Shown: positions 1-64,000 of the stretch, piece by piece | Layout of the letters: the number at the start of each line of letters is the position of its first letter | Position numbering within the stretch: the stretch's first letter is position 1 | DNA from: Moraxella sp. FZFQ2102 | GTDB lineage: Bacteria > Pseudomonadota > Gammaproteobacteria > Pseudomonadales > Moraxellaceae | DNA length: 64,000 bases | Direction: 5' to 3' | NCBI RefSeq assembly: GCF_024137865.1 | Contig: NZ_CP099960.1 | Location: 372,001 to 436,000 of the forward strand | Translations under genes and position numbers: made by a program | Notes under the pieces: generated by a model | The model's input: only the letters and a program-made list of their open reading frames with translations | Told to the model about the DNA's origin: nothing | The model's database searches: none

Positions 1-318
1 ACGATGGATTTGGACAAAACCATGCCAATGGCATATGCATCTGTGGGCGCAAAATTGCCATTCACTGGCCTGTCTGCCAAAGCCGAACTGGGCGTGGGCG
101 TGGGCAGTAATGTCAAAGCCACTGATGCGCAAGCTGAAGTGAAATATGACTTTATCAAAACTCCAGTATTTGACCTAGGTCTAAAAGGTGGCTATCGCAT
201 CTTGTCAGTTGATTATGACGAAACCAAAGTTAAGTATTTAGGCAGCATCTTTGGTGAGCAAACTCCATACAAGGCGGAGTTCAAAGGTCCTTATGTCGGC
301 TTAGAAGCACATTTTTAA
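1..318 (+). CDS. Outer-membrane beta-barrel protein, C-terminal part (5' end outside window)
   Basis: The reading frame is open from the first base and stops at 316-318, so this is the 3' end of a longer gene. The visible part alternates hydrophobic and polar residues and Gly-rich turns (GVGVGSN, LGLKGGYR), and the chain ends in an aromatic residue (GLEAHF). A terminal Phe is the usual BAM recognition signal of Gram-negative outer-membrane barrels. It resembles small TIGR04219-like outer-membrane proteins, but the exact family cannot be fixed from this fragment. The internal ATG at 4 is unlikely to be the real start because no signal peptide follows it. dinB begins 57 bp downstream. Confidence 0.6.
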   Translation, partial: TMDLDKTMPMAYASVGAKLPFTGLSAKAELGVGVGSNVKATDAQAEVKYDFIKTPVFDLGLKGGYRILSVDYDETKVKYLGSIFGEQTPYKAEFKGPYVGLEAHF

Positions 319-375
319 TCCCATTTCTCATCAAGCGTATCGATTATGATACGCTTTTTGCTAATGGCGCGTTTT

Positions 376-1437
376 ATGCGAAAAATCATTCACATCGACA
401 TGGATGCATTCTTTGCCAGTGTCGAACAGCGCGACAATCCAGCACTGCGCGGTAAGCCCATCATCGTCGGCGGCGACCCTGATGGGCGTGGTGTCGTCGC
501 TGCCGCCAGTTATGAAGCGCGCCGATTTGGCATTCATTCGGCGATGCGCTGCAGCCAAGCGCGACAGCTGTGCCGTCATGCCATCTTTGTGCGTCCGCGT
601 TTTGATGTGTATCGCACTGTCAGCCGCCAAGTACAAGCCTTGATGCACGCCATCACCCCACTGGTCGAGCCTGTCTCACTCGATGAAGCTTATTTGGATG
701 TCAGTGCAGTTTGGCAGGATTTTGGCTCAGCCACCGCCCTTGCTGAACGCTTGCGAGCAGACATCCATCGCACCACAGGTCTGACCGCGTCCGCTGGCGT
801 CTCGCACAATAAAATGCTTGCCAAAATCGCATCAGACATCAACAAGCCCAACGGTATCACCGTCATTCCACCTGAACATGCCCAAGCACTGATTGACAGC
901 CTACCGATTGAGCGGTTTCATGGTATCGGTCGTGCTAGTAGTGCACGCCTGCACGAGATTGACATTCATACAGGGCGAAGTCTTCGCATGATGCCACTTG
1001 AAAAGCTTGTTGAGATGTTTGGCAACAAGCGCGGTCGCTATTATCACGACATCGCGCATGGAATCGATGAGCGTATCGTCAATGCCGAACGCATCCGCAA
1101 ATCCATCGGCACTGAAATTACCTTTGGTGAAAATACCCAAGACGACGCCGTGATTTTATCCACGATTCATAAGCAAACCTATGATGCCTTTGCTATCTTA
1201 ACCGAGCGAAAACTCACCGCACATACCGTGACACTGAAGCTAAAATTCGCCAATTTCACCCAAATCACCCGTAGTCACAGCCAAAAACAAGCCTACAGCA
1301 GCGCTGAGCAAGCCTATGAATGGCTCACAGCATTATTCAGTGATGTCGATCGCACACTTGCCATTCGCTTGGTTGGTGTGACCTTTTCAAATTTCGGCGA
1401 TCAGAATGACGCCCAGCAATTAAGCTTATTTGAATAA
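376..1437 (+). CDS. dinB: DNA polymerase IV (Y-family translesion polymerase)
   Basis: Error-prone, non-processive polymerase that copies past damaged template bases in the cytoplasm, binding the beta clamp. The 353-residue chain has the Y-family catalytic blocks: DMDAFFASVEQRD near the N-terminus (first metal-binding Asp), SLDEAYLDV at about residue 105 (the Asp-Glu pair), then the helix-hairpin-helix thumb (FHGIGRASSARL) and the little-finger domain. It ends in QQLSLFE, a beta-clamp-binding motif of the QLxLF type. The frame is open from 346, but the start at 376 (MRKIIHIDMDAFF) matches the family N-terminus. No LexA box was identified upstream. Confidence 0.95.
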   Translation: MRKIIHIDMDAFFASVEQRDNPALRGKPIIVGGDPDGRGVVAAASYEARRFGIHSAMRCSQARQLCRHAIFVRPRFDVYRTVSRQVQALMHAITPLVEPVSLDEAYLDVSAVWQDFGSATALAERLRADIHRTTGLTASAGVSHNKMLAKIASDINKPNGITVIPPEHAQALIDSLPIERFHGIGRASSARLHEIDIHTGRSLRMMPLEKLVEMFGNKRGRYYHDIAHGIDERIVNAERIRKSIGTEITFGENTQDDAVILSTIHKQTYDAFAILTERKLTAHTVTLKLKFANFTQITRSHSQKQAYSSAEQAYEWLTALFSDVDRTLAIRLVGVTFSNFGDQNDAQQLSLFE

Positions 1438-1602
1438 TTTATCAAAAATTTTCGTTTTTTATATTTACAAAATTTTTAAACTCTGTACAATACCAAGTTA
1501 TATTATTTCAAGAGCAACAGGGATGTTTGCTGTGCTCTGCTGGTTTTTTAGCTGGCAGGCGTTCGTTTGTCAGCAGTTTATTGTACGGTTGTCAAGCCAA
1601 GA

Positions 1603-1618
1603 AATGCACTCGTGCATT
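1603..1618. promoter_or_regulatory. Short perfect palindrome upstream of MFS transporter, possible operator
   Basis: AATGCAC-TC-GTGCATT is a 7-bp inverted repeat with a 2-bp centre, about 50 bp before the ATG of the MFS gene. Its size and position suit a dimeric regulator site, but no regulator gene is adjacent and a chance palindrome cannot be excluded. Confidence 0.25.
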
Positions 1619-1669
1619 CCACTGTTTGATGACCAAACCGCCTACAAACCCACACAAGGAGTTTAGTGT

Positions 1670-2980
1670 ATGTCTCAAACCATCAATGTCAATGAAGTGA
1701 TTGACAACGCAAGGTTTCAGCCTTTTCATTGGCAAGTTCTGTTTTGGTGCTTATTGGTCATCATCTTTGATGGCTATGATTTGGTCATCTATGGTGTCGC
1801 CCTACCACTACTGATGGAACAGTGGTCATTGACTTCGGTTCAAGCAGGGATGCTGGCAAGTTCTGCCTTGGTCGGCATGATGTTTGGTGCGATGATTTTT
1901 GGTGGCCTTGCGGATAAATTCGGCCGCAAAAAAATCATCATGGTCTGCACGGCATTTTTTAGCGGCTTTACTTTCTTAGGTGCGTTTGCGCCATCACCGA
2001 CCGAATTTGCCATCTTGCGCTTCTTGGCAGGCTTAGGTATCGGTGGCGTTATGCCAAACCTAGTCGCACTGACATCTGAATACGCCCCGAAAAAATCACG
2101 CGCCACGATGGTCTCGATCATGTTCAGCGGCTATGCGGTCGGCGGTATCATCTCAGCTTTGCTTGGCTCATTCTTGGTCAAAGACTATGGCTGGGAGATC
2201 ATGTTCTACTTAGCAGGCATTCCATTGGCAGGTTTTCCGCTGATTTGGAAATTCTTGCCTGAGTCACTCACCTATTTGGTTAAGGACAACAAACAAGGGC
2301 TTGCACGCCACATCATCAAAAAAGTCGAGCCATCACTTACCGTTAATGATGATGCTTTGCTAATCCTAGCAGAATCAAGCGCACCGCCTGCAAGCCAAGG
2401 CAGCTCATCGTTCAAGCAGCTGTTCACCGAAGGTCGCGCCTTTGGTACGCTGATGTTCTGGGTGGCGTTTTTTATGTGCCTATTGATGACTTATACGCTG
2501 TCAAGTTGGCTGCCTAAGCTGATGCTATCAGCTGGTTACTCATTGGGCGCAAGTATCCTATTCTTATTCGCGCTGAATATCGGTGCGATGATCGGCGCGA
2601 TCGCAGGCGGCTTCTTGGCAGATAAATTCCACCTAAAGCCTGTCATCGTCACCATGTGCGCCCTAGCCGCACTGTCGATCTCGGCATTGGCGTTCAACTC
2701 ACCGCCATTTATCCTATATAGCCTAGTCGCAGTCGCAGGCGCAACCACCATCGGCACATCGATTCTGCTGTACAGCTATCTTGCGCAGTTTTATCCACTA
2801 CATATCCGTACCACAGGTATCGGTAGCGCATCGGCGGTCAGTCGCATCGGCGCGATCGTAGGTCCGATCATCACAGGTTTCTTGTTGTCATTGAATCTGC
2901 CGCACGCATGGAACTTCTGGTCAATCGCCATCCCTGCCCTGATTGCAACGGTAGCGATGGCTGTGCTAAAACGCGCGTAA
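1670..2980 (+). CDS. MFS transporter, aromatic acid:H+ symporter (AAHS) type
   Basis: A 436-residue inner-membrane transporter with 12 predicted hydrophobic segments. The first helix carries the DGYDLVIYG motif typical of the AAHS family (PcaK, BenK, VanK, MucK). The loop 2-3 motif GGLADKFGRKK and its repeat GGFLADKFHLKP in the second half are classic MFS signatures. The expected role is proton-driven uptake of an aromatic or dicarboxylic acid; the substrate cannot be read from the sequence and no aromatic-degradation genes are adjacent. A strong Shine-Dalgarno AAGGAG lies 8 bp before the ATG. The gene stands alone, flanked by terminators. Confidence 0.85.
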   Translation: MSQTINVNEVIDNARFQPFHWQVLFWCLLVIIFDGYDLVIYGVALPLLMEQWSLTSVQAGMLASSALVGMMFGAMIFGGLADKFGRKKIIMVCTAFFSGFTFLGAFAPSPTEFAILRFLAGLGIGGVMPNLVALTSEYAPKKSRATMVSIMFSGYAVGGIISALLGSFLVKDYGWEIMFYLAGIPLAGFPLIWKFLPESLTYLVKDNKQGLARHIIKKVEPSLTVNDDALLILAESSAPPASQGSSSFKQLFTEGRAFGTLMFWVAFFMCLLMTYTLSSWLPKLMLSAGYSLGASILFLFALNIGAMIGAIAGGFLADKFHLKPVIVTMCALAALSISALAFNSPPFILYSLVAVAGATTIGTSILLYSYLAQFYPLHIRTTGIGSASAVSRIGAIVGPIITGFLLSLNLPHAWNFWSIAIPALIATVAMAVLKRA

Positions 2981-3000
2981 ATTTTACCGTTAATTAAAAC

Positions 3001-3046
3001 AAAAGCAGCTTGATATGATATTTGATGGGTTATTCAAGCTGTTTTT
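3001..3046 (+). terminator. Rho-independent terminator of the MFS gene
   Basis: AAAAGCAGCTTGA pairs with TCAAGCTGTTTTT across a 20-nt loop, 20 bp after the MFS stop codon, and ends in a T run. Confidence 0.7.
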
Positions 3047-3068
3047 CTCACCCCTTATTCTTGCAATA

Positions 3069-3104
3069 AAAAATCCCTTAAGTATCACTACTCAAGGGAT
3101 TTTT
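3069..3104. terminator. Bidirectional terminator between MFS gene and ndk
   Basis: Perfect 11-bp stem AAAAATCCCTT / AAGGGATTTTT with A and T runs on both sides. It lies between convergent genes and can serve both, most obviously ndk on the minus strand. Confidence 0.8.
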
Positions 3105-3136
3105 AGTAATTTATAATTTGATCAACAAATAACAAA

Positions 3137-3568
3137 TTAACGAGTGCGTGGGAAGATCTCGTCTGCACCGAAGAAGTAAGCGATTTCACGCTCAGCTGAA
3201 GCTACAGAGTCAGAACCATGTGCCGCGTTCTCGTCGATGCTTACTGCGAAATCTGCACGGATAGTGCCAGCAGCTGCTTCTTGTGGGTTGGTTGCGCCTA
3301 GGATGTCGCGGTGTGCAAGCACTGCGTTTTCACCTTCTAGTACAGATACCACAACTGGGCCTGAAGTCATGAAAGCTACTAGGTCAGCGAAGAAGCCGCG
3401 CTCTTTGTGCTCAGCGTAGAAACCTTCTGCTTCTGCTTGAGTTAGGTGCTTGTATTTCATCGCAACTGGCTTAAGACCAGCTTTTTCAAAGCGAGCAACG
3501 ATTTCGCCGATGTGGTTTTTGCCAACTGCGTCTGGCTTGATGATAGATAAAGTGCGTTCGATAGCCAT
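3137..3568 (-). CDS. ndk: Nucleoside diphosphate kinase
   Basis: Transfers the gamma-phosphate between nucleoside triphosphates and diphosphates through a phospho-histidine; cytoplasmic nucleotide homeostasis. The 143-residue length is standard. The N-terminus ([15 protein letters not shown]) and the active-site segment NAAHGSDS, with the catalytic His, are intact. A good Shine-Dalgarno (AAGGATGAT) precedes the ATG. It is transcribed alone; a sigma70-like -10 TATAAT lies 47 bp upstream. The insertion sequence at 3673 sits just upstream of this promoter without breaking the core elements. Confidence 0.97.
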
Positions 3569-3614
3569 GGGATCATCCTTTTGCTAAATGGTTAAGGGGA
3601 AAATTATCACAAAG

Positions 3615-3643
3615 ATTATAGCAATTTTTTTGAACAATTTACA
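3615..3643 (-). promoter_or_regulatory. Probable ndk promoter
   Basis: On the minus strand a perfect -10 TATAAT (3615-3620) follows a weak -35 TGTAAA (3638-3643) with a 17-bp spacer. The IS end is 30 bp further upstream. Confidence 0.5.
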
Positions 3644-3672
3644 GTCCTGTGCGTGCTTTATATAAAAATAAT

Positions 3673-4386
3673 GGGGCTGTACTAGATTAGCAATAATGCT
3701 ATACTAGTTTTATGAAGATAACCCGTTGTAAATTAAGTAAAAAAGTTCAAGTTAAACTGCTTGAATTTTTTGTGCTTGAAGTCACCGCAAGATCAGCTGC
3801 TGATTTGTTAGAGATACATCATAATTCAGCTGCTTTGTTTTATCATAAAATTCGCTTGGTGATTGAATATCGCTTAAACCTTGAAGCTTGTGAATTATTT
3901 GACGGTGAAGTAGAATTGGATGAAAGCTATTTCGGTGGCATTCGTAAAGGCAAGCGTGGGCGTGCTGCTGCTGGCAAAGTTGCCGTATTTGGTCTTTTAA
4001 AACGCAATGGTAAGGTTTATACTGCCTGTGTTAAAGATACCAAAGCTAAGACATTAATGCCTATTATTGCCAGTAAAATCAAACCTGATAGCGTGGTTTA
4101 TACAGATAGCTATCGAAGTTATAATGCTTTAGATGTGAGTGATTTTAAACACTTTAGAATTAATCATTCCAAAGAATTTGCAAACAATCATAATCATATT
4201 AACGGCATTGAAAACTTTTGGTCGCAATCCAAACGCATTCTAAGAAAATATAACGGTATTGACAAAAAGCATTTTCATTTATTTATCAAAGAATGCGAGT
4301 TTAGATTTAACTATGGCACACCATCCAATCAATTAAGATTGTTAAGAAAATGGTGTGGGGTTTAGGGATTTATCTAGTACAGCCCC
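3673..4386 (+). mobile_element. Complete IS1595-family insertion sequence (IS1016-like), 714 bp
   Basis: The element is bounded by perfect 15-bp terminal inverted repeats, GGGGCTGTACTAGAT at 3673-3687 and its complement at 4372-4386. It is flanked by an exact 8-bp direct repeat AAAATAAT (3665-3672 and 4387-4394). An 8-bp target duplication is characteristic of the IS1595 family. It carries one intact transposase gene. Intact ends, intact gene and an undecayed duplication suggest recent insertion into the AT-rich gap between ndk and the acetate-uptake genes. Confidence 0.95.
3712..4365 (+). CDS. IS1595-family (IS1016 group) transposase
   Basis: A 217-residue ISXO2-like DDE transposase that catalyses transposition of the surrounding element. 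Visible catalytic blocks are VELDESYFGG (first Asp, residue ~69), VYTDSYRSY (second Asp, ~136) and INGIENFWSQSKR, the conserved third-residue region of the ISXO2/IS1595 domain. An N-terminal segment of about 60 residues forms the DNA-binding part. The frame is uninterrupted and its codon use is more AT-rich than the flanking housekeeping genes, as expected for an imported element. The start codon is 39 bp inside the left end. Confidence 0.92.
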   Translation: MKITRCKLSKKVQVKLLEFFVLEVTARSAADLLEIHHNSAALFYHKIRLVIEYRLNLEACELFDGEVELDESYFGGIRKGKRGRAAAGKVAVFGLLKRNGKVYTACVKDTKAKTLMPIIASKIKPDSVVYTDSYRSYNALDVSDFKHFRINHSKEFANNHNHINGIENFWSQSKRILRKYNGIDKKHFHLFIKECEFRFNYGTPSNQLRLLRKWCGV

Positions 4387-4394
4387 AAAATAAT

Positions 4395-4816
4395 TTTTAC
4401 CAAGTCATGTAATTGTATTACAACTTATTCTCTTGATGTCGCACCAGTATTGGTGTTGATCAAATCACCGTTGCGAAGCTGCTTATAATTAATGACTACC
4501 ATTTATTTTAAAAATAGTGGAAATTTTTGTAATGTCTATACAAAATAAGTGTAGCATTGTTCACTTTGTTGTGGTAGTATGGCAATGTTATTGAAACATT
4601 TGTTCTGTTTGCTTTACAATAAATCTGCAATGACTTGAGAGTTTGGTTAAGAATCATAACTTCACCATTTCCATGATAAGCCATTGATTTATTTGCGGTA
4701 TTTTTGAAATATTTTATTCCAAATACAGTTCAGTGTTTGATAATAGGGATAAATGATTATCTCTTTTTCATTATAACCTGTAGGCATAGTGCCGAATTAT
4801 TTCATGGAGAAAGGTT
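4395..4816. other. Gene-free region upstream of the acetate-uptake pair
   Basis: About 420 bp with no convincing reading frame. It is AT-rich and holds the promoter region of the DUF485/actP genes; the only clear signal is the Shine-Dalgarno GAGAAAGG just before the ATG at 4817. I see no riboswitch, terminator or repeat in it. The right target duplication of the IS lies at its left edge. Confidence 0.5.
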
Positions 4817-5152
4817 ATGAACGAAGCTCAAGTCAAGAGCATTCTTGAAAATCCCAAATTCAAAACTCTGGTCGCCAAAAAGCGTAACTTAAGCTGGAGT
4901 TTGACTGTCTTAATGCTATTCATCTACATCGGTTTCACCCTACTGGTTGCTTACAATCCAGAGTTTTTGCGCACTTCAATCTCAGGCGGTGTGATCACTT
5001 GGGGCATTCCTTTGGGCATTGGCGTGATTGTCATCTCATTTGTATTGTGCGGCGTGTATTCATCGATCGCGAACAATTCATTTGATAAATTGAACAAAGA
5101 AGCCATCGAAGAAGTGGAAGCCATCGCCTTTGACAAAGGAGCGTCAAAATGA
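4817..5152 (+). CDS. yjcH: DUF485 small membrane protein (YjcH-like)
   Basis: A 111-residue inner-membrane protein with two hydrophobic segments (about 27-47 and 58-82) and a charged C-terminus, the standard DUF485 layout. In Enterobacteria the homologue YjcH is encoded between acs and actP. Here the stop codon overlaps the start of the actP-like gene by 4 bp (ATGA), indicating translational coupling. The biochemical role of DUF485 is not established; it is regarded as an accessory of the solute:sodium symporter. No acs gene is adjacent in this window. Confidence 0.85.
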
Positions 5153-6864
5153 AACTCGTCCAATTTAAACTGGCAGGATATGCCTTGCTTGGCAGCCTAA
5201 TGTCAAGCCCAGTCTTTGCCGCTGCACTAGAAGGCGAAGCTGAACAACAAGCGACCAACTGGACAGCGATCATCATGTTCGCCATCTTCGTTGGCTTCAC
5301 CCTTTTCATCACCAAATGGGCAGCCAAGCAAACCACTTCTGCCAAAGATTTCTACACCGCAGGTGGCGGCATCTCAGGTTTCCAAAATGGTCTTGCGATT
5401 GCCGGTGACTTCATGTCAGCGGCATCTTTTTTAGGCATTTCGGCGATGGTATTCGCTTCAGGCTATGATGGTCTGTTGTACTCATTAGGCTTTATGGTTG
5501 GCTGGCCAATCGTTCTGTTCCTAGTCGCTGAACGCCTGCGCAACCTTGGCAAATACAACCTATCGGATGTGGTGTCATTCCGCCTAGATGAAAATCCTGT
5601 GCGTAAGATGGCAGCCTATAGCTCGCTTGTGGTTGTTGCTTTCTACTTGATCGCACAGATGGTCGGCGCAGGTCAGCTGATCAAGCTGCTATTTGGTCTG
5701 AACTATAACATTGCCGTTGTGATCGTTGGTCTATTGATGATGGCATATGTGATGTTTGGCGGTATGCTTGCGACCACTTGGGTACAGATCATCAAAGCAG
5801 TGATGCTGCTATCAGGTGCAACTTTCATGGCGTTCATGGTCATGAACCATGTGGGCTTTAGCTTCTCTGGTATGTTCGCGCAGTCTATCGAAGTGTTCTC
5901 AAATGTCCACAACATCAGCGTAGAAGAAGCATCGAAAATCATGGGCCCAACCAGTCTTGTTAAAACCCCACTGGATGCAATCTCACTGGGTTTGGCATTG
6001 ATGTTCGGTACAGCAGGTCTACCACACATCTTGATGCGTTTCTTCACTGTATCTGACGCTAAAGAAGCGCGTAAATCTGTCGTCGTGGCAACTGGCTTCA
6101 TCGGCTATTTCTACCTACTGACTTTCATCATCGGCTTTGGTGCGATCCTACTTGTCGCTCAAAACCCAGCGTATCTTGATGCAGCCAAGATGGTTATCAC
6201 TGGCAACCTTGAACTACTAGGCGGTAGCAACATGGCAGCGATCCATCTAAGTCACGCTGTCGGTGGTGACCTATTCCTAGGCTTCATCTCAGCTGTTGCT
6301 TTCGCGACCATCTTGGCGGTTGTGGCAGGTTTGACCCTATCAGGTGCGTCAGCGATCTCACACGACCTATACGCCAATGTCTATCGCAAAGGCAAAACCA
6401 CGCCAGAATCTGAGCTTAAGATGTCAAAGATCGCAACTTTAGGCTTGGCAGTTCTTGCAATGATCCTAGGTATCTTGTTCGAGAAACAAAATGTCGCGTT
6501 CATGGTAGGTCTGGCTTTCGCGGTTGCAGCATCAGCAAACTTCCCAGTGCTTGTACTGTCTATGTTCTGGAAAGGCTTAACCACACGCGGTGCGGTGATC
6601 GGTGGCTTTGCAGGCTTGGTAAGTGCGGTGATCCTAATCGGTCTGACCAAAGCAGTTTGGGTGGATACGCTAGGTCTTGGCACTGAACCTGTGATCAATA
6701 TGAGCAACCCTGCGATCTTCTCAATGGCAATCTCATTCATCTGCGCATGGCTATTCTCAGTCACTGACAAATCAGCACGCGCTGAGCAAGATAAGAAAGC
6801 CTTTGATCAGCAGTTCGTCCGCTCGATGACTGGTATCGGCATCTCAGGTGCATCAGATCACTGA
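5149..6864 (+). CDS. actP: Acetate permease / solute:sodium symporter
   Basis: A 571-residue solute:sodium symporter family member, expected to import acetate and other short monocarboxylates with a cation. The N-terminus looks like a cleavable or anchor signal ([13 protein letters not shown]), followed by the family segment [35 protein letters not shown], the most conserved region of ActP-type SSS proteins. About 13 membrane segments follow. It overlaps the DUF485 gene by 4 bp, and a terminator follows 18 bp after the stop. The substrate is inferred from the DUF485 partner and overall similarity. Confidence 0.9.
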
Positions 6865-6882
6865 TCTTAAGCATCTGTTTTC

Positions 6883-6915
6883 AAAAGCTCTCGATGGTTC
6901 GGGGGCTTTTGTTTT
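6883..6915 (+). terminator. Terminator of the DUF485-actP operon
   Basis: AAAAGCTCTCG pairs with CGGGGGCTTTT (some G-T pairs), followed by GTTTTT. Confidence 0.7.
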
Positions 6916-7008
6916 TGGATTTGTTTGCTTAATAGTAGGAAAGCCAATAAACATTTGCTATAATAATCAGATTATCCTTGTTAAATTTTCAACACAAAAG
7001 AGACTATC

Positions 7009-8100
7009 ATGGGCTTTAACTGCGGTATCGTCGGCTTACCAAATGTCGGCAAATCCACCCTTTTTAATGCATTGACCAAAGCAGGCATTGCAGCGGAAAA
7101 CTTCCCATTTTGTACCAAAGATCCGAACACAGGCATCGTCCCTGTGCCAGATCCACGCCTAAAAGCCTTGGCAAAAATCGTCAATCCTGAGCGCACTATC
7201 CCAACAAGCATGGAGTTCGTCGATATCGCAGGCTTGGTTGCGGGCGCGTCAAAAGGCGAAGGCATGGGCAATCAGTTCCTAGCCAATATCCGCGAGACCG
7301 ACGCCATCGCCCATGTGGTGCGCTGCTTTGATGATGACAATGTCATCCATGTCGATGGTCGCGTCAATCCACTATCAGACATCGAGACCATCAATACCGA
7401 GCTTGCTCTAGCTGACCTTGATGCGGTCACACGCGCCATCACCAACCTAAACAAAAAAGCCAAAGGCGGCGATAAAGATGCGCAAGCAGCACTGGCTGTA
7501 TTCCAAAAAATCGAGCCATTCCTAGCCGATGGCAAGCCTGCGCGCCTAGCAGGCGTCGATGATGATGAGCGCAAACTGATCAAAAGCTATGGTCTAATCA
7601 CCCTAAAACCTGTGATGTACATCGCCAATGTCTCAGAAGATGGCTTTGAAAATAACCCATACCTAGACCAAGTGCGTGAATTTGCCGCAGCAGAAGACGC
7701 CATCGTCGTCCCACTATGCAACCAAATCGAAGCTGAAATTGCCCTACTGGACGAAGCGGACAAAGCAGAATTCCTAGAAAGCCTAGGCATGGAAGAAGCA
7801 GGTCTGGACCGCGTCATCCGCGCAGGCTATGAGCTATTAAACCTACAAACCTACTTCACCGCAGGTGTCAAAGAAGTACGCGCATGGACGGTGAAAGTCG
7901 GCGCAACCGCTCCAGAAGCTGCTGGCGTGATCCATACCGACTTTGAGCGCGGTTTTATCCGTGCTGAAGTAATCAGCTATGATGACTTCATCGAGCATGG
8001 CGGCGAAAAAGGCGCAGCAGCAGCGGGCAAATCTCGCTTAGAAGGCAAAACCTACATCGTCCAAGACGGTGATGTGATGCACTTTAGATTTAATGTGTGA
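7009..8100 (+). CDS. ychF: Redox-responsive ATPase/GTPase YchF (Obg-like)
   Basis: A 363-residue TRAFAC-class P-loop protein, the usual length for YchF/OLA1. The G1 loop [14 protein letters not shown] is at residues 7-20, G3 is [10 protein letters not shown], and the C-terminal TGS domain ends in the family-typical [14 protein letters not shown]. Homologues bind ribosomes, prefer ATP over GTP and modulate stress responses and leaderless-mRNA translation. It is transcribed alone, with a terminator 18 bp downstream. In many gammaproteobacteria ychF follows pth; pth is not adjacent here. Confidence 0.96.
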
Positions 8101-8117
8101 TCATTGAGCGTTTCATC

Positions 8118-8150
8118 AATCCATCAAGTCATTGGCTTGGTGGATTTTTT
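8118..8150 (+). terminator. Terminator of ychF
   Basis: AATCCATCAAG pairs with CTTGGTGGATT over a 7-nt loop and runs into TTTTTT. Confidence 0.75.
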
Positions 8151-8211
8151 GATGTTTATACCATCTTACAAAATCAATTGTTATAAATATGATGGTTTTT
8201 TATTGCTAAGA

Positions 8212-8246
8212 TTGATTATCATTTATCATTTCGGTTATACTATCAC
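8212..8246 (+). promoter_or_regulatory. Promoter with overlapping Zur-type operator before the His-rich lipoprotein
   Basis: A sigma70-like pair TTGATT (8212-8217) and TATACT (8236-8241) with an 18-bp spacer lies 28 bp before the ATG. Overlapping the -10 is GTTATACTATCAC (8234-8246), which differs at one position from the palindromic Zur consensus GTTATA-N-TATAAC used in gammaproteobacteria. The overlap would let zinc-loaded Zur block RNA polymerase. Zinc control is inferred from the match and from the His-rich product. Confidence 0.55.
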
Positions 8247-8268
8247 CTTTTCAAAGTTGGAGTTATTC

Positions 8269-8805
8269 ATGAAAAATCAAAAAATCATTTTGGCAAGCCT
8301 ATTTGCAGCCTTTACACTAGCAGCATGCTCAAAGCCAAGCAATGATACCAAAACCGCACAAAACGACGCACAGCCTGCCGCCACTACCCAAGCTGATACC
8401 GCCGCAGAAGATGCCGCTAAAGCAGAAGACAAAGCCGATGAACACGGCGAGCATGATGCACACGACGGTCATGATCATGAAGGTGAAAATCATGAAGGTC
8501 ACGATCATGAAGGGCATGATCATGGCGATCACGCAGGACACGACCATGCGCACGCGGGCGATGCTTATCAATGCGGCGATAAGACCGTCTATCTTGCAAT
8601 CCATGACCACGAAGGCGAGATGGAAGCGCACCTAACGACCGATGACATCGAATACGACCTGAACCAAGACCCAGCCAATGCCAACCGCTACACCACCGAT
8701 GATGGCATCACAGGCGGCAGCATGGCGATGACAGTTGCAGGTGATAAAATCAAAGTCACTGGCGCAGACAACGCCGTTTTGCTTGACTGCAGCAGAAAAA
8801 GCTAA
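8269..8805 (+). CDS. His-rich lipoprotein, probable periplasmic zinc binder with MliC-like C-terminus
   Basis: A 178-residue lipoprotein. The signal peptide MKNQKIILASLFAAFTLAAC ends in a lipobox (LAAC), so Cys20 should be lipidated. Residues ~20-60 are low-complexity (Asp/Ala/Lys), then ~60-100 is a dense run of His, Asp, Gly and Glu (HDGHDHEG, HDHGDHAGHDHAH) suited to zinc or other divalent metals. The last 80 residues form a compact domain bounded by two Cys (YQCGDK and LLDCS) with an RYT turn, resembling MliC-type lysozyme-inhibitor barrels; that resemblance is weak. The start at 8269 is chosen because it creates the signal peptide. A Zur-like site overlaps its promoter, which supports a role in zinc capture. 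The exact function is not known. Confidence 0.8.
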   Translation: MKNQKIILASLFAAFTLAACSKPSNDTKTAQNDAQPAATTQADTAAEDAAKAEDKADEHGEHDAHDGHDHEGENHEGHDHEGHDHGDHAGHDHAHAGDAYQCGDKTVYLAIHDHEGEMEAHLTTDDIEYDLNQDPANANRYTTDDGITGGSMAMTVAGDKIKVTGADNAVLLDCSRKS

Positions 8806-8830
8806 GTTAATCTTGATTCAACAAACCTTA

Positions 8831-8862
8831 AATCCATTCATTGCACAATGAGTGGATTTTTG
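8831..8862 (+). terminator. Terminator of the His-rich lipoprotein gene
   Basis: 13-bp stem AATCCATTCATTG / CAATGAGTGGATT with a 2-nt spacing, followed by TTTT. Confidence 0.75.
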
Positions 8863-8997
8863 TCTTAAAACACAACTTTATACAATTTTTTGGGAAAATT
8901 TTTCGGATATTTTCGCTGAATTATCGCCAAACACTTGCAAGCGCAGATGATTTTAAAGATAATATACAGTCATTCACTCAAATCTTAGGGATAACCC

Positions 8998-9714
8998 ATG
9001 AGCGTCGAAAAATCCACCAGTCGTGAACAAAAAAAACGCCAAACCCGCCAAGCTTTTTTTAATGCCGTGCTAGACCTGTGCATGAGCGGTCAGGGCTACA
9101 GCTCGATCAGCTTGCGCCAAGTCACGCGTGAAGTGGGTGTCGTGCCGACGGCATTTTATCGACATTTTGATGACATGGAAAGCCTTGGTAAAGCCTTGGT
9201 CGAAGATGAGCTTGGCGGTGCGCTTGCCATGTTGCGCGAGCATATGCAGCTTGGGCGCAAGCGCAGCTTTGATCGTCAGATTGCCAAAAGTGTGCAGCTG
9301 TTTTTTAAGGCGGTCAATACTCAGCCACGCTATTGGCAGTTCATCGCATCCGAACGCTTTGGCGGCTCTGAAGCGGTGCGCCGTGCTATCAGTGAGCAGA
9401 TTGCCACTTTTGCCAAGATCATGAGCGAAGACCTTGGCATGCAGCCTGCCTTTGAGCATATTTGTGCCGAAGATCGTTATTTGCTTGCCAAAACTGGCGT
9501 AAATTTGTCTTTTTCTTGGATTATCGATTGGCTGGATTTGACTTATATGCCTGAATTTTTGGACGAAGAAGACCGTCCAAGTAAAGAAGAGCTAGAATCT
9601 AAGAAACAAACCATGCTTCACCGCTGCACTCGCCAAATGCAAATGGTGCTGTACGGCGCGTACAACTGGAAATCCAGCGAAGAAACCTTACTGGATGAAC
9701 AAATCCAAAACTGA
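8998..9714 (+). CDS. TetR-family transcriptional regulator, FabR-like
   Basis: A 238-residue regulator. The TetR helix-turn-helix occupies residues ~14-60 (RQTRQAFFNAV ... ISLRQVTREVGVVPTAFYRHFDD). The recognition helix and following line AFYRHFDDMESLGKALVEDE resemble FabR of E. coli, the repressor of unsaturated fatty-acid synthesis, as does the central EDELGG...LREHMQ region. The C-terminal part extends beyond the E. coli protein. Control of fatty-acid desaturation or synthesis genes is an inference; no fab or des gene is adjacent. The ATG at 8998 follows a weak ribosome-binding site (TTAGGG). Confidence 0.8.
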   Translation: MSVEKSTSREQKKRQTRQAFFNAVLDLCMSGQGYSSISLRQVTREVGVVPTAFYRHFDDMESLGKALVEDELGGALAMLREHMQLGRKRSFDRQIAKSVQLFFKAVNTQPRYWQFIASERFGGSEAVRRAISEQIATFAKIMSEDLGMQPAFEHICAEDRYLLAKTGVNLSFSWIIDWLDLTYMPEFLDEEDRPSKEELESKKQTMLHRCTRQMQMVLYGAYNWKSSEETLLDEQIQN

Positions 9715-9727
9715 CCTTCCAAGCTTT

Positions 9728-9750
9728 AGGGCAAGTGTTCGCCCTTTTTT
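9728..9750 (+). terminator. Terminator of the TetR gene
   Basis: AGGGC / GCCCT stem with an 8-nt loop, followed by TTTTT. It ends only a few bases before the first possible start of the exonuclease gene. Confidence 0.7.
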
Positions 9751-9776
9751 ATTAAATGTTATTAAAATTTGTTATT

Positions 9777-10823
9777 ATGATTGTAAAATCTATTTTAAAT
9801 AAACCCAAATCTATTTTAAATTCCAAAACCACCGAGACCACCGCACAAAGCCCCAAAACAACAAAATCTGCAACGATCGAAAAAACAGAAAAACCCGCCG
9901 CCATCAAGCCCAAACGCGTGGCAAAATCCGCCACCATAGGCGCGCCCAAAGCATCAGGCGAAAAGCCAAGCTTTGATGTCAAGCCTAACGATGTCGTGCC
10001 ATCCAAAGCCATCTATGACGACCCTGCCAAAGTACTGCGCGTGGTGTCGATCAATGTCAATGGCTTGCGTTCTGCCGAGAAAAAAGGCTTTTTTGAGTGG
10101 CTTGACCAATCCGATGCTGATGTCGTCTGCATCCAAGAATCGCGCATCACCCATGAGCAATGGACGGATAAATTCAAACCCGATGGCTGGCACACCCACC
10201 TATTTCCTGCCGAGCGTGCAGGCTATGCAGGCACAGCGATTTATAGCCGCCTGCCTTTCGTGAGCGTCGCAGATGGCTTGGGTTTTGAGCTTGCCGACAG
10301 CCAAGGCAGATTCATCACCGCCGCTTTTGATTTATCCGCGCATGGGATTGACACGCCCGTTCACATCGCATCGCTGTATCTGCCATCGGGCTCATCAGGC
10401 GATGACGCCCAAGCGCGTAAAGATCATTTCTTGGAGCAATACCGCCATATTCTAAAGGCATGGCGTGACGCGCACAAATCCATCATCGTCTGCGGCGATT
10501 ATAACATTGTGCATAAGCGCATCGACATCAAAAACTGGTCAGGCAACCAAAAAGCTTCAGGCTGTCTGCCGCATGAGCGCGCATGGCTTGATCACATCTA
10601 TGATGAGCTTGGCTATGTCGATACTTTTCGCGTGGTGCGCCATGATGCCGACATCTATTCATGGTGGTCAAATCGCGGTCAAGCGCGTGCTAAGAATGTT
10701 GGCTGGCGGATTGATTATCAAGCCTGCTCACCTGATTGGAAAGAGCGCACCATTGGCGCTTGGGTGTATAAAGATCAATGGTTCAGCGATCATGCTCCAG
10801 TGATTATTGATTATCAATTGTAA
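9777..10823 (+). CDS. xthA: Exodeoxyribonuclease III / AP endonuclease with basic N-terminal tail
   Basis: Hydrolyses abasic sites and 3' blocks in base-excision repair. The exonuclease III fold starts near residue 87 (LRVVSINVNGLRSAEKKGFFEWL) and shows VCIQES (metal-binding Glu), GDYNI (catalytic Asp-Asn) and WFSDHAP (catalytic Asp-His). The ~86 residues before it are a low-complexity Lys/Thr/Ser/Pro/Ala stretch (NSKTTETTAQSPKTTKSAT) absent from standard ~260-residue bacterial enzymes. An ATG at 9756 is also in frame but lies at the end of the preceding terminator; 9777 is preferred, though neither has a clear Shine-Dalgarno. A terminator follows at 10912. Confidence 0.88.
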   Translation: MIVKSILNKPKSILNSKTTETTAQSPKTTKSATIEKTEKPAAIKPKRVAKSATIGAPKASGEKPSFDVKPNDVVPSKAIYDDPAKVLRVVSINVNGLRSAEKKGFFEWLDQSDADVVCIQESRITHEQWTDKFKPDGWHTHLFPAERAGYAGTAIYSRLPFVSVADGLGFELADSQGRFITAAFDLSAHGIDTPVHIASLYLPSGSSGDDAQARKDHFLEQYRHILKAWRDAHKSIIVCGDYNIVHKRIDIKNWSGNQKASGCLPHERAWLDHIYDELGYVDTFRVVRHDADIYSWWSNRGQARAKNVGWRIDYQACSPDWKERTIGAWVYKDQWFSDHAPVIIDYQL

Positions 10824-11130
10824 ATTTATTATACAATTTACTGATAAAATAGCGAATTTTTTATCATTATCTTAACAAATTTAAGTTAGTTTTAATAAAT
10901 TTACATTTTATAAAATCCATCGAATTCGGTGGATTTTTTGTGCCAATCGGTAAATTGTTTCAAAAGTTACAAAAAAGTTGTCTATATTACTTGTCTTAGC
11001 TATTGCATTCACTCAAAAATTACATTATTGTAATGCTTAAGGAAATTTTTTACCCTTGGTATGCCGCAATATGTACGCTGATCATATTGCGTGTTTGCAT
11101 ATCCCACCGTCAGTTATAAGGATATTATCC
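10824..11130. other. Gene-free region between exonuclease III and gltI
   Basis: AT-rich, about 300 bp, without a credible reading frame. It contains the terminator at 10912-10939 and, in its right half, presumably the gltI promoter. Shine-Dalgarno AAGGATATT precedes the ATG at 11131. No other structure was recognised. Confidence 0.5.
10912..10939 (+). terminator. Terminator of the exonuclease III gene
   Basis: AAAATCCATCG / CGGTGGATTTT stem with AATT loop and a T run. Confidence 0.75.
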
Positions 11131-12087
11131 ATGTTTCAATTAAAATCTCTTTCTATGGGTCTAGCGATGGTTGCCGCTGTTGGTCTGAGCGCCTGTTCAA
11201 AACCTGCCGAACAAGCTGCTCAAGGTACGGATGCCGCCCCAGCTGCCGCTGCCACCCAAAGCACTTTGGAAAAAATCAAGCAATCAGGTACGATTGTACT
11301 AGCGCATCGCGACTCATCTATCCCATTTTCTTATATCGCGGATAATCCGAACCAACCTGTCGGCTATGCGCATGACCTACAACTAAAAGTGGTTGAAGCG
11401 GTCAAAGAAAAGCTACAAATGCCTGATCTGAAAGTCCGCTATAATCTTGTAACTTCACAAACGCGCATTCCATTGGTGCAAAATGGTACTGTTGATCTTG
11501 AGTGCGGCTCAACCACCAACAACGCCGAGCGCGCACAACAAGTGGATTTCTCAGTAGGTTTCTTTGAAATCGGCACGCGTCTATTGACCGCAACCGATTC
11601 TGGTATCAACAGCTTTGAAGATCTTAAAGATCAAACCCTGGTCACCACCGCAGGTACGACTTCTGAGCGTTATATCCGTCAATTCAACGATGAGAAAAAG
11701 CTGAACATCAACATCATCTCAGCCAAAGACCACGGCGAAGCGTTCTTGATGCTTGAAAATGGTCGCGCCAAAGCCTTTATGATGGACGATGTCCTACTAG
11801 CGGGCGAAAAAGCCAAAGCCAAAGATCCTGCAAAATGGCACATCGTTGGTGAGCCACAATCATTTGAAATCTATGGCTGTATGGTTCGTAAAGGCGATGC
11901 TGAATTCAAGGGTTTGGTTGATGACACCCTAAAAGCAGTGTACAGCTCAGGCGAGATCAACAGCATCTATGACAAGTGGTTCACTCAGCCGATCCCACCG
12001 AAGAATGTCAATATGCAGTTCCCGATGTCGGACAACCTAAAAGCACTGCTTGCTGCACCACACGATCAGCCAGCACCTGCGCAATAA
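11131..12087 (+). CDS. gltI: Glutamate/aspartate ABC transporter, periplasmic binding protein (lipoprotein)
   Basis: Captures acidic amino acids and delivers them to the GltJK permease. It has 318 residues: a signal peptide with lipobox (VGLSACSKP), then the family-3 solute-binding domain with VRYNLVTSQTRIPLVQNGTVDLECGSTTNNAER, the GltI/PEB1-type ligand region, and AGTTSERYI. The C-terminus ends GEINSIYDKWFTQPIPP. Orthologues in Enterobacteria are secreted without a lipid anchor; a lipoprotein form is plausible here. The start at 11131 has AAGGATATT as ribosome site; the open frame extends upstream to 11056 but lacks a signal. First gene of the gltIJKL cluster. Confidence 0.93.
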   Translation: MFQLKSLSMGLAMVAAVGLSACSKPAEQAAQGTDAAPAAAATQSTLEKIKQSGTIVLAHRDSSIPFSYIADNPNQPVGYAHDLQLKVVEAVKEKLQMPDLKVRYNLVTSQTRIPLVQNGTVDLECGSTTNNAERAQQVDFSVGFFEIGTRLLTATDSGINSFEDLKDQTLVTTAGTTSERYIRQFNDEKKLNINIISAKDHGEAFLMLENGRAKAFMMDDVLLAGEKAKAKDPAKWHIVGEPQSFEIYGCMVRKGDAEFKGLVDDTLKAVYSSGEINSIYDKWFTQPIPPKNVNMQFPMSDNLKALLAAPHDQPAPAQ

Positions 12088-12107
12088 TCCCTACCCAATC
12101 TACACCA

Positions 12108-12134
12108 AATCAGCACCCATTTGCGGTGCTGATT
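12108..12134 (+). terminator. Intercistronic stem-loop between gltI and gltJ
   Basis: Perfect 10-bp stem AATCAGCACC / GGTGCTGATT with a 7-nt loop and a short T run. Such hairpins after binding-protein genes usually cause partial termination or protect the upstream mRNA, giving excess binding protein over permease. Confidence 0.65.
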
Positions 12135-12169
12135 TTGGGTTTGTGTTATCTTTTTAAGGGGTAATTTTT

Positions 12170-12916
12170 GTGAATTATCAATGGAATTGGAATGTACTTT
12201 GGCAATCGACTGGGATTGGCAATGAGCTGTATTGGCATTGGCTGGTCACGGGTTTTAAATGGCTATTGATCATCGGCACGAGTGCGTGGATCATCGCCAT
12301 GGTGATTGGTACAGTGCTTGGCATCATGCGTACACTACCGAGCAAAACAGCGCAGACCATTGCCAAAGTATATGTCGATTTTTTCCGCAATGTGCCACTT
12401 TTGGTGCAGTTATTCTTTTGGTTCTATGTCATGCCAAATCTGCTGACCGAAGGGTTTCGCACCTTTTGGTATGGACTTGAACCAAACACATCAGCCGCCA
12501 TCAGTGCCGCTTTGGGTTTGGGACTATTCACCGCCGCGCGTATCATCGAGCAGGTGCGTACAGGCATTCAGTCTTTGCCAAAAGGTCAAGCCAATGCCGC
12601 TGCCGCCCTTGGCTTTAGCACCGCGCAGTCTTATCGCTATGTGATTTTGCCACAGGCGTTTCGCGTGATATTACCACCGCTAAGCTCAGAGCTGACCAAC
12701 TGTTTTAAAAACGCATCCATCGCATCATTGGTCGGTGTTACCGAGCTGATCAGCCAAACCAAAACCATCAGCGAATACACCCAAAACAGCTTTGAAGTTT
12801 ACACCTTTGCCACTGTGATTTATTTGGCATTCAACCTAACGCTCATCTACGGCATGATCGCCCTTGAGAAAAAACTAAGAATCAAAGGTCAAATCGATGG
12901 GGGTAGCCATGCTTAA
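12170..12916 (+). CDS. gltJ: Glutamate/aspartate ABC transporter permease GltJ
   Basis: A 248-residue inner-membrane subunit with about five membrane segments. The amino-acid permease signature with the EAA loop is visible in TAARIIEQVRTGIQSLPKGQANAAAALGFS, followed by YVILPQAFRVILPPLSSELTN. It starts with GTG, preceded by AAGGGG 8 bp upstream. Its 3' end overlaps the start region of gltK, so the two are translationally coupled. Confidence 0.93.
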   Translation: MNYQWNWNVLWQSTGIGNELYWHWLVTGFKWLLIIGTSAWIIAMVIGTVLGIMRTLPSKTAQTIAKVYVDFFRNVPLLVQLFFWFYVMPNLLTEGFRTFWYGLEPNTSAAISAALGLGLFTAARIIEQVRTGIQSLPKGQANAAAALGFSTAQSYRYVILPQAFRVILPPLSSELTNCFKNASIASLVGVTELISQTKTISEYTQNSFEVYTFATVIYLAFNLTLIYGMIALEKKLRIKGQIDGGSHA

Positions 12917-13574
12917 TGAATTACAAACCGCCATGCCAATTTTGCTGTCGGGCATCGCCATCACCTTTAAGGTACTGATTTTGGCGGTGATTGGCGGCTT
13001 GACACTCGGCACGATTCTTGCTTTGATGCGCTTATCGAGCAAATCATGGCTTGCCATTCCTGCCAAGATTTATGTCAATTACTTCCGCTCTGTGCCGCTG
13101 CTATTGGTGCTTTTGTGGTTTTATTTTGCCGTACCGATGATGTACAGCATGGTGACCGGCAATTATCTGACCATTGACGCAAAATTCGTCAGCTGTACGA
13201 TTGCCTTTATCATGTTTGAAGCGGCGTACTTTGCCGAGATCGTCCGCGCAGGCATTCAGTCGATTGGCAAAGGTCAAATCAACGCCGCCAAAGCCCTTGG
13301 TATGACTTATTCTCAGACCATGCGCTTGGTGATTTTGCCACAAGCATTTCGCAAGATGCTGCCACTGGTACTGCAACAATCGATCATTTTATTCCAAGAT
13401 ACGACGCTGGTATTTGCCGTCGGTCTGGTCGATCTGTTCCGTGCGGCATATGTACGCGGCGAGCTGATGGGCTATTTAGAATATTACATCCTTGGTGCAG
13501 GTGCGGTGTACTTCATCATCAGTCTAATCGCATCCAAAGGCGTGGCACGACTACAAAAGAATTTACGAGTTTAA
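12909..13574 (+). CDS. gltK: Glutamate/aspartate ABC transporter permease GltK
   Basis: Second membrane subunit, about 221 residues, with the same permease fold: YFAEIVRAGIQSIGKGQINAAKALGMTYSQTM and ILPQAFRKMLPLVLQQ form the EAA region that docks on the ATPase. The ATG at 12909 overlaps the gltJ stop and is preceded by GGGGG at a good spacing; an in-frame ATG at 12897 would add four residues. It forms a heterodimer with GltJ. Confidence 0.92.
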   Translation: MLNELQTAMPILLSGIAITFKVLILAVIGGLTLGTILALMRLSSKSWLAIPAKIYVNYFRSVPLLLVLLWFYFAVPMMYSMVTGNYLTIDAKFVSCTIAFIMFEAAYFAEIVRAGIQSIGKGQINAAKALGMTYSQTMRLVILPQAFRKMLPLVLQQSIILFQDTTLVFAVGLVDLFRAAYVRGELMGYLEYYILGAGAVYFIISLIASKGVARLQKNLRV

Positions 13575-13592
13575 ATAGATTGAGAGCTACTT

Positions 13593-14411
13593 ATGGCAAT
13601 CCAAACACAAATTGACGCAAGCACTTATATCAACGAATTTGGCGGCTTGGTCACGGACAATGGGCATAATTCTGATGAGATCATGATTAAGCTTAGCAAT
13701 GTCACTAAGCGCTATGGCGATTTTCAGGTTCTAACCGACTGCACCGCCCATGTGCATAAAGGCGATGTGACTGTCGTCTGCGGTCCATCAGGCTCGGGCA
13801 AATCAACGCTGATTAAGACCATCAACGGACTTGAGCCATTCCAAGGCGGTCAAATTCTCGTCGATGGCATCAGCGTCGGCGACAAGAACACCGACCTGCC
13901 TAGGCTTCGCAGTCGTGTCGGCATGGTGTTTCAGCATTTTGAGCTGTTTCCGCATCTATCGATCATTGACAATCTGACCATCGCACAGATGAAAGTACTG
14001 GGTCGCGGCAAAGATGAAGCCACCAAAAAAGGCATGGGCTACCTTGACCGCGTAGGCTTGGCTGCACACGCCAAAAAATTCCCTGCTGAGATGTCAGGTG
14101 GTCAGCAGCAGCGTGTCGCCATCGCGCGCGCCCTGTCGATGGATCCGATCGCCATGCTGTTCGACGAGCCGACTTCTGCACTTGACCCTGAGATGATCCA
14201 AGAAGTACTAGAAGTCATGGTGGATTTGGCACGCGAAGGCATGACGATGATGTGCGTGACGCACGAGATGGGCTTTGCGCGTCAAGTGGCAAGCCGCATC
14301 ATCTTTATGGATCAAGGGCATATCGTAGAAAACTGCAGCAAAGATGAGTTTTTCCAAAACGCCAAATCAGACCGCGCGCAGTCGTTCTTGAGTAAGATTT
14401 TAAATCATTGA
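13593..14411 (+). CDS. gltL: Glutamate/aspartate ABC transporter ATP-binding protein GltL
   Basis: Powers the GltJK permease. Walker A GPSGSGKST, ABC signature MSGGQQQRVAIARAL, Walker B AMLFDEPTSALDPE and the switch His (CVTHEMGF) are all present. The 272-residue chain is about 30 residues longer than the usual ~241. The family N-terminus begins at MIKLSNVTKRYG (ATG 13683), so the first 30 residues are a local extension or the real start is 13683. It lies 18 bp after gltK, and a strong terminator follows. Confidence 0.94.
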   Translation: MAIQTQIDASTYINEFGGLVTDNGHNSDEIMIKLSNVTKRYGDFQVLTDCTAHVHKGDVTVVCGPSGSGKSTLIKTINGLEPFQGGQILVDGISVGDKNTDLPRLRSRVGMVFQHFELFPHLSIIDNLTIAQMKVLGRGKDEATKKGMGYLDRVGLAAHAKKFPAEMSGGQQQRVAIARALSMDPIAMLFDEPTSALDPEMIQEVLEVMVDLAREGMTMMCVTHEMGFARQVASRIIFMDQGHIVENCSKDEFFQNAKSDRAQSFLSKILNH

Positions 14412-14434
14412 TTTGTTTAAAATCTTACAAAAAA

Positions 14435-14472
14435 AATCAGCATCCAAATTTGGGTTGGGTGCTGATTTTTTG
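14435..14472. terminator. Terminator of the glt operon (also faces thiI)
   Basis: AATCAGCATCC / GGGTGCTGATT stem with T run on the plus strand and an A run on the left side that would act for the convergent thiI gene. Confidence 0.75.
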
Positions 14473-14520
14473 TTTATAGATTTGCTTGATATGCTATTTT
14501 CACAAGCTTTAATCGCTGCC

Positions 14521-15972
14521 CTACTTTTTAATCTTCAGCACTTTGACATTATCAAAACCATCTGCCATTAGCTGCCCTGCCTGTAGGCGGCTCATCACCC
14601 CTTGCTGGCAGTACAACAGATAAGTTTTACTCTGATCTAATGCACCAAACTGGCTGCGAAGTTTATAAAACGGCAGCTCAAGCACTTGGCAAGCTTCATC
14701 AAGCACAAGCGGCAACTCATCAATCTCATCACTGCTGCGGATATCAATCACCACTTCACCTGCTACTGCCATCTCGACCACATCAGGCAGCTTAATCTCA
14801 TCACTCACCACAAGGCTTCTGATGTCCACCACCTTGGCAGTCTCAATAGCGGTATCTAACACGCCAAAATCAAACTCACTTTCGGTGGCGATGATTTTTG
14901 ATTCCACCGCCTTGACCGTTGGCGATTTTGAAATCACACCACAGAATTCAGGCATTGATTTGGCGATCTCGAAAGTGCCTATTTCTTCGGTAATCTTAAC
15001 AATCTGCTCTTTATCATGAGTAATCAACGGGCGCAATACCAAGCGTGTCGCTGCCTTATCAATCATATGCAGATTGGTCAAAGTTTGGCTTGCCACCTGT
15101 CCCAATGCTTCGCCTGTGACGATGGCTTCAATACCCATACGCTCAGCGATTTGGCTTGCGGCACGCACCATCATCCGCTTTAGGACCACACCCATTTGCC
15201 CATCATCAATACTGCGCAAAATCTCAGCCACCACCGGCTCAAAATCCACCGTGACAAATTTCACCTTGTGCGATGATGAATAGCGTGACCACAGATGATA
15301 CGCCATTTGCTTGACGCCGATCTCATGCGCCTGACCACCAAGATTAAAAAAACAATAATGCACACGGCTACCGCGACGCATGAAAGCAAAACTTGAGACA
15401 CTCGAGTCAAAGCCCCCAGAAATCAAGGATAGCACATCTTCTTGGGTGCTCATCGGATAGCCACCCAAGCCTTCATGTCGCGCTTTTACCAGCATCATTT
15501 TGTCATTTTCAATCTCGATACGCACGACGACATCGGGGTCTTTGAGCTTGACTTTGGCTGATTCTATGTGCTGTTTTAGCCCACCGCCGACATATTGCAT
15601 CACCTGCATCGAGTCAAAATCCTGCGTGCCGCGGCGTTTGACACGCACACAAAAAGTCTTATCAATCAGCTTATCTTGATATTCCGCTAAGGTCTGTAGA
15701 AAAATATCGTGCAAATCCGTATAAGGCGTCTCATCAACTTCCAGATAATGATGAATGCCAGAAATCCGCGCCAACGCGTCTTTTAACGCATGGCGTTTGG
15801 ACTCATCATTGCTGCGCACTTCGATGAAATCCCAATGACGCACCACGACCATAGTCTCATCAATTCTGTGTAGAATTTCTTTAATATTACCGGTAAGGAC
15901 TTTCACGAACCGCTTGCGGACGGTTTCGCTTTTCATGATGATTTCGGGAAATAGTTTGATGATGAATTTCAT
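14521..15972 (-). CDS. thiI: tRNA 4-thiouridine synthase / thiamine thiazole sulfurtransferase ThiI
   Basis: Transfers sulfur to U8 of tRNA and supports thiazole formation. The 483-residue protein has the N-terminal ferredoxin-like and THUMP domains (to ~165), the PP-loop ATPase ([21 protein letters not shown], residues ~180-200), and a C-terminal rhodanese domain whose persulfide Cys is in [12 protein letters not shown]. It is therefore the long, rhodanese-bearing form as in E. coli. The start [11 protein letters not shown] matches E. coli ThiI. The ATG lies directly after a terminator-like hairpin and lacks a visible Shine-Dalgarno. Confidence 0.96.
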
Positions 15973-15975
15973 AAA

Positions 15976-16009
15976 AAAATACGCACAAGTGAAAAGTTGT
16001 GCGTATTTT
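15976..16009 (-). terminator. Terminator-like hairpin abutting the thiI start codon
   Basis: 13-bp perfect stem AAAATACGCACAA / TTGTGCGTATTTT with 8-nt loop; on the minus strand it is followed by a T run and then immediately by the thiI ATG at 15972. It may end the ppk1-ychJ transcript and/or control thiI. Confidence 0.7.
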
Positions 16010-16154
16010 ACAATATTTTCTCTAGAATTTGTGATGTTTCAGCATGGTTGTATAAAAACAAAAGATCAAAGATAGTACAAGCAGCACAACGCTGTATTAT
16101 TTTAAATTTATAAACCATACTTTGGCAAAATGCCCAAGTCATAAGCTTATCCAG

Positions 16155-16643
16155 TTATAAAAACTTCCCGCAGCAAGCCTTGAACTTCTCGCCACTGCCG
16201 CACAGACACGGCTGCTTATTGGTCAGATCGCACGGCACGGTCGGATCAAGAAAATACCAACGCGTCACGCCCGCATCATCTGCCACACGGACAAAGGCGG
16301 ATAATTCATCATGCTCGCCTGCCTGCCCATCATGGATAAATTTGGCAATAAAATGCACTTGCGCGTGGCGTCTGCCAATCTTTGACTGATGGCTTTTGAT
16401 GGTCAAATCCGTCCAAGTCATCTCATCTGCCCAAGCTTGTAAGGCATTGCGATCAAGCAGCGGAGCTTGAGCGGGCAATGTGGTAGCGATGATATAATCA
16501 ATATTCCCCACCTCAAAAGCACTGTAGCGTGAACGCATGAGTACTTCGGCGCTCTCAGCCACTTTGCCAAGATGATACACCTGACAGCAATCAGCAAACG
16601 CACGCCCTGAGCCACATGGGCAAGCACCAGTCACACCATTCAT
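16155..16643 (-). CDS. YchJ-like SEC-C motif protein (UPF0225)
   Basis: A 162-residue cytoplasmic protein with two SEC-C-type zinc motifs: [13 protein letters not shown] near the N-terminus and [15 protein letters not shown] at the C-terminus. Between them lies the conserved [17 protein letters not shown] segment typical of YchJ. The zinc motifs match those of SecA; the cellular role of YchJ proteins is not established. Its start overlaps the end of ppk1 by 4 bp, so it is co-translated with polyphosphate kinase. Confidence 0.9.
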
Positions 16644-18823
16644 CCTGTGATCTTCTCAAGCAAGGTCATCTGCGCATCATGCCCATTCATCACCGCCAGT
16701 GAATGCCACTCGCCCGTGCCGGTCAGCTGCCACGCCTGCACGGTATCTTGCAGATAATTGATCAAACCATCTTGATAGATCAGCTTAAATAATTTCTTGT
16801 CAAGAATTGGGAATGCTACTTCCACGCGGTGCAACAGATTGCGATCCATCAAATCAGCACTTGAGCAGTACAAGCGTTCTTTGCCGCCATTTTTGACATC
16901 ATTGCCAAAATAATACACGCGCGTATGCTCCAAGAACCGCCCCACCACCGAGCGTACGCGGATATTCTCAGATAAGCCCGCCACCTGCGGACGCAAGCAG
17001 CAGATCGAGCGGACGATCAAGTCAATCTCCACACCTGCTTGACTGGCTTCATACAGCTTATTAATAATGCGGCGTTCGGTCAAGGCGTTGAATTTCATGA
17101 TCACGCGGCCTTTTTTGCCCGCCTTGGCATGAGCGATCTCATCATCGATAAGCTTCATCAAAGTCTCATGCAAGGTAAATGGCGCATGCAAAATCTGCTT
17201 AGATGGCAATGGTCTGCCCATGCCTGTCAGCTGCTGAAACACGCCTGCAACATCTTCACAGACTTCAGAATTGGCGGTGAATAGTCCATAGTCGGTATAA
17301 GCTTTGGCATTGCCTGCGTGGTAGTTGCCCGTGCCAAGGTGTGCATAGCGGCGAATTTTGCCATTTTCGCGGCGGACGATCAGCATCATTTTGGCGTGTG
17401 TCTTATAGCCGACGATACCATAGACAACGACCGCGCCTGCTTCTTGTAGCATATTGGCGACCGCGATGTTACTGGCTTCATCAAATCGCGCACGCAGCTC
17501 AATCACCGCGGTGACTTCTTTACCATTACGCGCCGCTGCTGCCAGTGCTTGAACAATCTCAGAGTTCACCCCAGAGCGATAGATGGTCTGCTTGATGGCA
17601 AGTACATTCGGATCTTTTGCCGCTTGCCACAGCAGATTCACCACAGGGCTAAAGGCATGAAACGGATGATGCACCAATACATCTTGCTTGGCAATGGCGG
17701 TGAACATCGAACCTGTTTCATTCATATCTATCTCACGAAACGCCTTTGGAATCGCTGGAGTAAATGGCGCGAATTTTAATTCTGGACGATTAAAATCCGT
17801 CAAAAGTCGCGTCAAATTCACCGGCCCATTGACGCGATACAGCTGCGAATCTGACAGTTCGAACTCTTCTAACAAAAAGTCGCTGATCTCTTGTGGGCAG
17901 TTGGTGGTGACTTCTAGGCGCACTTCATGACCGAAGCGGCGATTATCAAGCTCACCTTCTAATGCCTTAGCAATATCATCAACATCATCTGCCAGTGCAA
18001 GATCAGCATTTCGCGTCAAGCGGAACTGATAGCAGCCTGTGACTTTCATACCAAGGAACAGCTCGCCGACATTTTCATGAATCACTGCCGAGAGCATGAC
18101 ATGATGCTCTTTACCATCAGTCAGCTCATCAGGCAGACGGATCACGCGCGGCAATGAGCGCGGCGCAGGGACAATGGCGCGGTTGATATCGCGACCAAAG
18201 GCATCTTTACCTTCTAGGCTAACGATGAAGTTCAGTGATTTATTGACAAGGCGTGGAAATGGATGCGCAGGATCGATACTGATCGGCGTCAGAACAGGCA
18301 TTACTTGGCTTAAGAAATACTCACGCACCCACGCACGCTGTTCATCATCAAGCTCATCGCGCTTAAGATAACGAATCTCATATTTGGCAAGCTCAGGCAA
18401 AATATCTTCGTTCAAAATACGATACTGCTCATCGACCGCTGCGTGCGCAATGTCGCTGATCTCTTCGAGCAGCTCGCTTGGCTTACGGCCATCTAGGCTG
18501 CTGACTTTATCGCCTTGCTTGAATTTTTGTAATAATCCTGCGACACGAATCTCAAAAAACTCATCCAAATTCGATGAAAAAATCGTCAAAAAGAACATCC
18601 GCTCAAGCAGTGGATGATGCGGATTGACCGCTTGTGCCAGTACACGCAGCTGAAAGCGCAGCGCCGATAAATCGCGATTGAAATAGCATTCAGGGGTGAA
18701 TTGTCCATCTTGATCAACCACCGCAGAAAGCATGGTCAAATCAGATACAGACGCGGTCTGTGTGGTCGTGTCGGTTGCGTCCATCAGCGCATCCATCGGC
18801 TCGGCGTGTGAAGTGGTGTGCAT
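16640..18823 (-). CDS. ppk1: Polyphosphate kinase 1
   Basis: Polymerises inorganic polyphosphate from ATP. About 727 residues. The N-terminal region has the family pattern [15 protein letters not shown], and the catalytic region carries [25 protein letters not shown], with the His that becomes phosphorylated, followed by the C-terminal domain ([33 protein letters not shown]). The start at 18823 (MHTTSHAEP) is preferred over the upstream 18913; the first ~45 residues are not conserved. A PhoB-type box lies about 210 bp upstream, indicating induction under phosphate limitation. It overlaps the downstream YchJ-like gene by 4 bp. Confidence 0.95.
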
Positions 18824-19031
18824 AGCTTTATCCCTAATATCCTGAATGAAAATTTTGGCTTGAGCGATCGCCATCGCTAGTGGCGATAATCGTAAAATTG
18901 TGCGATGTTTCATAAATCAGCTATTGATAATCTGCATCAAAAAATGCGTCTCTTTAGATAGTTTACTGGATTTATACAGGCAGTTCAATGATCATCACTG
19001 ATATAAATTTGCTAATAATATCATCACCTTA

Positions 19032-19049
19032 TGACAGTTTGATGACAAA
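19032..19049 (-). promoter_or_regulatory. Pho box upstream of ppk1
   Basis: On the minus strand TTGTCAT-N4-CTGTCAT forms two 7-bp direct repeats spaced by 11 bp, matching the PhoB consensus CTGTCAT-N4-CTGTCAT with one mismatch. A -10-like TATTAT follows about 13 bp downstream. It sits between mtgA and ppk1 and is oriented toward ppk1. Confidence 0.75.
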
Positions 19050-19054
19050 TACTC

Positions 19055-19735
19055 TTAAGATGCATTGGGTAAAATCGCACCATTCATCCGCCGCATGATA
19101 ATGCGTTGTTTATTCTTTAGGCGTTTTGCGCCCAGCCGTTTGCCATAATATTTTGGATTGGGTAAAAGACTGATCAGTAGCGCCGCTTGATCGCGATTGA
19201 GTTTACTGGCAGGTTTTTTAAAATAATGCCACGCCGCCGCTTCGATGCCGTAGATACCTTCGCCAAATTCCGCGACATTCAGATACACTTCCAAAATCCG
19301 CTGCTTGCTCCACAGCGCTTCCATCATCACCGTGATGATCGCTTCTTCGCCCTTGCGGATGTATGAGCGGTGCGATGTCAAAAACAGATTTTTGGCAAGC
19401 TGCTGACTGATGGTCGAGCCACCCGCTGAGATCTCACCGTCACTTTGATTGGATTTCATCGCCGCTTGAATGCTCTCAAAATCAAAGCCATTGTGCGTGG
19501 CAAATTTCGCATCTTCGCTGACGATCGCTGCCTGCTTGACGCTTTTGGCGATATTGTCATAATCCACCCACGACTGTGTCACGCTACCGCCACCGATGCG
19601 ATGCCACATCATAAATGCCGAATTGGTCACTGGCACGACACTACCGACTGCAAGCAACCCTGCCACCATGATATGAAATCCCAAGAATAAGCCAAGCAGC
19701 GGCGCCAAAAGCCATTTAAAAATTGATCGAAACAC
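19055..19735 (-). CDS. mtgA: Monofunctional peptidoglycan glycosyltransferase
   Basis: Polymerises lipid II into glycan chains at the periplasmic face. The 226-residue protein has one N-terminal membrane anchor (~8-35) and a GT51 domain with the catalytic segment VSEDAKFATHNGFDFESI (Glu), GGSTISQQLAKNLFLTSHRSY, and EAIITVMMEALWSKQRILEVYLNVAEFGEGIYGIEAAA. It has no transpeptidase domain, as expected for MtgA. The stop is just upstream of the ppk1 Pho box; the gene is divergent from the glutaredoxin-like gene. Confidence 0.95.
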   Translation of the reverse strand: MFRSIFKWLLAPLLGLFLGFHIMVAGLLAVGSVVPVTNSAFMMWHRIGGGSVTQSWVDYDNIAKSVKQAAIVSEDAKFATHNGFDFESIQAAMKSNQSDGEISAGGSTISQQLAKNLFLTSHRSYIRKGEEAIITVMMEALWSKQRILEVYLNVAEFGEGIYGIEAAAWHYFKKPASKLNRDQAALLISLLPNPKYYGKRLGAKRLKNKQRIIMRRMNGAILPNAS

Positions 19736-19858
19736 GCTACAATACCCCTAAATTGATCGGATTATTGTACATGATTTGTGCTGATAATAGCGATTTTTTA
19801 ACCACAAAAACCACAACTTTTTCCACTTTTATGGAAGAATAACTACAGAAGAATAACG

Positions 19859-20239
19859 ATGATTTCATTAAATAATAAAATTCATTTATCAAATCTAAAA
19901 AATAACCGCCATGCAGTCGCAGGATTATCCGCCGATGATTTTACACACTTTCGCCAAGAGCTACTGACCTGCCTACAAGTCGATGACATCCGCGATGACA
20001 CTTGGTATCTGATCGGAACGGACGGCTGTCATCTGTGCCAAGATGCACAAACTTGGCTTGGCTTTGTGCTAAAAACCGTCACGCCATCGCCAGCCTTGAT
20101 CCGTCTTGAGATTATGAACACCCAAGATATCACCTTGCTTGACAGCCTTGGCAAATACCTGCCGATTTTGATCACGCCAAATCAGCTATTATGCTACCCA
20201 TTTTCTGTGATGGATGTGCAGCGTATTTTGATGAAATAA
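19859..20239 (+). CDS. Glutaredoxin-like protein (DUF836 type)
   Basis: A 126-residue protein. After a ~45-residue variable N-terminus the thioredoxin-like fold begins with WYLIGTDGCHLCQDAQTWL, where CHLC is the expected redox CxxC of DUF836 glutaredoxin-like proteins. The rest of the fold (ITLLDSLGKYLPILIT) has the cis-Pro region YLPIL. Partner and substrate are unknown. The ATG at 19859 follows AGAAGAATAACG, a weak ribosome site. A terminator follows 30 bp after the stop. Confidence 0.75.
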   Translation: MISLNNKIHLSNLKNNRHAVAGLSADDFTHFRQELLTCLQVDDIRDDTWYLIGTDGCHLCQDAQTWLGFVLKTVTPSPALIRLEIMNTQDITLLDSLGKYLPILITPNQLLCYPFSVMDVQRILMK

Positions 20240-20269
20240 TCTAATCTTACTGATAATTTTAATTAATTA

Positions 20270-20305
20270 AAAAGCATCGATAAACTTCACATCGGTGCTT
20301 TTTTA
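20270..20305 (+). terminator. Terminator of the glutaredoxin-like gene
   Basis: AAAAGCATCGAT / ATCGGTGCTTTT stem with a 9-nt loop and T run. Confidence 0.75.
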
Positions 20306-20906
20306 TTGGCTAAACTGATTAAAATTTCACCAAATATTTGTCAAATCTCGCCATAACTTTTGGAAATATTATAACCAACCATTTGGAATAAAATGAAATT
20401 TGATATCAAAACAACTGTTATAAATTATCAATAATTATCGCCAATTGCTGCGCTAAAGTATGCTAAATTTACATAATGTTGCAAAAATACTGGCTCGTTT
20501 ACAAAAAATAAACAAATTTGATTATACAAGTTTTTATTTCATAGAAAAATGCCTAAGTCTTGATTTATATGGCTTGGATGGTGATTTTGCATAAAAAATA
20601 TACCGATTATTTATATAAAAAATATCAGCTATACAAATTTGGTAGCATTGAAATCTATTCCTTTTTGATGAGTAAATCGGTAAAATTGCCGACGATTTTT
20701 ATATCAGTGTACTATCATCACGGTTGATTGGGTTTTTACAGTCGATTTGTTGTACAGATTGCCTGTGAATGTCGATGCCGTGATGATTTTTTATTTTGCA
20801 ATTTTTATCGACTTTATCAATGCGCCCTGTCGCTATTTGCTTGGCAGAAAAGCCACTGATAAATCTTGAATTATTTTTCGTCTTGTGACGAGTACAAGGA
20901 GTGAGT
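20306..20906. other. Long AT-rich gene-free region before lactate permease
   Basis: About 600 bp of very AT-rich sequence with no supported gene. A small stem AAATCG...CGATTT lies near 20674-20700. The rest is presumably the control region of lctP, including an AAGGA ribosome site at 20896-20900. I recognise no known operator or riboswitch. Its length and AT bias could reflect xenogeneic-silencer or multi-factor control, but that is a guess. Confidence 0.45.
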
Positions 20907-22661
20907 ATGTATACATTTTTGGCGATGTTGCCAATCATTATCGTATTCGTGCTACTGGTCGTCATGCGTCTGCCTGCAAAATATGCCATGAGCTTGGCGT
21001 ATCTTGCGACGGCGGCATTGTCGTATTTTGTGTGGCATACCAGCGGTAATCAAGTCGCTGCTGCAACCATTCACGGTGTCTTGACCGCGGTCAATGTTCT
21101 ATTCATCGTATTCTCTGCGATTTTGATCCTAAACACCCTTAAAGAAAGCGGTGCGATCACTGCGATTCGCCGCGGCTTTATGGACATCTCGCCTGACCGC
21201 CGCGTACAGATGATCATCGTCGCTTGGCTGTTCGGCTGTCTGATCGAAGGTTCTACCGGCTGGGGTACGCCATCAGCGGTCGCAGCGCCACTACTGCTTG
21301 CACTAGGCTTCCCTGCGATGGCGTGTGTGATGGCGGTATTGATTATCCAATCGACGCCGGTATCTTATGGCGCGGTCGGTACGCCACTTCTGATCGGTGT
21401 CAATTCAGGTCTTGAGAACAAAGAAGATGTGATGAGTGCATTGGCAGGTATCAATAAGGATCTGCCAGCGTATATCTTTGATATTTCGGGCAATGTCGGT
21501 CTGATTCATGGCTTGGTTGGTTTCTTGATTCCGCTGATTCTGTGTGGTTTCTTGACGCGCTTTTTTGGTCAAAAACGCTCTTTCATCGAAGGTTTGAAAG
21601 CTGCGCCATTTGCTATCTTTGCAGGTCTTGCCTTCACTGTGCCTTATGCATTGACCGCTAAATTCATCGGCCCTGAGCTACCGTCAATCGTTGGTTCAAT
21701 CGTTGGTATGGCATTGGTAATTCCTGCTGCTAAGCGTGGCTTCTTGACACCAAAAGAAACCTTTGACTTCGGCCCTCGTGAATCATGGGATAAAGAGTGG
21801 GTAAGTGAACTTGCTGTAACCAATACTGATGACAAAAACACACCAAATTTCAGTGTGCTGCGTGCATTTGCGCCTTACTTGATCATCATCGCGATCTTGA
21901 TCGTGACTCGTACTGTCAAGCCACTAAAAGCATTCTTGAACTCAGATGCAGTCACCATCGCTTATAGCAATATCCTAGGTACGACCATCACCAACAAGAC
22001 TCAGCTACTTTACTCTCCAGGTAGTGTACTGCTACTGGTGTCGATCATCTGTATCTTCTTGTTCAGCATGAAAGGCGATATGGTAAAACGCAGCTGGTCA
22101 GCATCAGCTAAGACCATGCTTGCTGCAGCGCCTGCACTACTGTTCTCTGTACCGATGGTGCAAGTATTCATCAACTCAGGTTCAGCGCCTGATGCAGCAG
22201 TACAGATGCTTGCGATGCCAAAAGTATTGGCAACGGCAGCTGCTGGTGCCTTTGAAGGTATGTGGCCACTGGTATCACCGTGGATCGGTGCATTGGGCGC
22301 GTTCATCGCAGGCTCAAACACTGTATCGAACATGATGTTCGCTCACTTCCAATGGGGTACAGCAACCCAAATCGGTCTGGATGTAGTCGCTGCAGGTAAA
22401 GTCGTCGCTCTACAAGCGGTCGGCGGCGCTGCAGGCAACATGATCTCAGTACACAATGTCGTCGCTGCCTGTGCGGTCGTCGGTCTTGTGAACCGTGAAG
22501 GTTATGTCATCCGTAAAACTTTGATTTCTATGACTTATTATGTCGTACAAGCAGGTCTGATCGGTATGGCGCTGATCTTTAGCCCAATGTGGTGGATTGG
22601 TGCGGTGGCTTGGCCAATTCTGTTCTTGATCGTCATGAGCAAAACTGGCGCGAAAGCATAA
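20907..22661 (+). CDS. lctP: L-lactate permease
   Basis: Imports lactate (and glycolate) with protons across the inner membrane. The 584-residue protein has about 13-14 hydrophobic segments and the LctP family signature LFGCLIEGSTGWGTPSAVAAPLLLALGFPAM, together with STPVSYGAVGTPLL and SNTVSNMMFAHFQW. The ATG at 20907 has AAGGAG at good spacing; an in-frame GTG at 20901 would add two residues. A terminator follows, then lldD, so the two genes form a lactate-utilisation cluster with separate leaders. No lldR regulator gene is present nearby. Confidence 0.95.
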   Translation: MYTFLAMLPIIIVFVLLVVMRLPAKYAMSLAYLATAALSYFVWHTSGNQVAAATIHGVLTAVNVLFIVFSAILILNTLKESGAITAIRRGFMDISPDRRVQMIIVAWLFGCLIEGSTGWGTPSAVAAPLLLALGFPAMACVMAVLIIQSTPVSYGAVGTPLLIGVNSGLENKEDVMSALAGINKDLPAYIFDISGNVGLIHGLVGFLIPLILCGFLTRFFGQKRSFIEGLKAAPFAIFAGLAFTVPYALTAKFIGPELPSIVGSIVGMALVIPAAKRGFLTPKETFDFGPRESWDKEWVSELAVTNTDDKNTPNFSVLRAFAPYLIIIAILIVTRTVKPLKAFLNSDAVTIAYSNILGTTITNKTQLLYSPGSVLLLVSIICIFLFSMKGDMVKRSWSASAKTMLAAAPALLFSVPMVQVFINSGSAPDAAVQMLAMPKVLATAAAGAFEGMWPLVSPWIGALGAFIAGSNTVSNMMFAHFQWGTATQIGLDVVAAGKVVALQAVGGAAGNMISVHNVVAACAVVGLVNREGYVIRKTLISMTYYVVQAGLIGMALIFSPMWWIGAVAWPILFLIVMSKTGAKA

Positions 22662-22675
22662 GCCTTGTTGCAAAC

Positions 22676-22705
22676 AAGTGGGTTTGGATTTTCAAGCCCA
22701 CTTTT
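22676..22705 (+). terminator. Terminator after lctP
   Basis: AAGTGGGTTTG / CAAGCCCACTT stem with a 6-nt loop, followed by TT. Uncouples lctP from lldD at least in part. Confidence 0.65.
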
Positions 22706-22831
22706 GCACTTTTAAATTTTCATCTTTTTACCTTTATGATTGATCCATGTTTTCAATTCTTATACGAAATGATTTATAAATCATTGGCGATAATCACAAA
22801 AAGCAGGTAAAATACGCAGCTTACGAATGCG

Positions 22832-22876
22832 TTTTATTCTGATAATCAATTGAATCCGTTGCTTATCAGAATAAAA
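22832..22876. promoter_or_regulatory. 14-bp inverted repeat in the lldD leader
   Basis: TTTTATTCTGATAA (22832-22845) and its exact complement (22863-22876) are separated by 17 bp and end 36 bp before the lldD ATG. No T run follows in the sense direction, so it is more likely an operator pair or an mRNA leader hairpin than a terminator. Confidence 0.5.
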
Positions 22877-22912
22877 TCATCCCGCCCATCTGATTTAAGT
22901 TAGAGAATTATT

Positions 22913-24121
22913 ATGGCAGATTTAAGCAAAATCACCGAAATCGAAGACCTGCGCCGTATTGCTGAGCGCAAAGTACCGCGTATGTTCTATGACTATGTGG
23001 ACTCAGGCTCATGGACGCAGACCACCTATCGCAACAACGAAACCGACTTTGACCGCATCAAGCTGCGTCAGCGCGTACTGGTGGACATGGAAGGTCGCAG
23101 CCTAGCCACGAAGATGATCGATCAGGATGTGTCTATGCCTGTGGCGATCGCGCCGACTGGCTTTACAGGCATGATGTGGGCAGATGGTGAAATCCATGCT
23201 GCACGCGCTGCGGAAAAATTCGGCATTCCATTCTCGCTATCGACGATGTCTATCTGCTCAATCGAAGATGTCGCGGAGAATACTTCTAAGCCGTTTTGGT
23301 TCCAGCTGTATGTCATGCGCGACAAAGAATTTATGGAAAACTTGATCAAGCGTGCCAAAGCTGCCAACTGCTCGGCACTTATTTTGACCGCAGATTTGCA
23401 AGTTTTGGGTCAGCGTCATAAAGACATCAAAAACGGTCTATCAGCACCACCAAAGCCAACCCTAAAAAACATCCTAAACTTAATGACCAAGCCTGAATGG
23501 TGCTTTAATATGCTTGGCACTAAGCGCCACACTTTCCGCAATATCGCAGGTCATGCTAAGGGTGTTACCGACCTATCAAGCCTATCGTCATGGACGGCTG
23601 AGCAGTTCGACCCAAGTCTAAACTGGGACGATGTCGCACGCATCAAAGAGTTGTGGGGCGGCCCGCTGATTATCAAAGGCATCATGGAGCCTGAAGATGC
23701 CATCCTGGCTGCCAAATCTGGTGCAGATGCGATGGTTATCTCAAACCACGGCGGTCGTCAGCTTGACGGCGCACCATCATCGATCGCAGCTCTATCTGAC
23801 TGCGTACAAGCAGCACATGCTGAAAATTCAAACTGCGAAGTGTGGCTAGACTCTGGCATCCGCTCAGGTCAAGATGTCCTAAAAGCCATCGCTCTAGGTG
23901 CAAAAGGCACAATGATTGGTCGCTCATTCCTGTATGGTCTTGGTGCGTATGGTGAAGACGGTGTCCGCCGTGCACTTGAAATCATCTACAAAGAGTGTGA
24001 CATCACTATGGCATTCTGTGGTCATACCAATATCAATACCGTGAACGAAGATATCTTTGTCAAAGGTACTTATGAGCACCTAAAATCAGGCAACCCACAC
24101 ATCACGCCGATTCGTTGGTAA
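22913..24121 (+). CDS. lldD: FMN-dependent L-lactate dehydrogenase
   Basis: Oxidises L-lactate to pyruvate and passes electrons to the respiratory chain; membrane-associated. The 402-residue protein is an FMN alpha-hydroxy-acid dehydrogenase: PVAIAPTGFTGMMWADGEIHAARAAEKFGIPFSLST (FMN site), and the active-site loop ISNHGGRQLDGAPSS with the catalytic His and substrate Arg. The C-terminus (LKSGNPHITPIRW) is close to that of other Moraxellaceae enzymes. It works with LctP upstream. A 14-bp inverted repeat lies in its leader and a strong terminator follows. Confidence 0.96.
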   Translation: MADLSKITEIEDLRRIAERKVPRMFYDYVDSGSWTQTTYRNNETDFDRIKLRQRVLVDMEGRSLATKMIDQDVSMPVAIAPTGFTGMMWADGEIHAARAAEKFGIPFSLSTMSICSIEDVAENTSKPFWFQLYVMRDKEFMENLIKRAKAANCSALILTADLQVLGQRHKDIKNGLSAPPKPTLKNILNLMTKPEWCFNMLGTKRHTFRNIAGHAKGVTDLSSLSSWTAEQFDPSLNWDDVARIKELWGGPLIIKGIMEPEDAILAAKSGADAMVISNHGGRQLDGAPSSIAALSDCVQAAHAENSNCEVWLDSGIRSGQDVLKAIALGAKGTMIGRSFLYGLGAYGEDGVRRALEIIYKECDITMAFCGHTNINTVNEDIFVKGTYEHLKSGNPHITPIRW

Positions 24122-24141
24122 TTATCATTGACGGCATATAA

Positions 24142-24183
24142 AAAAATCAAGCCCAAGTGTTTTGTTTGGGCTTGATTTTTTAT
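24142..24183. terminator. Bidirectional terminator between lldD and holB
   Basis: 15-bp perfect stem AAAAATCAAGCCCAA / TTGGGCTTGATTTTT with flanking A and T runs, between convergent genes. Confidence 0.85.
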
Positions 24184-24244
24184 ATGATTAATAAGCTTTA
24201 AAACCATCTATTTTACAAATCTTCAGCAGATACAAAATAAGAAC

Positions 24245-25231
24245 TCACCCAACCATCGCCACCATCAGCCGATCGTAGGCGATTTTTTCTTGGATATTTT
24301 GGCTGATGGCGGATTGCACATCATCCAAAGTCTGTGATAAACGATCTAATACAGCCGTATTTATCGCACCGCCTTGGAATAATGCGTGCAAATCCAAATC
24401 GGTATGTAAACATGGCAAGCTTGAAGCGTATCGCCACAGCTCAAGCACCATCATCCGCGACAAGTGGATAAACTGCGCCAAGGGCAATTTCTCCTGCCAA
24501 AAACTACTCGCCTGCGATGGGGTGCGCATACCACTTTGTAGTGCGATCAAGGTCTTCAGCCAAGTCATCCGCTCAGCGAACCACGCTTCATCAGCCAGCA
24601 TCTGCGCCATCAAGGGCGCACCTTCGGCAATATCAAGTAGCATTTGCGCATTGGCAACGCCCTGCTCGTCTAGATAAGCATTCGCTGCCGCTGTGTCAAT
24701 CTGCGTCAATGGCAACAGCTGCACGCGGCTTTTGATCGTCGGCAGCAGTCGCGATGGATAATCACTGATTAATATCAAAAACACACCATAGCGCGGCTCT
24801 TCAAGCGTCTTGAGTAGCGCATTAGCAGCTGCGATCGTCAGTGTGTCAGCATGATCAAGCACAATGACCTTTGCACCATGACCTTTTGACTGGCTATATA
24901 CCTGCAGTTCGCGAATGTCATCGATTTTGATCGTATCATCGCCACCATCCGCACCAAGCTTACTGGCAGCAGGCAAGACCATCAGATCAGGATGCGTACC
25001 CGCCATCAGCCAGTGACAGCTGTCGCACGCACCACACGCGCCCTGCTTATTGCGGTTTTGGCACAATAGATAGGCGGTCAATCGCCATACAAATGCGCGC
25101 TTGCCGATACCTGCCATGCCTGCCGCCAGCAATCCATGTGGCAGATGATGACTCACAAACTGCCCTGTCAGCTGCTGCCATGCCTTATGCTGCCAAGTTA
25201 GCAGCGGCGCAAAGTACAAATCCGTACTCAT
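24245..25231 (-). CDS. holB: DNA polymerase III delta' subunit
   Basis: Clamp-loader subunit that helps open the beta ring. It has about 328 residues with an N-terminal RFC-type AAA+ fold: GLLAAGMAGIGKRAFVWRLTAYLLC (degenerate P-loop), the zinc module CGACDSCHWLMAGTHPD, VIVLDHADTLTIAAANALLKTLEEP (sensor/box VII-like) and LISDYPSRLLPTIKSRVQLL. The ATG at 25231 is chosen over an in-frame TTG at 25249. It lies 10 bp after kdsB, making it part of the lpxK-kdsB-holB series on the minus strand. Confidence 0.93.
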   Translation of the reverse strand: MSTDLYFAPLLTWQHKAWQQLTGQFVSHHLPHGLLAAGMAGIGKRAFVWRLTAYLLCQNRNKQGACGACDSCHWLMAGTHPDLMVLPAASKLGADGGDDTIKIDDIRELQVYSQSKGHGAKVIVLDHADTLTIAAANALLKTLEEPRYGVFLILISDYPSRLLPTIKSRVQLLPLTQIDTAAANAYLDEQGVANAQMLLDIAEGAPLMAQMLADEAWFAERMTWLKTLIALQSGMRTPSQASSFWQEKLPLAQFIHLSRMMVLELWRYASSLPCLHTDLDLHALFQGGAINTAVLDRLSQTLDDVQSAISQNIQEKIAYDRLMVAMVG

Positions 25232-25241
25232 TACAATCCCA

Positions 25242-26015
25242 TCAGTCAAATGCCATCAATGCTTCGATCGGCATGGCGTTCAATCGCTCAAGATCTTCTG
25301 GCGTATCCACACCAGCAGGCAAAGCGACTTTGGCGACATCGATGGCAATGCGCTCGCCATTTTCTAATACGCGCAGCTGCTCAAGGCTTTCTAGCTTCTC
25401 AAGCACGCCCTGCTCCCAGCCTGTGAATGCCTTGAGCACTCGCACACGATAGGCATACAGTCCTAGATGGCGAAATGCTTGCTTTGGTGTCGTTTGCCCT
25501 GCCATCACGCCATCACGGTCATGCGGAATCGGCGCACGGCTAAAATACAGCGCACGATGCGCATTATCCATCACCACTTTCACCACCGATGGGCGCGCAA
25601 ATTCATCGCTATCAGCGATTGGCTCACACAAGGTCGCCATCGCACAATCAGGATTATCAATCAACAGCTGCATCACCTGCTCAAGCAGCACAGGCGGCAC
25701 AAGCGGCTCATCACCCTGCATATTGATGACAATATCATCATCATCAAAGTCCAAATCTGTCGCCACCTGCGCCAAGCGATCCGTGCCAGATGGGTGCGCA
25801 CCATCGGTCATCACCACATTCACACCTGCATCTTGGCAAGTGGCATAAATGCGCTCATCATCGGTTGCCACGCAAACAGTATCAGCAAAGCTTGCCTGCA
25901 TTGCTTTCGCCGCCGTCCATAGAATCATCGGCTTGCCATGAATCGGCAGTAGCGGCTTGGCAGGTAGGCGCGTGGATTTATAACGAGCAGGGATAACTAG
26001 ATGAATTTTTGGCAT
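25242..26015 (-). CDS. kdsB: CMP-KDO synthetase (3-deoxy-manno-octulosonate cytidylyltransferase)
   Basis: Activates KDO with CTP for lipopolysaccharide inner-core assembly. It has 257 residues, the usual length. The N-terminus [18 protein letters not shown] is the nucleotide-binding signature of Kds[14 protein letters not shown] and [12 protein letters not shown] are also diagnostic. The ATG at 26015 has AAGGA upstream; the frame extends further 5' without conservation. The gene follows lpxK at ~135 bp and precedes holB. Confidence 0.95.
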
Positions 26016-26151
26016 GGGATAATCCTTATAAAGATAACCACAGGGTGCATTACGCACACCATTAAGAGATAGAATATATTAAATTTACCCAATTTTTGGA
26101 TAAATGCTTTTGGTACATTGATGTGAATACCGCACGATTTTAGCTAAATTA

Positions 26152-27261
26152 TTATTGGTTGATTAATTCAAATCGCTCAATCAATGCATCCATCTGCTGA
26201 TATGCCGCTTGCGATAATTGCGCTGATACAGGCAGCACCCAGATATTCTCAAAAATCGGATGCATTTGTTCTTTGGCAAGGGTGCGTAATTTCACCGCGT
26301 CTTTTGCTGTAATAATAATCGGCAAATCAGCAAAATCAACCACATCAGCCAAAACAAACTGATGATGATCGCCAAACGCCACCGGTACGACATCAAAGCC
26401 CAATTCACCAAGCGTATCAAAAAACCGCTTAGGATAGCCGATACCACTGATGGCATAAATACGATCGCTTGCTTGCGGTGGTTTTTTTGTAGAATTAGGC
26501 AATAATGGCACAAGCTCTGATGGGCGAAGATACATGGTCAAATCATCTGCACTGTAGTAAGCTGGACTGGTAAATTTCTCATCTAGGCTATAATGCGCGG
26601 TTGAAAATTCACCTGTGAAACTTGCCAAGCGCGCATCATGATAGACAATGGTCGCACCATCAAGGCGACTGATCGGCTCGCGCAATAAGCCTTGTGGCAA
26701 CAGCTTGCCATTACCAAAGCCACGCGCAGCATCGACGACGATCCACTCGACATCGCGATGCAGTGCATAATGCTGTAAGCCATCATCGCTGATGATTAGG
26801 CTGACATTCAGGTGGGTACTTAGCAATAATTCGATGGCAGCTTTACGATTTGCACCCACCACCATAGGAACGACATCACCCGTCTTGGCAAAAATACTTT
26901 GGACAATTAGGCAAGGCTCATCACCAACCTGATCAGGCGCACTATCAGGCATTACCATGCGCGGCATTTGGCTACTATCGCCACCATAGCCGCGGCTGAT
27001 GACACCCACTTGCACGCCTTTAGCAAGCAGATATTCAAGCATGGTGATGATCAGCGGTGTTTTGCCACTGCCACCGACAGTGATATTACCAATCACCAAA
27101 ACTGGTACTGGTGCGCGATACATATCGAAAATATTCTTATGATACAAGGACTTACGCGCAGAACTCACCGCGCCATACAGGGCAGATAAAGGACTTAATA
27201 GACTTAGATATGGCGATTTATTTTGCCATGCTGTTGTCAGTGTTAGTTCGGCTTTTTTCAT
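26152..27261 (-). CDS. lpxK: Tetraacyldisaccharide 4'-kinase
   Basis: Phosphorylates the 4' position of the lipid A disaccharide precursor, at the inner membrane. The 369-residue chain has an N-terminal hydrophobic stretch (LSLLSPLSALYGAVSSARKSLY), the Walker A GNITVGGSGKTPLIITMLEYL at ~57-77, GVISRGYGG, ISDDGLQHYALHRD and IIVTAKDAVKL-type C-terminal block (IIITAKDAVKLRT). In many gammaproteobacteria lpxK is next to kdsB, as here. Its product feeds the lipid A that the MCR-type enzyme at 40953-42575 later modifies. Confidence 0.94.
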   Translation of the reverse strand: MKKAELTLTTAWQNKSPYLSLLSPLSALYGAVSSARKSLYHKNIFDMYRAPVPVLVIGNITVGGSGKTPLIITMLEYLLAKGVQVGVISRGYGGDSSQMPRMVMPDSAPDQVGDEPCLIVQSIFAKTGDVVPMVVGANRKAAIELLLSTHLNVSLIISDDGLQHYALHRDVEWIVVDAARGFGNGKLLPQGLLREPISRLDGATIVYHDARLASFTGEFSTAHYSLDEKFTSPAYYSADDLTMYLRPSELVPLLPNSTKKPPQASDRIYAISGIGYPKRFFDTLGELGFDVVPVAFGDHHQFVLADVVDFADLPIIITAKDAVKLRTLAKEQMHPIFENIWVLPVSAQLSQAAYQQMDALIERFELINQ

Positions 27262-27437
27262 GACAAATCGCTTTTTGGGTTGGATGGTTAATTTGATGAT
27301 TTAACGGGTTTTGCAATTGTCTTTTATAGAGTTTACCGTAGGATACACCGAGCGCACTGTTAAAGTACAAGATGCATCGATTTTATCAAAAAGTTCGTGA
27401 AAATTATTTCTTTAAAATCAAATACTTTTATCGCCTT

Positions 27438-27454
27438 GGTGCGTATAACGCACC
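27438..27454. repeat. Dispersed intergenic palindrome (GGTGCG...CGCACC family)
   Basis: GGTGCGTATAACGCACC followed by CTAC lies between parB and lpxK. Near-identical units occur at 45529-45545 and degenerate relatives at 26042-26060, 35882-35902, 45431-45451 and 54304-54327, all in intergenic gaps. Confidence 0.55.
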
Positions 27455-27487
27455 CTACTTTTTATAGACTACTTTTTATAAACCAAG

Positions 27488-28522
27488 TCACTGACTTAAT
27501 TTAGCAATCAGCTCATTTAGCTCATCATGGCTATAAAAGAAAATTTCCACACTGCCTTTGCCATCTTTGCCTTGTTTAAGCTTCACTGTTGCACCAAGCG
27601 CATCTGAGATTTGTTGGCTTAGGGCAAGAATTTCGTGATCTGGCTGTGTGGCGACTTTTGGTTCAGGATCTAGGATGGATTTGACCAATCGCTCAGCATC
27701 ACGCACGGTCATGTTACCATCGACGATTTTTTTGGCGATAATGGGCTGCTGCGCATCTGATAGTGATAACAATGCACGGGCATGACCCATATCCATCGCA
27801 CCATCTAGGATGTATTGTTTGACTTCATCATGTAGATGATTTAGGCGAAGTAGGTTTGAGACCGTGGTGCGCGCCTTGCCTACCACAGATGCGATCATTG
27901 CATGGCTCATGCCAAATTCGGTATGAAATCTTTGTAATGCCGCTGCTTGCTCAAGCACATTAAGATCTTCACGCTGGATATTTTCAATCAAAGCCAGTGC
28001 AATAGCAATCTCATCAGACAAGACGCGCTCAATGGCGGGAATGCTCTCAAGCCCCGCCAATTTCGCTGCGCGCCAACGACGCTCACCTGCGATGATCTCA
28101 TGCGTAACCGTGTCGCTTGTCTTATCTTCATCACTCAATAGCGGACGGATAACGATCGGCTGCATCACGCCGTGCTGCTTGATGGATGATGCCAATTCAT
28201 TCAGCGCATCTTCGTTCATATCGCGGCGTGGTTGATATTTGCCTGATTGCAGGCGGTTGGTGGCGATTTGTACCAGCGCCACTTTTTCGCCATCTTGGGC
28301 GACGACTTTATCCGCTTGATTATCGATGGCGGATTTGGTTGTCTTTTTGGCTTTGTCCTTGCTTGCCTTTTGGGCTGACTTGACAGGCTCAGATGGCGTG
28401 CTGACAGGTGCAGGCTCATGGCTTGGCGTGTGTGTGTCTGCGATGATTTTTTTCTCCGCATTGATACTACCAAGAAGTGCGTCCAATCCACGGCTACTGC
28501 CCAATCCACGCTTTTTTGTCAT
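27488..28522 (-). CDS. parB: Chromosome-partitioning protein ParB
   Basis: A CTP-dependent DNA clamp that loads at parS sites near the origin and stimulates ParA. The 344-residue chain begins with the ParA-activating peptide MTKKRGLGSSRGLDALLGSI, followed by a ~75-residue Lys/Ala/Pro-rich linker. The ParB/Srx domain carries SGKYQPRR and IIAGERRWRAAKLAG (CTP-binding box), then the helix-turn-helix (SHAMIASVVGKARTTVSNLLRL, MGHARALLSL) and a C-terminal dimerisation domain. It is the last gene of the rsmG-parA-(repeat protein)-parB series, 57 bp after the repeat protein. Confidence 0.95.
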   Translation of the reverse strand: MTKKRGLGSSRGLDALLGSINAEKKIIADTHTPSHEPAPVSTPSEPVKSAQKASKDKAKKTTKSAIDNQADKVVAQDGEKVALVQIATNRLQSGKYQPRRDMNEDALNELASSIKQHGVMQPIVIRPLLSDEDKTSDTVTHEIIAGERRWRAAKLAGLESIPAIERVLSDEIAIALALIENIQREDLNVLEQAAALQRFHTEFGMSHAMIASVVGKARTTVSNLLRLNHLHDEVKQYILDGAMDMGHARALLSLSDAQQPIIAKKIVDGNMTVRDAERLVKSILDPEPKVATQPDHEILALSQQISDALGATVKLKQGKDGKGSVEIFFYSHDELNELIAKLSQ

Positions 28523-28579
28523 GATATCTAAGCCTACTTTTTAAAATCTTTACAAAATCTATTAAACTAGCCGATCGCC

Positions 28580-29107
28580 CTATTCGGCATCCATTAAGCC
28601 AAATTGCCAAAACCGCTTAATCTCGCGCTGCTCATACGCCGACAGTGAAATCATCGGCGGTTCAACTGGTTCAACTGGTTCAACTGGTTCAACTGGTTCA
28701 ACTGGTTCAACTGGTTCAACTGGTTCAACTGGTTCAACTGGTTCAACTGGTTCAACTGGTTCAACTGGTTCAACTGGTTCAACTGGTTCAACTGGTTCAA
28801 CTGGTTCAACTGGTTCAACTGGTTCAACTGGTTCAACTGGTTCAACTGGTTCAACTGGTTCAACTGGTTTAACTGGTTTAACTGGTTTAACTGGTTTAAC
28901 TGGTTTAACTGGTTTAACTGGTTTAACTGGGGCAGTTTGCGCCTTTGGAATGAGTGTGTCAAGCCCTTTTTCGCTTGATTTTTTGGCAAGCGCTGGCGTG
29001 GCGTGGTGCACATCTTTCACCACTTCATTGAGCTGTCGCCCCGCTTGAATATTGGCAAGCAAGCTGTCCAAGCCCCGATTTGACCCCAATCCGCGTTTTT
29101 TTGACAT
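28580..29107 (-). CDS. ParB-N-terminus-like protein with VKP/VEP repeat rod, inserted between parA and parB
   Basis: 175 residues, not a known family. Residues 1-22 ([20 protein letters not shown]) closely copy the start of ParB, the region that stimulates ParA ATPase. A second GLDTLIP motif lies at 48-54. Residues 61-81 are seven VKP and 82-150 are 23 VEP tripeptides, a positively then negatively charged proline-rich rod like the KP/EP region of TonB. The tail ([23 protein letters not shown]) is unrelated to anything I recognise. It lacks the ParB CTP-binding and DNA-binding domains. The ATG is 8 bp after the parA stop, with AGGA overlapping that stop, so it is translationally coupled to parA. 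The N-terminal codons differ synonymously from parB at many positions, arguing for protein-level selection. A regulator or competitor acting on ParA is inferred, not shown. Confidence 0.75.
28659..28928. repeat. 30-copy 9-bp tandem repeat (7 + 23 variant units)
   Basis: Plus-strand units are GGTTCAACT x23 (28659-28865) followed directly by GGTTTAACT x7 (28866-28928), without a single interruption. On the coding minus strand they read VEP and VKP. Because the unit is 9 bp, gain or loss of copies keeps the frame open. Confidence 0.97.
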
Positions 29108-29115
29108 GCTCTATC

Positions 29116-29892
29116 CTATCGAGCTGCCGTCTGTGTCAGCACTTCATTCATCAGCATATGATAAGCGATCGCGCCTTTGGATGATTTTTCATAGCCAAAA
29201 ATCGACTGTCCAAAACTTGGCGCTTCAGCAAGGCGAATATTGCGCGGAATGCTGGTTTGGTATACCAAATCGCCAAAGTGCTTGATAAGCTCAGCCGAGA
29301 CATCTTGCGCCAAGGTATTGCGGTTATCAAACAAAGTGCGCACCACGCCGCGAATGTGCAGCTTGTCATTGATAGATTTTAACTTCTCAATGGTTGCGAT
29401 GAGATCCGCCACCCCTTCTAGTGCATAGTATTCGCACTGCATCGGAATGATGACGCCATCAGTCGCCGCAAAGGCATTGACCGTAATCATGCTTAGGCTA
29501 GGCGCGCAGTCCATGATGATAAAATCATAATCAAGCTTGCCGTCTTTTTGTGCTTGTTCTAAGGCTTGCTTTAACAAAAACGGCGCATCACTCACCCCTG
29601 CCAATGACACATCGATGCCCGCCAAATCACGGTTTGCACCAATGACATCAAGCCCTGTTTCGGTCGTGATGATCGCATCTGCCAACGCCACGCCATCTAG
29701 TAGCACATCCGCCATGGTGTATTCCAAGGCATTTTTGTCCAAGCCAACACTGGTGGTGGCATTGCCTTGCGAATCCAAATCAATCATCAGCACTTTTTTC
29801 TTGGCAATCAGTGCCAGAGCAGACGCCAAATTAACCGTGGTCGTGGTTTTGCCAACGCCGCCTTTTTGGTTGGCAATTGCGATAATATCCAT
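29116..29892 (-). CDS. parA: Chromosome-partitioning ATPase ParA
   Basis: Walker-type ATPase that forms gradients on the nucleoid and moves ParB-parS complexes. The 258-residue protein starts directly with the deviant Walker A (IAIANQKGGVGKTTTTVNLASALA), followed by VLMIDLDSQGNATTSVG and YDFIIMDCAPSLSMITVNAFAA (Walker B). It lacks the N-terminal DNA-binding domain of plasmid ParA, so it is the chromosomal Soj type. It follows rsmG and is coupled to the downstream repeat protein. Confidence 0.96.
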   Translation of the reverse strand: MDIIAIANQKGGVGKTTTTVNLASALALIAKKKVLMIDLDSQGNATTSVGLDKNALEYTMADVLLDGVALADAIITTETGLDVIGANRDLAGIDVSLAGVSDAPFLLKQALEQAQKDGKLDYDFIIMDCAPSLSMITVNAFAATDGVIIPMQCEYYALEGVADLIATIEKLKSINDKLHIRGVVRTLFDNRNTLAQDVSAELIKHFGDLVYQTSIPRNIRLAEAPSFGQSIFGYEKSSKGAIAYHMLMNEVLTQTAAR

Positions 29893-29940
29893 AATAAACC
29901 TAAAATAATACTTATAAATTAAATAAAAAATTTTACAAAA

Positions 29941-30621
29941 TTAGCGGTTCAAATACACCACGCAGCGATCATCATTAAGCTTTGGCACTTGAATGGTTTT
30001 TACGCTAATTTGCCATGCATCCAAGCCTTGCTTTTCATCATCGCTTGGCACTTTGCCTTTCATCGCATACAGCATACCATTATCGGTAAGACAAGGCTCA
30101 GCAAGTTTTACAAAGTCACTAAGACTTGCAAAAGCTCGCGATGTGATCACATCATAAGCTTGTGACTTATCCTCGTGGTGATGCTCGATACGGCTTGCGA
30201 TCGGCGTGATATTTTTAAGTCCGATTTCACTGGCGATCTGACGAATAAAGCGGATTTTCTTAGAGTTACTATCCAGCGCATCCACTTGCCAATCATCACG
30301 AATGATGGCGATAATCACCGATGGCAAGCCTGCGCCTGTGCCGATGTCAAGCAACTTGACGCCTGCACGCTCAGCAAACGGCAAATCAGGAATAATCGCC
30401 ATGCAGTCAAAAATATGCTTAATCAGCGCATCATCAGGATCGGTGATCGCAGTCAAATTATACGCCTTGCCCCACAGCAACAGTCCATCCAAATAGCGCA
30501 AAATCTGCAAAGTCTTGTCATCATTAAGCGCGATACCAAGGCTTGCGGCAGCGTCCTTGATAGCGGCAGCGAAGGTGTCAGCTTTGTGCGAAATTTTTGA
30601 AAATTTGACAGTCATCGTCAT
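29941..30621 (-). CDS. rsmG: 16S rRNA m7G527 methyltransferase RsmG
   Basis: Methylates G527 of 16S rRNA using S-adenosylmethionine. About 226 residues. The SAM-binding signature LLDIGTGAGLPSVIIAI is intact, as are NLTAITDPDDALIKHIFDCM and the YDVITSRAFASLSDF motif. Possible starts are ATG at 30621 (MTMTVKFSK) and 30615 (MTVKFSK). It lies 48 bp upstream of parA, the normal position of rsmG in gammaproteobacterial partition loci. Confidence 0.94.
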   Translation of the reverse strand: MTMTVKFSKISHKADTFAAAIKDAAASLGIALNDDKTLQILRYLDGLLLWGKAYNLTAITDPDDALIKHIFDCMAIIPDLPFAERAGVKLLDIGTGAGLPSVIIAIIRDDWQVDALDSNSKKIRFIRQIASEIGLKNITPIASRIEHHHEDKSQAYDVITSRAFASLSDFVKLAEPCLTDNGMLYAMKGKVPSDDEKQGLDAWQISVKTIQVPKLNDDRCVVYLNR

Positions 30622-30848
30622 CCAAAACAGCAAAGAAAAATGAAAGTAAAAACTACCCTATTTTATCATGCTTTAATCTGCTAAAATAGCCTTTTTGATG
30701 GCAGTGTGCAAGTTTTTGACAAAATGTTGGTGCTTTGGCGATATTTTGTGAAATTTTTACTTAGATTGTGTATTTTTATAAAATTATTTATTTAGTTTTA
30801 TAAACCCCACCTGACCATCACCAGAATTTAAAAACACCACAACGATTT

Positions 30849-33230
30849 ATGAAACCCGAAGATTATCAAAATTTACTAAACTCTCATAAGCTAGAAATCA
30901 GCGCGCTCAAACGCTACACCAATCCCGAGAGCCTACCCAAAAATAGCCGAGTAAAACTACCAAAGCCTGCCATTGACTTTGGACAAAAACGCGCCATCAA
31001 AGCGATCAACACCGCGCTTGATATTCGCGCTAATGGCTATCATGTGTTCGCCGTCGGTGAAAATGGCTTGGGCAAACGCACGCTGATCACGCGTCTATTA
31101 TCCGAGCGCGCCAAAGCCATGCCGACGCCCAATGACTGGGTTTATGTGCATAATTTTGCTGATTCGCGCCGTCCAATTGCCATTGATTTTCCGGCAGGAT
31201 TGGCGGCAAGCTTTCAATCAAAGACGCACAAACTATGGCAGATGGCGAAGAAAAAATTGGCCGCCAAATTGCTTGGCGACACCCACCAAAGCCACATTGA
31301 CGCTATCAAAAATAACATCACCATTGCCCAGAATGAACGCTTTGCCGCGATCAATGCCAAGGCGGTGAATTTTAACTTAATCTTAAAATCATCTGCTGAT
31401 GGTCGTACGCAGTTTGTCGCCATCGATGAGCATAAACCCATTGACACCGATGCACTTGCCAAGCTACAAAAACAGCTTGCCAATGCACAGCTTGAGCTAG
31501 AAGATCTGGAAGATGCGACGCATGACGCACTTGATAAGCTGCACCAAAGCACAGCAGAAAAAGTGCTTGAGCCGATGTTTCGCCCTGTCTTGACAGCGTT
31601 TAAAGATTTTCCAAAAGCCATCCGCCACTTGCACGCCATGCGCGATGACATGGTCAAAAATATCGCACGCATCATCAATGAAGATGATGAAGATTTCGTC
31701 CCTGCGGTGCTGTCAGATGTGCCGAGCCGCTATGCGGTCAATGTACTGGTGAGTCATAAGGCAGGAACAGGTGCGCCGATTGTTTTTGAAGATTTGCCGA
31801 CGCATTTGAACTTACTTGGTCATATCGAATACACCACAGAGCTTGGCACGGTACTGACCGATGTCAGCATGATTCGCGCAGGTGCGCTGCACAAGGCAAA
31901 TGGCGGATTTTTGCTGCTTGAAGCGCAAAGCCTACTTGAGCATCCTTATGCATGGCAAGGGCTCAAGCGCGCACTACAGTCCAAGCAAATCAAAATCTCA
32001 AGCCTTGAGCAGATGCTCACCTTGACAGGCAGTCTGTCACTTGAGCCTGACAGCGTCGATTTGGATGTCAAAGTCATCTTGCTTGGTGAAGCTGATCTTT
32101 ATTATGAATTATTAGAATTTGAACCTGAATTTAATTCAGTGTTTAAAATTCGTGCTGATTTTCACGATACCATCGCGCGCACCGCCGAGAGCGAAACAGG
32201 ACTGGTGTGTAAGATGGTGGACATGGTCAAAGGCTATGAACTGCCGCACTTTGATAATACTGCGATGGCAGCGATTATCGATGAGTTATCTAAGCTTGCC
32301 GATGACAAAAATAAGCTTGATCTACACGCCAATCGCTTATCTGCACTGATGGTCGAATCGGCGCGTATCGCGATGATGAACGGCGATAAAATGGTTGGTG
32401 CAAACCATGTCAAATCTGCACTTGCTGATATGTTTGAGCGCACAAGCTACCTACAAGAGCTGTACTGGCAAGAGATCGAAAACGGTCAGCAAATCATCAG
32501 CACCACAGGGCGCGCCACAGGGCAAATCAACGCCCTAACGGTCATTAGCTATGCTGACAGTGAGTTTGGTCTGCCTGCGCGCTTGACGGCATTGATTCAG
32601 CCGAATTTCGGTCATGGCGAAATCCTAGATATCGAGCGAGATGTCGAACTTGGTGGTAGTCTGCACGCCAAAGGAATGCTGATCATGTCAAGTTTTCTGC
32701 GCTCATTGTTTAGTGAATTTCATGAATTGAACTTCAGTGCATCACTGGCGTTTGAACAAAGTTATGCACATATCGATGGCGACAGTGCCACACTGGCTGA
32801 GTGCTGCGCGCTGTTATCTGCGCTTGCCGATGTGCCGATTGCCCAAAATCTTGCCATTACAGGCTCGATGAATCAGCTGGGACAAGCGCAAGCGGTCGGT
32901 GGCGTGAATGCCAAGATCGCAGGCTTTTTTGATGCTTGTGTCGAAAAAGGACTTGATGGCACACAAGGGGTTATTCTGCCACGCACAAACCTTGATCAGC
33001 TCATGCTCAGAGATGACATCGTCGCTGCCTGCGCTGCCGATCAATTCGCCATCTATGCCATCGACGACATCCGCCAAGCACTCACCCTGCTCACCGGCAT
33101 GGCGGTCGATGATAAGAACAAAAATGGTGAATATAAGAAAACCACGCTGTTTGGTAAAATCGCCAAACGCTTAGCATCATGGGAAGATGATGACGATGAT
33201 AAATCCGATAAAGATATGAAGAAAAAATAA
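30849..33230 (+). CDS. Lon-related ATP-dependent protease (YcbZ/LrpA-like)
   Basis: A 793-residue Lon-family protein. The N-terminal AAA+ part has a modified P-loop GENGLGKRTL (Arg in place of the usual Ser/Thr) and a coiled, charged insertion (~180-230). The C-terminal Lon protease domain shows HIDGDSATLAECCALLSAL with the catalytic Ser, ITGSMNQLGQAQAVGGVNAKIAGFFDAC with the catalytic Lys, and GVILPRTN. This pattern is the Lon-related/YcbZ group rather than LonA. Its targets are unknown. The chain ends in an acidic-basic tail (DDDDDKSDKDMKKK). It stands apart from rsmG, divergently. Confidence 0.92.
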   Translation: MKPEDYQNLLNSHKLEISALKRYTNPESLPKNSRVKLPKPAIDFGQKRAIKAINTALDIRANGYHVFAVGENGLGKRTLITRLLSERAKAMPTPNDWVYVHNFADSRRPIAIDFPAGLAASFQSKTHKLWQMAKKKLAAKLLGDTHQSHIDAIKNNITIAQNERFAAINAKAVNFNLILKSSADGRTQFVAIDEHKPIDTDALAKLQKQLANAQLELEDLEDATHDALDKLHQSTAEKVLEPMFRPVLTAFKDFPKAIRHLHAMRDDMVKNIARIINEDDEDFVPAVLSDVPSRYAVNVLVSHKAGTGAPIVFEDLPTHLNLLGHIEYTTELGTVLTDVSMIRAGALHKANGGFLLLEAQSLLEHPYAWQGLKRALQSKQIKISSLEQMLTLTGSLSLEPDSVDLDVKVILLGEADLYYELLEFEPEFNSVFKIRADFHDTIARTAESETGLVCKMVDMVKGYELPHFDNTAMAAIIDELSKLADDKNKLDLHANRLSALMVESARIAMMNGDKMVGANHVKSALADMFERTSYLQELYWQEIENGQQIISTTGRATGQINALTVISYADSEFGLPARLTALIQPNFGHGEILDIERDVELGGSLHAKGMLIMSSFLRSLFSEFHELNFSASLAFEQSYAHIDGDSATLAECCALLSALADVPIAQNLAITGSMNQLGQAQAVGGVNAKIAGFFDACVEKGLDGTQGVILPRTNLDQLMLRDDIVAACAADQFAIYAIDDIRQALTLLTGMAVDDKNKNGEYKKTTLFGKIAKRLASWEDDDDDKSDKDMKKK

Positions 33231-33283
33231 TCTATCTTTATCAATAATATGATGAATAATTGCCATTGATTATTTAGTAAATT

Positions 33284-34024
33284 ATGACAAAATCAAAAAC
33301 CCTAAGCGCTGTCAAAGCCGGCAAAACCAGTAAGCTTGCCACAGCAAAAACCGCCGATACGCCGCCATCACGCCCAATGAGCGAACCAAAGCGTGTATCA
33401 TTTTTTCAAAAGCTTGCCAAGCATATCAAAGAACCTGTCACTGAGCTGAATTATTCGAGCGACTTTGAGCTATTGATCGCGGTGATGCTCTCAGCCCAAG
33501 CCACAGATAAAAGCGTGAACATCGCTACCGATAAGCTATTTAAAGTGGCAAATACACCACAAGCGATACTTGATCTAGGTTTGGATGGTCTAAAATCTTA
33601 TATTAGCTCCATCGGCTTATATAATTCAAAAGCCACCAATGTGATCAAAACTTGCCAAGATTTGCTTGATAAGCATGGCGGGCAAGTACCCCGTACTCGA
33701 GCCGAGCTTGAAGCCTTGGCGGGCGTGGGTCGCAAGACTGCCAATGTCGTGTTAAATACCGCATTCGGTCAGCCTGTGATGGCGGTAGATACACACATTT
33801 TTCGCGTTGGTAATCGCACGGGGCTTGCCACTGGCAAAACTGTCCTAGCGGTCGAAAAAGCACTGATGAAACGCATTCCGACGCAGTATCTGGTCGATGC
33901 GCACCATTATCTGATCCTGCACGGCCGCTACACTTGTATGGCGCGCAGCCCTAAGTGCGGTGCGTGCGTGGTGTTTGATGAATGTATGTTTAAAGATAAG
34001 GAAAAATGGGCACAGATTGACTGA
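33284..34024 (+). CDS. nth: Endonuclease III with basic N-terminal tail
   Basis: DNA glycosylase/AP lyase that removes oxidised pyrimidines. 246 residues, about 30 longer than E. coli Nth owing to a Lys/Ser/Thr/Ala-rich start (TKSKTLSAVKAGKTSKLATAK). The helix-hairpin-helix with catalytic Lys (LEALAGVGRKTANVVLNTAFG), the catalytic Asp (VDTHIFRVGNR) and the 4Fe-4S cluster motif Cys-X6-Cys-X2-Cys-X5-Cys (CMARSPKCGACVVFDEC) are complete. It lies 53 bp after the Lon-related gene. Confidence 0.95.
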   Translation: MTKSKTLSAVKAGKTSKLATAKTADTPPSRPMSEPKRVSFFQKLAKHIKEPVTELNYSSDFELLIAVMLSAQATDKSVNIATDKLFKVANTPQAILDLGLDGLKSYISSIGLYNSKATNVIKTCQDLLDKHGGQVPRTRAELEALAGVGRKTANVVLNTAFGQPVMAVDTHIFRVGNRTGLATGKTVLAVEKALMKRIPTQYLVDAHHYLILHGRYTCMARSPKCGACVVFDECMFKDKEKWAQID

Positions 34025-34139
34025 GCTTTGCCGCTTTTTCCTTCCAAAAACCCAAGCTTTTTTAGCAAAAATTTGTTATTATATGCCGTTTTTCTGGGCG
34101 AATTTTTATACAGATTTTTAGACAATTTGACGGTCAATT

Positions 34140-35867
34140 ATGAATATTCAACAATTATTAAATGATAAAGTCTATCAAGCGATGATCGCAGCGGGCGCAA
34201 GCGAAGATGCGCAAGCCTTGGTGCGTCAGTCAGGCAAGCCACAATTTGGTGATTATCAAGCCAATGGTATCATGGGCGCTGCCAAAAAACTGGGCAAAAA
34301 TCCTCGTGAATTCGCCCAAAGCGTATTAGATCACCTAGACCTTAGCGAAATCGCTGACAAAACTGAAATCGCAGGTGCGGGTTTTATCAATATTTTCTTA
34401 AAAAATGATTGGATTGCAAACAGTGCCAATGCTGCCAATAGCAATGACAAACTTGGCGTAAACACCACCCAAAATCAGCGCGTCGTCGTCGATTATTCAT
34501 CGCCAAATGTCGCCAAAGAAATGCATGTCGGTCATCTACGCTCGACCATCATCGGTGACAGTGTCGTGCGTACACTTGAGTTTCTGGGCAATACCGTCAT
34601 CCGCGCCAACCATGTCGGCGACTGGGGCACGCAGTTTGGTATGCTGATCGCTTATCTTGAAAAAATGCAAAACGAAAACGCCACCGATATGGATCTATCC
34701 GACATCGAAGAGTTTTATCGTCAAGCGAAATTAAACTATGATAACGATGAGGCCTTTGCTGAGAAATCGCGCAATTATGTGGTCAAGCTACAAAGTGGCG
34801 ATGAGTATTGCTTGTCAATGTGGCGTAAGCTTGTCGATATCACCATGACCCAATGCCAAGCGACTTATGATCGCATGAATGTGACTTTAACGCCAAATGA
34901 TGTCATGGGTGAAAGCCTGTATAACCCAATGCTACCACAAGTTGTGCAAGCACTCAAGGATCAAGGCTTGGCAGTTGAAGATGATGGCGCTGTTGTTGTA
35001 TTTTTAGATGAATTTAAAAACAAAGACGGCGAGCCAATGGGTGTCATCATTCAGAAAAAAGACGGCGGCTATTTATATACCACCACCGATATCGCCGCTG
35101 CCAAGTACCGCTATGAGACCTTGCAAGGCGATCGTGCATTGGTCTTTACCGATGCTCGTCAAGCACAGCACATGGCACAGGCTTGGCTCATCACTCGAAA
35201 AGCTGGCTTTGTGCCTGAGTCATTCAGCCTTGAGCACTTCACTTTCGGCATGATGCTTGGCAAAGATGGCAAACCCTTCAAAACCCGTACAGGCGGTACA
35301 GTAAAACTTAACGATCTACTGGACGAAGCCATCGAGCGCGCCACCGTGCTGATCAATGAGAAAAACCCTGATTTGACCGACAGCGAAAAACAAGCGGTCA
35401 TCAACGCCGTCGCCATCGGTGCGGTGAAATATGCCGATTTGTCAAAAAACCGCAACACTGACTATGTGTTTGATTGGGATAATATGCTGTCGTTCGAAGG
35501 CAATACCGCGCCATATATGCAATATGCCTACACGCGCATCCGCTCAATCTTCGCCAAAGCTGGCATCGATGGCAACAGCTTAACGGGCGACATCACCATC
35601 AGCGATGATAAAGAGCGCGCATTGGCGGTGAAACTATTGCAATTTGAAGAAGTGCTATTGTCCGTTGCCAAAGATGGCTTGCCACATTTATTGTGCCAAT
35701 ATCTGTTTGAATTGGCGGGGGTGTTCTCAGGCTTTTATGAAGCCTGCCCGATTCTATCAGCGGACGAAGCAACCAAAACCAGTCGCTTACTATTGGCAAA
35801 TCTGACCGCCAAAACCTTAAAACAAGGTTTGGATTTGCTTGGCATTAAGACTGTTGAAAAGATGTGA
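34140..35867 (+). CDS. argS: Arginyl-tRNA synthetase
   Basis: Class I synthetase charging tRNA-Arg. The 575-residue chain has the N-terminal Add1 domain, the HIGH-type motif in [20 protein letters not shown] (residues ~121-140), the family block [14 protein letters not shown], and the C-terminal anticodon-binding DALR domain ([25 protein letters not shown]). Class I enzymes of this family often lack a canonical KMSKS; here the corresponding segment is [11 protein letters not shown] terminator follows 15 bp after the stop. Confidence 0.96.
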
Positions 35868-35881
35868 TTTAATGATGTTGC

Positions 35882-35911
35882 GGGGTGTGTTATATACACC
35901 CCACTTTTTTA
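35882..35911 (+). terminator. Terminator of argS
   Basis: GGGGTGT / ACACCCC stem with a 7-nt loop followed shortly by TTTTTT. Confidence 0.7.
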
Positions 35912-36100
35912 AATGATTAAGATATTATTTAAATCAGCTGTTCGCACCATTAAGATTCTGATGTGTCCAATTCTCAAAGAAATTTTGCCAAAATTATCAT
36001 AAAATTCAAACATCTGCATTCAATTGAAGCATATAGCACCCCCTAAATTTTTATTTATTCAAATAATTTCTATAAATTTAAATAAAATTAAATAAAATTA

Positions 36101-36125
36101 AGGGCGTATCAATAACGCCCTTTTA
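36101..36125. terminator. Terminator facing the flavin reductase/mesDX genes
   Basis: AGGGCGT / ACGCCCT stem with T run on the plus side and a weaker TTAATTTT on the minus side, 44 bp after the flavin reductase stop. Confidence 0.6.
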
Positions 36126-36168
36126 TCATTCCAAGATAACGATTTGACCTTATCGGAAAAACAATCCA

Positions 36169-36657
36169 CTACCCTTGCGCCACCACCGAATGATACGCGC
36201 GATCACAATAAGCCAAGCCCTTTGCTGTACCATCACCTGACTTAACGGCAATGATTTTACAGATAAAAATACTGTGCGTGCCGACGGTTTTGATCTCGTC
36301 AATCTGACAATCAAAGCTCACCAAGCTATCGCACAAAACTGGCGAACCTGTGGCAAGCATCGTCCACCCTGCCTTGGCAAATCGCTCATCGGCAGTCAAA
36401 GGCGATGCAAACACACCCGATAAATCCGCTTGGCGCTCGCTCAAAGTATTGACGCACAGCACCTGATTTTCGACAAAATGCTCATACGAGCGCGCATTGC
36501 CGTTCATGCACACAAGCAAAGTCGGCGGCGTATCGGTAACACTGCACACCGCCGATGCGGTAAAACCATGCCGACCCGATTTGCCATCGGTGGTGACGAT
36601 ATGTACAGCGCTGACAAGCTTGGACATCGCATTTCTAAATTCTGTATTTGTAATCAT
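36169..36657 (-). CDS. Flavin reductase (HpaC/RutF-like)
   Basis: A ~162-residue NAD(P)H:flavin oxidoreductase of the small flavin-reductase domain family. Diagnostic stretches are FRNAMSKLVSAVHIVTTDGKSGRHGFTASAVCSVTDTPPTLLVCMN near the N-terminus, and CVNTLSERQADLSGVFA and HSIFICKII later. The ATG at 36657 is chosen because the family starts near TEFRNAMS. These enzymes supply reduced FMN or FAD to a partner oxygenase. Lying 87 bp downstream of mesD on the same strand, it may deliver reduced flavin to the oxygen-dependent MesD/MesX methionine synthase; this link is inferred from position. Confidence 0.88.
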   Translation of the reverse strand: MITNTEFRNAMSKLVSAVHIVTTDGKSGRHGFTASAVCSVTDTPPTLLVCMNGNARSYEHFVENQVLCVNTLSERQADLSGVFASPLTADERFAKAGWTMLATGSPVLCDSLVSFDCQIDEIKTVGTHSIFICKIIAVKSGDGTAKGLAYCDRAYHSVVAQG

Positions 36658-36744
36658 TGCTTCACTTATATTTATAAAAAATTTGAGCAAAAGTCAGGAT
36701 TACTCCCAACTTTTGCTATTTGATTGAATTATTCTGCAAATCGC

Positions 36745-37773
36745 TTAAGACAGTTCAGCACGCACCAGTGCCGCCCCTGCTGCGAGTGCTTCAAGCTTGC
36801 CGCGAGCCACAGAGCGAGATAGAGGCGCCATGCCGCAGTTGGTGCAAGGATACAGCTTGTCCGCATCGACAAATTGCAAAGCTTTACGCAAAGTATCCGC
36901 CACCGCTTCAGGCGTCTCTATCGCATTGGTCGCCACATCGATCGCACCCACCATGACTTTTTTACCACGCAACAGCTCAATCAAATCCATCGGCACGCGC
37001 GAATTTTGACACTCAAGCGAGACGATGTCAATGTTTGATTGCTGAAGCTTCGGGAAGCTTTCTTCGTACTGTCGCCATTCACTGCCCAGCGTTTTTTTCC
37101 AGTCGTTATTCGCTTCAATACCATAGCCATAGCAGATGTGTACGGCGGTTTCACACTTCAGCCCTTCGATGGCACGCTCAAGTGCTGCTACGCCCCAATC
37201 ATTTAATTCATCAAAAAATACATTAAAAGCTGGCTCATCAAACTGGATAATATCCACGCCACAAGCTTCCAGTTCTTTGGCTTCTTCGTTAAGAATTTTT
37301 GCAAATTCCCATGCCAATTTCTCACGGCTTTTATAATGCGCATCATACAAAGTATCAATCATGGTCATCGGCCCTGGCAATGCCCATTTGATCGGCTTAT
37401 CAGTATGCTGACGCAAAAATTTGGCATCATCGACGAATACCGACTTTGGACGAGACACCGCACCGACAACTGTCGGCACGCTGGCATCATAGCGGTTGCG
37501 GATACGCACGGTTTCTCGCTGATTAAAATCCACACCGTCTAGATGCTCGATGAATGTCGTCACAAAATGCTGGCGTGTCTGCTCGCCATCGCTGACGATA
37601 TCAATGCCTGCACTGATTTGCTCTTGGAGTGATACCAATAGTGCATCTTGCTTGGCCTCACGCAGTGCATCGCCCGACAGTTTCCACGGCGACCACAGTT
37701 TTTCAGGCTCGGCAAGCCATACAGGTTTTGGCAAGCTGCCTGCGGTTGATGTTGGTAATAATAGTTTGCTCAT
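36745..37773 (-). CDS. mesD: Folate-independent methionine synthase MesD (core-MetE family)
   Basis: A 342-residue protein equal to only the C-terminal catalytic half of MetE. The zinc ligands are readable: His212 and Cys214 (AVHICYG), Glu254 (VSLECQNS) and Cys313 (CTNCGM). GAIDVATNAIETPE is the downstream MetE-like block. It lacks the N-terminal folate-binding barrel, so it cannot be an ordinary MetE. Price and colleagues described MesD as an oxygen-requiring core-MetE that needs MesX (DUF1852); here the DUF1852 gene lies 57 bp upstream on the same strand, which makes the assignment strong. The methyl donor of MesD is not settled. Confidence 0.9.
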   Translation of the reverse strand: MSKLLLPTSTAGSLPKPVWLAEPEKLWSPWKLSGDALREAKQDALLVSLQEQISAGIDIVSDGEQTRQHFVTTFIEHLDGVDFNQRETVRIRNRYDASVPTVVGAVSRPKSVFVDDAKFLRQHTDKPIKWALPGPMTMIDTLYDAHYKSREKLAWEFAKILNEEAKELEACGVDIIQFDEPAFNVFFDELNDWGVAALERAIEGLKCETAVHICYGYGIEANNDWKKTLGSEWRQYEESFPKLQQSNIDIVSLECQNSRVPMDLIELLRGKKVMVGAIDVATNAIETPEAVADTLRKALQFVDADKLYPCTNCGMAPLSRSVARGKLEALAAGAALVRAELS

Positions 37774-37830
37774 GATATATTGCCTTTATAAATTTGTTTA
37801 ATTTCAAATACTTAATCTAATATACCACAA

Positions 37831-38793
37831 TCACTGAACGAATTTTGCCAAAATATCTGCATAAGGCTTGATGAAATGCTCTTGGGTATACTCACCTTGC
37901 TTAATGGCAAGTTCGGTACGCTCAACGCGGTCATATTCTACTTTTGTTAAAGAATAATCTTCGTAAGTCAAGCTTGGTGTATAGACTTCACCCGCCACCG
38001 AATTGGCATTATAAATCTCAGGGCGATAGATTTTTTGGAATGCTTCCATCGTTGCGATGGTGCTGATCAATTCAAGATTGCTATAATCATTTAATAGATC
38101 ACCTGCATGATAAAATGCAAATGGCGCGACAGATTTTGGTGGCATAAAATAACGAACCTTTAAGCCCATCTTATCAAAATATTCGTCGGTCAATGAATCA
38201 GCTTCTTGCTGATATTCCACGCCCAAAATCGGATGTACATTGGTTGTGCGATGATAAGTCTTAGTGGTTGAGACACTTAGGCAAATCACTGGGGCTTTTT
38301 TAAATTTCGCTGTATAAGCATCTGATGTTAAGATTTGTTTAAAAAGCTCGCCATGCAGTACGCCATAATCATCTGGCACGCTAAAAGTCGGTTTGTCTTG
38401 ATTATACTCACGCAGTAGCACGCTAAAATCATAATCGCGCACATAAGATGAGAAGCTATTACCGACGATACCATCTGTTTTTTGGCCAGTTTTGTGGTCG
38501 ATGATATAGGTTTTTAGCATCTCAATCGCTGGAAAAAACTCACCATCACCGATGACATCAATATCTGCTGAGACGATCTCAAGCTCAACGCTATAACGGT
38601 TGGCGGTCGGATTATCCCAATTTGCCAAATCATTGAATCGCTTATCGATCATGCGTATGACATTTTGTAGATTTTCTTTACGATTATCACCACGCGCAAG
38701 GTTGGCAAAGTTGGTGGTCAAGCGCGTACTTTGGGCAGGGATATAATTTTCGTCAAATTTTAGCGTTTTGACTTGGCAGCTTAATGTGGTCAT
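37831..38793 (-). CDS. mesX: MesX (DUF1852), partner of MesD
   Basis: A ~320-residue DUF1852 protein starting MTTLSCQVKTLKFDENYIPAQSTRLTTNFANLARG, which is the recognised family N-terminus. The ATG at 38793 has AGGTG at 5-bp spacing; the frame continues upstream without conservation. MesX is required for the activity of MesD in Acinetobacter baylyi according to published genetics, and its own reaction is unknown. It is the first gene of a three-gene minus-strand set mesX-mesD-flavin reductase. Confidence 0.88.
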   Translation of the reverse strand: MTTLSCQVKTLKFDENYIPAQSTRLTTNFANLARGDNRKENLQNVIRMIDKRFNDLANWDNPTANRYSVELEIVSADIDVIGDGEFFPAIEMLKTYIIDHKTGQKTDGIVGNSFSSYVRDYDFSVLLREYNQDKPTFSVPDDYGVLHGELFKQILTSDAYTAKFKKAPVICLSVSTTKTYHRTTNVHPILGVEYQQEADSLTDEYFDKMGLKVRYFMPPKSVAPFAFYHAGDLLNDYSNLELISTIATMEAFQKIYRPEIYNANSVAGEVYTPSLTYEDYSLTKVEYDRVERTELAIKQGEYTQEHFIKPYADILAKFVQ

Positions 38794-39026
38794 ATTGCAC
38801 CTATTTTCATTGTGAATTTGGATGAATTTCGAACAGGACATATTAAACCGCATTTTTAACATGAATACAATTGATATATTTTTGAAAAAAGATGAATATT
38901 TTTCAATTTATAACGCCACACTACTATTTTCAATACATTTGGCGCGGTAAAATTACTTGAGAAACAGTGAATTTAAGTTATAATAAGCGTTTTTACATAA
39001 CCAGCTCTGATTATTTAGCCTAATTT

Positions 39027-39719
39027 ATGACCCAATCCAACCGCGCCGCCTTTATCCAAGGCTGTCAAGCCGCTCTCCCTATTGCCTTAGGTTATATCCC
39101 TGTGGCGATTGCTTTTGGTATGGCGACGACAGCAGCAGGGTTTCCGACTTGGGTGATTGTGGCGATGAGCCTGTTTATTTATGCTGGGGCTAGCCAGTTT
39201 CTGCTGTTTGCATCCATCATGAGCGGTGCGAGTGTGACGGCAGTGGTCGGACTGTGCGCCCTGCTCGACTCTCGGCATCTACTGTATGCACCACTGATGA
39301 AACGCCATCTCAAATCCAGTGATGGTATGATTTGGATTGCACCACTGATTACCGATGAAGTCTTTGCAACCGCGATGGCAAAGCTAAAAGACATCGACCG
39401 CCAAAAGCCATGGCTAATTGGACTTGCTATCGTCTCTTGGGTCTCATGGTGGGGTGGGACGATTGTCGGGATTTTTGGTGGTAAGCTGCTTGCTAATTAT
39501 CCGACGATGAGCGCGACGATGAATTTTGCATTTGTTGCACTGTTTGTTTCATTATCGACGCACGCTTTTATCAGTGAGCCACGCTTTCGCATTGCGCTGA
39601 TTGTGTCTGCAATTGTGGCGGTGATTTGTACACAGTTTGGACATGGTGAAATTGCGCTGTTGGTGGCGGGATTTGCAGGGGTGTTGGTGCAGTTGATAAT
39701 TAGCAGGTTTATTCGATAA
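39027..39719 (+). CDS. azlC: Branched-chain amino acid exporter large subunit AzlC
   Basis: A 230-residue inner-membrane protein with about seven hydrophobic segments. The AzlC signature GCQAALPIALGYIPVAIAFGMATTAAGFP and YAGASQFLLFASIMSGAS are clear, as is LCALLDSRHLLYAPLM. With AzlD it exports branched-chain amino acids (or analogues). Its stop codon overlaps the azlD start by one base (TAATG). Confidence 0.92.
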   Translation: MTQSNRAAFIQGCQAALPIALGYIPVAIAFGMATTAAGFPTWVIVAMSLFIYAGASQFLLFASIMSGASVTAVVGLCALLDSRHLLYAPLMKRHLKSSDGMIWIAPLITDEVFATAMAKLKDIDRQKPWLIGLAIVSWVSWWGGTIVGIFGGKLLANYPTMSATMNFAFVALFVSLSTHAFISEPRFRIALIVSAIVAVICTQFGHGEIALLVAGFAGVLVQLIISRFIR

Positions 39720-40078
39720 TGTTTAGTAATGCTAACTTTTCCACTTTAGTGATTTCGGTTGCAGCAATGGCGATTTTGACTGCTTTGTCTCGCGCTTTGC
39801 CATTTTTATTATCGGACAACTCACCGATCATTCGCTTTTTTACTGCTGAAAATTCACCACTTGCACCATTAGGTGGTGCGATTATCGTGGCGATGACGAT
39901 GGTGCTTGCTTTGCCATTTTTTAGTGCGCCAACTGAGCATAACCCCCTCATTGCAAGCGTCTTTGGTATCATCACCACCATCATTGCCACCATGCGTAAG
40001 ATCAATACCGGCATGAGCGTAATCATCGGCATGGTGGGATTTTTGATCGGTGTAATGGTGGATAAGGTGATTTTATAA
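39719..40078 (+). CDS. azlD: Branched-chain amino acid exporter small subunit AzlD
   Basis: A 119-residue membrane protein with four hydrophobic segments, the AzlD size. The motif TALSRALPFLLSDNSP near the N-terminus and PLGGAIIVAMTMVLALPFF are family-typical. It starts on the last base of azlC, so the two are coupled. A terminator follows at 40114. Confidence 0.9.
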   Translation: MFSNANFSTLVISVAAMAILTALSRALPFLLSDNSPIIRFFTAENSPLAPLGGAIIVAMTMVLALPFFSAPTEHNPLIASVFGIITTIIATMRKINTGMSVIIGMVGFLIGVMVDKVIL

Positions 40079-40113
40079 GGATTTGAAAATCAATCCATTA
40101 GATCGATAAAAAC

Positions 40114-40139
40114 GGGGTGCTTAAAACACGCCCTTTTTT
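40114..40139. terminator. Terminator between azlD and pap2
   Basis: GGGGTG pairs with CACGCCC with one bulged base, followed by TTTTTT. It lies between convergent genes. Confidence 0.6.
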
Positions 40140-40160
40140 ATTGTAAAATTTTCTAAACGA

Positions 40161-40883
40161 TTAAACTTGTTCACCCTTCTTAAAAAACACCCACGCAAGC
40201 CCTGCCGACATCGCCCACGCAAGCATCATCGACACCACCGAATGGCTCAAAAAATGATCGCCAATCATCATCTTATAGCAGCCCATCACCCAGCCCAATG
40301 CCATCACCGCGATGGTGATCGCACCACGACGGCGGCGCAAACTTGGCACAAAAGCAAAGGCAAACAGCGCAAATCCGCTACTGGCATGCGCCGCAGGAAA
40401 GCACTTATCAGGAATAGTGTTACGCATACTATCAAGCATCGGCAAATACGGCAGCGTGCCATCAAAAATTGTCAAATGCACAGGGCAGACCACATGAGTA
40501 TAAGCCTTCAATGACGCGACAACTGTCGGCACTAGAATCAAAGTCAGCACCAGATACACAAGCTCACGCACGCGAAATTTTGCCACTGGGACAAGCCACT
40601 TGGCAGTGATGGCATTGCCCTTTTTCTCATGATAAGCGCGGTAAATGGTCGCAACCAGCAAGTAAATCAGCATCGCCATCAGTAGCTTTTTTAGTCCAGA
40701 ATACAGCAGTAAATCGGGCAAAAAAGCTTGCTTGGCAACCATCCAATGCCCCATACCCAGATAGAACCAATCAGCGACCATCAGATCAATCTGACTATGT
40801 TCAAGGGTCAGCGCAGCAACGATCGCCATGACAAGAGCGATGCTCATCTCGACAAGCAGGCGTTTATTTGATAAATACGGCAT
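40161..40883 (-). CDS. pap2: PAP2-family membrane phosphatase linked to the mcr-1-like gene
   Basis: A ~240-residue inner-membrane protein with about six hydrophobic segments. The phosphatase core is seen in DKCFPAAHASSGFALFAFAF (equivalent of the PSGH motif) and MMIGDHFLSHSVVSMMLAW (the catalytic His block). It belongs to the type-2 phosphatidic acid phosphatase superfamily that acts on undecaprenyl or lipid phosphates. In mobile mcr-1 cassettes a pap2 gene follows mcr-1 directly; the same order is seen here, 69 bp after the mcr stop. The start at 40883 (ATG, GGGG upstream) is preferred over a GTG at 40895. Whether it contributes to resistance is not established. Confidence 0.9.
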   Translation of the reverse strand: MPYLSNKRLLVEMSIALVMAIVAALTLEHSQIDLMVADWFYLGMGHWMVAKQAFLPDLLLYSGLKKLLMAMLIYLLVATIYRAYHEKKGNAITAKWLVPVAKFRVRELVYLVLTLILVPTVVASLKAYTHVVCPVHLTIFDGTLPYLPMLDSMRNTIPDKCFPAAHASSGFALFAFAFVPSLRRRRGAITIAVMALGWVMGCYKMMIGDHFLSHSVVSMMLAWAMSAGLAWVFFKKGEQV

Positions 40884-40952
40884 AACAAACCCCACCCCAC
40901 CGCCCTTAATACGAATGATTGTGCGGTGGGTTTGGAAAAATAAAGGGAGAAA

Positions 40953-42575
40953 TCAGCGGATGAATGCGGTGCGGTCTTTGACTTTATCCGCGGTAACATC
41001 GAACAGCTTTAATAATGTCGGTGTAATCGCATCATGTGTCAGTGCGGTGTCACTGGCAGTTGGCGTGAACGATGAATTATTTGACCAAAAGAATGCCGGT
41101 ACCGCTCGTTGTTCTTTTGGTGCAAAGGCATTAGGCATACCATGCAGATAGACACCGTTCTCACCCAGACTTTCGCCATGATCGCTGACATACAGCATCG
41201 AGACATCATAGGCATTGCTGTGCGTCTGCAGCCACTGGATACTTTGAGCGATAAAATCATCGGTCGCAAGTAGTGCATTATCATAGGCGTTGATGAGCGA
41301 TTGATGTTCGCACTTGGCAAGCTCATTACCTTCACACACTGGCGTGAATTTGGCAAACTTTTCATCATATCGCTTAAAATACGCAGGCCCGTGATTGCCC
41401 ATTTGGTGCAGCATGATCAGCATATCTTTGCCAGTATTGGCAGCGACAAAGTCATCTAAGCCAACGAGCATACCGACATCGCGGCATTCGTTATAAGGAT
41501 TGGTGTTGCAGATGGTGTTGTTGGTCGCGGATTTATAATCGGCAAATTGCGCTTTTGGCAGCTTATCCATCACGCCTTTTGAGTCTGAATTATTATCACG
41601 CCACAAGATGCTCACGCCCAAGCGATCCAGCGTATCAAGCACATTTTCTTGGTACTTGGCGGTATCGACATCGTACTCATCCGCGCCTAAATAGCTGAAC
41701 ATACACGGCACAGAGTATGCCGTCGATGTGCCACACGATGTCACTTGGCTAAAATTGGTCACGCCATCGATCTTGGCAAGCTGCGGGAAAGTATCGCGCT
41801 CATAGCCATTGAAGCTGACATGATCGGCGCGTGCCGTCTCACCGACGACGAACACCACTAGGCGTGGCTTACGCATATCAGGCTTGGTTGCTTGTACCGC
41901 GTCTTTGGCGTGATAAATGGTATCTTTTGGCGCACTGGCTTTTTTATACTCAATACTGGCAAGCTTACCCACCGAGTAGATTGGCATGATCGGATTGACA
42001 TAGCTACGCAGCGGCTTATGCACGCGAAAGAAACTGGCATAATGACTGCTGAACGCCACCACAGGCAGTAAAATCAGCGCAAGACTTGCCACGATCAAGC
42101 CCAATCGGCGCATCAAACCCTTGCCCCAAGTCGGATAATCCACCTTGACAAAAGCCACAAGCAAACTTGGTAACACGCCCAAGCCAATGATACGCATGAT
42201 AAACGCTGCGTTTAATAGATCCTTGGTCTCGGCTTGGTCGGTCTGTAGGGCATTTTGGAGCATGGTCGTGTCATAGACCGTGCCATAAGTGTCAGTAAAA
42301 TAACTGGTCACCGCGCCCATGATTAATAGCAAAATCAACACAGGCTTTAGCACATAGCGATACGATGATAACAGCGTGGTGATCAGTAGCATCGCGCCAA
42401 AGAGCACGACAGCGATCGTCAGCACAAAGCCGAGATTGTCCGCGATGGGATAGGTTTGGCTGATTTTATCAAAAAAGGTAAGATTGGCGGTCGCGGTCAA
42501 GAAAACGGCAACACTTGCCACAAGAACAAACGGACTGACCGAGCGTCGGTACCACACAGAAGTATGCTGCACCAT
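40953..42575 (-). CDS. mcr-1: MCR-1-family lipid A phosphoethanolamine transferase (chromosomal)
   Basis: 540 residues. It transfers phosphoethanolamine from phosphatidylethanolamine to lipid A at the periplasmic side of the inner membrane, lowering the affinity for colistin. The first ~180 residues hold five membrane helices and the rest is a sulfatase-fold domain. Zinc and catalytic residues are at the MCR-1 positions: Glu246 (VVGETARADH), Thr285 (SCGTSTAYS), His390 and His395 (MLHQMGNHGP), Asp465-His466 (VSDHGES), His478. The six Cys of the three disulfides (281, 291, 356, 364, 414, 422) are all present. Against MCR-1 recalled from memory, it differs at few sites (residues 2, 277, 354, 381, 491) plus a cluster at 498-511 that includes one deletion. 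The cassette-typical pap2 follows. No ISApl1 or other IS is adjacent. It resembles chromosomal mcr-1 variants reported from pig Moraxella. Confidence 0.96.
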   Translation of the reverse strand: MVQHTSVWYRRSVSPFVLVASVAVFLTATANLTFFDKISQTYPIADNLGFVLTIAVVLFGAMLLITTLLSSYRYVLKPVLILLLIMGAVTSYFTDTYGTVYDTTMLQNALQTDQAETKDLLNAAFIMRIIGLGVLPSLLVAFVKVDYPTWGKGLMRRLGLIVASLALILLPVVAFSSHYASFFRVHKPLRSYVNPIMPIYSVGKLASIEYKKASAPKDTIYHAKDAVQATKPDMRKPRLVVFVVGETARADHVSFNGYERDTFPQLAKIDGVTNFSQVTSCGTSTAYSVPCMFSYLGADEYDVDTAKYQENVLDTLDRLGVSILWRDNNSDSKGVMDKLPKAQFADYKSATNNTICNTNPYNECRDVGMLVGLDDFVAANTGKDMLIMLHQMGNHGPAYFKRYDEKFAKFTPVCEGNELAKCEHQSLINAYDNALLATDDFIAQSIQWLQTHSNAYDVSMLYVSDHGESLGENGVYLHGMPNAFAPKEQRAVPAFFWSNNSSFTPTASDTALTHDAITPTLLKLFDVTADKVKDRTAFIR

Positions 42576-42616
42576 GAGAAACTACTCAAAAAATAAACGG
42601 TGGGATAATTGCGGCA

Positions 42617-42645
42617 ATTATACTGCAATTTTTTAAGAAATCCAG
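42617..42645 (-). promoter_or_regulatory. Promoter of the mcr-1-like gene
   Basis: On the minus strand a perfect -10 TATAAT (42617-42622) follows CTGGAT (42640-42645) at 17 bp, 42 bp before the ATG. In mobile mcr-1 I recall the -35 as TTGGAT, one base different. No operator or PmrA-like box was recognised. Confidence 0.7.
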
Positions 42646-42810
42646 TACAATTTATCTGATATACAAAATTATGCGATACAGAAATATTTCAGAAATTTTA
42701 TTAGCAGTCATTGCACAATCCCATACTGGATATACACTTGAGAGTATTTATAATTTGTATATAAAATTGATAATTATTCGCACTATTCCGATAGATTGAC
42801 AAGCTGACAT
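42646..42810. other. Upstream part of the mcr-1 control region
   Basis: AT-rich gene-free sequence. Together with the promoter and the gcr terminator it makes the ~300-bp gap between the mcr-1-like gene and the Gcr-family gene. No IS remnant, terminal repeat or target duplication was seen here. Confidence 0.5.
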
Positions 42811-42844
42811 AAAAAAATGACGAAAAGCAAAAGTTTTCGTCATT
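42811..42844 (-). terminator. Terminator of the Gcr-family gene
   Basis: 11-bp perfect stem AATGACGAAAA / TTTTCGTCATT; on the minus strand it is followed by seven T. Confidence 0.8.
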
Positions 42845-42883
42845 GTGATGATATTGGCTATTAATTATCCAATGTCTTGTGCA

Positions 42884-45163
42884 TTATTTAGGCAGCTTTG
42901 GTTTGACATCAGGTTTTGGTAATGAATTTGGCGTGCAATCATCGCTGCTCTGACCATCGATCAGCGGTACGCCATTTTCGCCACACACAGGTTCAAAGGT
43001 TGCTTCGATGATGTCATTTTTGATCTCTTGGGCGTCTTTTGGCTTAAAGTGCAGACGACGCACGATGGCATCAGAGAAAAACTGCGTTTCTTTGTCTTTG
43101 ACTTCATCGAAAATGATCTCACCATCGCTGTTGATTTTGGCGTATTTGACCGTTTCTTTGCGCGGCCAAAAAAAGTCAAGCGGATGCTTTACAAAATGGC
43201 TAAATACCATGCTGTTAAGCTTTTTCCATTCAAAAAAGCGCACGCCTTTTGAACGCAGTGCCACCATCAAGGCAAGCGAGAAGCTCACCATCAAGTTCAC
43301 CATACCAATCAGCAGCACACCGATGAACGACAGCGTAATCACTTGCCAAGTCAGATCCTGCGGCGCAAGATGATAAATGCCGTGAATGAAGTTCGCCGAT
43401 GCAAAGGCAATGTGGCGAATATCCAGCGGCAAGCCAAGCATATAGCCGACGGTCGCGGTACTACCAAGGAAACAACCAAAAATAAAGTTCCCCATGATCG
43501 CACCTAGGTTTGCTTCGACGAAATCGCCAAGCTTGTTCTGCCAAGAGCTTGACATCACTGACTGTAGCCACGGATGGCGTTTAATGCGCTCGCCGATTTT
43601 ATTGTACGCCGCCAAGTTATCATAATAACCTGAAATCAAGCCTGAAACAAACAAGAACACACCTGCAATGGCTGCGTGCGGCAAGGACAGTGAGCGAATC
43701 GGATCAAGGTCATGCAATAGATGAGCTGCCATCTTGCCATCGATCATCGGCGCACCATGCAGATACTGCCAAGTCCACGCGATCACGAACGCCACCGGCA
43801 TCGCCACCGAGATATTACCCATGATTGCCACGAACTGCGTACGCAAAATATCGACGATCAGCTCAGCAAGCTTCGTCAGTTGTTGGGATTTTTTGCCCGA
43901 GCCTTCTGAGATAGTGGACGCGATCGCAGCTGCTGTCATCGCAGGCTGCTTGGTTGCGACCGTGCCTTTGGCGATATGAATAAACACAAAGCCCAAGCCA
44001 TAGATCATGCTGTTCATGAATGCCTTGCCGATCGGCGCAAGCACCAAGTACGAGCCAAGCACCTTCAATGTCGCCATAAAGCCGATGAACAGACCACCGA
44101 TGGCGGCTTTTTTTGACATTTTCATAAAGCCTGCGCGGTCGGTACTGATGTAGTTCTCACCGACGCGACTGGCGTTCTCAGTCACTTTACGCGACAGAAG
44201 CTTGGTGTTACTTTCGATCAATGAGCTAAAGCGATAGCGCGTGTTCGCCGTGCGCACCACTTGGGTCATCAGCTCAATCACCGCCTTATCACGGTTTTTG
44301 TCTTTATCCGTCACAAGACTCACCAGCACCTGCATACGGTGCAAGCTCTGCTCAAGACGCACAAGCAAATTGGTCATGCGAATCGAGATACCTGTCTTGT
44401 ACACGCGTTTACGCACGCGGGTGACGATGTCTTGGCACTGCTCAACCATCACCAATAATGGCGCAGGATCGATGTCCACTTCAGGCATGACATCGGTCAT
44501 CTCATCGAGATGGTGCGACTGGCGATACTGATTGACGAACAGTGTCGCTTCTTGGTTCTGCGCCACGAACGCTGCTGAGTGATTGAGCAGTTCTGGATAA
44601 AATTCCATCAGCTCAGGATGCAGACCCATGCCACTGATGCGATAAGATAAGATGACGATAGCGTTTAGAATGTTGTTCTTGATCTGCGCGACCAAGTTTA
44701 GATCATGCTTACCCACCTGCACCAGATCCACCAGCCGATCCCATTTTTCAGCATCGATATTAGCAATCCAGCGGTAGTCATTTTTATGATCAAACAGATC
44801 ATTGGCAAGCTCCACCACCAGCTCTTCGTTGGGCAATAATGGCAAAAAACGATGTCCGACAAGCTTATTGACACTACCAAAAAAAGTCTCATCAGACGCG
44901 ATGCCCGCATCGGTATATAGTGGAATTTGGCGATATTGCGTAATCAAGCGCAGCATGAAAGCCGCCAAGCCCTGACCGTATTCAGGGTTGGCTTGTAATA
45001 ATTCGATCAACTCATCAAACTTGGCATTGGCAGCATCGACATCATCGGCATCGACACGCAGTGCATCAACCAAGCGCTTTAGTGATGCAGGCTCGGGTAG
45101 TTCTTGTAGTTTGACGATGTATTGTAAAATATGTTCTAAATCGTGATTATGCGATAGCGTCAC
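42884..45163 (-). CDS. Polytopic membrane protein of the 'site-specific recombinase' (Gcr, PF10136) family
   Basis: About 759 residues. The N-terminal ~350 residues are helical and soluble-looking. From ~380 onward there are at least six strong hydrophobic segments (AAIGGLFIGFMATLKVLGSY, ISVAMPVAFVIAWTW, IAGVFLFVSGLISGYY, ANLGAIMGNFIFGCFLGSTA, VITLSFIGVLLIGMVNLMVS), then a charged cytoplasmic tail ending in KPDVKPKLPK. It resembles the family annotated site-specific recombinase after the gonococcal Gcr, but no recombinase catalytic motif is visible. The GTG at 45163 with GGAG six bases upstream is chosen; the open frame extends to a TTG at 45268. It lies upstream of the mcr-1-like gene on the same strand and has its own terminator. 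Confidence 0.75.
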   Translation of the reverse strand: MTLSHNHDLEHILQYIVKLQELPEPASLKRLVDALRVDADDVDAANAKFDELIELLQANPEYGQGLAAFMLRLITQYRQIPLYTDAGIASDETFFGSVNKLVGHRFLPLLPNEELVVELANDLFDHKNDYRWIANIDAEKWDRLVDLVQVGKHDLNLVAQIKNNILNAIVILSYRISGMGLHPELMEFYPELLNHSAAFVAQNQEATLFVNQYRQSHHLDEMTDVMPEVDIDPAPLLVMVEQCQDIVTRVRKRVYKTGISIRMTNLLVRLEQSLHRMQVLVSLVTDKDKNRDKAVIELMTQVVRTANTRYRFSSLIESNTKLLSRKVTENASRVGENYISTDRAGFMKMSKKAAIGGLFIGFMATLKVLGSYLVLAPIGKAFMNSMIYGLGFVFIHIAKGTVATKQPAMTAAAIASTISEGSGKKSQQLTKLAELIVDILRTQFVAIMGNISVAMPVAFVIAWTWQYLHGAPMIDGKMAAHLLHDLDPIRSLSLPHAAIAGVFLFVSGLISGYYDNLAAYNKIGERIKRHPWLQSVMSSSWQNKLGDFVEANLGAIMGNFIFGCFLGSTATVGYMLGLPLDIRHIAFASANFIHGIYHLAPQDLTWQVITLSFIGVLLIGMVNLMVSFSLALMVALRSKGVRFFEWKKLNSMVFSHFVKHPLDFFWPRKETVKYAKINSDGEIIFDEVKDKETQFFSDAIVRRLHFKPKDAQEIKNDIIEATFEPVCGENGVPLIDGQSSDDCTPNSLPKPDVKPKLPK

Positions 45164-45682
45164 AAAGTACTCCACTTGTTGGCGGTATCGTACCGCTCTG
45201 TACAAAATTTGTACAATTTTTCTCAATCTTTGGTAGGACACTCTAACACACTTGGGCAATTTTGCCAAATTTCAGAGCAGGATTTACCACAGAATTTTGT
45301 ATCGAAATCTTTTGCTTTTTGCATTTTTATGATAAATGTTATGCAGGGATTTTAAAGTAAAAATGCTTGGGAATTACATATACTTGTAGGTTATTTAAGT
45401 TTGAATTGATAAAAAATTTAAAATACCTATAGGGCGTGCCGCACGCACCCTCAAAATACCTAATGCGTCAAATCTCCAAAAGATTTTTGCAAAAATTTAT
45501 TATAAAAATCAAATCGTTATAATAAATTGGTGCGGATACCGCACCCTACGCATTAGGTTTTTAATCAAAATGCGTGTTGATGAGATGGGTTTATACAATA
45601 TCAATGAACAATACCCATGACAAACCTACTACCCAAAAAAAAGCTTGGCGATCACTCACCAAGCTTTTTTCACAGCGATAAT
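45164..45682. other. Gene-free region with palindromic repeats
   Basis: About 520 bp without a credible gene. It contains the palindromic repeats at 45431-45556 and the upstream region of the Gcr-family gene. A short AAGCTT-type stem (AAAAAGCTTGG / CCAAGCTTTTTT, 45639-45668) near the right edge serves as terminator of the acyl-CoA dehydrogenase at 45683. Confidence 0.55.
45431..45556. repeat. Pair of intergenic palindromes flanked by an 11-bp inverted repeat
   Basis: AGGGCGTGC...GCACGCACCCT near 45431 and GGTGCGGATACCGCACC at 45529-45545 lie within 130 bp. Next to them ACCTAATGCGT (about 45458-45468) and its exact complement ACGCATTAGGT (45548-45558) form an inverted pair. The arrangement looks like a small non-coding mobile or REP-type unit. 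Confidence 0.5.
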
Positions 45683-47458
45683 TTACGCAAAAAACCCAGC
45701 ATCAAACGCCATGATACTGCTTGATCCTGCCGCTGCCATCTTGGCGTGTGCATCTAAGCTTGGCAGACTGCGCGCGACGAAATAGTCGGCAAGTTTGCGT
45801 TTATTTTCATAAAACTCACCTGCCTTACCTTCGCACGCGTTGATGATCAACAGATACATATAGCCATAGCACAGATAGCCAACCGCGTGCAGATAATCGA
45901 CCGCGCTTGCGTTGATGGCATTGGCATCGTCTTTGCTGGCAGCGATCAGCTTGGCGGTCAGTTCGCGCACGGTTTGCACCGATGATTTGACACTTGCCAC
46001 GATGGAGTGCGATGAAGCACTTGCACCAGCCGCAGCATCAATCTCATCTAAGAATGCCGACATCGCCACGCCGCCATCTTTAACGACCTTACGACCCAAC
46101 AAATCCAGCGATTGAATGCCGTTCGTGCCTTCATAGATCTGTGAGATACGCGTATCGCGGACGATCTGCTCCATGCCCCATTCTTTGATATAGCCGTGTC
46201 CGCCGAATACCTGCTGACAGTCGATCGCTGCGGCGAATGATTTGTCAGTGACGAATGCTTTGACAATCGGCGTCAGTAGCGCGACTTTGGCATTGGCTGC
46301 TTTTGCTGCGGCGGTATCATCGCTGTATTTAGCGGTGTCGAGATTTTGTGCCACATACATCGCAAAGGTACGCGCCGCGACGCTGTTGGTCTTAGCATTC
46401 AAGAGCATACGGCGTACATCAGCAAAATGAATGATCGGATCGGCCGCTTTATCTGCATTGACGACACCGGTATCAGCACGACCTTGTAGGCGATCTTGGG
46501 CATAGCGCGCGGCATTTTGGTAAGCCAGTACACTTGCGCCAAGCCCTTGTAAGCCCATGGTCACGCGCTCATAGTTCATCATCACAAACATCGCAGCAAG
46601 GCCTGTATTCTCCGCACCGACCAGATAGCCTTTTGCACCGTCAAAATTCATCACGCAAGTGGCTGATGCTTTGATGCCCATCTTATGCTCGATGCTGCCT
46701 GCTTGCACGGCGTTGCGCTCGCCTAGGCTACCATCATCATTGACCATGAATTTTGGCACGATAAACAGCGAAATGCCCTTTGAGCCAGCTGGCGCGTCAG
46801 GCGTCTTAGCAAGCACCAAGTGAATGATATTTTCTGCCAAATCATGCTCGCCGCCGGTGATAAAAATCTTCGTACCCGTGATGGCATAGCTACCGTCATC
46901 ATTCGGTAGAGCGCGCGTCTTGATGATTCCAAGATCCGTGCCTGCGTGCGCTTCGGTCAAGCACATCGTCCCTGCCCATTGCCCTGCGTACATTTTCTCA
47001 AGGTATTTGGTTTTTTGTTCATCGCTAGCAGCAGCCAGTAAGCAGATACTGGCACCGACGGTGAGATTTGGATACAAGGCAAAAGATTGGTTGGTGGCAA
47101 AAAGCATCTCTTCGGTCAGCATCGTGACCATCTTTGGCATGCCTTGACCGCCGAAATTTGGATCACCGCCAAGTCCGATCCAGCCCGCTTCGGCATACTG
47201 CGCGAATGCTTGTCTGAAGCCTGCTGGCGTTGCCACTTTGCCATCGCCTAGGTATTTTGCCCCTTCTTCATCGCCCGATTGATTGATCGGCAGCAGCACT
47301 TCACTGGCAAATTTCGCCATCTCATCTAGAATCATATCGACCGTTTCTTCATCGACATGGCTGAGCTTTTCGTTATTTTGCCAAAATTTCGGCGCATCAA
47401 ACACTTCTTTTAGTGTAAAACGCATTTCATCCAAGGGAGCGGTATAGGTCAATGACAT
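45683..47458 (-). CDS. Acyl-CoA dehydrogenase (DmdC/long C-terminal type), copy 1
   Basis: A 591-residue FAD enzyme of fatty-acid or related acyl-CoA oxidation. The N-terminal helix domain (SLTYTAPLDEMRFTLKEVFD) is the type found in the ~600-residue acyl-CoA dehydrogenases; the flavin/substrate region shows GTMCLTEAHAGTDLGIIKTRA and ITGTKIFITGGEHDLAENI; the C-terminal half carries CQQVFGGHGYIKEWGMEQIVRDTRISQIYEGTNGIQSLDLLGRK. The start at 47458 has AAGGAA at 7 bp. It lies 142 bp downstream of a second gene of the same family, suggesting duplication with different chain-length preference. The substrate is unknown. Confidence 0.9.
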   Translation of the reverse strand: MSLTYTAPLDEMRFTLKEVFDAPKFWQNNEKLSHVDEETVDMILDEMAKFASEVLLPINQSGDEEGAKYLGDGKVATPAGFRQAFAQYAEAGWIGLGGDPNFGGQGMPKMVTMLTEEMLFATNQSFALYPNLTVGASICLLAAASDEQKTKYLEKMYAGQWAGTMCLTEAHAGTDLGIIKTRALPNDDGSYAITGTKIFITGGEHDLAENIIHLVLAKTPDAPAGSKGISLFIVPKFMVNDDGSLGERNAVQAGSIEHKMGIKASATCVMNFDGAKGYLVGAENTGLAAMFVMMNYERVTMGLQGLGASVLAYQNAARYAQDRLQGRADTGVVNADKAADPIIHFADVRRMLLNAKTNSVAARTFAMYVAQNLDTAKYSDDTAAAKAANAKVALLTPIVKAFVTDKSFAAAIDCQQVFGGHGYIKEWGMEQIVRDTRISQIYEGTNGIQSLDLLGRKVVKDGGVAMSAFLDEIDAAAGASASSHSIVASVKSSVQTVRELTAKLIAASKDDANAINASAVDYLHAVGYLCYGYMYLLIINACEGKAGEFYENKRKLADYFVARSLPSLDAHAKMAAAGSSSIMAFDAGFFA

Positions 47459-47600
47459 GATAATTTCCTTATAGTCGGTTTTTAAGTAATTCAAAATAAC
47501 AGCATGATTGCACCATTTAAAACAAAGCTAGAGATTAAGCCGCAGATGATATAAATCCAAGAAACGATCTATTGCTTCAAATGACACAATCATAGTAATT

Positions 47601-49433
47601 TTAATACACAAATTGCTCAATATCCATCGCCATCAAGGTCTCTTCGCCGCTGTTGATGCGTGCGACATGGACGGCGGTGCGTGGTAAGAGCTTGGTGAAA
47701 TAAAACTGCGCGGTCTTGATCTTGGCATCATAAAATCCATAATCACCGTGCAATGATTTATCACTGTCAAGATCTGCATCATACTCATCAAGCTTCACTT
47801 GCGCGACGACCGCCATGCGCGCCCACAGATAAGCAAGGGTCACATAGCCTGAGAAATACAGATAATCGACTGCGGCAGCACCGAGGGCGTCTGGGTTTTG
47901 TGTGCCTTGTAAGCCGATGCGTGCGGTGATGTCGCCCCACTGTTTATTCAGCTTGGCAAGTGGGCGGATGAATTGACCAAGTGCGTCATTTTCTTCATGT
48001 TCTTTACAGAATTTATGAATGATCTTGGTGAAATTGGCAAGCATACGCCCTTGCGAACCCATCACTTTACGACCCAACAAATCCAGCGACTGAATCTCTG
48101 TCGTGCCTTCGTACAAGCAAGCGATGCGCGTATCGCGGACATTTTGCTCCATGCCCCATTCGCTGATAAAGCCGTGACCGCCATAGACTTGCACACCGTG
48201 GTTCGCTGATTCAAAGCCTGTCTCGGTCAAGAACGCTTTAGCAATCGGTGTCAATAACGACAGCATATCATCGGCAAATTTCACATCCACACCATCGACG
48301 CCTGCGCCCTTATGCACGATGTCGGCATATTGTGACAGATAATACACCAGCGCGCGCCCACCTTCGGCAAAGGCTTTGGTGGTCAAAATCATATTGCGCA
48401 CCGCAGGATGGTGGATGATACGGTCAGCGGCTTTGTCTTTGTCTTTCACACCCGAAATGGCGCGCATCGCGGTACGGTCTTTGGCATAAGTGATTGCCCC
48501 TTGGAAAGCAAACTGCGCCGCCGTCAAGCCCTGAATCGCCGTGCCAATACGCGCGACATTCATAAAGGTAAACATACAGTTTAGACCGCGGTTTTCAGGG
48601 CCGATCAGATAACCTGTCGCACCGTCGAAATTCATCACACAAGTTGCTGATGCTTTGATACCCATCTTATGCTCGATCGAGCCACAAGTCACGCCATTGC
48701 GCGCACCGATTGAGCCATCGGCATTGACCAAGAATTTCGGCACGATAAATAGCGAAATACCCTTAGTGCCAGCTGGTGCGTCAGGTAGGCGTGCTAGCAC
48801 GATGTGGATGATGTTTTCGGTCAAATCATGCTCGCCTGCTGAGATGAAGATTTTTTGTCCTGTGATGGCATAGCTGCCGTCATCATTCGGCATGGCGCGT
48901 GTCTTGATGATGCCAAGATCTGAGCCTGCGTGCGCTTCAGTCAGACACATCGTACCCGACCACAGACCTGTGTTCAGCTTTTCTAGATAAGTGGCTTTTT
49001 GTTCATCAGTACCGTGGTGTTCGATGGTGGCGATCGCCCCGTGTGACAGCCCTGGGTACATAGAGAATGACCAGTTTGCCGTACCCATCATTTCGCTGAC
49101 CGCACTTGATAAAGTGGTTGGCAAGCCCATGCCGCCGTATTCAGGCTCGGCGGTCAAGGCAGGAAAGCCCAATTCACAGTAGCTTTCATACGCTTGTTTA
49201 AAGCCTGTCGGCGTATAGACATTACCATCTTCGAAGCGGCAGCCTTCGATGTCACCCGTACGATTCAATGGCGATAGCACGCTTTGGGCAAAATCCGCCG
49301 CCGCTTCTAAGTAACTATTAACCGTCTCGGTATCCAGTTCAGCGTAGGCAGGTAGGCGCGCGTAGTGGCTTTGGCTGTCTAGTAGCTCGTGCATGACGAA
49401 TTGAATGTCGCGAAGTGGGGCTGTGTATTGCAT
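47601..49433 (-). CDS. Acyl-CoA dehydrogenase (DmdC/long C-terminal type), copy 2
   Basis: A 610-residue paralogue of the gene at 45683-47458, with the same blocks: QYTAPLRDIQFVMHELLDS at the N-terminus, GTMCLTEAHAGSDLGIIKTRAMPNDDGSYAITGQKIFISAGEHDL, and GVQVYGGHGFISEWGMEQNVRDTRIACLYEGTTEIQSLDLLGRK. The two proteins clearly align over their whole length but differ strongly at the C-terminus. It precedes copy 1 on the minus strand. No thiolase, hydratase or fad regulator is adjacent. Confidence 0.9.
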   Translation of the reverse strand: MQYTAPLRDIQFVMHELLDSQSHYARLPAYAELDTETVNSYLEAAADFAQSVLSPLNRTGDIEGCRFEDGNVYTPTGFKQAYESYCELGFPALTAEPEYGGMGLPTTLSSAVSEMMGTANWSFSMYPGLSHGAIATIEHHGTDEQKATYLEKLNTGLWSGTMCLTEAHAGSDLGIIKTRAMPNDDGSYAITGQKIFISAGEHDLTENIIHIVLARLPDAPAGTKGISLFIVPKFLVNADGSIGARNGVTCGSIEHKMGIKASATCVMNFDGATGYLIGPENRGLNCMFTFMNVARIGTAIQGLTAAQFAFQGAITYAKDRTAMRAISGVKDKDKAADRIIHHPAVRNMILTTKAFAEGGRALVYYLSQYADIVHKGAGVDGVDVKFADDMLSLLTPIAKAFLTETGFESANHGVQVYGGHGFISEWGMEQNVRDTRIACLYEGTTEIQSLDLLGRKVMGSQGRMLANFTKIIHKFCKEHEENDALGQFIRPLAKLNKQWGDITARIGLQGTQNPDALGAAAVDYLYFSGYVTLAYLWARMAVVAQVKLDEYDADLDSDKSLHGDYGFYDAKIKTAQFYFTKLLPRTAVHVARINSGEETLMAMDIEQFVY

Positions 49434-49600
49434 AGCTTATCCTTAATTATCTTAAAAATTGATAGCCATAAAATAAGCGATACATCCAAATCATGCAAGC
49501 CACCCAAAGCGACTGATGGGTCATGTTTTGGGTTTGATTTGTATTTATTTTAAGTATTTGATAAGATAAATCATTCAATCTACCGTATTTTGAACATTTT

Positions 49601-50047
49601 ATGAAAACTTTATCTGACTATCTGTTTAATTTCGCCAATTTGCGGTGCTCGCCATCCAAGCTTGGTGTAGCACCCCATAAGCCAATTTTATTGCTCGCCG
49701 TCATTGATTTATTTGAAAAAGAATTAGTCAGCGGTGCTTATATTGAGATTTCATCAGCACTTGAACACGCCTTTAGCTGGCAGTGGGATAATTATGTCAA
49801 ATCAGCACACCAAAAACGGTTGGCAACACCTTTTTATCATCTAAGCAACGAAGGTTTTTGGACATTGGATACCCATCCAAATTTTGATGAAATAATGAAA
49901 AATAAATCAACCATCGGCAGCCTAAATCAGCTCAAAACACTGGTTTATGGTGCTATTTTGGATGATGAATTAGCACGGTTATTATCAGACGATGATAGTC
50001 GCACTCGCCTAAAAGACTGTTTAATCCAAACCTATTTTGCCGATTAA
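49601..50047 (+). CDS. Stand-alone domain resembling the DNA sulfur-binding domain of ScoMcrA-type HNH nucleases
   Basis: 148 residues. The segment APHKPILLLAVIDLFEKELVSG (~24-45) followed by an aromatic-rich block FSWQWDNY and PFYHLSNEGFWTLD is the pattern of the N-terminal domain of putative restriction HNH endonucleases, known in ScoMcrA as the phosphorothioate-DNA (sulfur) binding domain. The usual C-terminal HNH nuclease is absent: the protein stops after a short helical tail and a terminator follows. It may be a free-standing reader domain or a truncated nuclease. No dnd or other modification genes are near. No clear Shine-Dalgarno precedes the ATG, and codon use is more AT-rich than the neighbours, hinting at transfer. 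Confidence 0.6.
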   Translation: MKTLSDYLFNFANLRCSPSKLGVAPHKPILLLAVIDLFEKELVSGAYIEISSALEHAFSWQWDNYVKSAHQKRLATPFYHLSNEGFWTLDTHPNFDEIMKNKSTIGSLNQLKTLVYGAILDDELARLLSDDDSRTRLKDCLIQTYFAD

Positions 50048-50052
50048 TCAAC

Positions 50053-50085
50053 AAAAAAAGACTGGAAAATACCCAGTCTTTTGCT
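50053..50085. terminator. Bidirectional terminator between the SBD-like gene and purU
   Basis: AAAAGACTGG / CCAGTCTTTT stem with A and T runs on either side. Confidence 0.75.
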
Positions 50086-50099
50086 TAAAGCAGTTCGGC

Positions 50100-50975
50100 T
50101 CAATCAAACACCACTGTTTTACCACCATCGATGATGATGCGGTCTTCTAAATGCCATTTCACTGCGCGCGCCAAGACATCGCGCTCAATATCACGACCCA
50201 ATTCACGCAGATCAGTCACGCTATAGGCATGGCTCACGCGCTCGACACCCTGCTCGATGATCGGACCTTGATCAAGCTCACTTGTCACATAATGCGCGGT
50301 CGCACCGATAAGCTTCACGCCTTTTTCGAATGCTTGCTTATAAGGATTTGCACCGACGAATGCAGGCAAGAACGAGTGATGAATATTAATAATCCGCCCC
50401 TGCCACTGATCGACAAAGCTCGGGCTTAAAATCTGCATATAGCGCGCCAGCACCAGCAGATCATTATCCTTCATCACTTCATGGATCTTAGCATAAGCAT
50501 CTTCTTTATTGTCCTTATGCACAGGAATGTGGATGAACTCGATACCAAATGACTCCACCGACGCGCGCAGATCTTCATGATTGGACACCACTTGGGTGAT
50601 TTGACACGGTAGCGCGCCACGACTGTATCGCCATAGCAGCTCAAGCATGGCATGGTCTTCTTTAGAGACCAAAATACCGACTTTTTTCAGATCTTTTTGG
50701 CAATTTAGTTGCCAAGTCATCTGATATTTTTCGGCGACATTGGCAGCAAAAGTCGCCATCATCGCATCTTTTTTCAGCGCCAAGCCATCCAAATGAAACT
50801 CAACGCGCATAAAATACTTGCCACCATAAGCTTCTGTAGTATGTTGATCCAGCGAAATGATATTCGCCCCTTGGTGGTACAAAAAGCCCGATACCGCCTG
50901 CACGATACCCGACTGATCTTCACAAGTTACCAATAGGCGCGCAACTTCGCTTTCACAACCTTCACAATTACTCAT
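50100..50975 (-). CDS. purU: Formyltetrahydrofolate deformylase
   Basis: Hydrolyses 10-formyl-THF to THF and formate, balancing one-carbon pools and feeding PurT. The 291-residue protein has an N-terminal ACT domain (ARLLVTCEDQSGIVQAVSGFLYHQGANI) and a formyltransferase-type hydrolase domain with INIHHSFLPAFVGANPYKQAFEKGVKLIGATAHYVTSELDQGPII, which contains the catalytic Asn-His-Asp region. The N-terminus before the ACT domain has a local CEGC motif. The gene stands alone. Confidence 0.94.
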   Translation of the reverse strand: MSNCEGCESEVARLLVTCEDQSGIVQAVSGFLYHQGANIISLDQHTTEAYGGKYFMRVEFHLDGLALKKDAMMATFAANVAEKYQMTWQLNCQKDLKKVGILVSKEDHAMLELLWRYSRGALPCQITQVVSNHEDLRASVESFGIEFIHIPVHKDNKEDAYAKIHEVMKDNDLLVLARYMQILSPSFVDQWQGRIINIHHSFLPAFVGANPYKQAFEKGVKLIGATAHYVTSELDQGPIIEQGVERVSHAYSVTDLRELGRDIERDVLARAVKWHLEDRIIIDGGKTVVFD

Positions 50976-51003
50976 AATTTTACTCTTCTTGTTTGATACT
51001 CAT

Positions 51004-51043
51004 AAAAAAGACAACTAAGTATAAGCTTAATTGTCTTTTTTTT
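51004..51043 (-). terminator. Terminator of the TrpXYZ-type ABC operon
   Basis: AAAAAAGACAA pairs with TTGTCTTTTTT around an inner TAAG/CTTA stem, 45 bp after the ATPase stop codon. Confidence 0.7.
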
Positions 51044-51087
51044 ACAGCAAAGATTTGTTACTATGCTTCAGATTAACCCAAAATAGA

Positions 51088-51885
51088 TTAGCCCAAAATC
51101 AAGCTGTCATCTTCAACTTTCTCACCACGCGTTTTTTCAAACATATTCAGCAAATCCTGCACCGTCATGCCGCGGCGATCATCGCCCGAGACATCAAGCA
51201 CCACTTGACCTTGGTGCAGCATCACTGTGCGCGTGCCATGGGTCAAAGCCTGCTGCATCGAGTGCGTAACCATCATCGTGGTAAGCTTACCTTCACCGAC
51301 GATTTTATCAGTCAGCTCAAGCACGAACGCGGCAGTTTTTGGGTCAAGTGCGGCGGTATGCTCATCAAGCAATAGGATTTTTGATGGTTGTAAACTTGCC
51401 ATCAACAAACTCACCGCCTGACGCTGACCACCCGATAACAGACCCATGCGGTCGGTTAGGCGATTTTCTAGTCCCAATTTTAAGATGGCAAGCTTTTCGC
51501 GAAATAGCTCACGGTTTTTACTATTTAAAGCACTGCTCAAACCGCGCGCACCGCCACGCTTGAATGCCAATGCCATGTTCTCTTCGATGGTCAAAGCTTC
51601 ACAAGTGCCTGCCATCGGATCTTGGAATACGCGCGCCACTTGCTTAGCACGCTTATGGGTGTCTTGGCGTGTGACATCCTGACCGTTAATCTTGATCGTG
51701 CCACTATCGACACGCACCGCACCACTAATGGCGTTCAAAAAAGTCGATTTACCCGCGCCATTCGTACCGATGACAGTGACAAATTCACCATCAGCGATAG
51801 ACAGCGACAGACCGCGCAAGGCAGGGTTTTCGATCGGCGTACCTGGGTTGAAAGTCAGGCGTAAATCAGTTGCTTGTAACATCAT
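51088..51885 (-). CDS. ABC transporter ATP-binding protein (TrpZ/YnjD-like, ABC_sub_bind partner)
   Basis: A 265-residue ATPase with Walker A IGTNGAGKSTFLNAISG, signature LSGGQRQAVSLLMASL, and Walker B KILLLDEHTAALDPKTA. The His after the catalytic Glu is typical of ATPases paired with PF04392 binding proteins. It lies 7 bp after the permease gene; binding protein, permease and ATPase form one transporter. The solute is unknown; relatives (TrpXYZ) take up tryptophan or other aromatic amino acids. Confidence 0.9.
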   Translation of the reverse strand: MMLQATDLRLTFNPGTPIENPALRGLSLSIADGEFVTVIGTNGAGKSTFLNAISGAVRVDSGTIKINGQDVTRQDTHKRAKQVARVFQDPMAGTCEALTIEENMALAFKRGGARGLSSALNSKNRELFREKLAILKLGLENRLTDRMGLLSGGQRQAVSLLMASLQPSKILLLDEHTAALDPKTAAFVLELTDKIVGEGKLTTMMVTHSMQQALTHGTRTVMLHQGQVVLDVSGDDRRGMTVQDLLNMFEKTRGEKVEDDSLILG

Positions 51886-51892
51886 ACTCCCC

Positions 51893-52792
51893 TTATGCCT
51901 TTTTTGAGATCAATTTGGCTTTGAACTTCGGCAGCATCAAGACGATGACCACAAGCAAAGCGGTGACAAGATTTAGGTCTTGTGATTTAAAGCCTATGCC
52001 GCGCAGCAGCTCACTAGACAGCGCGATTTGGATGAATAAACGATACAAAATCGCACCGATAATCACCGCCAAAGTCATCCAAAAAATCCGCTTGGCAGAA
52101 ATGACCGCTTCACCGATAATCACCGCAGCCAAACCAATGACAATCGTACCGATACCCATCGAGACATCAGCAAAGCCTTGGGTCTGGACAAATAGCGCAC
52201 CTGATAGTGCAATCAGACCGTTTGAAATCGCCATACCAAGAATAATCACCCATGGGGTATTGATGCCTTGAGCCTGTGCCATGCGTAGGTTTGAGCCTGT
52301 GGCGCGCATCGCAAGACCTGTCTCAGTACTAAAGAACCAGTCCAGGGCAAGCTTAACCAAAACCACCACGCCTGCGACCACCGCCACACGCACCCAAAAG
52401 CCATTACCACCATCAATAAACGGCGTAAATACCGTCGGCTGACCAAGCAGCGGTAAGTTTGGCGCATCCATGATGCGAAGGTTCACTGAATATAGCGCGG
52501 TCATCATCAAGATACCTGCAAGTAGGTGTAAAATGCCCAATTTGACATGCAGCCACGCGGTCATCATCCCTGCCGCCATACCTGCCATCATACCAAAAAT
52601 ACACGCGACCCAAGGGTTGATACCTGCGACGATCGCCACACCTGCCACAGCACCACCCAAAGGGAAACTGCCGTCAGCGGTCAAATCAGGAAAATCCAAA
52701 ATACGAAACGAAATCAGCACGCCAAGTGCCATCAGGGCATAAATCAAGCCGCTTTCCAACGCCCCGAATAACGCAATCAAAGTCATGGGCAA
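51893..52792 (-). CDS. ABC transporter permease (branched-chain-type fold)
   Basis: A 299-residue inner-membrane protein with about eight hydrophobic segments and the branched-chain amino acid permease fold: FRILDFPDLTADGSFPLGGAVAGVAIVAGINPW at the N-terminus and GSNLRMAQAQGINTPWVIILGMAISNGLIALSGAL in the centre. This combination is found with TrpXYZ-type transporters. The ATG at 52792 follows a weak ribosome site. A terminator-like hairpin separates it from the binding-protein gene. Confidence 0.9.
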   Translation of the reverse strand: MPMTLIALFGALESGLIYALMALGVLISFRILDFPDLTADGSFPLGGAVAGVAIVAGINPWVACIFGMMAGMAAGMMTAWLHVKLGILHLLAGILMMTALYSVNLRIMDAPNLPLLGQPTVFTPFIDGGNGFWVRVAVVAGVVVLVKLALDWFFSTETGLAMRATGSNLRMAQAQGINTPWVIILGMAISNGLIALSGALFVQTQGFADVSMGIGTIVIGLAAVIIGEAVISAKRIFWMTLAVIIGAILYRLFIQIALSSELLRGIGFKSQDLNLVTALLVVIVLMLPKFKAKLISKKA

Positions 52793-52911
52793 TACTCGCC
52801 ATTAGATACAAAATGCCTATTATAACAAAATCCATGTCATGATAGAAACAAAAAAAGAATACAACCAATGCAAAAATCCGCTGATCAGAACTTATCAATT
52901 TGGCAGACTAT

Positions 52912-52946
52912 AAAACAAACCCAAGCCATCAACTGCCTTGGGTTTG
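52912..52946 (-). terminator. Hairpin between binding-protein and permease genes
   Basis: CAAACCCAAG / CTTGGGTTTG stem followed on the minus strand by TTTT; a second stem (CTTGGTRTG type, 52955-52982) lies just upstream. Likely reduces expression of the permease and ATPase relative to the binding protein. Confidence 0.6.
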
Positions 52947-53007
52947 AGTTTATGCTTGGTATGCCAAACCGACACACCAAGCTGCATTGATCTTAAGTTT
53001 TATAAGC

Positions 53008-54009
53008 TTACTCAACCACTTTGGCAGCACGATCTAGCACAGCCTGTGGCAAGGTTACGCCTTGCTCTTCAGCGTGCTTTTTGCTGACATATAGGTCAAG
53101 ATTTTGTGAAACATACACAGGGATAGCGTCTGGCTTTTCACCTTTTAGCACTTTACCGATGATCTTGCCTGCTTCTTTGCCAAGATCGGTATAGTTCACA
53201 CCCAATGCCGCCACAGAACCACGCTCAACAGTACTGGTATCACCTGAAATCAATGGAATCTTCGCTTGTTTTGCCACTTGGTACAAAGCTTCGTACGCAT
53301 TGACGACATTATTATCCGTCGAAGTATAAATCACATCAACTTTACCCACCAAAGCATTTGCCGCTTGGGTGATGTCGCTTGATTTTGGTGCTGGTGATTC
53401 GATGACATTGATGCCAAGCGGTGCTAATTTTTCTTTTAGATTTTTTAGCACGATGGTTGAATTGACTTCACCTGGGCTATAGACATAGCCGACATTTTTG
53501 ACATTCGGGATCAGTTCGCGAATCAGATCAATTTGTGGCTCGTATGGTAGCAAATCTGATGCGCCTGTGATGTTGTTGCCTGATTTTTCCATACTAGCAA
53601 CAAGCTTAGCTTCCACAGGATCGGTCACAGCTGAGAATACCACTGGAATATCCGTCGTCGCTGCTGCCACTGCTTGTGCTGATGGCGTGGCGATGGCGTA
53701 GATAAGATCAGGTTTATCCGCGACGAACTGCTTGGCGATCTGACCTGCTGTCGCCATGTTGCCTTGGGCTGATTGGAAAGTTACCTTTAGGTTTTCGCCT
53801 TCTTTAAAGCCGTCAGCCGCAAGCTGCTCAAGTGCGCCCGTGCGTGCCGCGTCCAATGCTGGATGCTCAACGATGGCTGTGATAGCAATGGTCTTGCTCT
53901 CGGTGCTGGCAGCAGCTGCACTATCAGCAGGCTTATCGCCACCACACGCGGTCAATGCCATCGCTGCAAGGCTTGCCCAAAGGGTTGTTTTCAAAAACTT
54001 CATTGTCAT
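53008..54009 (-). CDS. ABC transporter substrate-binding lipoprotein (PF04392, TrpX-like)
   Basis: About 333 residues. The signal peptide (MKFLKTTLWASLAAMALTAC) ends in a lipobox. The mature part has the ABC_sub_bind pattern: IAITAIVEHPALDAARTGALEQLAADGF, VFSAVTDPVEAKLV, IYTSTDNNVVNAYEAL and IPLISGDTSTVERGSVAALGVNYTDLG. The start at 54009 (MTMKFLK) has AAGGAG at 7 bp. It heads a three-gene minus-strand operon with the permease and ATPase genes. Tryptophan or a related aromatic compound is a possible substrate, by family only. Confidence 0.9.
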   Translation of the reverse strand: MTMKFLKTTLWASLAAMALTACGGDKPADSAAAASTESKTIAITAIVEHPALDAARTGALEQLAADGFKEGENLKVTFQSAQGNMATAGQIAKQFVADKPDLIYAIATPSAQAVAAATTDIPVVFSAVTDPVEAKLVASMEKSGNNITGASDLLPYEPQIDLIRELIPNVKNVGYVYSPGEVNSTIVLKNLKEKLAPLGINVIESPAPKSSDITQAANALVGKVDVIYTSTDNNVVNAYEALYQVAKQAKIPLISGDTSTVERGSVAALGVNYTDLGKEAGKIIGKVLKGEKPDAIPVYVSQNLDLYVSKKHAEEQGVTLPQAVLDRAAKVVE

Positions 54010-54422
54010 CCCAAAACTCCTTAACATAAAAACGGTCGTAAAATCAACGCACAAGCCCTGATTATTGGGGAGATGTGCTTATGTTGGCAGTTTATCACAA
54101 TCAATTTTGGCGAACAAGCAATTTTATGGACTTTTTAGCAATTTTTGATGGCTTGGGATGGGTGTGTTAAATTAGGTGTAAATCTGATGGTTTTGGCAAG
54201 CAAATCATCAAGTGCGGTTTTCTTATCAATAAGATCGCCGATGTGTTAATTTGCCAAGATTTTTATAAAATTATATTATTAAAATCAGTATCTTATGATA
54301 AATTGGTGTGCAGGGGATATACCCTACAGTATTGGTGGTTATTATTATTTTTTGCCTTTCGTAAGCCAAAATAAAAGACTTGCAGCAGTTACTACAAGCC
54401 TTTGATTTTTATCAAGAAAATT
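54010..54422. other. Gene-free region between the ABC binding-protein gene and tRNA-Ile2
   Basis: About 410 bp with no supported gene. Contains the promoter region of the binding-protein gene and, at 54304-54327, a degenerate relative of the GGTGCG palindromes (GGTGTG ... ATACCCTAC). Nothing else recognised. Confidence 0.5.
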
Positions 54423-54499
54423 TGGTAGGCCCAGCAGGGCTCGAACCTGCGACCAAAGGATTATGAGTCCTCTGCTCTAACCGACTGAGCTATAGGCCC
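54423..54499 (-). tRNA. ileX: tRNA-Ile2 (CAU anticodon, lysidine-modified)
   Basis: 77 nt including an encoded CCA. On the minus strand: acceptor GGGCCTA, D-arm GCTC-AGTCGGTTA-GAGC, anticodon stem-loop with CTCATAA (anticodon CAT), TTCGAGC T-loop. The anticodon fits Met or Ile2. The acceptor C4-G69 and C5-G68 pairs are TilS (lysidine synthetase) recognition elements, and the anticodon arm GACTCATAATC with following TTTGGTCG matches Ile2 rather than elongator Met. Position 1 is a G-U pair with 72. Confidence 0.85.
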
Positions 54500-54591
54500 A
54501 AATTAAGCGCGTATTATACCCAAAGTGCCAAGTTTAGTAAAGCCCAAAAACCATTTAGTAATTACTGCTATTGTGCGAATCTAACTTGATG

Positions 54592-54759
54592 CTATACATC
54601 ATCCTTATCCAGATTGACAAGCACGCGCTTTAAGACCGATTGATGAAAATCTTTTGGCATGGGTACGGCTTGATAATCATCCTTTTTCATACGCTCAAGT
54701 GTATCGATTAATTTGGCATTGATCATTTCGCGGTAATTTTGCTTAGCCTTTCTTGCCAT
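54592..54759 (-). CDS. Possible 55-residue small basic/acidic protein
   Basis: An open frame from ATG 54759 to TAG 54592 encodes MARKAKQNYREMINAKLIDT and onward, ending VLVNLDKDDV. It is charged, helical-looking and without hydrophobic segments. Codon use resembles neighbouring genes. It has only a weak ribosome-binding site and no family I recognise; size and character would suit a small DNA-binding or antitoxin-like protein, but there is no toxin next to it. Expression is unproven. Confidence 0.35.
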   Translation of the reverse strand: MARKAKQNYREMINAKLIDTLERMKKDDYQAVPMPKDFHQSVLKRVLVNLDKDDV

Positions 54760-54937
54760 CGCATAGCTACTTTACATGGGCGAAAAATCATCATTTTTCA
54801 GTGCATATCCCATAAGCCCACCTTATTGATTGCTCTTAAAATTTTTCTAAGATTTAGTATAGCACACTTTTATGGTGCAATATCAAGGCGTTTAAACATT
54901 GATAGCATCCGCTACAATTTATAAACCATTTGGCAAA

Positions 54938-57553
54938 TTACGCCCGCTTAATCCTAAGCGCATTAAGCACCACCGCAAGGCTTGATAAGCTCATACCAAT
55001 CGCCGCAAGCCACGGCGGTACATAGCCAAACGCCGCAGGCAGCAGCACCGCAGTATTATAAATCAATGCCCAGCGCAGATTTTGGCGGATGATGCGTTGG
55101 GATTTGCTTGAGATTTCGATCGCGCGCACGATGGACTGTAGCCGCCCACCAAGCAACACGCTATCGCTTGAGACTTGCGCAAGGTCTGCCGCGCCTGCGA
55201 TGGAAGTTGAGACATTCGCCGCTGCCAAAACAGGCGCATCATTGATGCCATCACCGACCATCAGCACGGTTTTGCCTTGTTCTTGTAAGCGCTTGATATG
55301 ATTGACTTTATCTTCTGGGGTCAGCCCATAATACGCATCATCAATGCCAAGATCCGCCGCCACTTTGAGCGCATTGGCATTAGGATCGCCCGTGAGCATC
55401 AGCGGTGTGATGCCAAGATTTTGAAGATTTTTAATCATCGCTTTGGCATCAGCTCTAAGCGCATCATTAAAATAAAACCGCGCGATAACCTGCCAGTTGC
55501 CATCGATATATTGGGATAATAGCACCGACATATTCGCCTGATATTCACCCAGATTTTCGGCAAATTGCCCAAGCGCATCCGCCGTGCCATCAGTCATCTG
55601 CCCATCGGTCACAAAGCTGATATGCCCAACACGATGCCGCACACCATCAATCACAGCTTCGATGCCGCCTGCCGTATGATGCACTACATCACTCACCGCA
55701 GGCAGATGCAGCCCGTGCGCCGCCGTCAGCAGTGCTTTAGCAACAGGATGACGACTGCCAATCTCAAGCGCAGCCGCTCTTGCCAGCACCACTTGCTTTG
55801 GCAAATCAGTGATGACGGATAATAAATTTGCCTGCCCTGTGGTCAGTGTGCCTGTCTTATCAAATGCCACATGGCTAACACTTGAGAGCGTCTGCACCGT
55901 ATGACCGCGCGTGGAGAGAAAGCCAAAGCTTGCTAAGCGATTGGTCGCAACCGTCAAAGCAATCGGTGTAGCAAGCGACAAGGCACACGGACAAGTCGCC
56001 ACCAGTACCGCCACCGTCGCCCACAGCGCTTCGTTTTTGTCAATGAACCACCACACCGCAAAGACCAAGAGCGCAAGCACCAACACACGCGCGACAAACC
56101 ATCGTGCCATGCGATCGGCATCTTGGGCGATTTTTGGCTTTTCGCTCATCGCGCGATTCATCAAGCGGTCAATCAGTGCGATTTGGCTATTATCCACATC
56201 CGCTGTCACAAGCATCACAAATGGCTGAGAGTCATTTTGCGAACCGCCAACCATTTGATCGCCGATATTTTTGACGATCAAATCGCTTTCGCCTGTTAAT
56301 AAGCTTTGTGATACGGTCGCGGTATTGGACAACAAAATTCCATCAGCAACGATTTGGCTACCAGCATCAATAGCAATGATATCACCGACTTTTACGCTTT
56401 GGGCTAGGATTTTATCATCGCTGATATTTTTCGATTGAGAAGATAAATTAATTAGTTTAACTTCATCATCGTGGGCATTTTGCCAATTTTTAATAAATGC
56501 TTGATCAAGTTTACCTGCATGAAAAGCAGTGATCAGACTTGGATCATCGGGCAGTTTTTGTACCAAAGTTGGCTCGATGACGACCAAATCTGCCGCCATA
56601 TTAGATGCTTTTAGCCGTGCGTTTTGTTCGATATAACGCCCCGCCAACAAGAAGAAAATAAACATCGCCACCGAATCAAAATAAGTCTCACCACCGCCAA
56701 TCAGCGTGGCGTACAGACTGGCAGCAAAGGTCAAAATCAGCGCGATAGAAACAGGCACATCCATGTTAATTTGGCGCGCACGAATGGCATAAAACGCTGA
56801 CACAAAAAACGGCACAGCTGCATAAAAAAACACAGGAATACTGACAAACAGCGACACATAACGCAGAAAATCCCGATGCTCAATCAGCATACCGCTGTAC
56901 TCACCAAAGTACATCCCGATCGAGAACATCATCGCCTGCATCGCCCCTAAGGCCGCGATACCAAGACGGATGAGCATTTTTTTGTTTTGTCGCTTGAGCA
57001 TCGCTTCGTGCGTGTCTTGGCGGTAGGGCTTGGCATCATAGCCGACTGAATGCACCGCCTTTAAAATCTCACTGATCGGCAGCACGCTATCGTCCCAATT
57101 GACACGCATCCGCTGCTGAGTTAGGTTCACTTGACAGTCTTTTACCCCATCCATTGCACGCAGCCGCGTCTCGATCAGCCATGTACAGGCAGAGCATTTC
57201 AGATTTGCCACCGATAACTCTGCCGTGCTGCCGCCACTTTCGGCATAGACGAACTGCCCCTTGATGTCATCATGGTCATAAGCGGTGAAATTGATGGCAT
57301 CAGGCAGGCTTGCCGTTGGGCTGATCTCGCGGCGATCTAGGTAATACTGCGACAGACCTGCTTCGACGATGCTTTGGCTTGCAAGCTGACAACCTAGGCA
57401 GCACATCGCACGCGGCTTATCAAACACCAGGGTGAAAAACGGCTCTTTGGGCAGCACTTCCCCGCAGTGAAAGCAGCTGCCTTCTGGCGGCAGCACAAGG
57501 CTTTGTTCGATGGTGTCGGCAGTATCAAAAGACTGGGCAGAACGGTCGGTCAT
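54938..57553 (-). CDS. ccoI: Copper-translocating P1B-type ATPase, CcoI/FixI type
   Basis: An 871-residue heavy-metal pump needed for copper insertion into cbb3 oxidase. The N-terminus has the zinc-finger-like domain of CcoI enzymes (CFHCGEVLP ... CCLGCQLASQSIVEAGLSQYY), then an HMA domain with NLKCSACTWLIETRLRAMDG. The membrane metal site is CPC in ATCPCALSLATPIALTVATN, the phosphorylation site is FDKTGTLTTGQ, and GDGINDAPVLAAANV closes the hinge. The eight-helix layout matches copper ATPases. No ccoNOQP genes are in the window. It starts divergently from mrcB. Confidence 0.93.
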   Translation of the reverse strand: MTDRSAQSFDTADTIEQSLVLPPEGSCFHCGEVLPKEPFFTLVFDKPRAMCCLGCQLASQSIVEAGLSQYYLDRREISPTASLPDAINFTAYDHDDIKGQFVYAESGGSTAELSVANLKCSACTWLIETRLRAMDGVKDCQVNLTQQRMRVNWDDSVLPISEILKAVHSVGYDAKPYRQDTHEAMLKRQNKKMLIRLGIAALGAMQAMMFSIGMYFGEYSGMLIEHRDFLRYVSLFVSIPVFFYAAVPFFVSAFYAIRARQINMDVPVSIALILTFAASLYATLIGGGETYFDSVAMFIFFLLAGRYIEQNARLKASNMAADLVVIEPTLVQKLPDDPSLITAFHAGKLDQAFIKNWQNAHDDEVKLINLSSQSKNISDDKILAQSVKVGDIIAIDAGSQIVADGILLSNTATVSQSLLTGESDLIVKNIGDQMVGGSQNDSQPFVMLVTADVDNSQIALIDRLMNRAMSEKPKIAQDADRMARWFVARVLVLALLVFAVWWFIDKNEALWATVAVLVATCPCALSLATPIALTVATNRLASFGFLSTRGHTVQTLSSVSHVAFDKTGTLTTGQANLLSVITDLPKQVVLARAAALEIGSRHPVAKALLTAAHGLHLPAVSDVVHHTAGGIEAVIDGVRHRVGHISFVTDGQMTDGTADALGQFAENLGEYQANMSVLLSQYIDGNWQVIARFYFNDALRADAKAMIKNLQNLGITPLMLTGDPNANALKVAADLGIDDAYYGLTPEDKVNHIKRLQEQGKTVLMVGDGINDAPVLAAANVSTSIAGAADLAQVSSDSVLLGGRLQSIVRAIEISSKSQRIIRQNLRWALIYNTAVLLPAAFGYVPPWLAAIGMSLSSLAVVLNALRIKRA

Positions 57554-57746
57554 GGCGTGGTTTTGGTCAAGAAAATCAGGGGTATTATAGCATAAGACAC
57601 ACCTAAAGATGATGGCGCACGGTCACATTCCCACACAAAAATCCTACAATTAAGCAAATGCACACCAAAACTTCTGCGGTTTTTTGCTTGAAAAATCAGC
57701 AAAATTCGGCGATAGTATGGTTTTTATTTGTTGGGGTGGTGAATCT

Positions 57747-60179
57747 GTGTCCAAATCTCATCGTGCGATGACGCGCCGTCATGACTCAGGCTTTATTGGG
57801 ACGATATTAGTCTTGCTGATTTTGGCAGGTATCGCTGCGGTTATGCTGTATGCAGTGTATCTCAACAGTACCGTCGTCTCAAAATTTGAAAGTCGTCGCT
57901 GGGACATTCCTGCCACGCTCTACTCACGCCCACTGCAGCTGTATCAAGGCGCAACGCTCAAGCCCAGCGAGCTTGACGCATGGCTAAAACTTTTGCGCTA
58001 CAGCCAAGGCGCAACCAACAAAACAGGCAGCTACCAAAAATCAGGCAGCGTCTATACCATTCACACACGCGGCTTTGATTATGGCGATCAAGACACCGAC
58101 ACCAAACAGCTGATCGTCGTCACCATCAAAGACGATCAAATCACCAGCCTAAAAAGCACCGTGCCAAGCCCCACAGGTATGGTACGCCTTGAGCCTGTCA
58201 AGCTTGGCGGCATCTATCCTGACAGCAATAAAGATCGCCAACTGCTCAAATCTGACCAAATGCCACAGCCTTTGATCGATGCGCTGATCGCCACCGAAGA
58301 TCGCGGATTTTATCAGCATTATGGTATCTCAGTGCGTGGCATCAGTCGTGCCATCGTCGCCAATGTCACCGGTCAGCCCATGCAAGGCGGCTCGACGATT
58401 ACCCAGCAGCTTGTTAAGAATTTCTACCTAAACTCTGAGCGCACCTTGAAGCGCAAAGTCAATGAAGCGATCATGGCGATGCTCTTAGAAGCGCGCTATG
58501 ACAAGCAAGAGATTTTATTGGCTTATTTAAACGAAATTAACCTTGGGCAAAATGGCAATCATTCGGTCAATGGCTTTGGGATTGCGTCACAGTTTTATTT
58601 TGATAAACCATTGAGCGAATTAAGCCTAGATCAATACGCGCTGTTGGTCGGTATCGCCAAAGGTCCAAGCTATTATAATCCGCGCAAAAATCCTGATCGC
58701 GCGCTTGAACGGCGTAATGTCGTGCTCAAAAATATGCTGAACACAGGCAAAATCGATCAAGCCACTTATGAGAAAAATATCAAAAAACCACTCGGCGTGG
58801 TAAAAACCCCAGCGATTGCCAAGCCAAGATTTCCTGATTTTCTCGACGCGGTGCAAAGAGAGCTAAAAGCCTATTATCGTCAAGAAGATCTACAAAATCG
58901 TGGACTGCGCATCATCTCAACACTCGATCCGATCGCCCAACAAGCCGCCGATAATGCCATGGCAGAACAGCTGTCCGCTCTGCGTAAAAAAGGCAACGCC
59001 ACCAAAAACCTTCAAGGCGCATTGGTCAGTGCCAATCCGCGCACAGGTGAGCTTGTGGCTTTGGTCGGGTCGGGTGCAGAATTTACAGGGTTTAACCGCG
59101 CCATCGATGCCAAACGCCAAGTCGGTTCACTGCTTAAGCCTGTGATTTATCTGACTGCCCTACAGTCTGGGCGTTATAATCTAACTACCCCTGTCAATGA
59201 CAGCCAAGTCACCTACCAAGTCGGTGGCAGCACTTGGACACCGAAAAATTATGGCGGCGTCTCGCACGGCAGCACGCCATTATTGAGTGCGCTTGCCAAC
59301 TCGTACAACCAAGCAGCGGTGAATGTCGGCATCGAATTTGGCATGAATGCCTTTAAGGCGCAGATGGCGAACTTGTCGATCACCACTGAGATTCCGCCCT
59401 ATCCATCGGTGATGCTTGGCGCAATCGATCTATCCCCCATGCAGATGCTTGGGATGTATCAAATCTTTGCCAATGGCGGCGCTTACACGCCGATCCACAC
59501 AGTACGCAGTGTGATCGATGATAAAAGCCGCGTGCTACAGCGCAGCCAAGTACAACACCAGTTCCGCGCACCACCACAAGCGGTATATCTGCTGAACCGC
59601 GGACTACAAGAAGTCGTGCGCTCAGGCACTGCCAAAGCCGCCAATAGCATCAATGGCAATCTGGGCTTGGCAGGTAAAACAGGTACAACCAACGATGCGC
59701 GCGATGCGTGGTTCGCTGGCTACAGCGGTAATTATGTCAGCGTCGTCTGGGTCGGTCGTGATGATAATAAACCGATCGGTCTGACAGGCGGTACGGGCGC
59801 GCTGCCGATTTGGACAGCGTATATGAAACGCCTAAGTCTAAGCCCTGTCGCACTCTCACAGCCTGCGGGTGTCAGCTGGCAGTGGATGGATAGCACAACA
59901 GGCGTGATGTCGGATCAATACTGTGCAGGCGCGATGTGGCTGCCGATCATCGATGCCTATCGCCCAAGTCAGATGAGTGCGTGTGCCGCCGACATTATCT
60001 ATCAGGCGCAAATACAAGCGCAAATGCAGTCACTTGGCGATAATCTGGTGGATATGGGCGGTTACTATATCGAGGGCGAACCATTATACACACCTGAGCC
60101 TGAGATACCGCCGACAGATGACTACATCATCGATGACTATATCGAACAATCAATGTCAAATAGCCAAGATGGGTATTGA
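57747..60179 (+). CDS. mrcB: Bifunctional penicillin-binding protein 1B
   Basis: Class A PBP that polymerises and cross-links peptidoglycan. About 810 residues: short cytoplasmic basic tail (SKSHRAMTRRHD), one membrane anchor (GTILVLLILAGIAAVMLYAVY), a UB2H-like region (WDIPATLYSRPLQLYQG), the GT51 domain (LIATEDRGFYQHYGISVRGI, GGSTITQQLVKNFY), then the transpeptidase with SLLK (QVGSLLKPVIY), SYN and KTGTT (LAGKTGTTNDARDAWFAG). The GTG at 57747 is preceded by GGGGTGG; in-frame ATG at 57717 and TTG at 57684 would extend it. The C-terminus is acidic (YIIDDYIEQ). Confidence 0.94.
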   Translation: MSKSHRAMTRRHDSGFIGTILVLLILAGIAAVMLYAVYLNSTVVSKFESRRWDIPATLYSRPLQLYQGATLKPSELDAWLKLLRYSQGATNKTGSYQKSGSVYTIHTRGFDYGDQDTDTKQLIVVTIKDDQITSLKSTVPSPTGMVRLEPVKLGGIYPDSNKDRQLLKSDQMPQPLIDALIATEDRGFYQHYGISVRGISRAIVANVTGQPMQGGSTITQQLVKNFYLNSERTLKRKVNEAIMAMLLEARYDKQEILLAYLNEINLGQNGNHSVNGFGIASQFYFDKPLSELSLDQYALLVGIAKGPSYYNPRKNPDRALERRNVVLKNMLNTGKIDQATYEKNIKKPLGVVKTPAIAKPRFPDFLDAVQRELKAYYRQEDLQNRGLRIISTLDPIAQQAADNAMAEQLSALRKKGNATKNLQGALVSANPRTGELVALVGSGAEFTGFNRAIDAKRQVGSLLKPVIYLTALQSGRYNLTTPVNDSQVTYQVGGSTWTPKNYGGVSHGSTPLLSALANSYNQAAVNVGIEFGMNAFKAQMANLSITTEIPPYPSVMLGAIDLSPMQMLGMYQIFANGGAYTPIHTVRSVIDDKSRVLQRSQVQHQFRAPPQAVYLLNRGLQEVVRSGTAKAANSINGNLGLAGKTGTTNDARDAWFAGYSGNYVSVVWVGRDDNKPIGLTGGTGALPIWTAYMKRLSLSPVALSQPAGVSWQWMDSTTGVMSDQYCAGAMWLPIIDAYRPSQMSACAADIIYQAQIQAQMQSLGDNLVDMGGYYIEGEPLYTPEPEIPPTDDYIIDDYIEQSMSNSQDGY

Positions 60180-60265
60180 TTGTTACTCATCATGGTGATT
60201 GGCTTTACAAATTAACGCTTAAAATTCGCTTAATTTCGCCAAAGTTTAATGATTAACTCAAACCA

Positions 60266-61108
60266 TCAGATAGCATGATGCTCTAAAAACTGCGCCAGTA
60301 CCATCTTTTGGTCATCGATGTGCGTGGTATTGATGCCAAATGCCTGTGTTAATAACTCAAACAGCTCATCGACCGTGCCTATGTCATGGCTTTGGCTTGG
60401 CTGTCCGATCTGGTGGCGACGATAGCGGGTATTGAGTAGGCTATGTCTCACGCCCTGTGGCTCGATGCGAGATACCATCAGCCGTGTGCGAAATGGCGAT
60501 GATGGATGCGTTGATACGAACCAATTACCCATCTCAAGCAGCGGCTGATCAGCTGGCGTCAAATCAAAAGCATACAGCATCTGCCATTGTCCCTTTATCT
60601 GTACCGACAGCACCCATCGATCCCCAAAAGCTGTGAGCCGATACTCGCCGTGTGGCGTCGTCTGTATGCTGTCAAATTCCAGCTTCAAAGGCGCGGTCGG
60701 CACCTGCCCACCAAAGCCCACATCCACTAGATAAGCTGCCCCATCTACCACCACCTTTAATAAAGTATGTGTGCGTGCTTTTGGGGTGGCTGGATTGTTT
60801 TCATGTACGATATAGCCTGTCAGCGTCACTGCATCGAAGCCTAGTGCCACGAGTGCTTGACGCAGCAGTTCATTTTGTTCATAGCAATAGCCGCCACGGC
60901 GCTCGATCACCAGCTTTTGATAGATGGCGGCAGGGTCGATGTCCACTGTCTCATGCAGCACCGTCGATAGGCTTTGAAAGGGATAGCGGCACAGATGCAT
61001 CAGCTGCAGGCGTGACAGCGTTGTTAAGTTTGCACCATTTTTTTGAATATCTGATGGCGTGATGTCCAGTGTTGTTAGATAATGATCCAGCTGTGATTTA
61101 GTTAGCAT
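60266..61108 (-). CDS. nat: Arylamine N-acetyltransferase
   Basis: A 280-residue acetyl-CoA-dependent enzyme that acetylates arylamines and hydrazines. The catalytic triad is visible: Cys in ERRGGYCYEQNELL, His in KARTHTLLKV, Asp in AYLVDVGFGGQVPTAP. Length and domain order are those of the family. In bacteria some members act in secondary metabolism, others in detoxification; nothing in the neighbourhood indicates which. The ATG has AAGGAG 6 bp upstream. Confidence 0.93.
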   Translation of the reverse strand: MLTKSQLDHYLTTLDITPSDIQKNGANLTTLSRLQLMHLCRYPFQSLSTVLHETVDIDPAAIYQKLVIERRGGYCYEQNELLRQALVALGFDAVTLTGYIVHENNPATPKARTHTLLKVVVDGAAYLVDVGFGGQVPTAPLKLEFDSIQTTPHGEYRLTAFGDRWVLSVQIKGQWQMLYAFDLTPADQPLLEMGNWFVSTHPSSPFRTRLMVSRIEPQGVRHSLLNTRYRRHQIGQPSQSHDIGTVDELFELLTQAFGINTTHIDDQKMVLAQFLEHHAI

Positions 61109-61295
61109 AGTAACTCCTTGTTTGTTTCATTTGTCTGATGGGATAATATTCACATCAATTATAACCAGTCATCTACCCATCACTCAAGCACCCACTGCTG
61201 CCGCTGTGGTCATTGATATTCATAAATCTTCATCATTTATTAAGCTTGCGATCTTTGTTATAATACATATACTCATTTATTTTTTAGGATCTGCT

Positions 61296-62219
61296 ATGTC
61301 TTGGCAACAACTTCACCTACAATGCCCCCAATCTGCCGTCGAGCTTGCCGAAGCTTTATTTTATGAATTGGGCGCAGTCTCAATTTTGCTTGAAGATGCA
61401 GGCGACGAGCCACTGTTTGAGCCATTACCGGGTGAAGAACCGCTGTGGCAAGATGTCATCATCACTGCGATTTTTGACACCAATAGCGATGACAGCTTTG
61501 CAGGCACGGACTTTGAGAGCCTAGCCAGTGAAGTCGCTACCGAAGTGGATGCCACGCGTTTTTGGCTGACACGCCTAGATGATAAGGACTGGACACGCGA
61601 ATGGATGACTTATTACAAGCCAATCAAATGTGCGGGCAATCTATGGATTGTCCCCGAATGGCTTGAGACACCTGACCCTGATGCGATCAATCTAATCTTA
61701 GACCCCGGTCTTGCCTTTGGTACAGGTTATCATGCGACCACGCGCCTGTGCTTGGACTGGCTGTCTGAGCAGGATTTGACCGATAAGCTTGTGATTGATT
61801 ATGGCTGCGGCTCGGGTATTTTGGGCGTGGCGGCGTTGCTACTTGGCGCGCGTCAAGTCTTGGCAGTCGATATCGACCCACAAGCGGTACTTGCCACACG
61901 CCAAAATGCCGCATTGAACGGCGTTGAAGATAAGCTTATTGCCTTCTTGCCTGATGAATTTATCAGCTATCGCAATGCGCATAATGAGCTGTGCGACACC
62001 ATCACCGCCAACATTCTTGCCAAGCCACTGATTCACTTTGCCCCGACTTTTAGCGAGCTACTTAAAGATGGCGGCAGCATCGTGCTGGCAGGTCTGATCG
62101 AGAACCAAACCCAAGATGTCATCGATGCCTATGCGCCATATTTTGAACTGGATGCGCCATATGCTTATGACAATGCCGAAGATCATCACTGGAATCGCCT
62201 AAGCGGTCGCAAGTGCTGA
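61296..62219 (+). CDS. prmA: Ribosomal protein L11 methyltransferase
   Basis: Trimethylates ribosomal protein L11. 307 residues. The N-terminal substrate-binding domain (SWQQLHLQCPQSAVELAEALFYELGAVSILLEDAGDEPLFEPLPGE) and DKDWTREWMTYYKPIK are followed by DPGLAFGTGYHATTRLCLDWL and the SAM site VIDYGCGSGILGVAALLLGA. The ATG at 61296 has AGGA at 7 bp; an open frame runs back to 61122 without conservation. It lies upstream of fis, as in many gammaproteobacteria, though dusB is missing between them. Confidence 0.95.
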   Translation: MSWQQLHLQCPQSAVELAEALFYELGAVSILLEDAGDEPLFEPLPGEEPLWQDVIITAIFDTNSDDSFAGTDFESLASEVATEVDATRFWLTRLDDKDWTREWMTYYKPIKCAGNLWIVPEWLETPDPDAINLILDPGLAFGTGYHATTRLCLDWLSEQDLTDKLVIDYGCGSGILGVAALLLGARQVLAVDIDPQAVLATRQNAALNGVEDKLIAFLPDEFISYRNAHNELCDTITANILAKPLIHFAPTFSELLKDGGSIVLAGLIENQTQDVIDAYAPYFELDAPYAYDNAEDHHWNRLSGRKC

Positions 62220-62368
62220 GAAAGGTTGTGTCTTTACAAAGCTACTACACGCCATAACACAAAAATCATAGGCAGCACTCAGATGGTTTGTTAATATAAA
62301 ATGGTAAATTCACTATTTGATATTGATGGCACGATTTGGTTTCACCCAAGAACAATGAGCGATGAGCG

Positions 62369-62620
62369 ATGAGTAGTAAGCACCCGACGGACACCACCCC
62401 GCTACACCTTCATGTTGAGCGCGCTGTGCAGCGTTATTTTGAAGGGCTTGAAGGCGAAGACACTGACAATCTTTATAATATTTTTTTGGCAGAATTGGAG
62501 CGCCCTTTACTCGCGACCACGCTCAAATACGCACGCGGCAACCAATCAAAAACCGCGCAGCTATTGGGTCTAAACCGTGGCACGCTGCGCACTAAGCTTA
62601 AAGCACATGGCTTGCTATGA
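62369..62620 (+). CDS. fis: Fis-family nucleoid-associated protein
   Basis: An 83-residue DNA-bending protein. The C-terminal helix-turn-helix LLATTLKYARGNQSKTAQLLGLNRGTLRTKLKAHGLL is near-identical in pattern to E. coli Fis; the N-terminal beta-hairpin is shortened, as in Acinetobacter and Pseudomonas proteins. It controls rRNA and other growth-phase genes. It is 149 bp after prmA and followed by a strong terminator; purH comes next. Confidence 0.94.
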   Translation: MSSKHPTDTTPLHLHVERAVQRYFEGLEGEDTDNLYNIFLAELERPLLATTLKYARGNQSKTAQLLGLNRGTLRTKLKAHGLL

Positions 62621-62638
62621 TTGTATAGCATTGTTATT

Positions 62639-62668
62639 ACCCAAAGCATCATCCGCTTTGGGTTTTTT
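62639..62668 (+). terminator. Terminator of fis
   Basis: ACCCAAAGC / GCTTTGGGT stem with 7-nt loop and TTTTTT. Confidence 0.85.
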
Positions 62669-62902
62669 ATGCTCAAATAAATTTGAAATGCGATTGCAAT
62701 AAGGAAAATAAGCAAAATTACGAAGCGAGTTTAACTTAAGTATTATTTCAAACCAGATAAACCACATCATCAAAAATTACAAAATTTTCACCAATTTCCC
62801 TTTATAAACGCTGTAATAACTGGTATCATTTTGTTTTTAAATTGTAAATGAGCCTTTGGCGTAATTTGCATGATTTACTTAATAACCATTTAAAGGTGAT
62901 TT

Positions 62903-64000
62903 ATGAGTTCAAAGCGTTTTGCCTTGTTGTCGGTCTCTGATAAAGCAGGGATTGTTGAATTTGCCAAGGGCTTGGTTGAGTCTGGTTTTGGCATTTTGTC
63001 CACTGGTGGTACTTTTAAGCTACTCAAAGACAGCGGCATCGATGCCATCGAAGTCTCAGCGCACACTGGCTTTAGCGAGATGATGGATGGCCGAGTCAAG
63101 ACGCTACACCCAAAAATCCACGGCGGCATCCTAGGTCGTCGCGGCACAGATGATGCAATCATGGCAGAGCATGGCATCGACCGTATCGACATCGTCGCGG
63201 TGAATCTATATCCATTTGCCGCGACCGTCGCCAAAGCAGATGTCACCATGAGCGACGCCATCGAAAATATCGACATCGGCGGCCCTGCAATGGTGCGCTC
63301 TGCTGCCAAAAACCACGCCCATGTCGGCATCATCACCAACCCAGCTGACTATGATCGCGTGCTAAATGAACTAAAAGCAGGCGGCAATCTAAGCTTTGCG
63401 ACGCGTTTTGATCTGGCAGTCAAAGCCTTTGAACACACCGCTGCCTATGATGGCATGATCGCAAGCTGGCTGGGCGCGCGCCTACCAACCGACGATAACG
63501 CACAGCCAAGCGATGATGCGACAGCAAATACCCTATTCCCACGCACTTTCAACAGCCAATTCATCAAAGCCCAAGACCTGCGCTATGGCGAAAACCCGCA
63601 CCAATCAGCGGCATTCTATGTAGAAAGCAGCGCAAAAGAAGCATCCGTCTCGACCGCCAAGCAGCTACAAGGCAAAGAGCTGTCGTACAACAACATCGCC
63701 GATACCGATGCTGCGCTTGAGTGCGTCAAATCATTTGCCAAGCCTGCGTGTGTCATCGTCAAGCACGCCAACCCATGCGGTGTGGCAGTCTCACTAGATG
63801 GTATCTTGGATGCGTACAATCTTGCCTACGCTACCGATCCTGAGTCAGCATTCGGCGGCATCATCGCCTTCAACCGTGAGCTGGATGTCGAGACCGCCAA
63901 AGCCATCGTTGAGCGTCAATTTGTCGAAGTCATCATTGCACCAAGCATTGCCGATGGCGTGCTTGAAGTCACCGGCGCCAAGAAAAATGTCCGTGTCCTA
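62903..64000 (+). CDS. purH: Bifunctional AICAR transformylase / IMP cyclohydrolase, 5' part (runs off window)
   Basis: Last two steps of IMP synthesis. 366 codons are in the window and no stop is reached. The N-terminal cyclohydrolase (MGS-like) domain shows [31 protein letters not shown] and [19 protein letters not shown]; the AICAR transformylase part begins [14 protein letters not shown] and includes [12 protein letters not shown] with its catalytic Lys-His. SD AAAGGTGAT precedes the ATG. The ~230 bp between the fis terminator and this gene hold only its promoter region. Confidence 0.96.

What the first reader, a model, noticed from the sequence alone, without database searches (positions are those of the whole stretch)
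40953..42575. Chromosomal mcr-1-like colistin-resistance gene in a native Moraxella context
The 540-residue product carries every catalytic, zinc-binding and disulfide residue at the numbered MCR-1 positions (Glu246, Thr285, His390, His395, Asp465, His466, His478; Cys 281/291/356/364/414/422). By memory it differs from MCR-1 at only a handful of sites outside one C-terminal cluster. It sits among ordinary genes with its own promoter and with pap2 following, and there is no transposon. This looks like a member of the donor lineage from which mobile mcr-1 was captured.
Basis: partly seen in the sequence, partly recalled or inferred. Interest (0 to 1): 0.95.

Follow-up and report, generated by a model that had tools for sequence, protein, structure and literature searches.

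The report
Published chromosomal mcr-1 allele in Moraxella
[quoted passage not shown] what is added is that it looks patchwork when set against the mobile gene and that the same chromosome carries relatives of the insertion sequences that spread mcr-1 and mcr-2.

Summary
Window 40953-42575 (minus strand) encodes a 540-aa MCR-1-family enzyme, 526/541 (97.23%) identical to MCR-1.1; all 15 catalytic, metal and cysteine positions checked are kept. pap2 follows. Homology to Tn6330 covers the whole cassette and ends at the same AT and CG (2603 bp here, 2609 bp in the transposon). No ISApl1 flanks it, and a second Moraxella shares the gene order.

It is not new. The genome length (2,336,058 bp) equals that of Moraxella sp. 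FZFQ2102, whose mcr-1.35 was published in 2023 with the same identities (97.23% aa, 95.33% nt) and raised the polymyxin B MIC 4-fold in E. coli (PMC10228737).

Added here: (1) difference from mcr-1.1 is uneven, 1.0% in codons 1-240 and 13.9% in codons 421-541, which suggests recombination; in the C-terminal cluster MCR-1.1 is the odd one out. (2) The chromosome holds 13 copies of an ISEc69-like element (98% in transposase), one at window 3666-4386, and four ISApl1 copies. (3) Among 22 genus genomes a close mcr is in 2 and pap2 in 1.

The parts
40953..42575 (-). mcr-1.35: MCR-1-family phosphoethanolamine-lipid A transferase, 540 aa
   Evidence: NCBIfam MCR-1 1262 bits, cut-off 1100; 526/541 to MCR-1.1, 15 of 15 checked residues kept
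40161..40895 (-). pap2, PAP2-family protein, probably a lipid A phosphatase (244 aa as listed, GTG start)
   Evidence: NF028536 520 bits (cut-off 475) and NF028538 PAP2 family lipid A phosphatase 324 bits (cut-off 275)
40158..42760 (-). Resident counterpart of the Tn6330 cassette, AT to CG inclusive, 2603 bp (2609 bp in the transposon)
   Evidence: Edges; lengths; borders as described in PMC5821093 (passages)
40953..41315 (-). 3' part of mcr (codons 421-541, MCR-1.1 numbering) with high divergence from mcr-1.1
   Evidence: 51/366 differences against 7/720 in codons 1-240; synonymous 28/120 against 18/420 codons
41043..41105 (-). C-terminal cluster of 11 differences from MCR-1.1, where this protein agrees with MCR-6 and MCR-2
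   Evidence: Residues 488-515: 2/27 from MCR-6, 3/27 from MCR-2, 11/28 from MCR-1.1; alignment
42884..45268 (-). ssr, SpecificRecomb (PF10136) family protein, upstream neighbour
   Evidence: Pfam 741 bits; in 19 of 22 genus genomes; next to mcr also in G020 apart from one inserted gene
39719..40078 (+). azlD, downstream neighbour
   Evidence: PF05437; same place in G020
39027..39719 (+). azlC
   Evidence: PF03591; 90% in G020
36169..38862 (-). Flavin-reductase-like gene, metE-type gene and MesX gene: continued shared gene order
   Evidence: Shared with G020; PF08908 and PF01717; the first name is by resemblance only
45683..49433 (-). Two acyl-CoA-dehydrogenase-like genes upstream of ssr (name by resemblance; not run against a family library)
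   Evidence: Same order in G020, G021 and G003
3666..4386 (+). ISEc69-like insertion sequence (IS1595 family) with an open 217-aa transposase at 3712-4365
   Evidence: 96.9% over 721 bp to the ISEc69 copy beside mcr-2.1 in NZ_CP122626; transposase 212/217

Best explanation
This is the resident chromosomal mcr-1-pap2 locus of Moraxella sp. FZFQ2102, the published allele mcr-1.35. The product is an inner-membrane enzyme with a periplasmic zinc-dependent catalytic domain. It moves phosphoethanolamine onto lipid A through a phospho-Thr285 intermediate and so lowers binding of polymyxins (mechanism from established knowledge of MCR-1 and EptA; resistance shown in the 2023 paper; conservation of the machinery shown here). 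The locus was inherited with its neighbours from at least the common ancestor with an MCR-2-carrying Moraxella (inferred from shared gene order and even divergence). It belongs to the lineage of which one copy was captured by ISApl1 as Tn6330 (inferred, as published for MSG13-C03). Since the split from mcr-1.1, recombination between Moraxella lineages has most likely replaced the 3' part of the gene in one of the two (inferred).
For: Genome length 2,336,058 bp in one contig equals FZFQ2102 in Table 1 of PMC10228737; 97.23% aa and 95.33% nt to mcr-1.1 computed here equal the published values, and the residue changes agree. 8 of 9 resistance-type proteins taken elsewhere in the genome fit the published list. 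Cassette borders AT and CG. Same genes on both sides in G020; mcr 79.6% in DNA between G000 and G020, eight neighbours 77.9-88.8%. GC and GC3 of mcr (0.489, 0.555) lie within the range of the locus. No plasmid or E. coli record matches the allele itself at 99% or more; best listed 95.5%. Mosaic.
Against: CP099960 was not held, so identity with FZFQ2102 rests on length, identity values and residues. One resistance-type protein (AadA family) is not in the published list. A close homologue is in only 2 of 22 genus genomes, and no clean empty site was found. For the mosaic: trees of residues 1-240, 241-420 and 421-541 all join this protein with MCR-1.1 (0.998, 1.000, 0.852), so no conflict of branching is shown; the claim rests on the jump in divergence.
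Confidence: 0.93

Rival explanations
1. The gene came back into Moraxella from an Enterobacterales plasmid (Tn6330) and later lost its ISApl1 copies.
For: The genome is multiresistant and carries four ISApl1 copies elsewhere; the cassette ends exactly where Tn6330 does.
Against: Best identity to any plasmid or E. coli record listed is 95.5%, far too low for a recent return. At the C-terminal cluster this protein agrees with MCR-2 and MCR-6, and at residue 354 it has Thr as MCR-2 of L051 does, not the Ala of MCR-1.1. Homology stops at the cassette edge only because the plasmid continues into ISApl1; the Moraxella gene order continues.
Confidence: 0.03
2. The uneven divergence is not recombination but fast change under selection in the 3' part of mcr-1.1.
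For: The C-terminal cluster is rich in amino-acid changes (10 of 27 comparable codons in 488-515), and the trees show no conflict of branching.
Against: Synonymous differences rise too (18/420 to 28/120 codons, p = 3e-9), while both genes keep an even synonymous distance to the MCR-2 gene of L051 along their length (p = 0.32 and 0.37).
Confidence: 0.2
3. It is an ordinary EptA-type housekeeping enzyme that merely resembles MCR-1.
For: EptA and MCR share Pfam domains and chemistry; homologues at E <= 1e-60 occur in 139 of 199 family genomes.
Against: The MCR-1 model passes its cut-off and the EptA model (PRK11598) does not; apart from MCR-1, MCR-6 and MCR-2 clusters the best full-length listed relative is 66-67% identical; 16 of 22 genus genomes have no homologue at E <= 0.001.
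Confidence: 0.02

Closest known systems
mcr-1.35 of Moraxella sp. FZFQ2102 (PMC10228737; parts 1-3 of 4 of the text read)
   Same: Genome length, identity values to mcr-1.1, residue changes, pap2 and ssr context
   Different: Nothing found, except that the paper's text omits the change at position 2 and its resistance table has no aadA
mcr-1.36 of Moraxella sp. FZLJ2107 and FZLJ2109 (same paper)
   Same: 98.27% nt to mcr-1.35 and the same C-terminal cluster, by the paper
   Different: Adds changes at residues 23 and 451 by the paper; by its 16S tree these strains lie in another part of the genus. DNA not held
mcr-1.10 of Moraxella sp. MSG13-C03 (PMC5821093 passages; the original AbuOun 2017 paper not held)
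   Same: Chromosomal mcr-1-pap2 with AT and CG borders
   Different: 97.60% nt to mcr-1.1 against 95.33% here; lacks the C-terminal cluster by the published list. DNA not held
Tn6330 (ISApl1-mcr-1-pap2-ISApl1)
   Same: Cassette 2497 of 2620 aligned columns identical over a slightly longer stretch; same ends
   Different: No flanking ISApl1 here; 2603 against 2609 bp
Chromosomal mcr-2 locus of an uncultured Moraxella (L051 = G020)
   Same: Same flanking gene order; its protein is 538/538 identical to the MCR-2 cluster representative P0003
   Different: 83% to the window protein; an alpha/beta-hydrolase gene before mcr, an ion-channel gene after it, and only a 59-bp pap2-like stretch found

Membership tests
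MCR-1 family phosphoethanolamine-lipid A transferase | Passes the curated MCR-1 model and not those of MCR-2 or MCR-6 | tested here: met
   1262 against 1100; MCR-6 1100 against 1235; MCR-2 1075 against 1200
MCR-1 family phosphoethanolamine-lipid A transferase | Catalytic, zinc-site and disulfide residues | tested here: met
   15 of 15 positions identical to MCR-1.1
MCR-1 family phosphoethanolamine-lipid A transferase | Raises polymyxin MIC | not testable with these tools
   Published for mcr-1.35: 0.5 to 2 ug/mL in two E. coli hosts; strain MIC 8 ug/mL (PMC10228737)
Allele mcr-1.35 | Identity values and residue changes of the published allele | tested here: met
   97.23% aa, 95.33% nt and the listed changes; CP099960 itself not fetched
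Tn6330 | ISApl1 on both sides of mcr-1-pap2 | tested here: not met
   No ISApl1 match in the window
Donor lineage of mobile mcr-1 | Chromosomal, whole cassette homologous, ends at the AT and CG target dinucleotides | tested here: met
Donor lineage of mobile mcr-1 | Common inheritance with neighbouring genes | tested here: met
   Gene order shared with G020; mcr diverges like its neighbours; only one such second species was available
Donor lineage of mobile mcr-1 | Closest known relative of mcr-1.1 outside mobile DNA | tested here: inconclusive
   By the published table mcr-1.10 is closer overall; by residue lists this protein is closer in residues 1-240 (1 change against at least 4) and mcr-1.10 in the rest; mcr-1.10 DNA was not held

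The most novel reading that the evidence does not exclude
One pig Moraxella chromosome holds the resident mcr-1-family locus, 13 copies of an element nearly identical to ISEc69 (which mobilised mcr-2) and four copies of ISApl1 (which mobilised mcr-1). With the uneven identity between this gene and mcr-1.1, this suggests that mobile mcr-1 is itself a recombinant made in a mixing population of pig Moraxella, that ISEc69 is a Moraxella element, and that the captures of mcr-1 and mcr-2 both took place inside Moraxella.
Probability: 0.4. Interest if true: 0.5.

Novelty: already known. Interest (0 to 1): 0.3.

Why it matters
It confirms from raw sequence that mobile mcr-1 has a resident chromosomal relative in pig Moraxella, and that the borders of the captured piece hold in a lineage other than MSG13-C03. 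If the mosaic reading is right, the search for one donor strain is misplaced: the donor was a recombining population, and different parts of the gene have different nearest relatives. Near-identical ISEc69 in high copy in a Moraxella would make the place of the mcr-2 capture testable by comparing more pig Moraxella genomes.

Tried and rejected
Tried and rejected: return from a plasmid (identity, residue states and gene order speak against it); plain EptA; the Actinobacillus sp. GY-402 hit as a missing link: its protein is identical to MCR-1.1 (541/541) and sits between ISApl1 copies, so it is an acquired Tn6330. An empty site could not be shown: G021 and G003 keep acd2-acd1-ssr without mcr, and in G021 azlCD lies elsewhere on the same contig. 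The promoter scan was little above chance. P0053, 94% identical over 45% of the query, is an internally shortened MCR-1.1-like protein. Rfam found only the tRNA. The second homologue in the own genome (L002, 26%) lies in a 564-aa ORF and was not pursued. No structure was predicted, because MCR-1 structures exist. One search aligned 30 of the 120 listed proteins and the trees used 13 of the 120. The E-value list is itself capped (8000 candidates scored, 120 shown of 5174).

Full report
What is there. Window 40953-42575 on the minus strand is an open frame of 540 codons. It passes the curated NCBIfam MCR-1 model (1262 bits, cut-off 1100) and fails those of MCR-6 and MCR-2. Against MCR-1.1 from plasmid record NZ_KX528699 it is identical at 526 of 541 protein positions (97.23%) and 1550 of 1626 DNA positions (95.33%). 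The 15 positions checked (E246, T285, K333, H390, H395, D465, H466, E468, H478 and six cysteines) are all the same. Four differences lie outside and eleven inside a cluster at residues 491-512.

It is already published. The genome that holds the window is one contig of 2,336,058 bp. Table 1 of PMC10228737 gives exactly this length for the chromosome of Moraxella sp. FZFQ2102; the study sampled pig nasal swabs in Fujian, China. The paper reports mcr-1.35 there with 97.23% protein and 95.33% DNA identity to mcr-1.1, a position downstream of an 'ssr' gene and upstream of pap2, a strain MIC of 8 ug/mL polymyxin B, and a rise from 0.5 to 2 ug/mL in two E. coli hosts. Its residue list agrees with mine except that its text omits position 2. 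Of nine resistance-type proteins that I picked from four other stretches of the genome, eight fit the published list (tet(H), ROB, tet(M/O)-type, Erm-type, sul2, floR, aac(3)-IV, aph(6)-I) and one, an AadA-family protein, does not. NCBI taxonomy holds the strain name. I read parts 1-3 of 4 of that paper. CP099960 itself I could not fetch, so the match rests on these values.

Native context. The match to mobile mcr-1 covers the cassette: 974 plasmid records match, and the 40 listed all lie within window 40148-42773. The true ends are the AT upstream of mcr and the CG just after the pap2 stop: window 40158-42760, 2603 bp, against 2609 bp in Tn6330. These are the borders that Snesrud and co-workers described for MSG13-C03 (2606 bp there) and proposed as ancestral ISApl1 target duplications (PMC5821093, passages). 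Over window 28000-52900, 992 plasmid records match; 974 are at 80% or above, the same number as, and 18 are at 60-80%. I saw 8 of the 992 rows, one of them a methionine-synthase stretch in Pantoea. ISApl1 has no match in the window.

Gene order. In a second Moraxella (G020, whose contig has the same length and matches as L051, an uncultured Moraxella from a metagenome) the same genes stand on both sides: acd2-acd1-ssr, then mcr, then azlD-azlC-MesX-metE-flavin reductase. mcr is 79.6% identical in DNA between the two, its eight neighbours 77.9-88.8%. So mcr has diverged at the pace of its neighbours, as expected of common descent. GC and third-position GC of mcr lie within the range of the neighbours. 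In G020 an alpha/beta-hydrolase gene precedes mcr, an ion-channel gene follows, and only a 59-bp stretch resembles pap2. Two Moraxella that keep acd2-acd1-ssr (G021, G003) have no mcr homologue, and in G021 azlCD lies elsewhere.

Distribution. Of 22 genus genomes, six have any homologue at E <= 0.001 but only two have one above 80% (G000 and G020). pap2 is in 1 of 22, ssr in 19 of 22. Of 199 family genomes sampled, 139 have a homologue at E <= 1e-60; after G000 and G020 the best are 64-65% identical. So, in this sample, the locus is native to a small branch and not to the genus at large.

A patchwork gene. Against mcr-1.1 the DNA differs at 7 of 720 columns in codons 1-240, 18 of 540 in codons 241-420 and 51 of 366 in codons 421-541; in pap2 it is 32 of 735. 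The longest identical run is 362 nt; the longest in 2000 shuffles was 237. The best split (chi-square 43.0, near window 41301) was reached in 0 of 2000 shuffles. Shuffles ignore uneven rates, so the better control is an outgroup: synonymous codon differences rise from 18/420 to 28/120 between this gene and mcr-1.1 (p = 3e-9), but not between either of them and the MCR-2 gene of L051 (126/418 to 42/120, p = 0.32; 124/418 to 41/120, p = 0.37). I read this as replacement of the 3' part in one of the two lineages.

Which one changed is open. In residues 488-515 this protein is 2/27 from MCR-6 and 3/27 from MCR-2, while MCR-1.1 is 10/28 from MCR-6 and 11/28 from MCR-2 and from this protein; in the tree of residues 421-541 the long branch is that of MCR-1.1. 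So the cluster is more a peculiarity of mobile MCR-1 than of this protein. Against this: that tree still joins the two (support 0.85); in the tree of residues 480-541 MCR-1.1 joins MCR-6 with weak support (0.77); and 24 of the 28 more distant homologues aligned have the longer form of the loop, as MCR-1.1 has.

One consequence: by the six substitutions that the paper lists for MCR-1.10 (four in residues 1-240, two after), this protein is nearer to MCR-1.1 in the first 240 residues (one change) and MCR-1.10 is nearer in the rest. The list may be one short, since the paper's 98.71% would mean seven differences. A search for mcr-1, Moraxella, recombination and mosaic gave 11 papers (listing only); none of the titles or abstract beginnings listed concerns this question, and the main text of PMC10228737 has no occurrence of 'recombination', 'ISApl1' or 'insertion sequence'.

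Insertion sequences in the same chromosome. The window holds, at 3666-4386, an element 96.9% identical over 721 bp to the ISEc69 copies beside mcr-2.1 in plasmid NZ_CP122626, with an open transposase, 212 of 217 residues identical. The genome has 13 copies whose transposase is 98% identical to that of ISEc69; for 11 of them the search counts no internal stop. In the genus, 15 of 22 genomes have a relative at E <= 1e-40. Outside G000 matches over the whole length reach 84%, shorter pieces 86%, and a broken copy in G011 has pieces at 95-96%. Among plasmids, 53 records hold a relative of the window copy, 25 of them from Moraxella (none at 95% or more except the five E. coli records with ISEc69 itself). 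This favours Moraxella as home of the element, but the sample is small.

ISApl1 is present elsewhere in the chromosome in four nearly full-length copies at 95.1-99.1% DNA identity and one 91-bp fragment. Each full-length copy lies within 2 kb of an acquired resistance gene, and none of the four shows the unbroken reference frame. In the other 21 genus genomes the best long match is 60%, with short pieces up to 74%. ISApl1 therefore looks like a newcomer here. A review states that ISApl1 was seen in M. bovoculi and M. porci (PMC9462459, passages), and another cites a 75% relative of the mcr-2 transposase gene in M. bovoculi (PMC10668746, passages). The search for ISEc69 with Moraxella gave five papers, all looked at in passages; no passage shown reports near-identical ISEc69 in a Moraxella chromosome. 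FZFQ2102 is named in one held paper only.

Mechanism. MCR-1-type enzymes take phosphoethanolamine from phosphatidylethanolamine onto Thr285 in a zinc-bound periplasmic domain and pass it to a phosphate of lipid A, which lowers the negative charge that polymyxins bind (established knowledge, recalled). Conservation of these parts is shown here; activity is shown in the paper. PAP2 passes the model 'PAP2 family lipid A phosphatase' (324 bits, cut-off 275), so a joint remodelling of lipid A is likely but not shown.

Verdict. Observation confirmed, interpretation supported, and already known. The mosaic signal and the presence of ISEc69-like and ISApl1 elements in one chromosome with a resident mcr-1 are the points worth following.

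Noticed in passing
window 3666-4386; 13 copies in G000: ISEc69-like insertion sequence, 96.9% in DNA to the element that flanks mcr-2.1 on pig E. coli plasmids, in high copy in this chromosome.
   Followed up: partly
G000:C1 789597-790664, 801598-802661, 1705366-1706399, 1721071-1722140 (in L069-L072): Four nearly full-length ISApl1 copies, each within 2 kb of an acquired resistance gene, none with the unbroken reference frame.
   Followed up: partly
L050:6745-11503 (Actinobacillus sp. GY-402 chromosome): Complete ISApl1-mcr-1-pap2-ISApl1 arrangement in a Pasteurellaceae chromosome; its protein is identical to MCR-1.1.
   Followed up: partly
L051:9617-10193 and L078:4814-6775: The MCR-2 locus of a Moraxella metagenome has only a short pap2-like remnant; the mcr-2.1 cassette of a plasmid matches that locus at 95.5% over 1884 bp.
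   Followed up: partly
P0053 (protein hit, 331 aa): Internally shortened MCR-1.1-like protein in the protein database.
   Followed up: no
L070:2709-3611: AadA-family aminoglycoside nucleotidyltransferase (432 bits, cut-off 375) that is not in the published resistance list of FZFQ2102; its 5' end runs into an ISApl1 copy.
   Followed up: no
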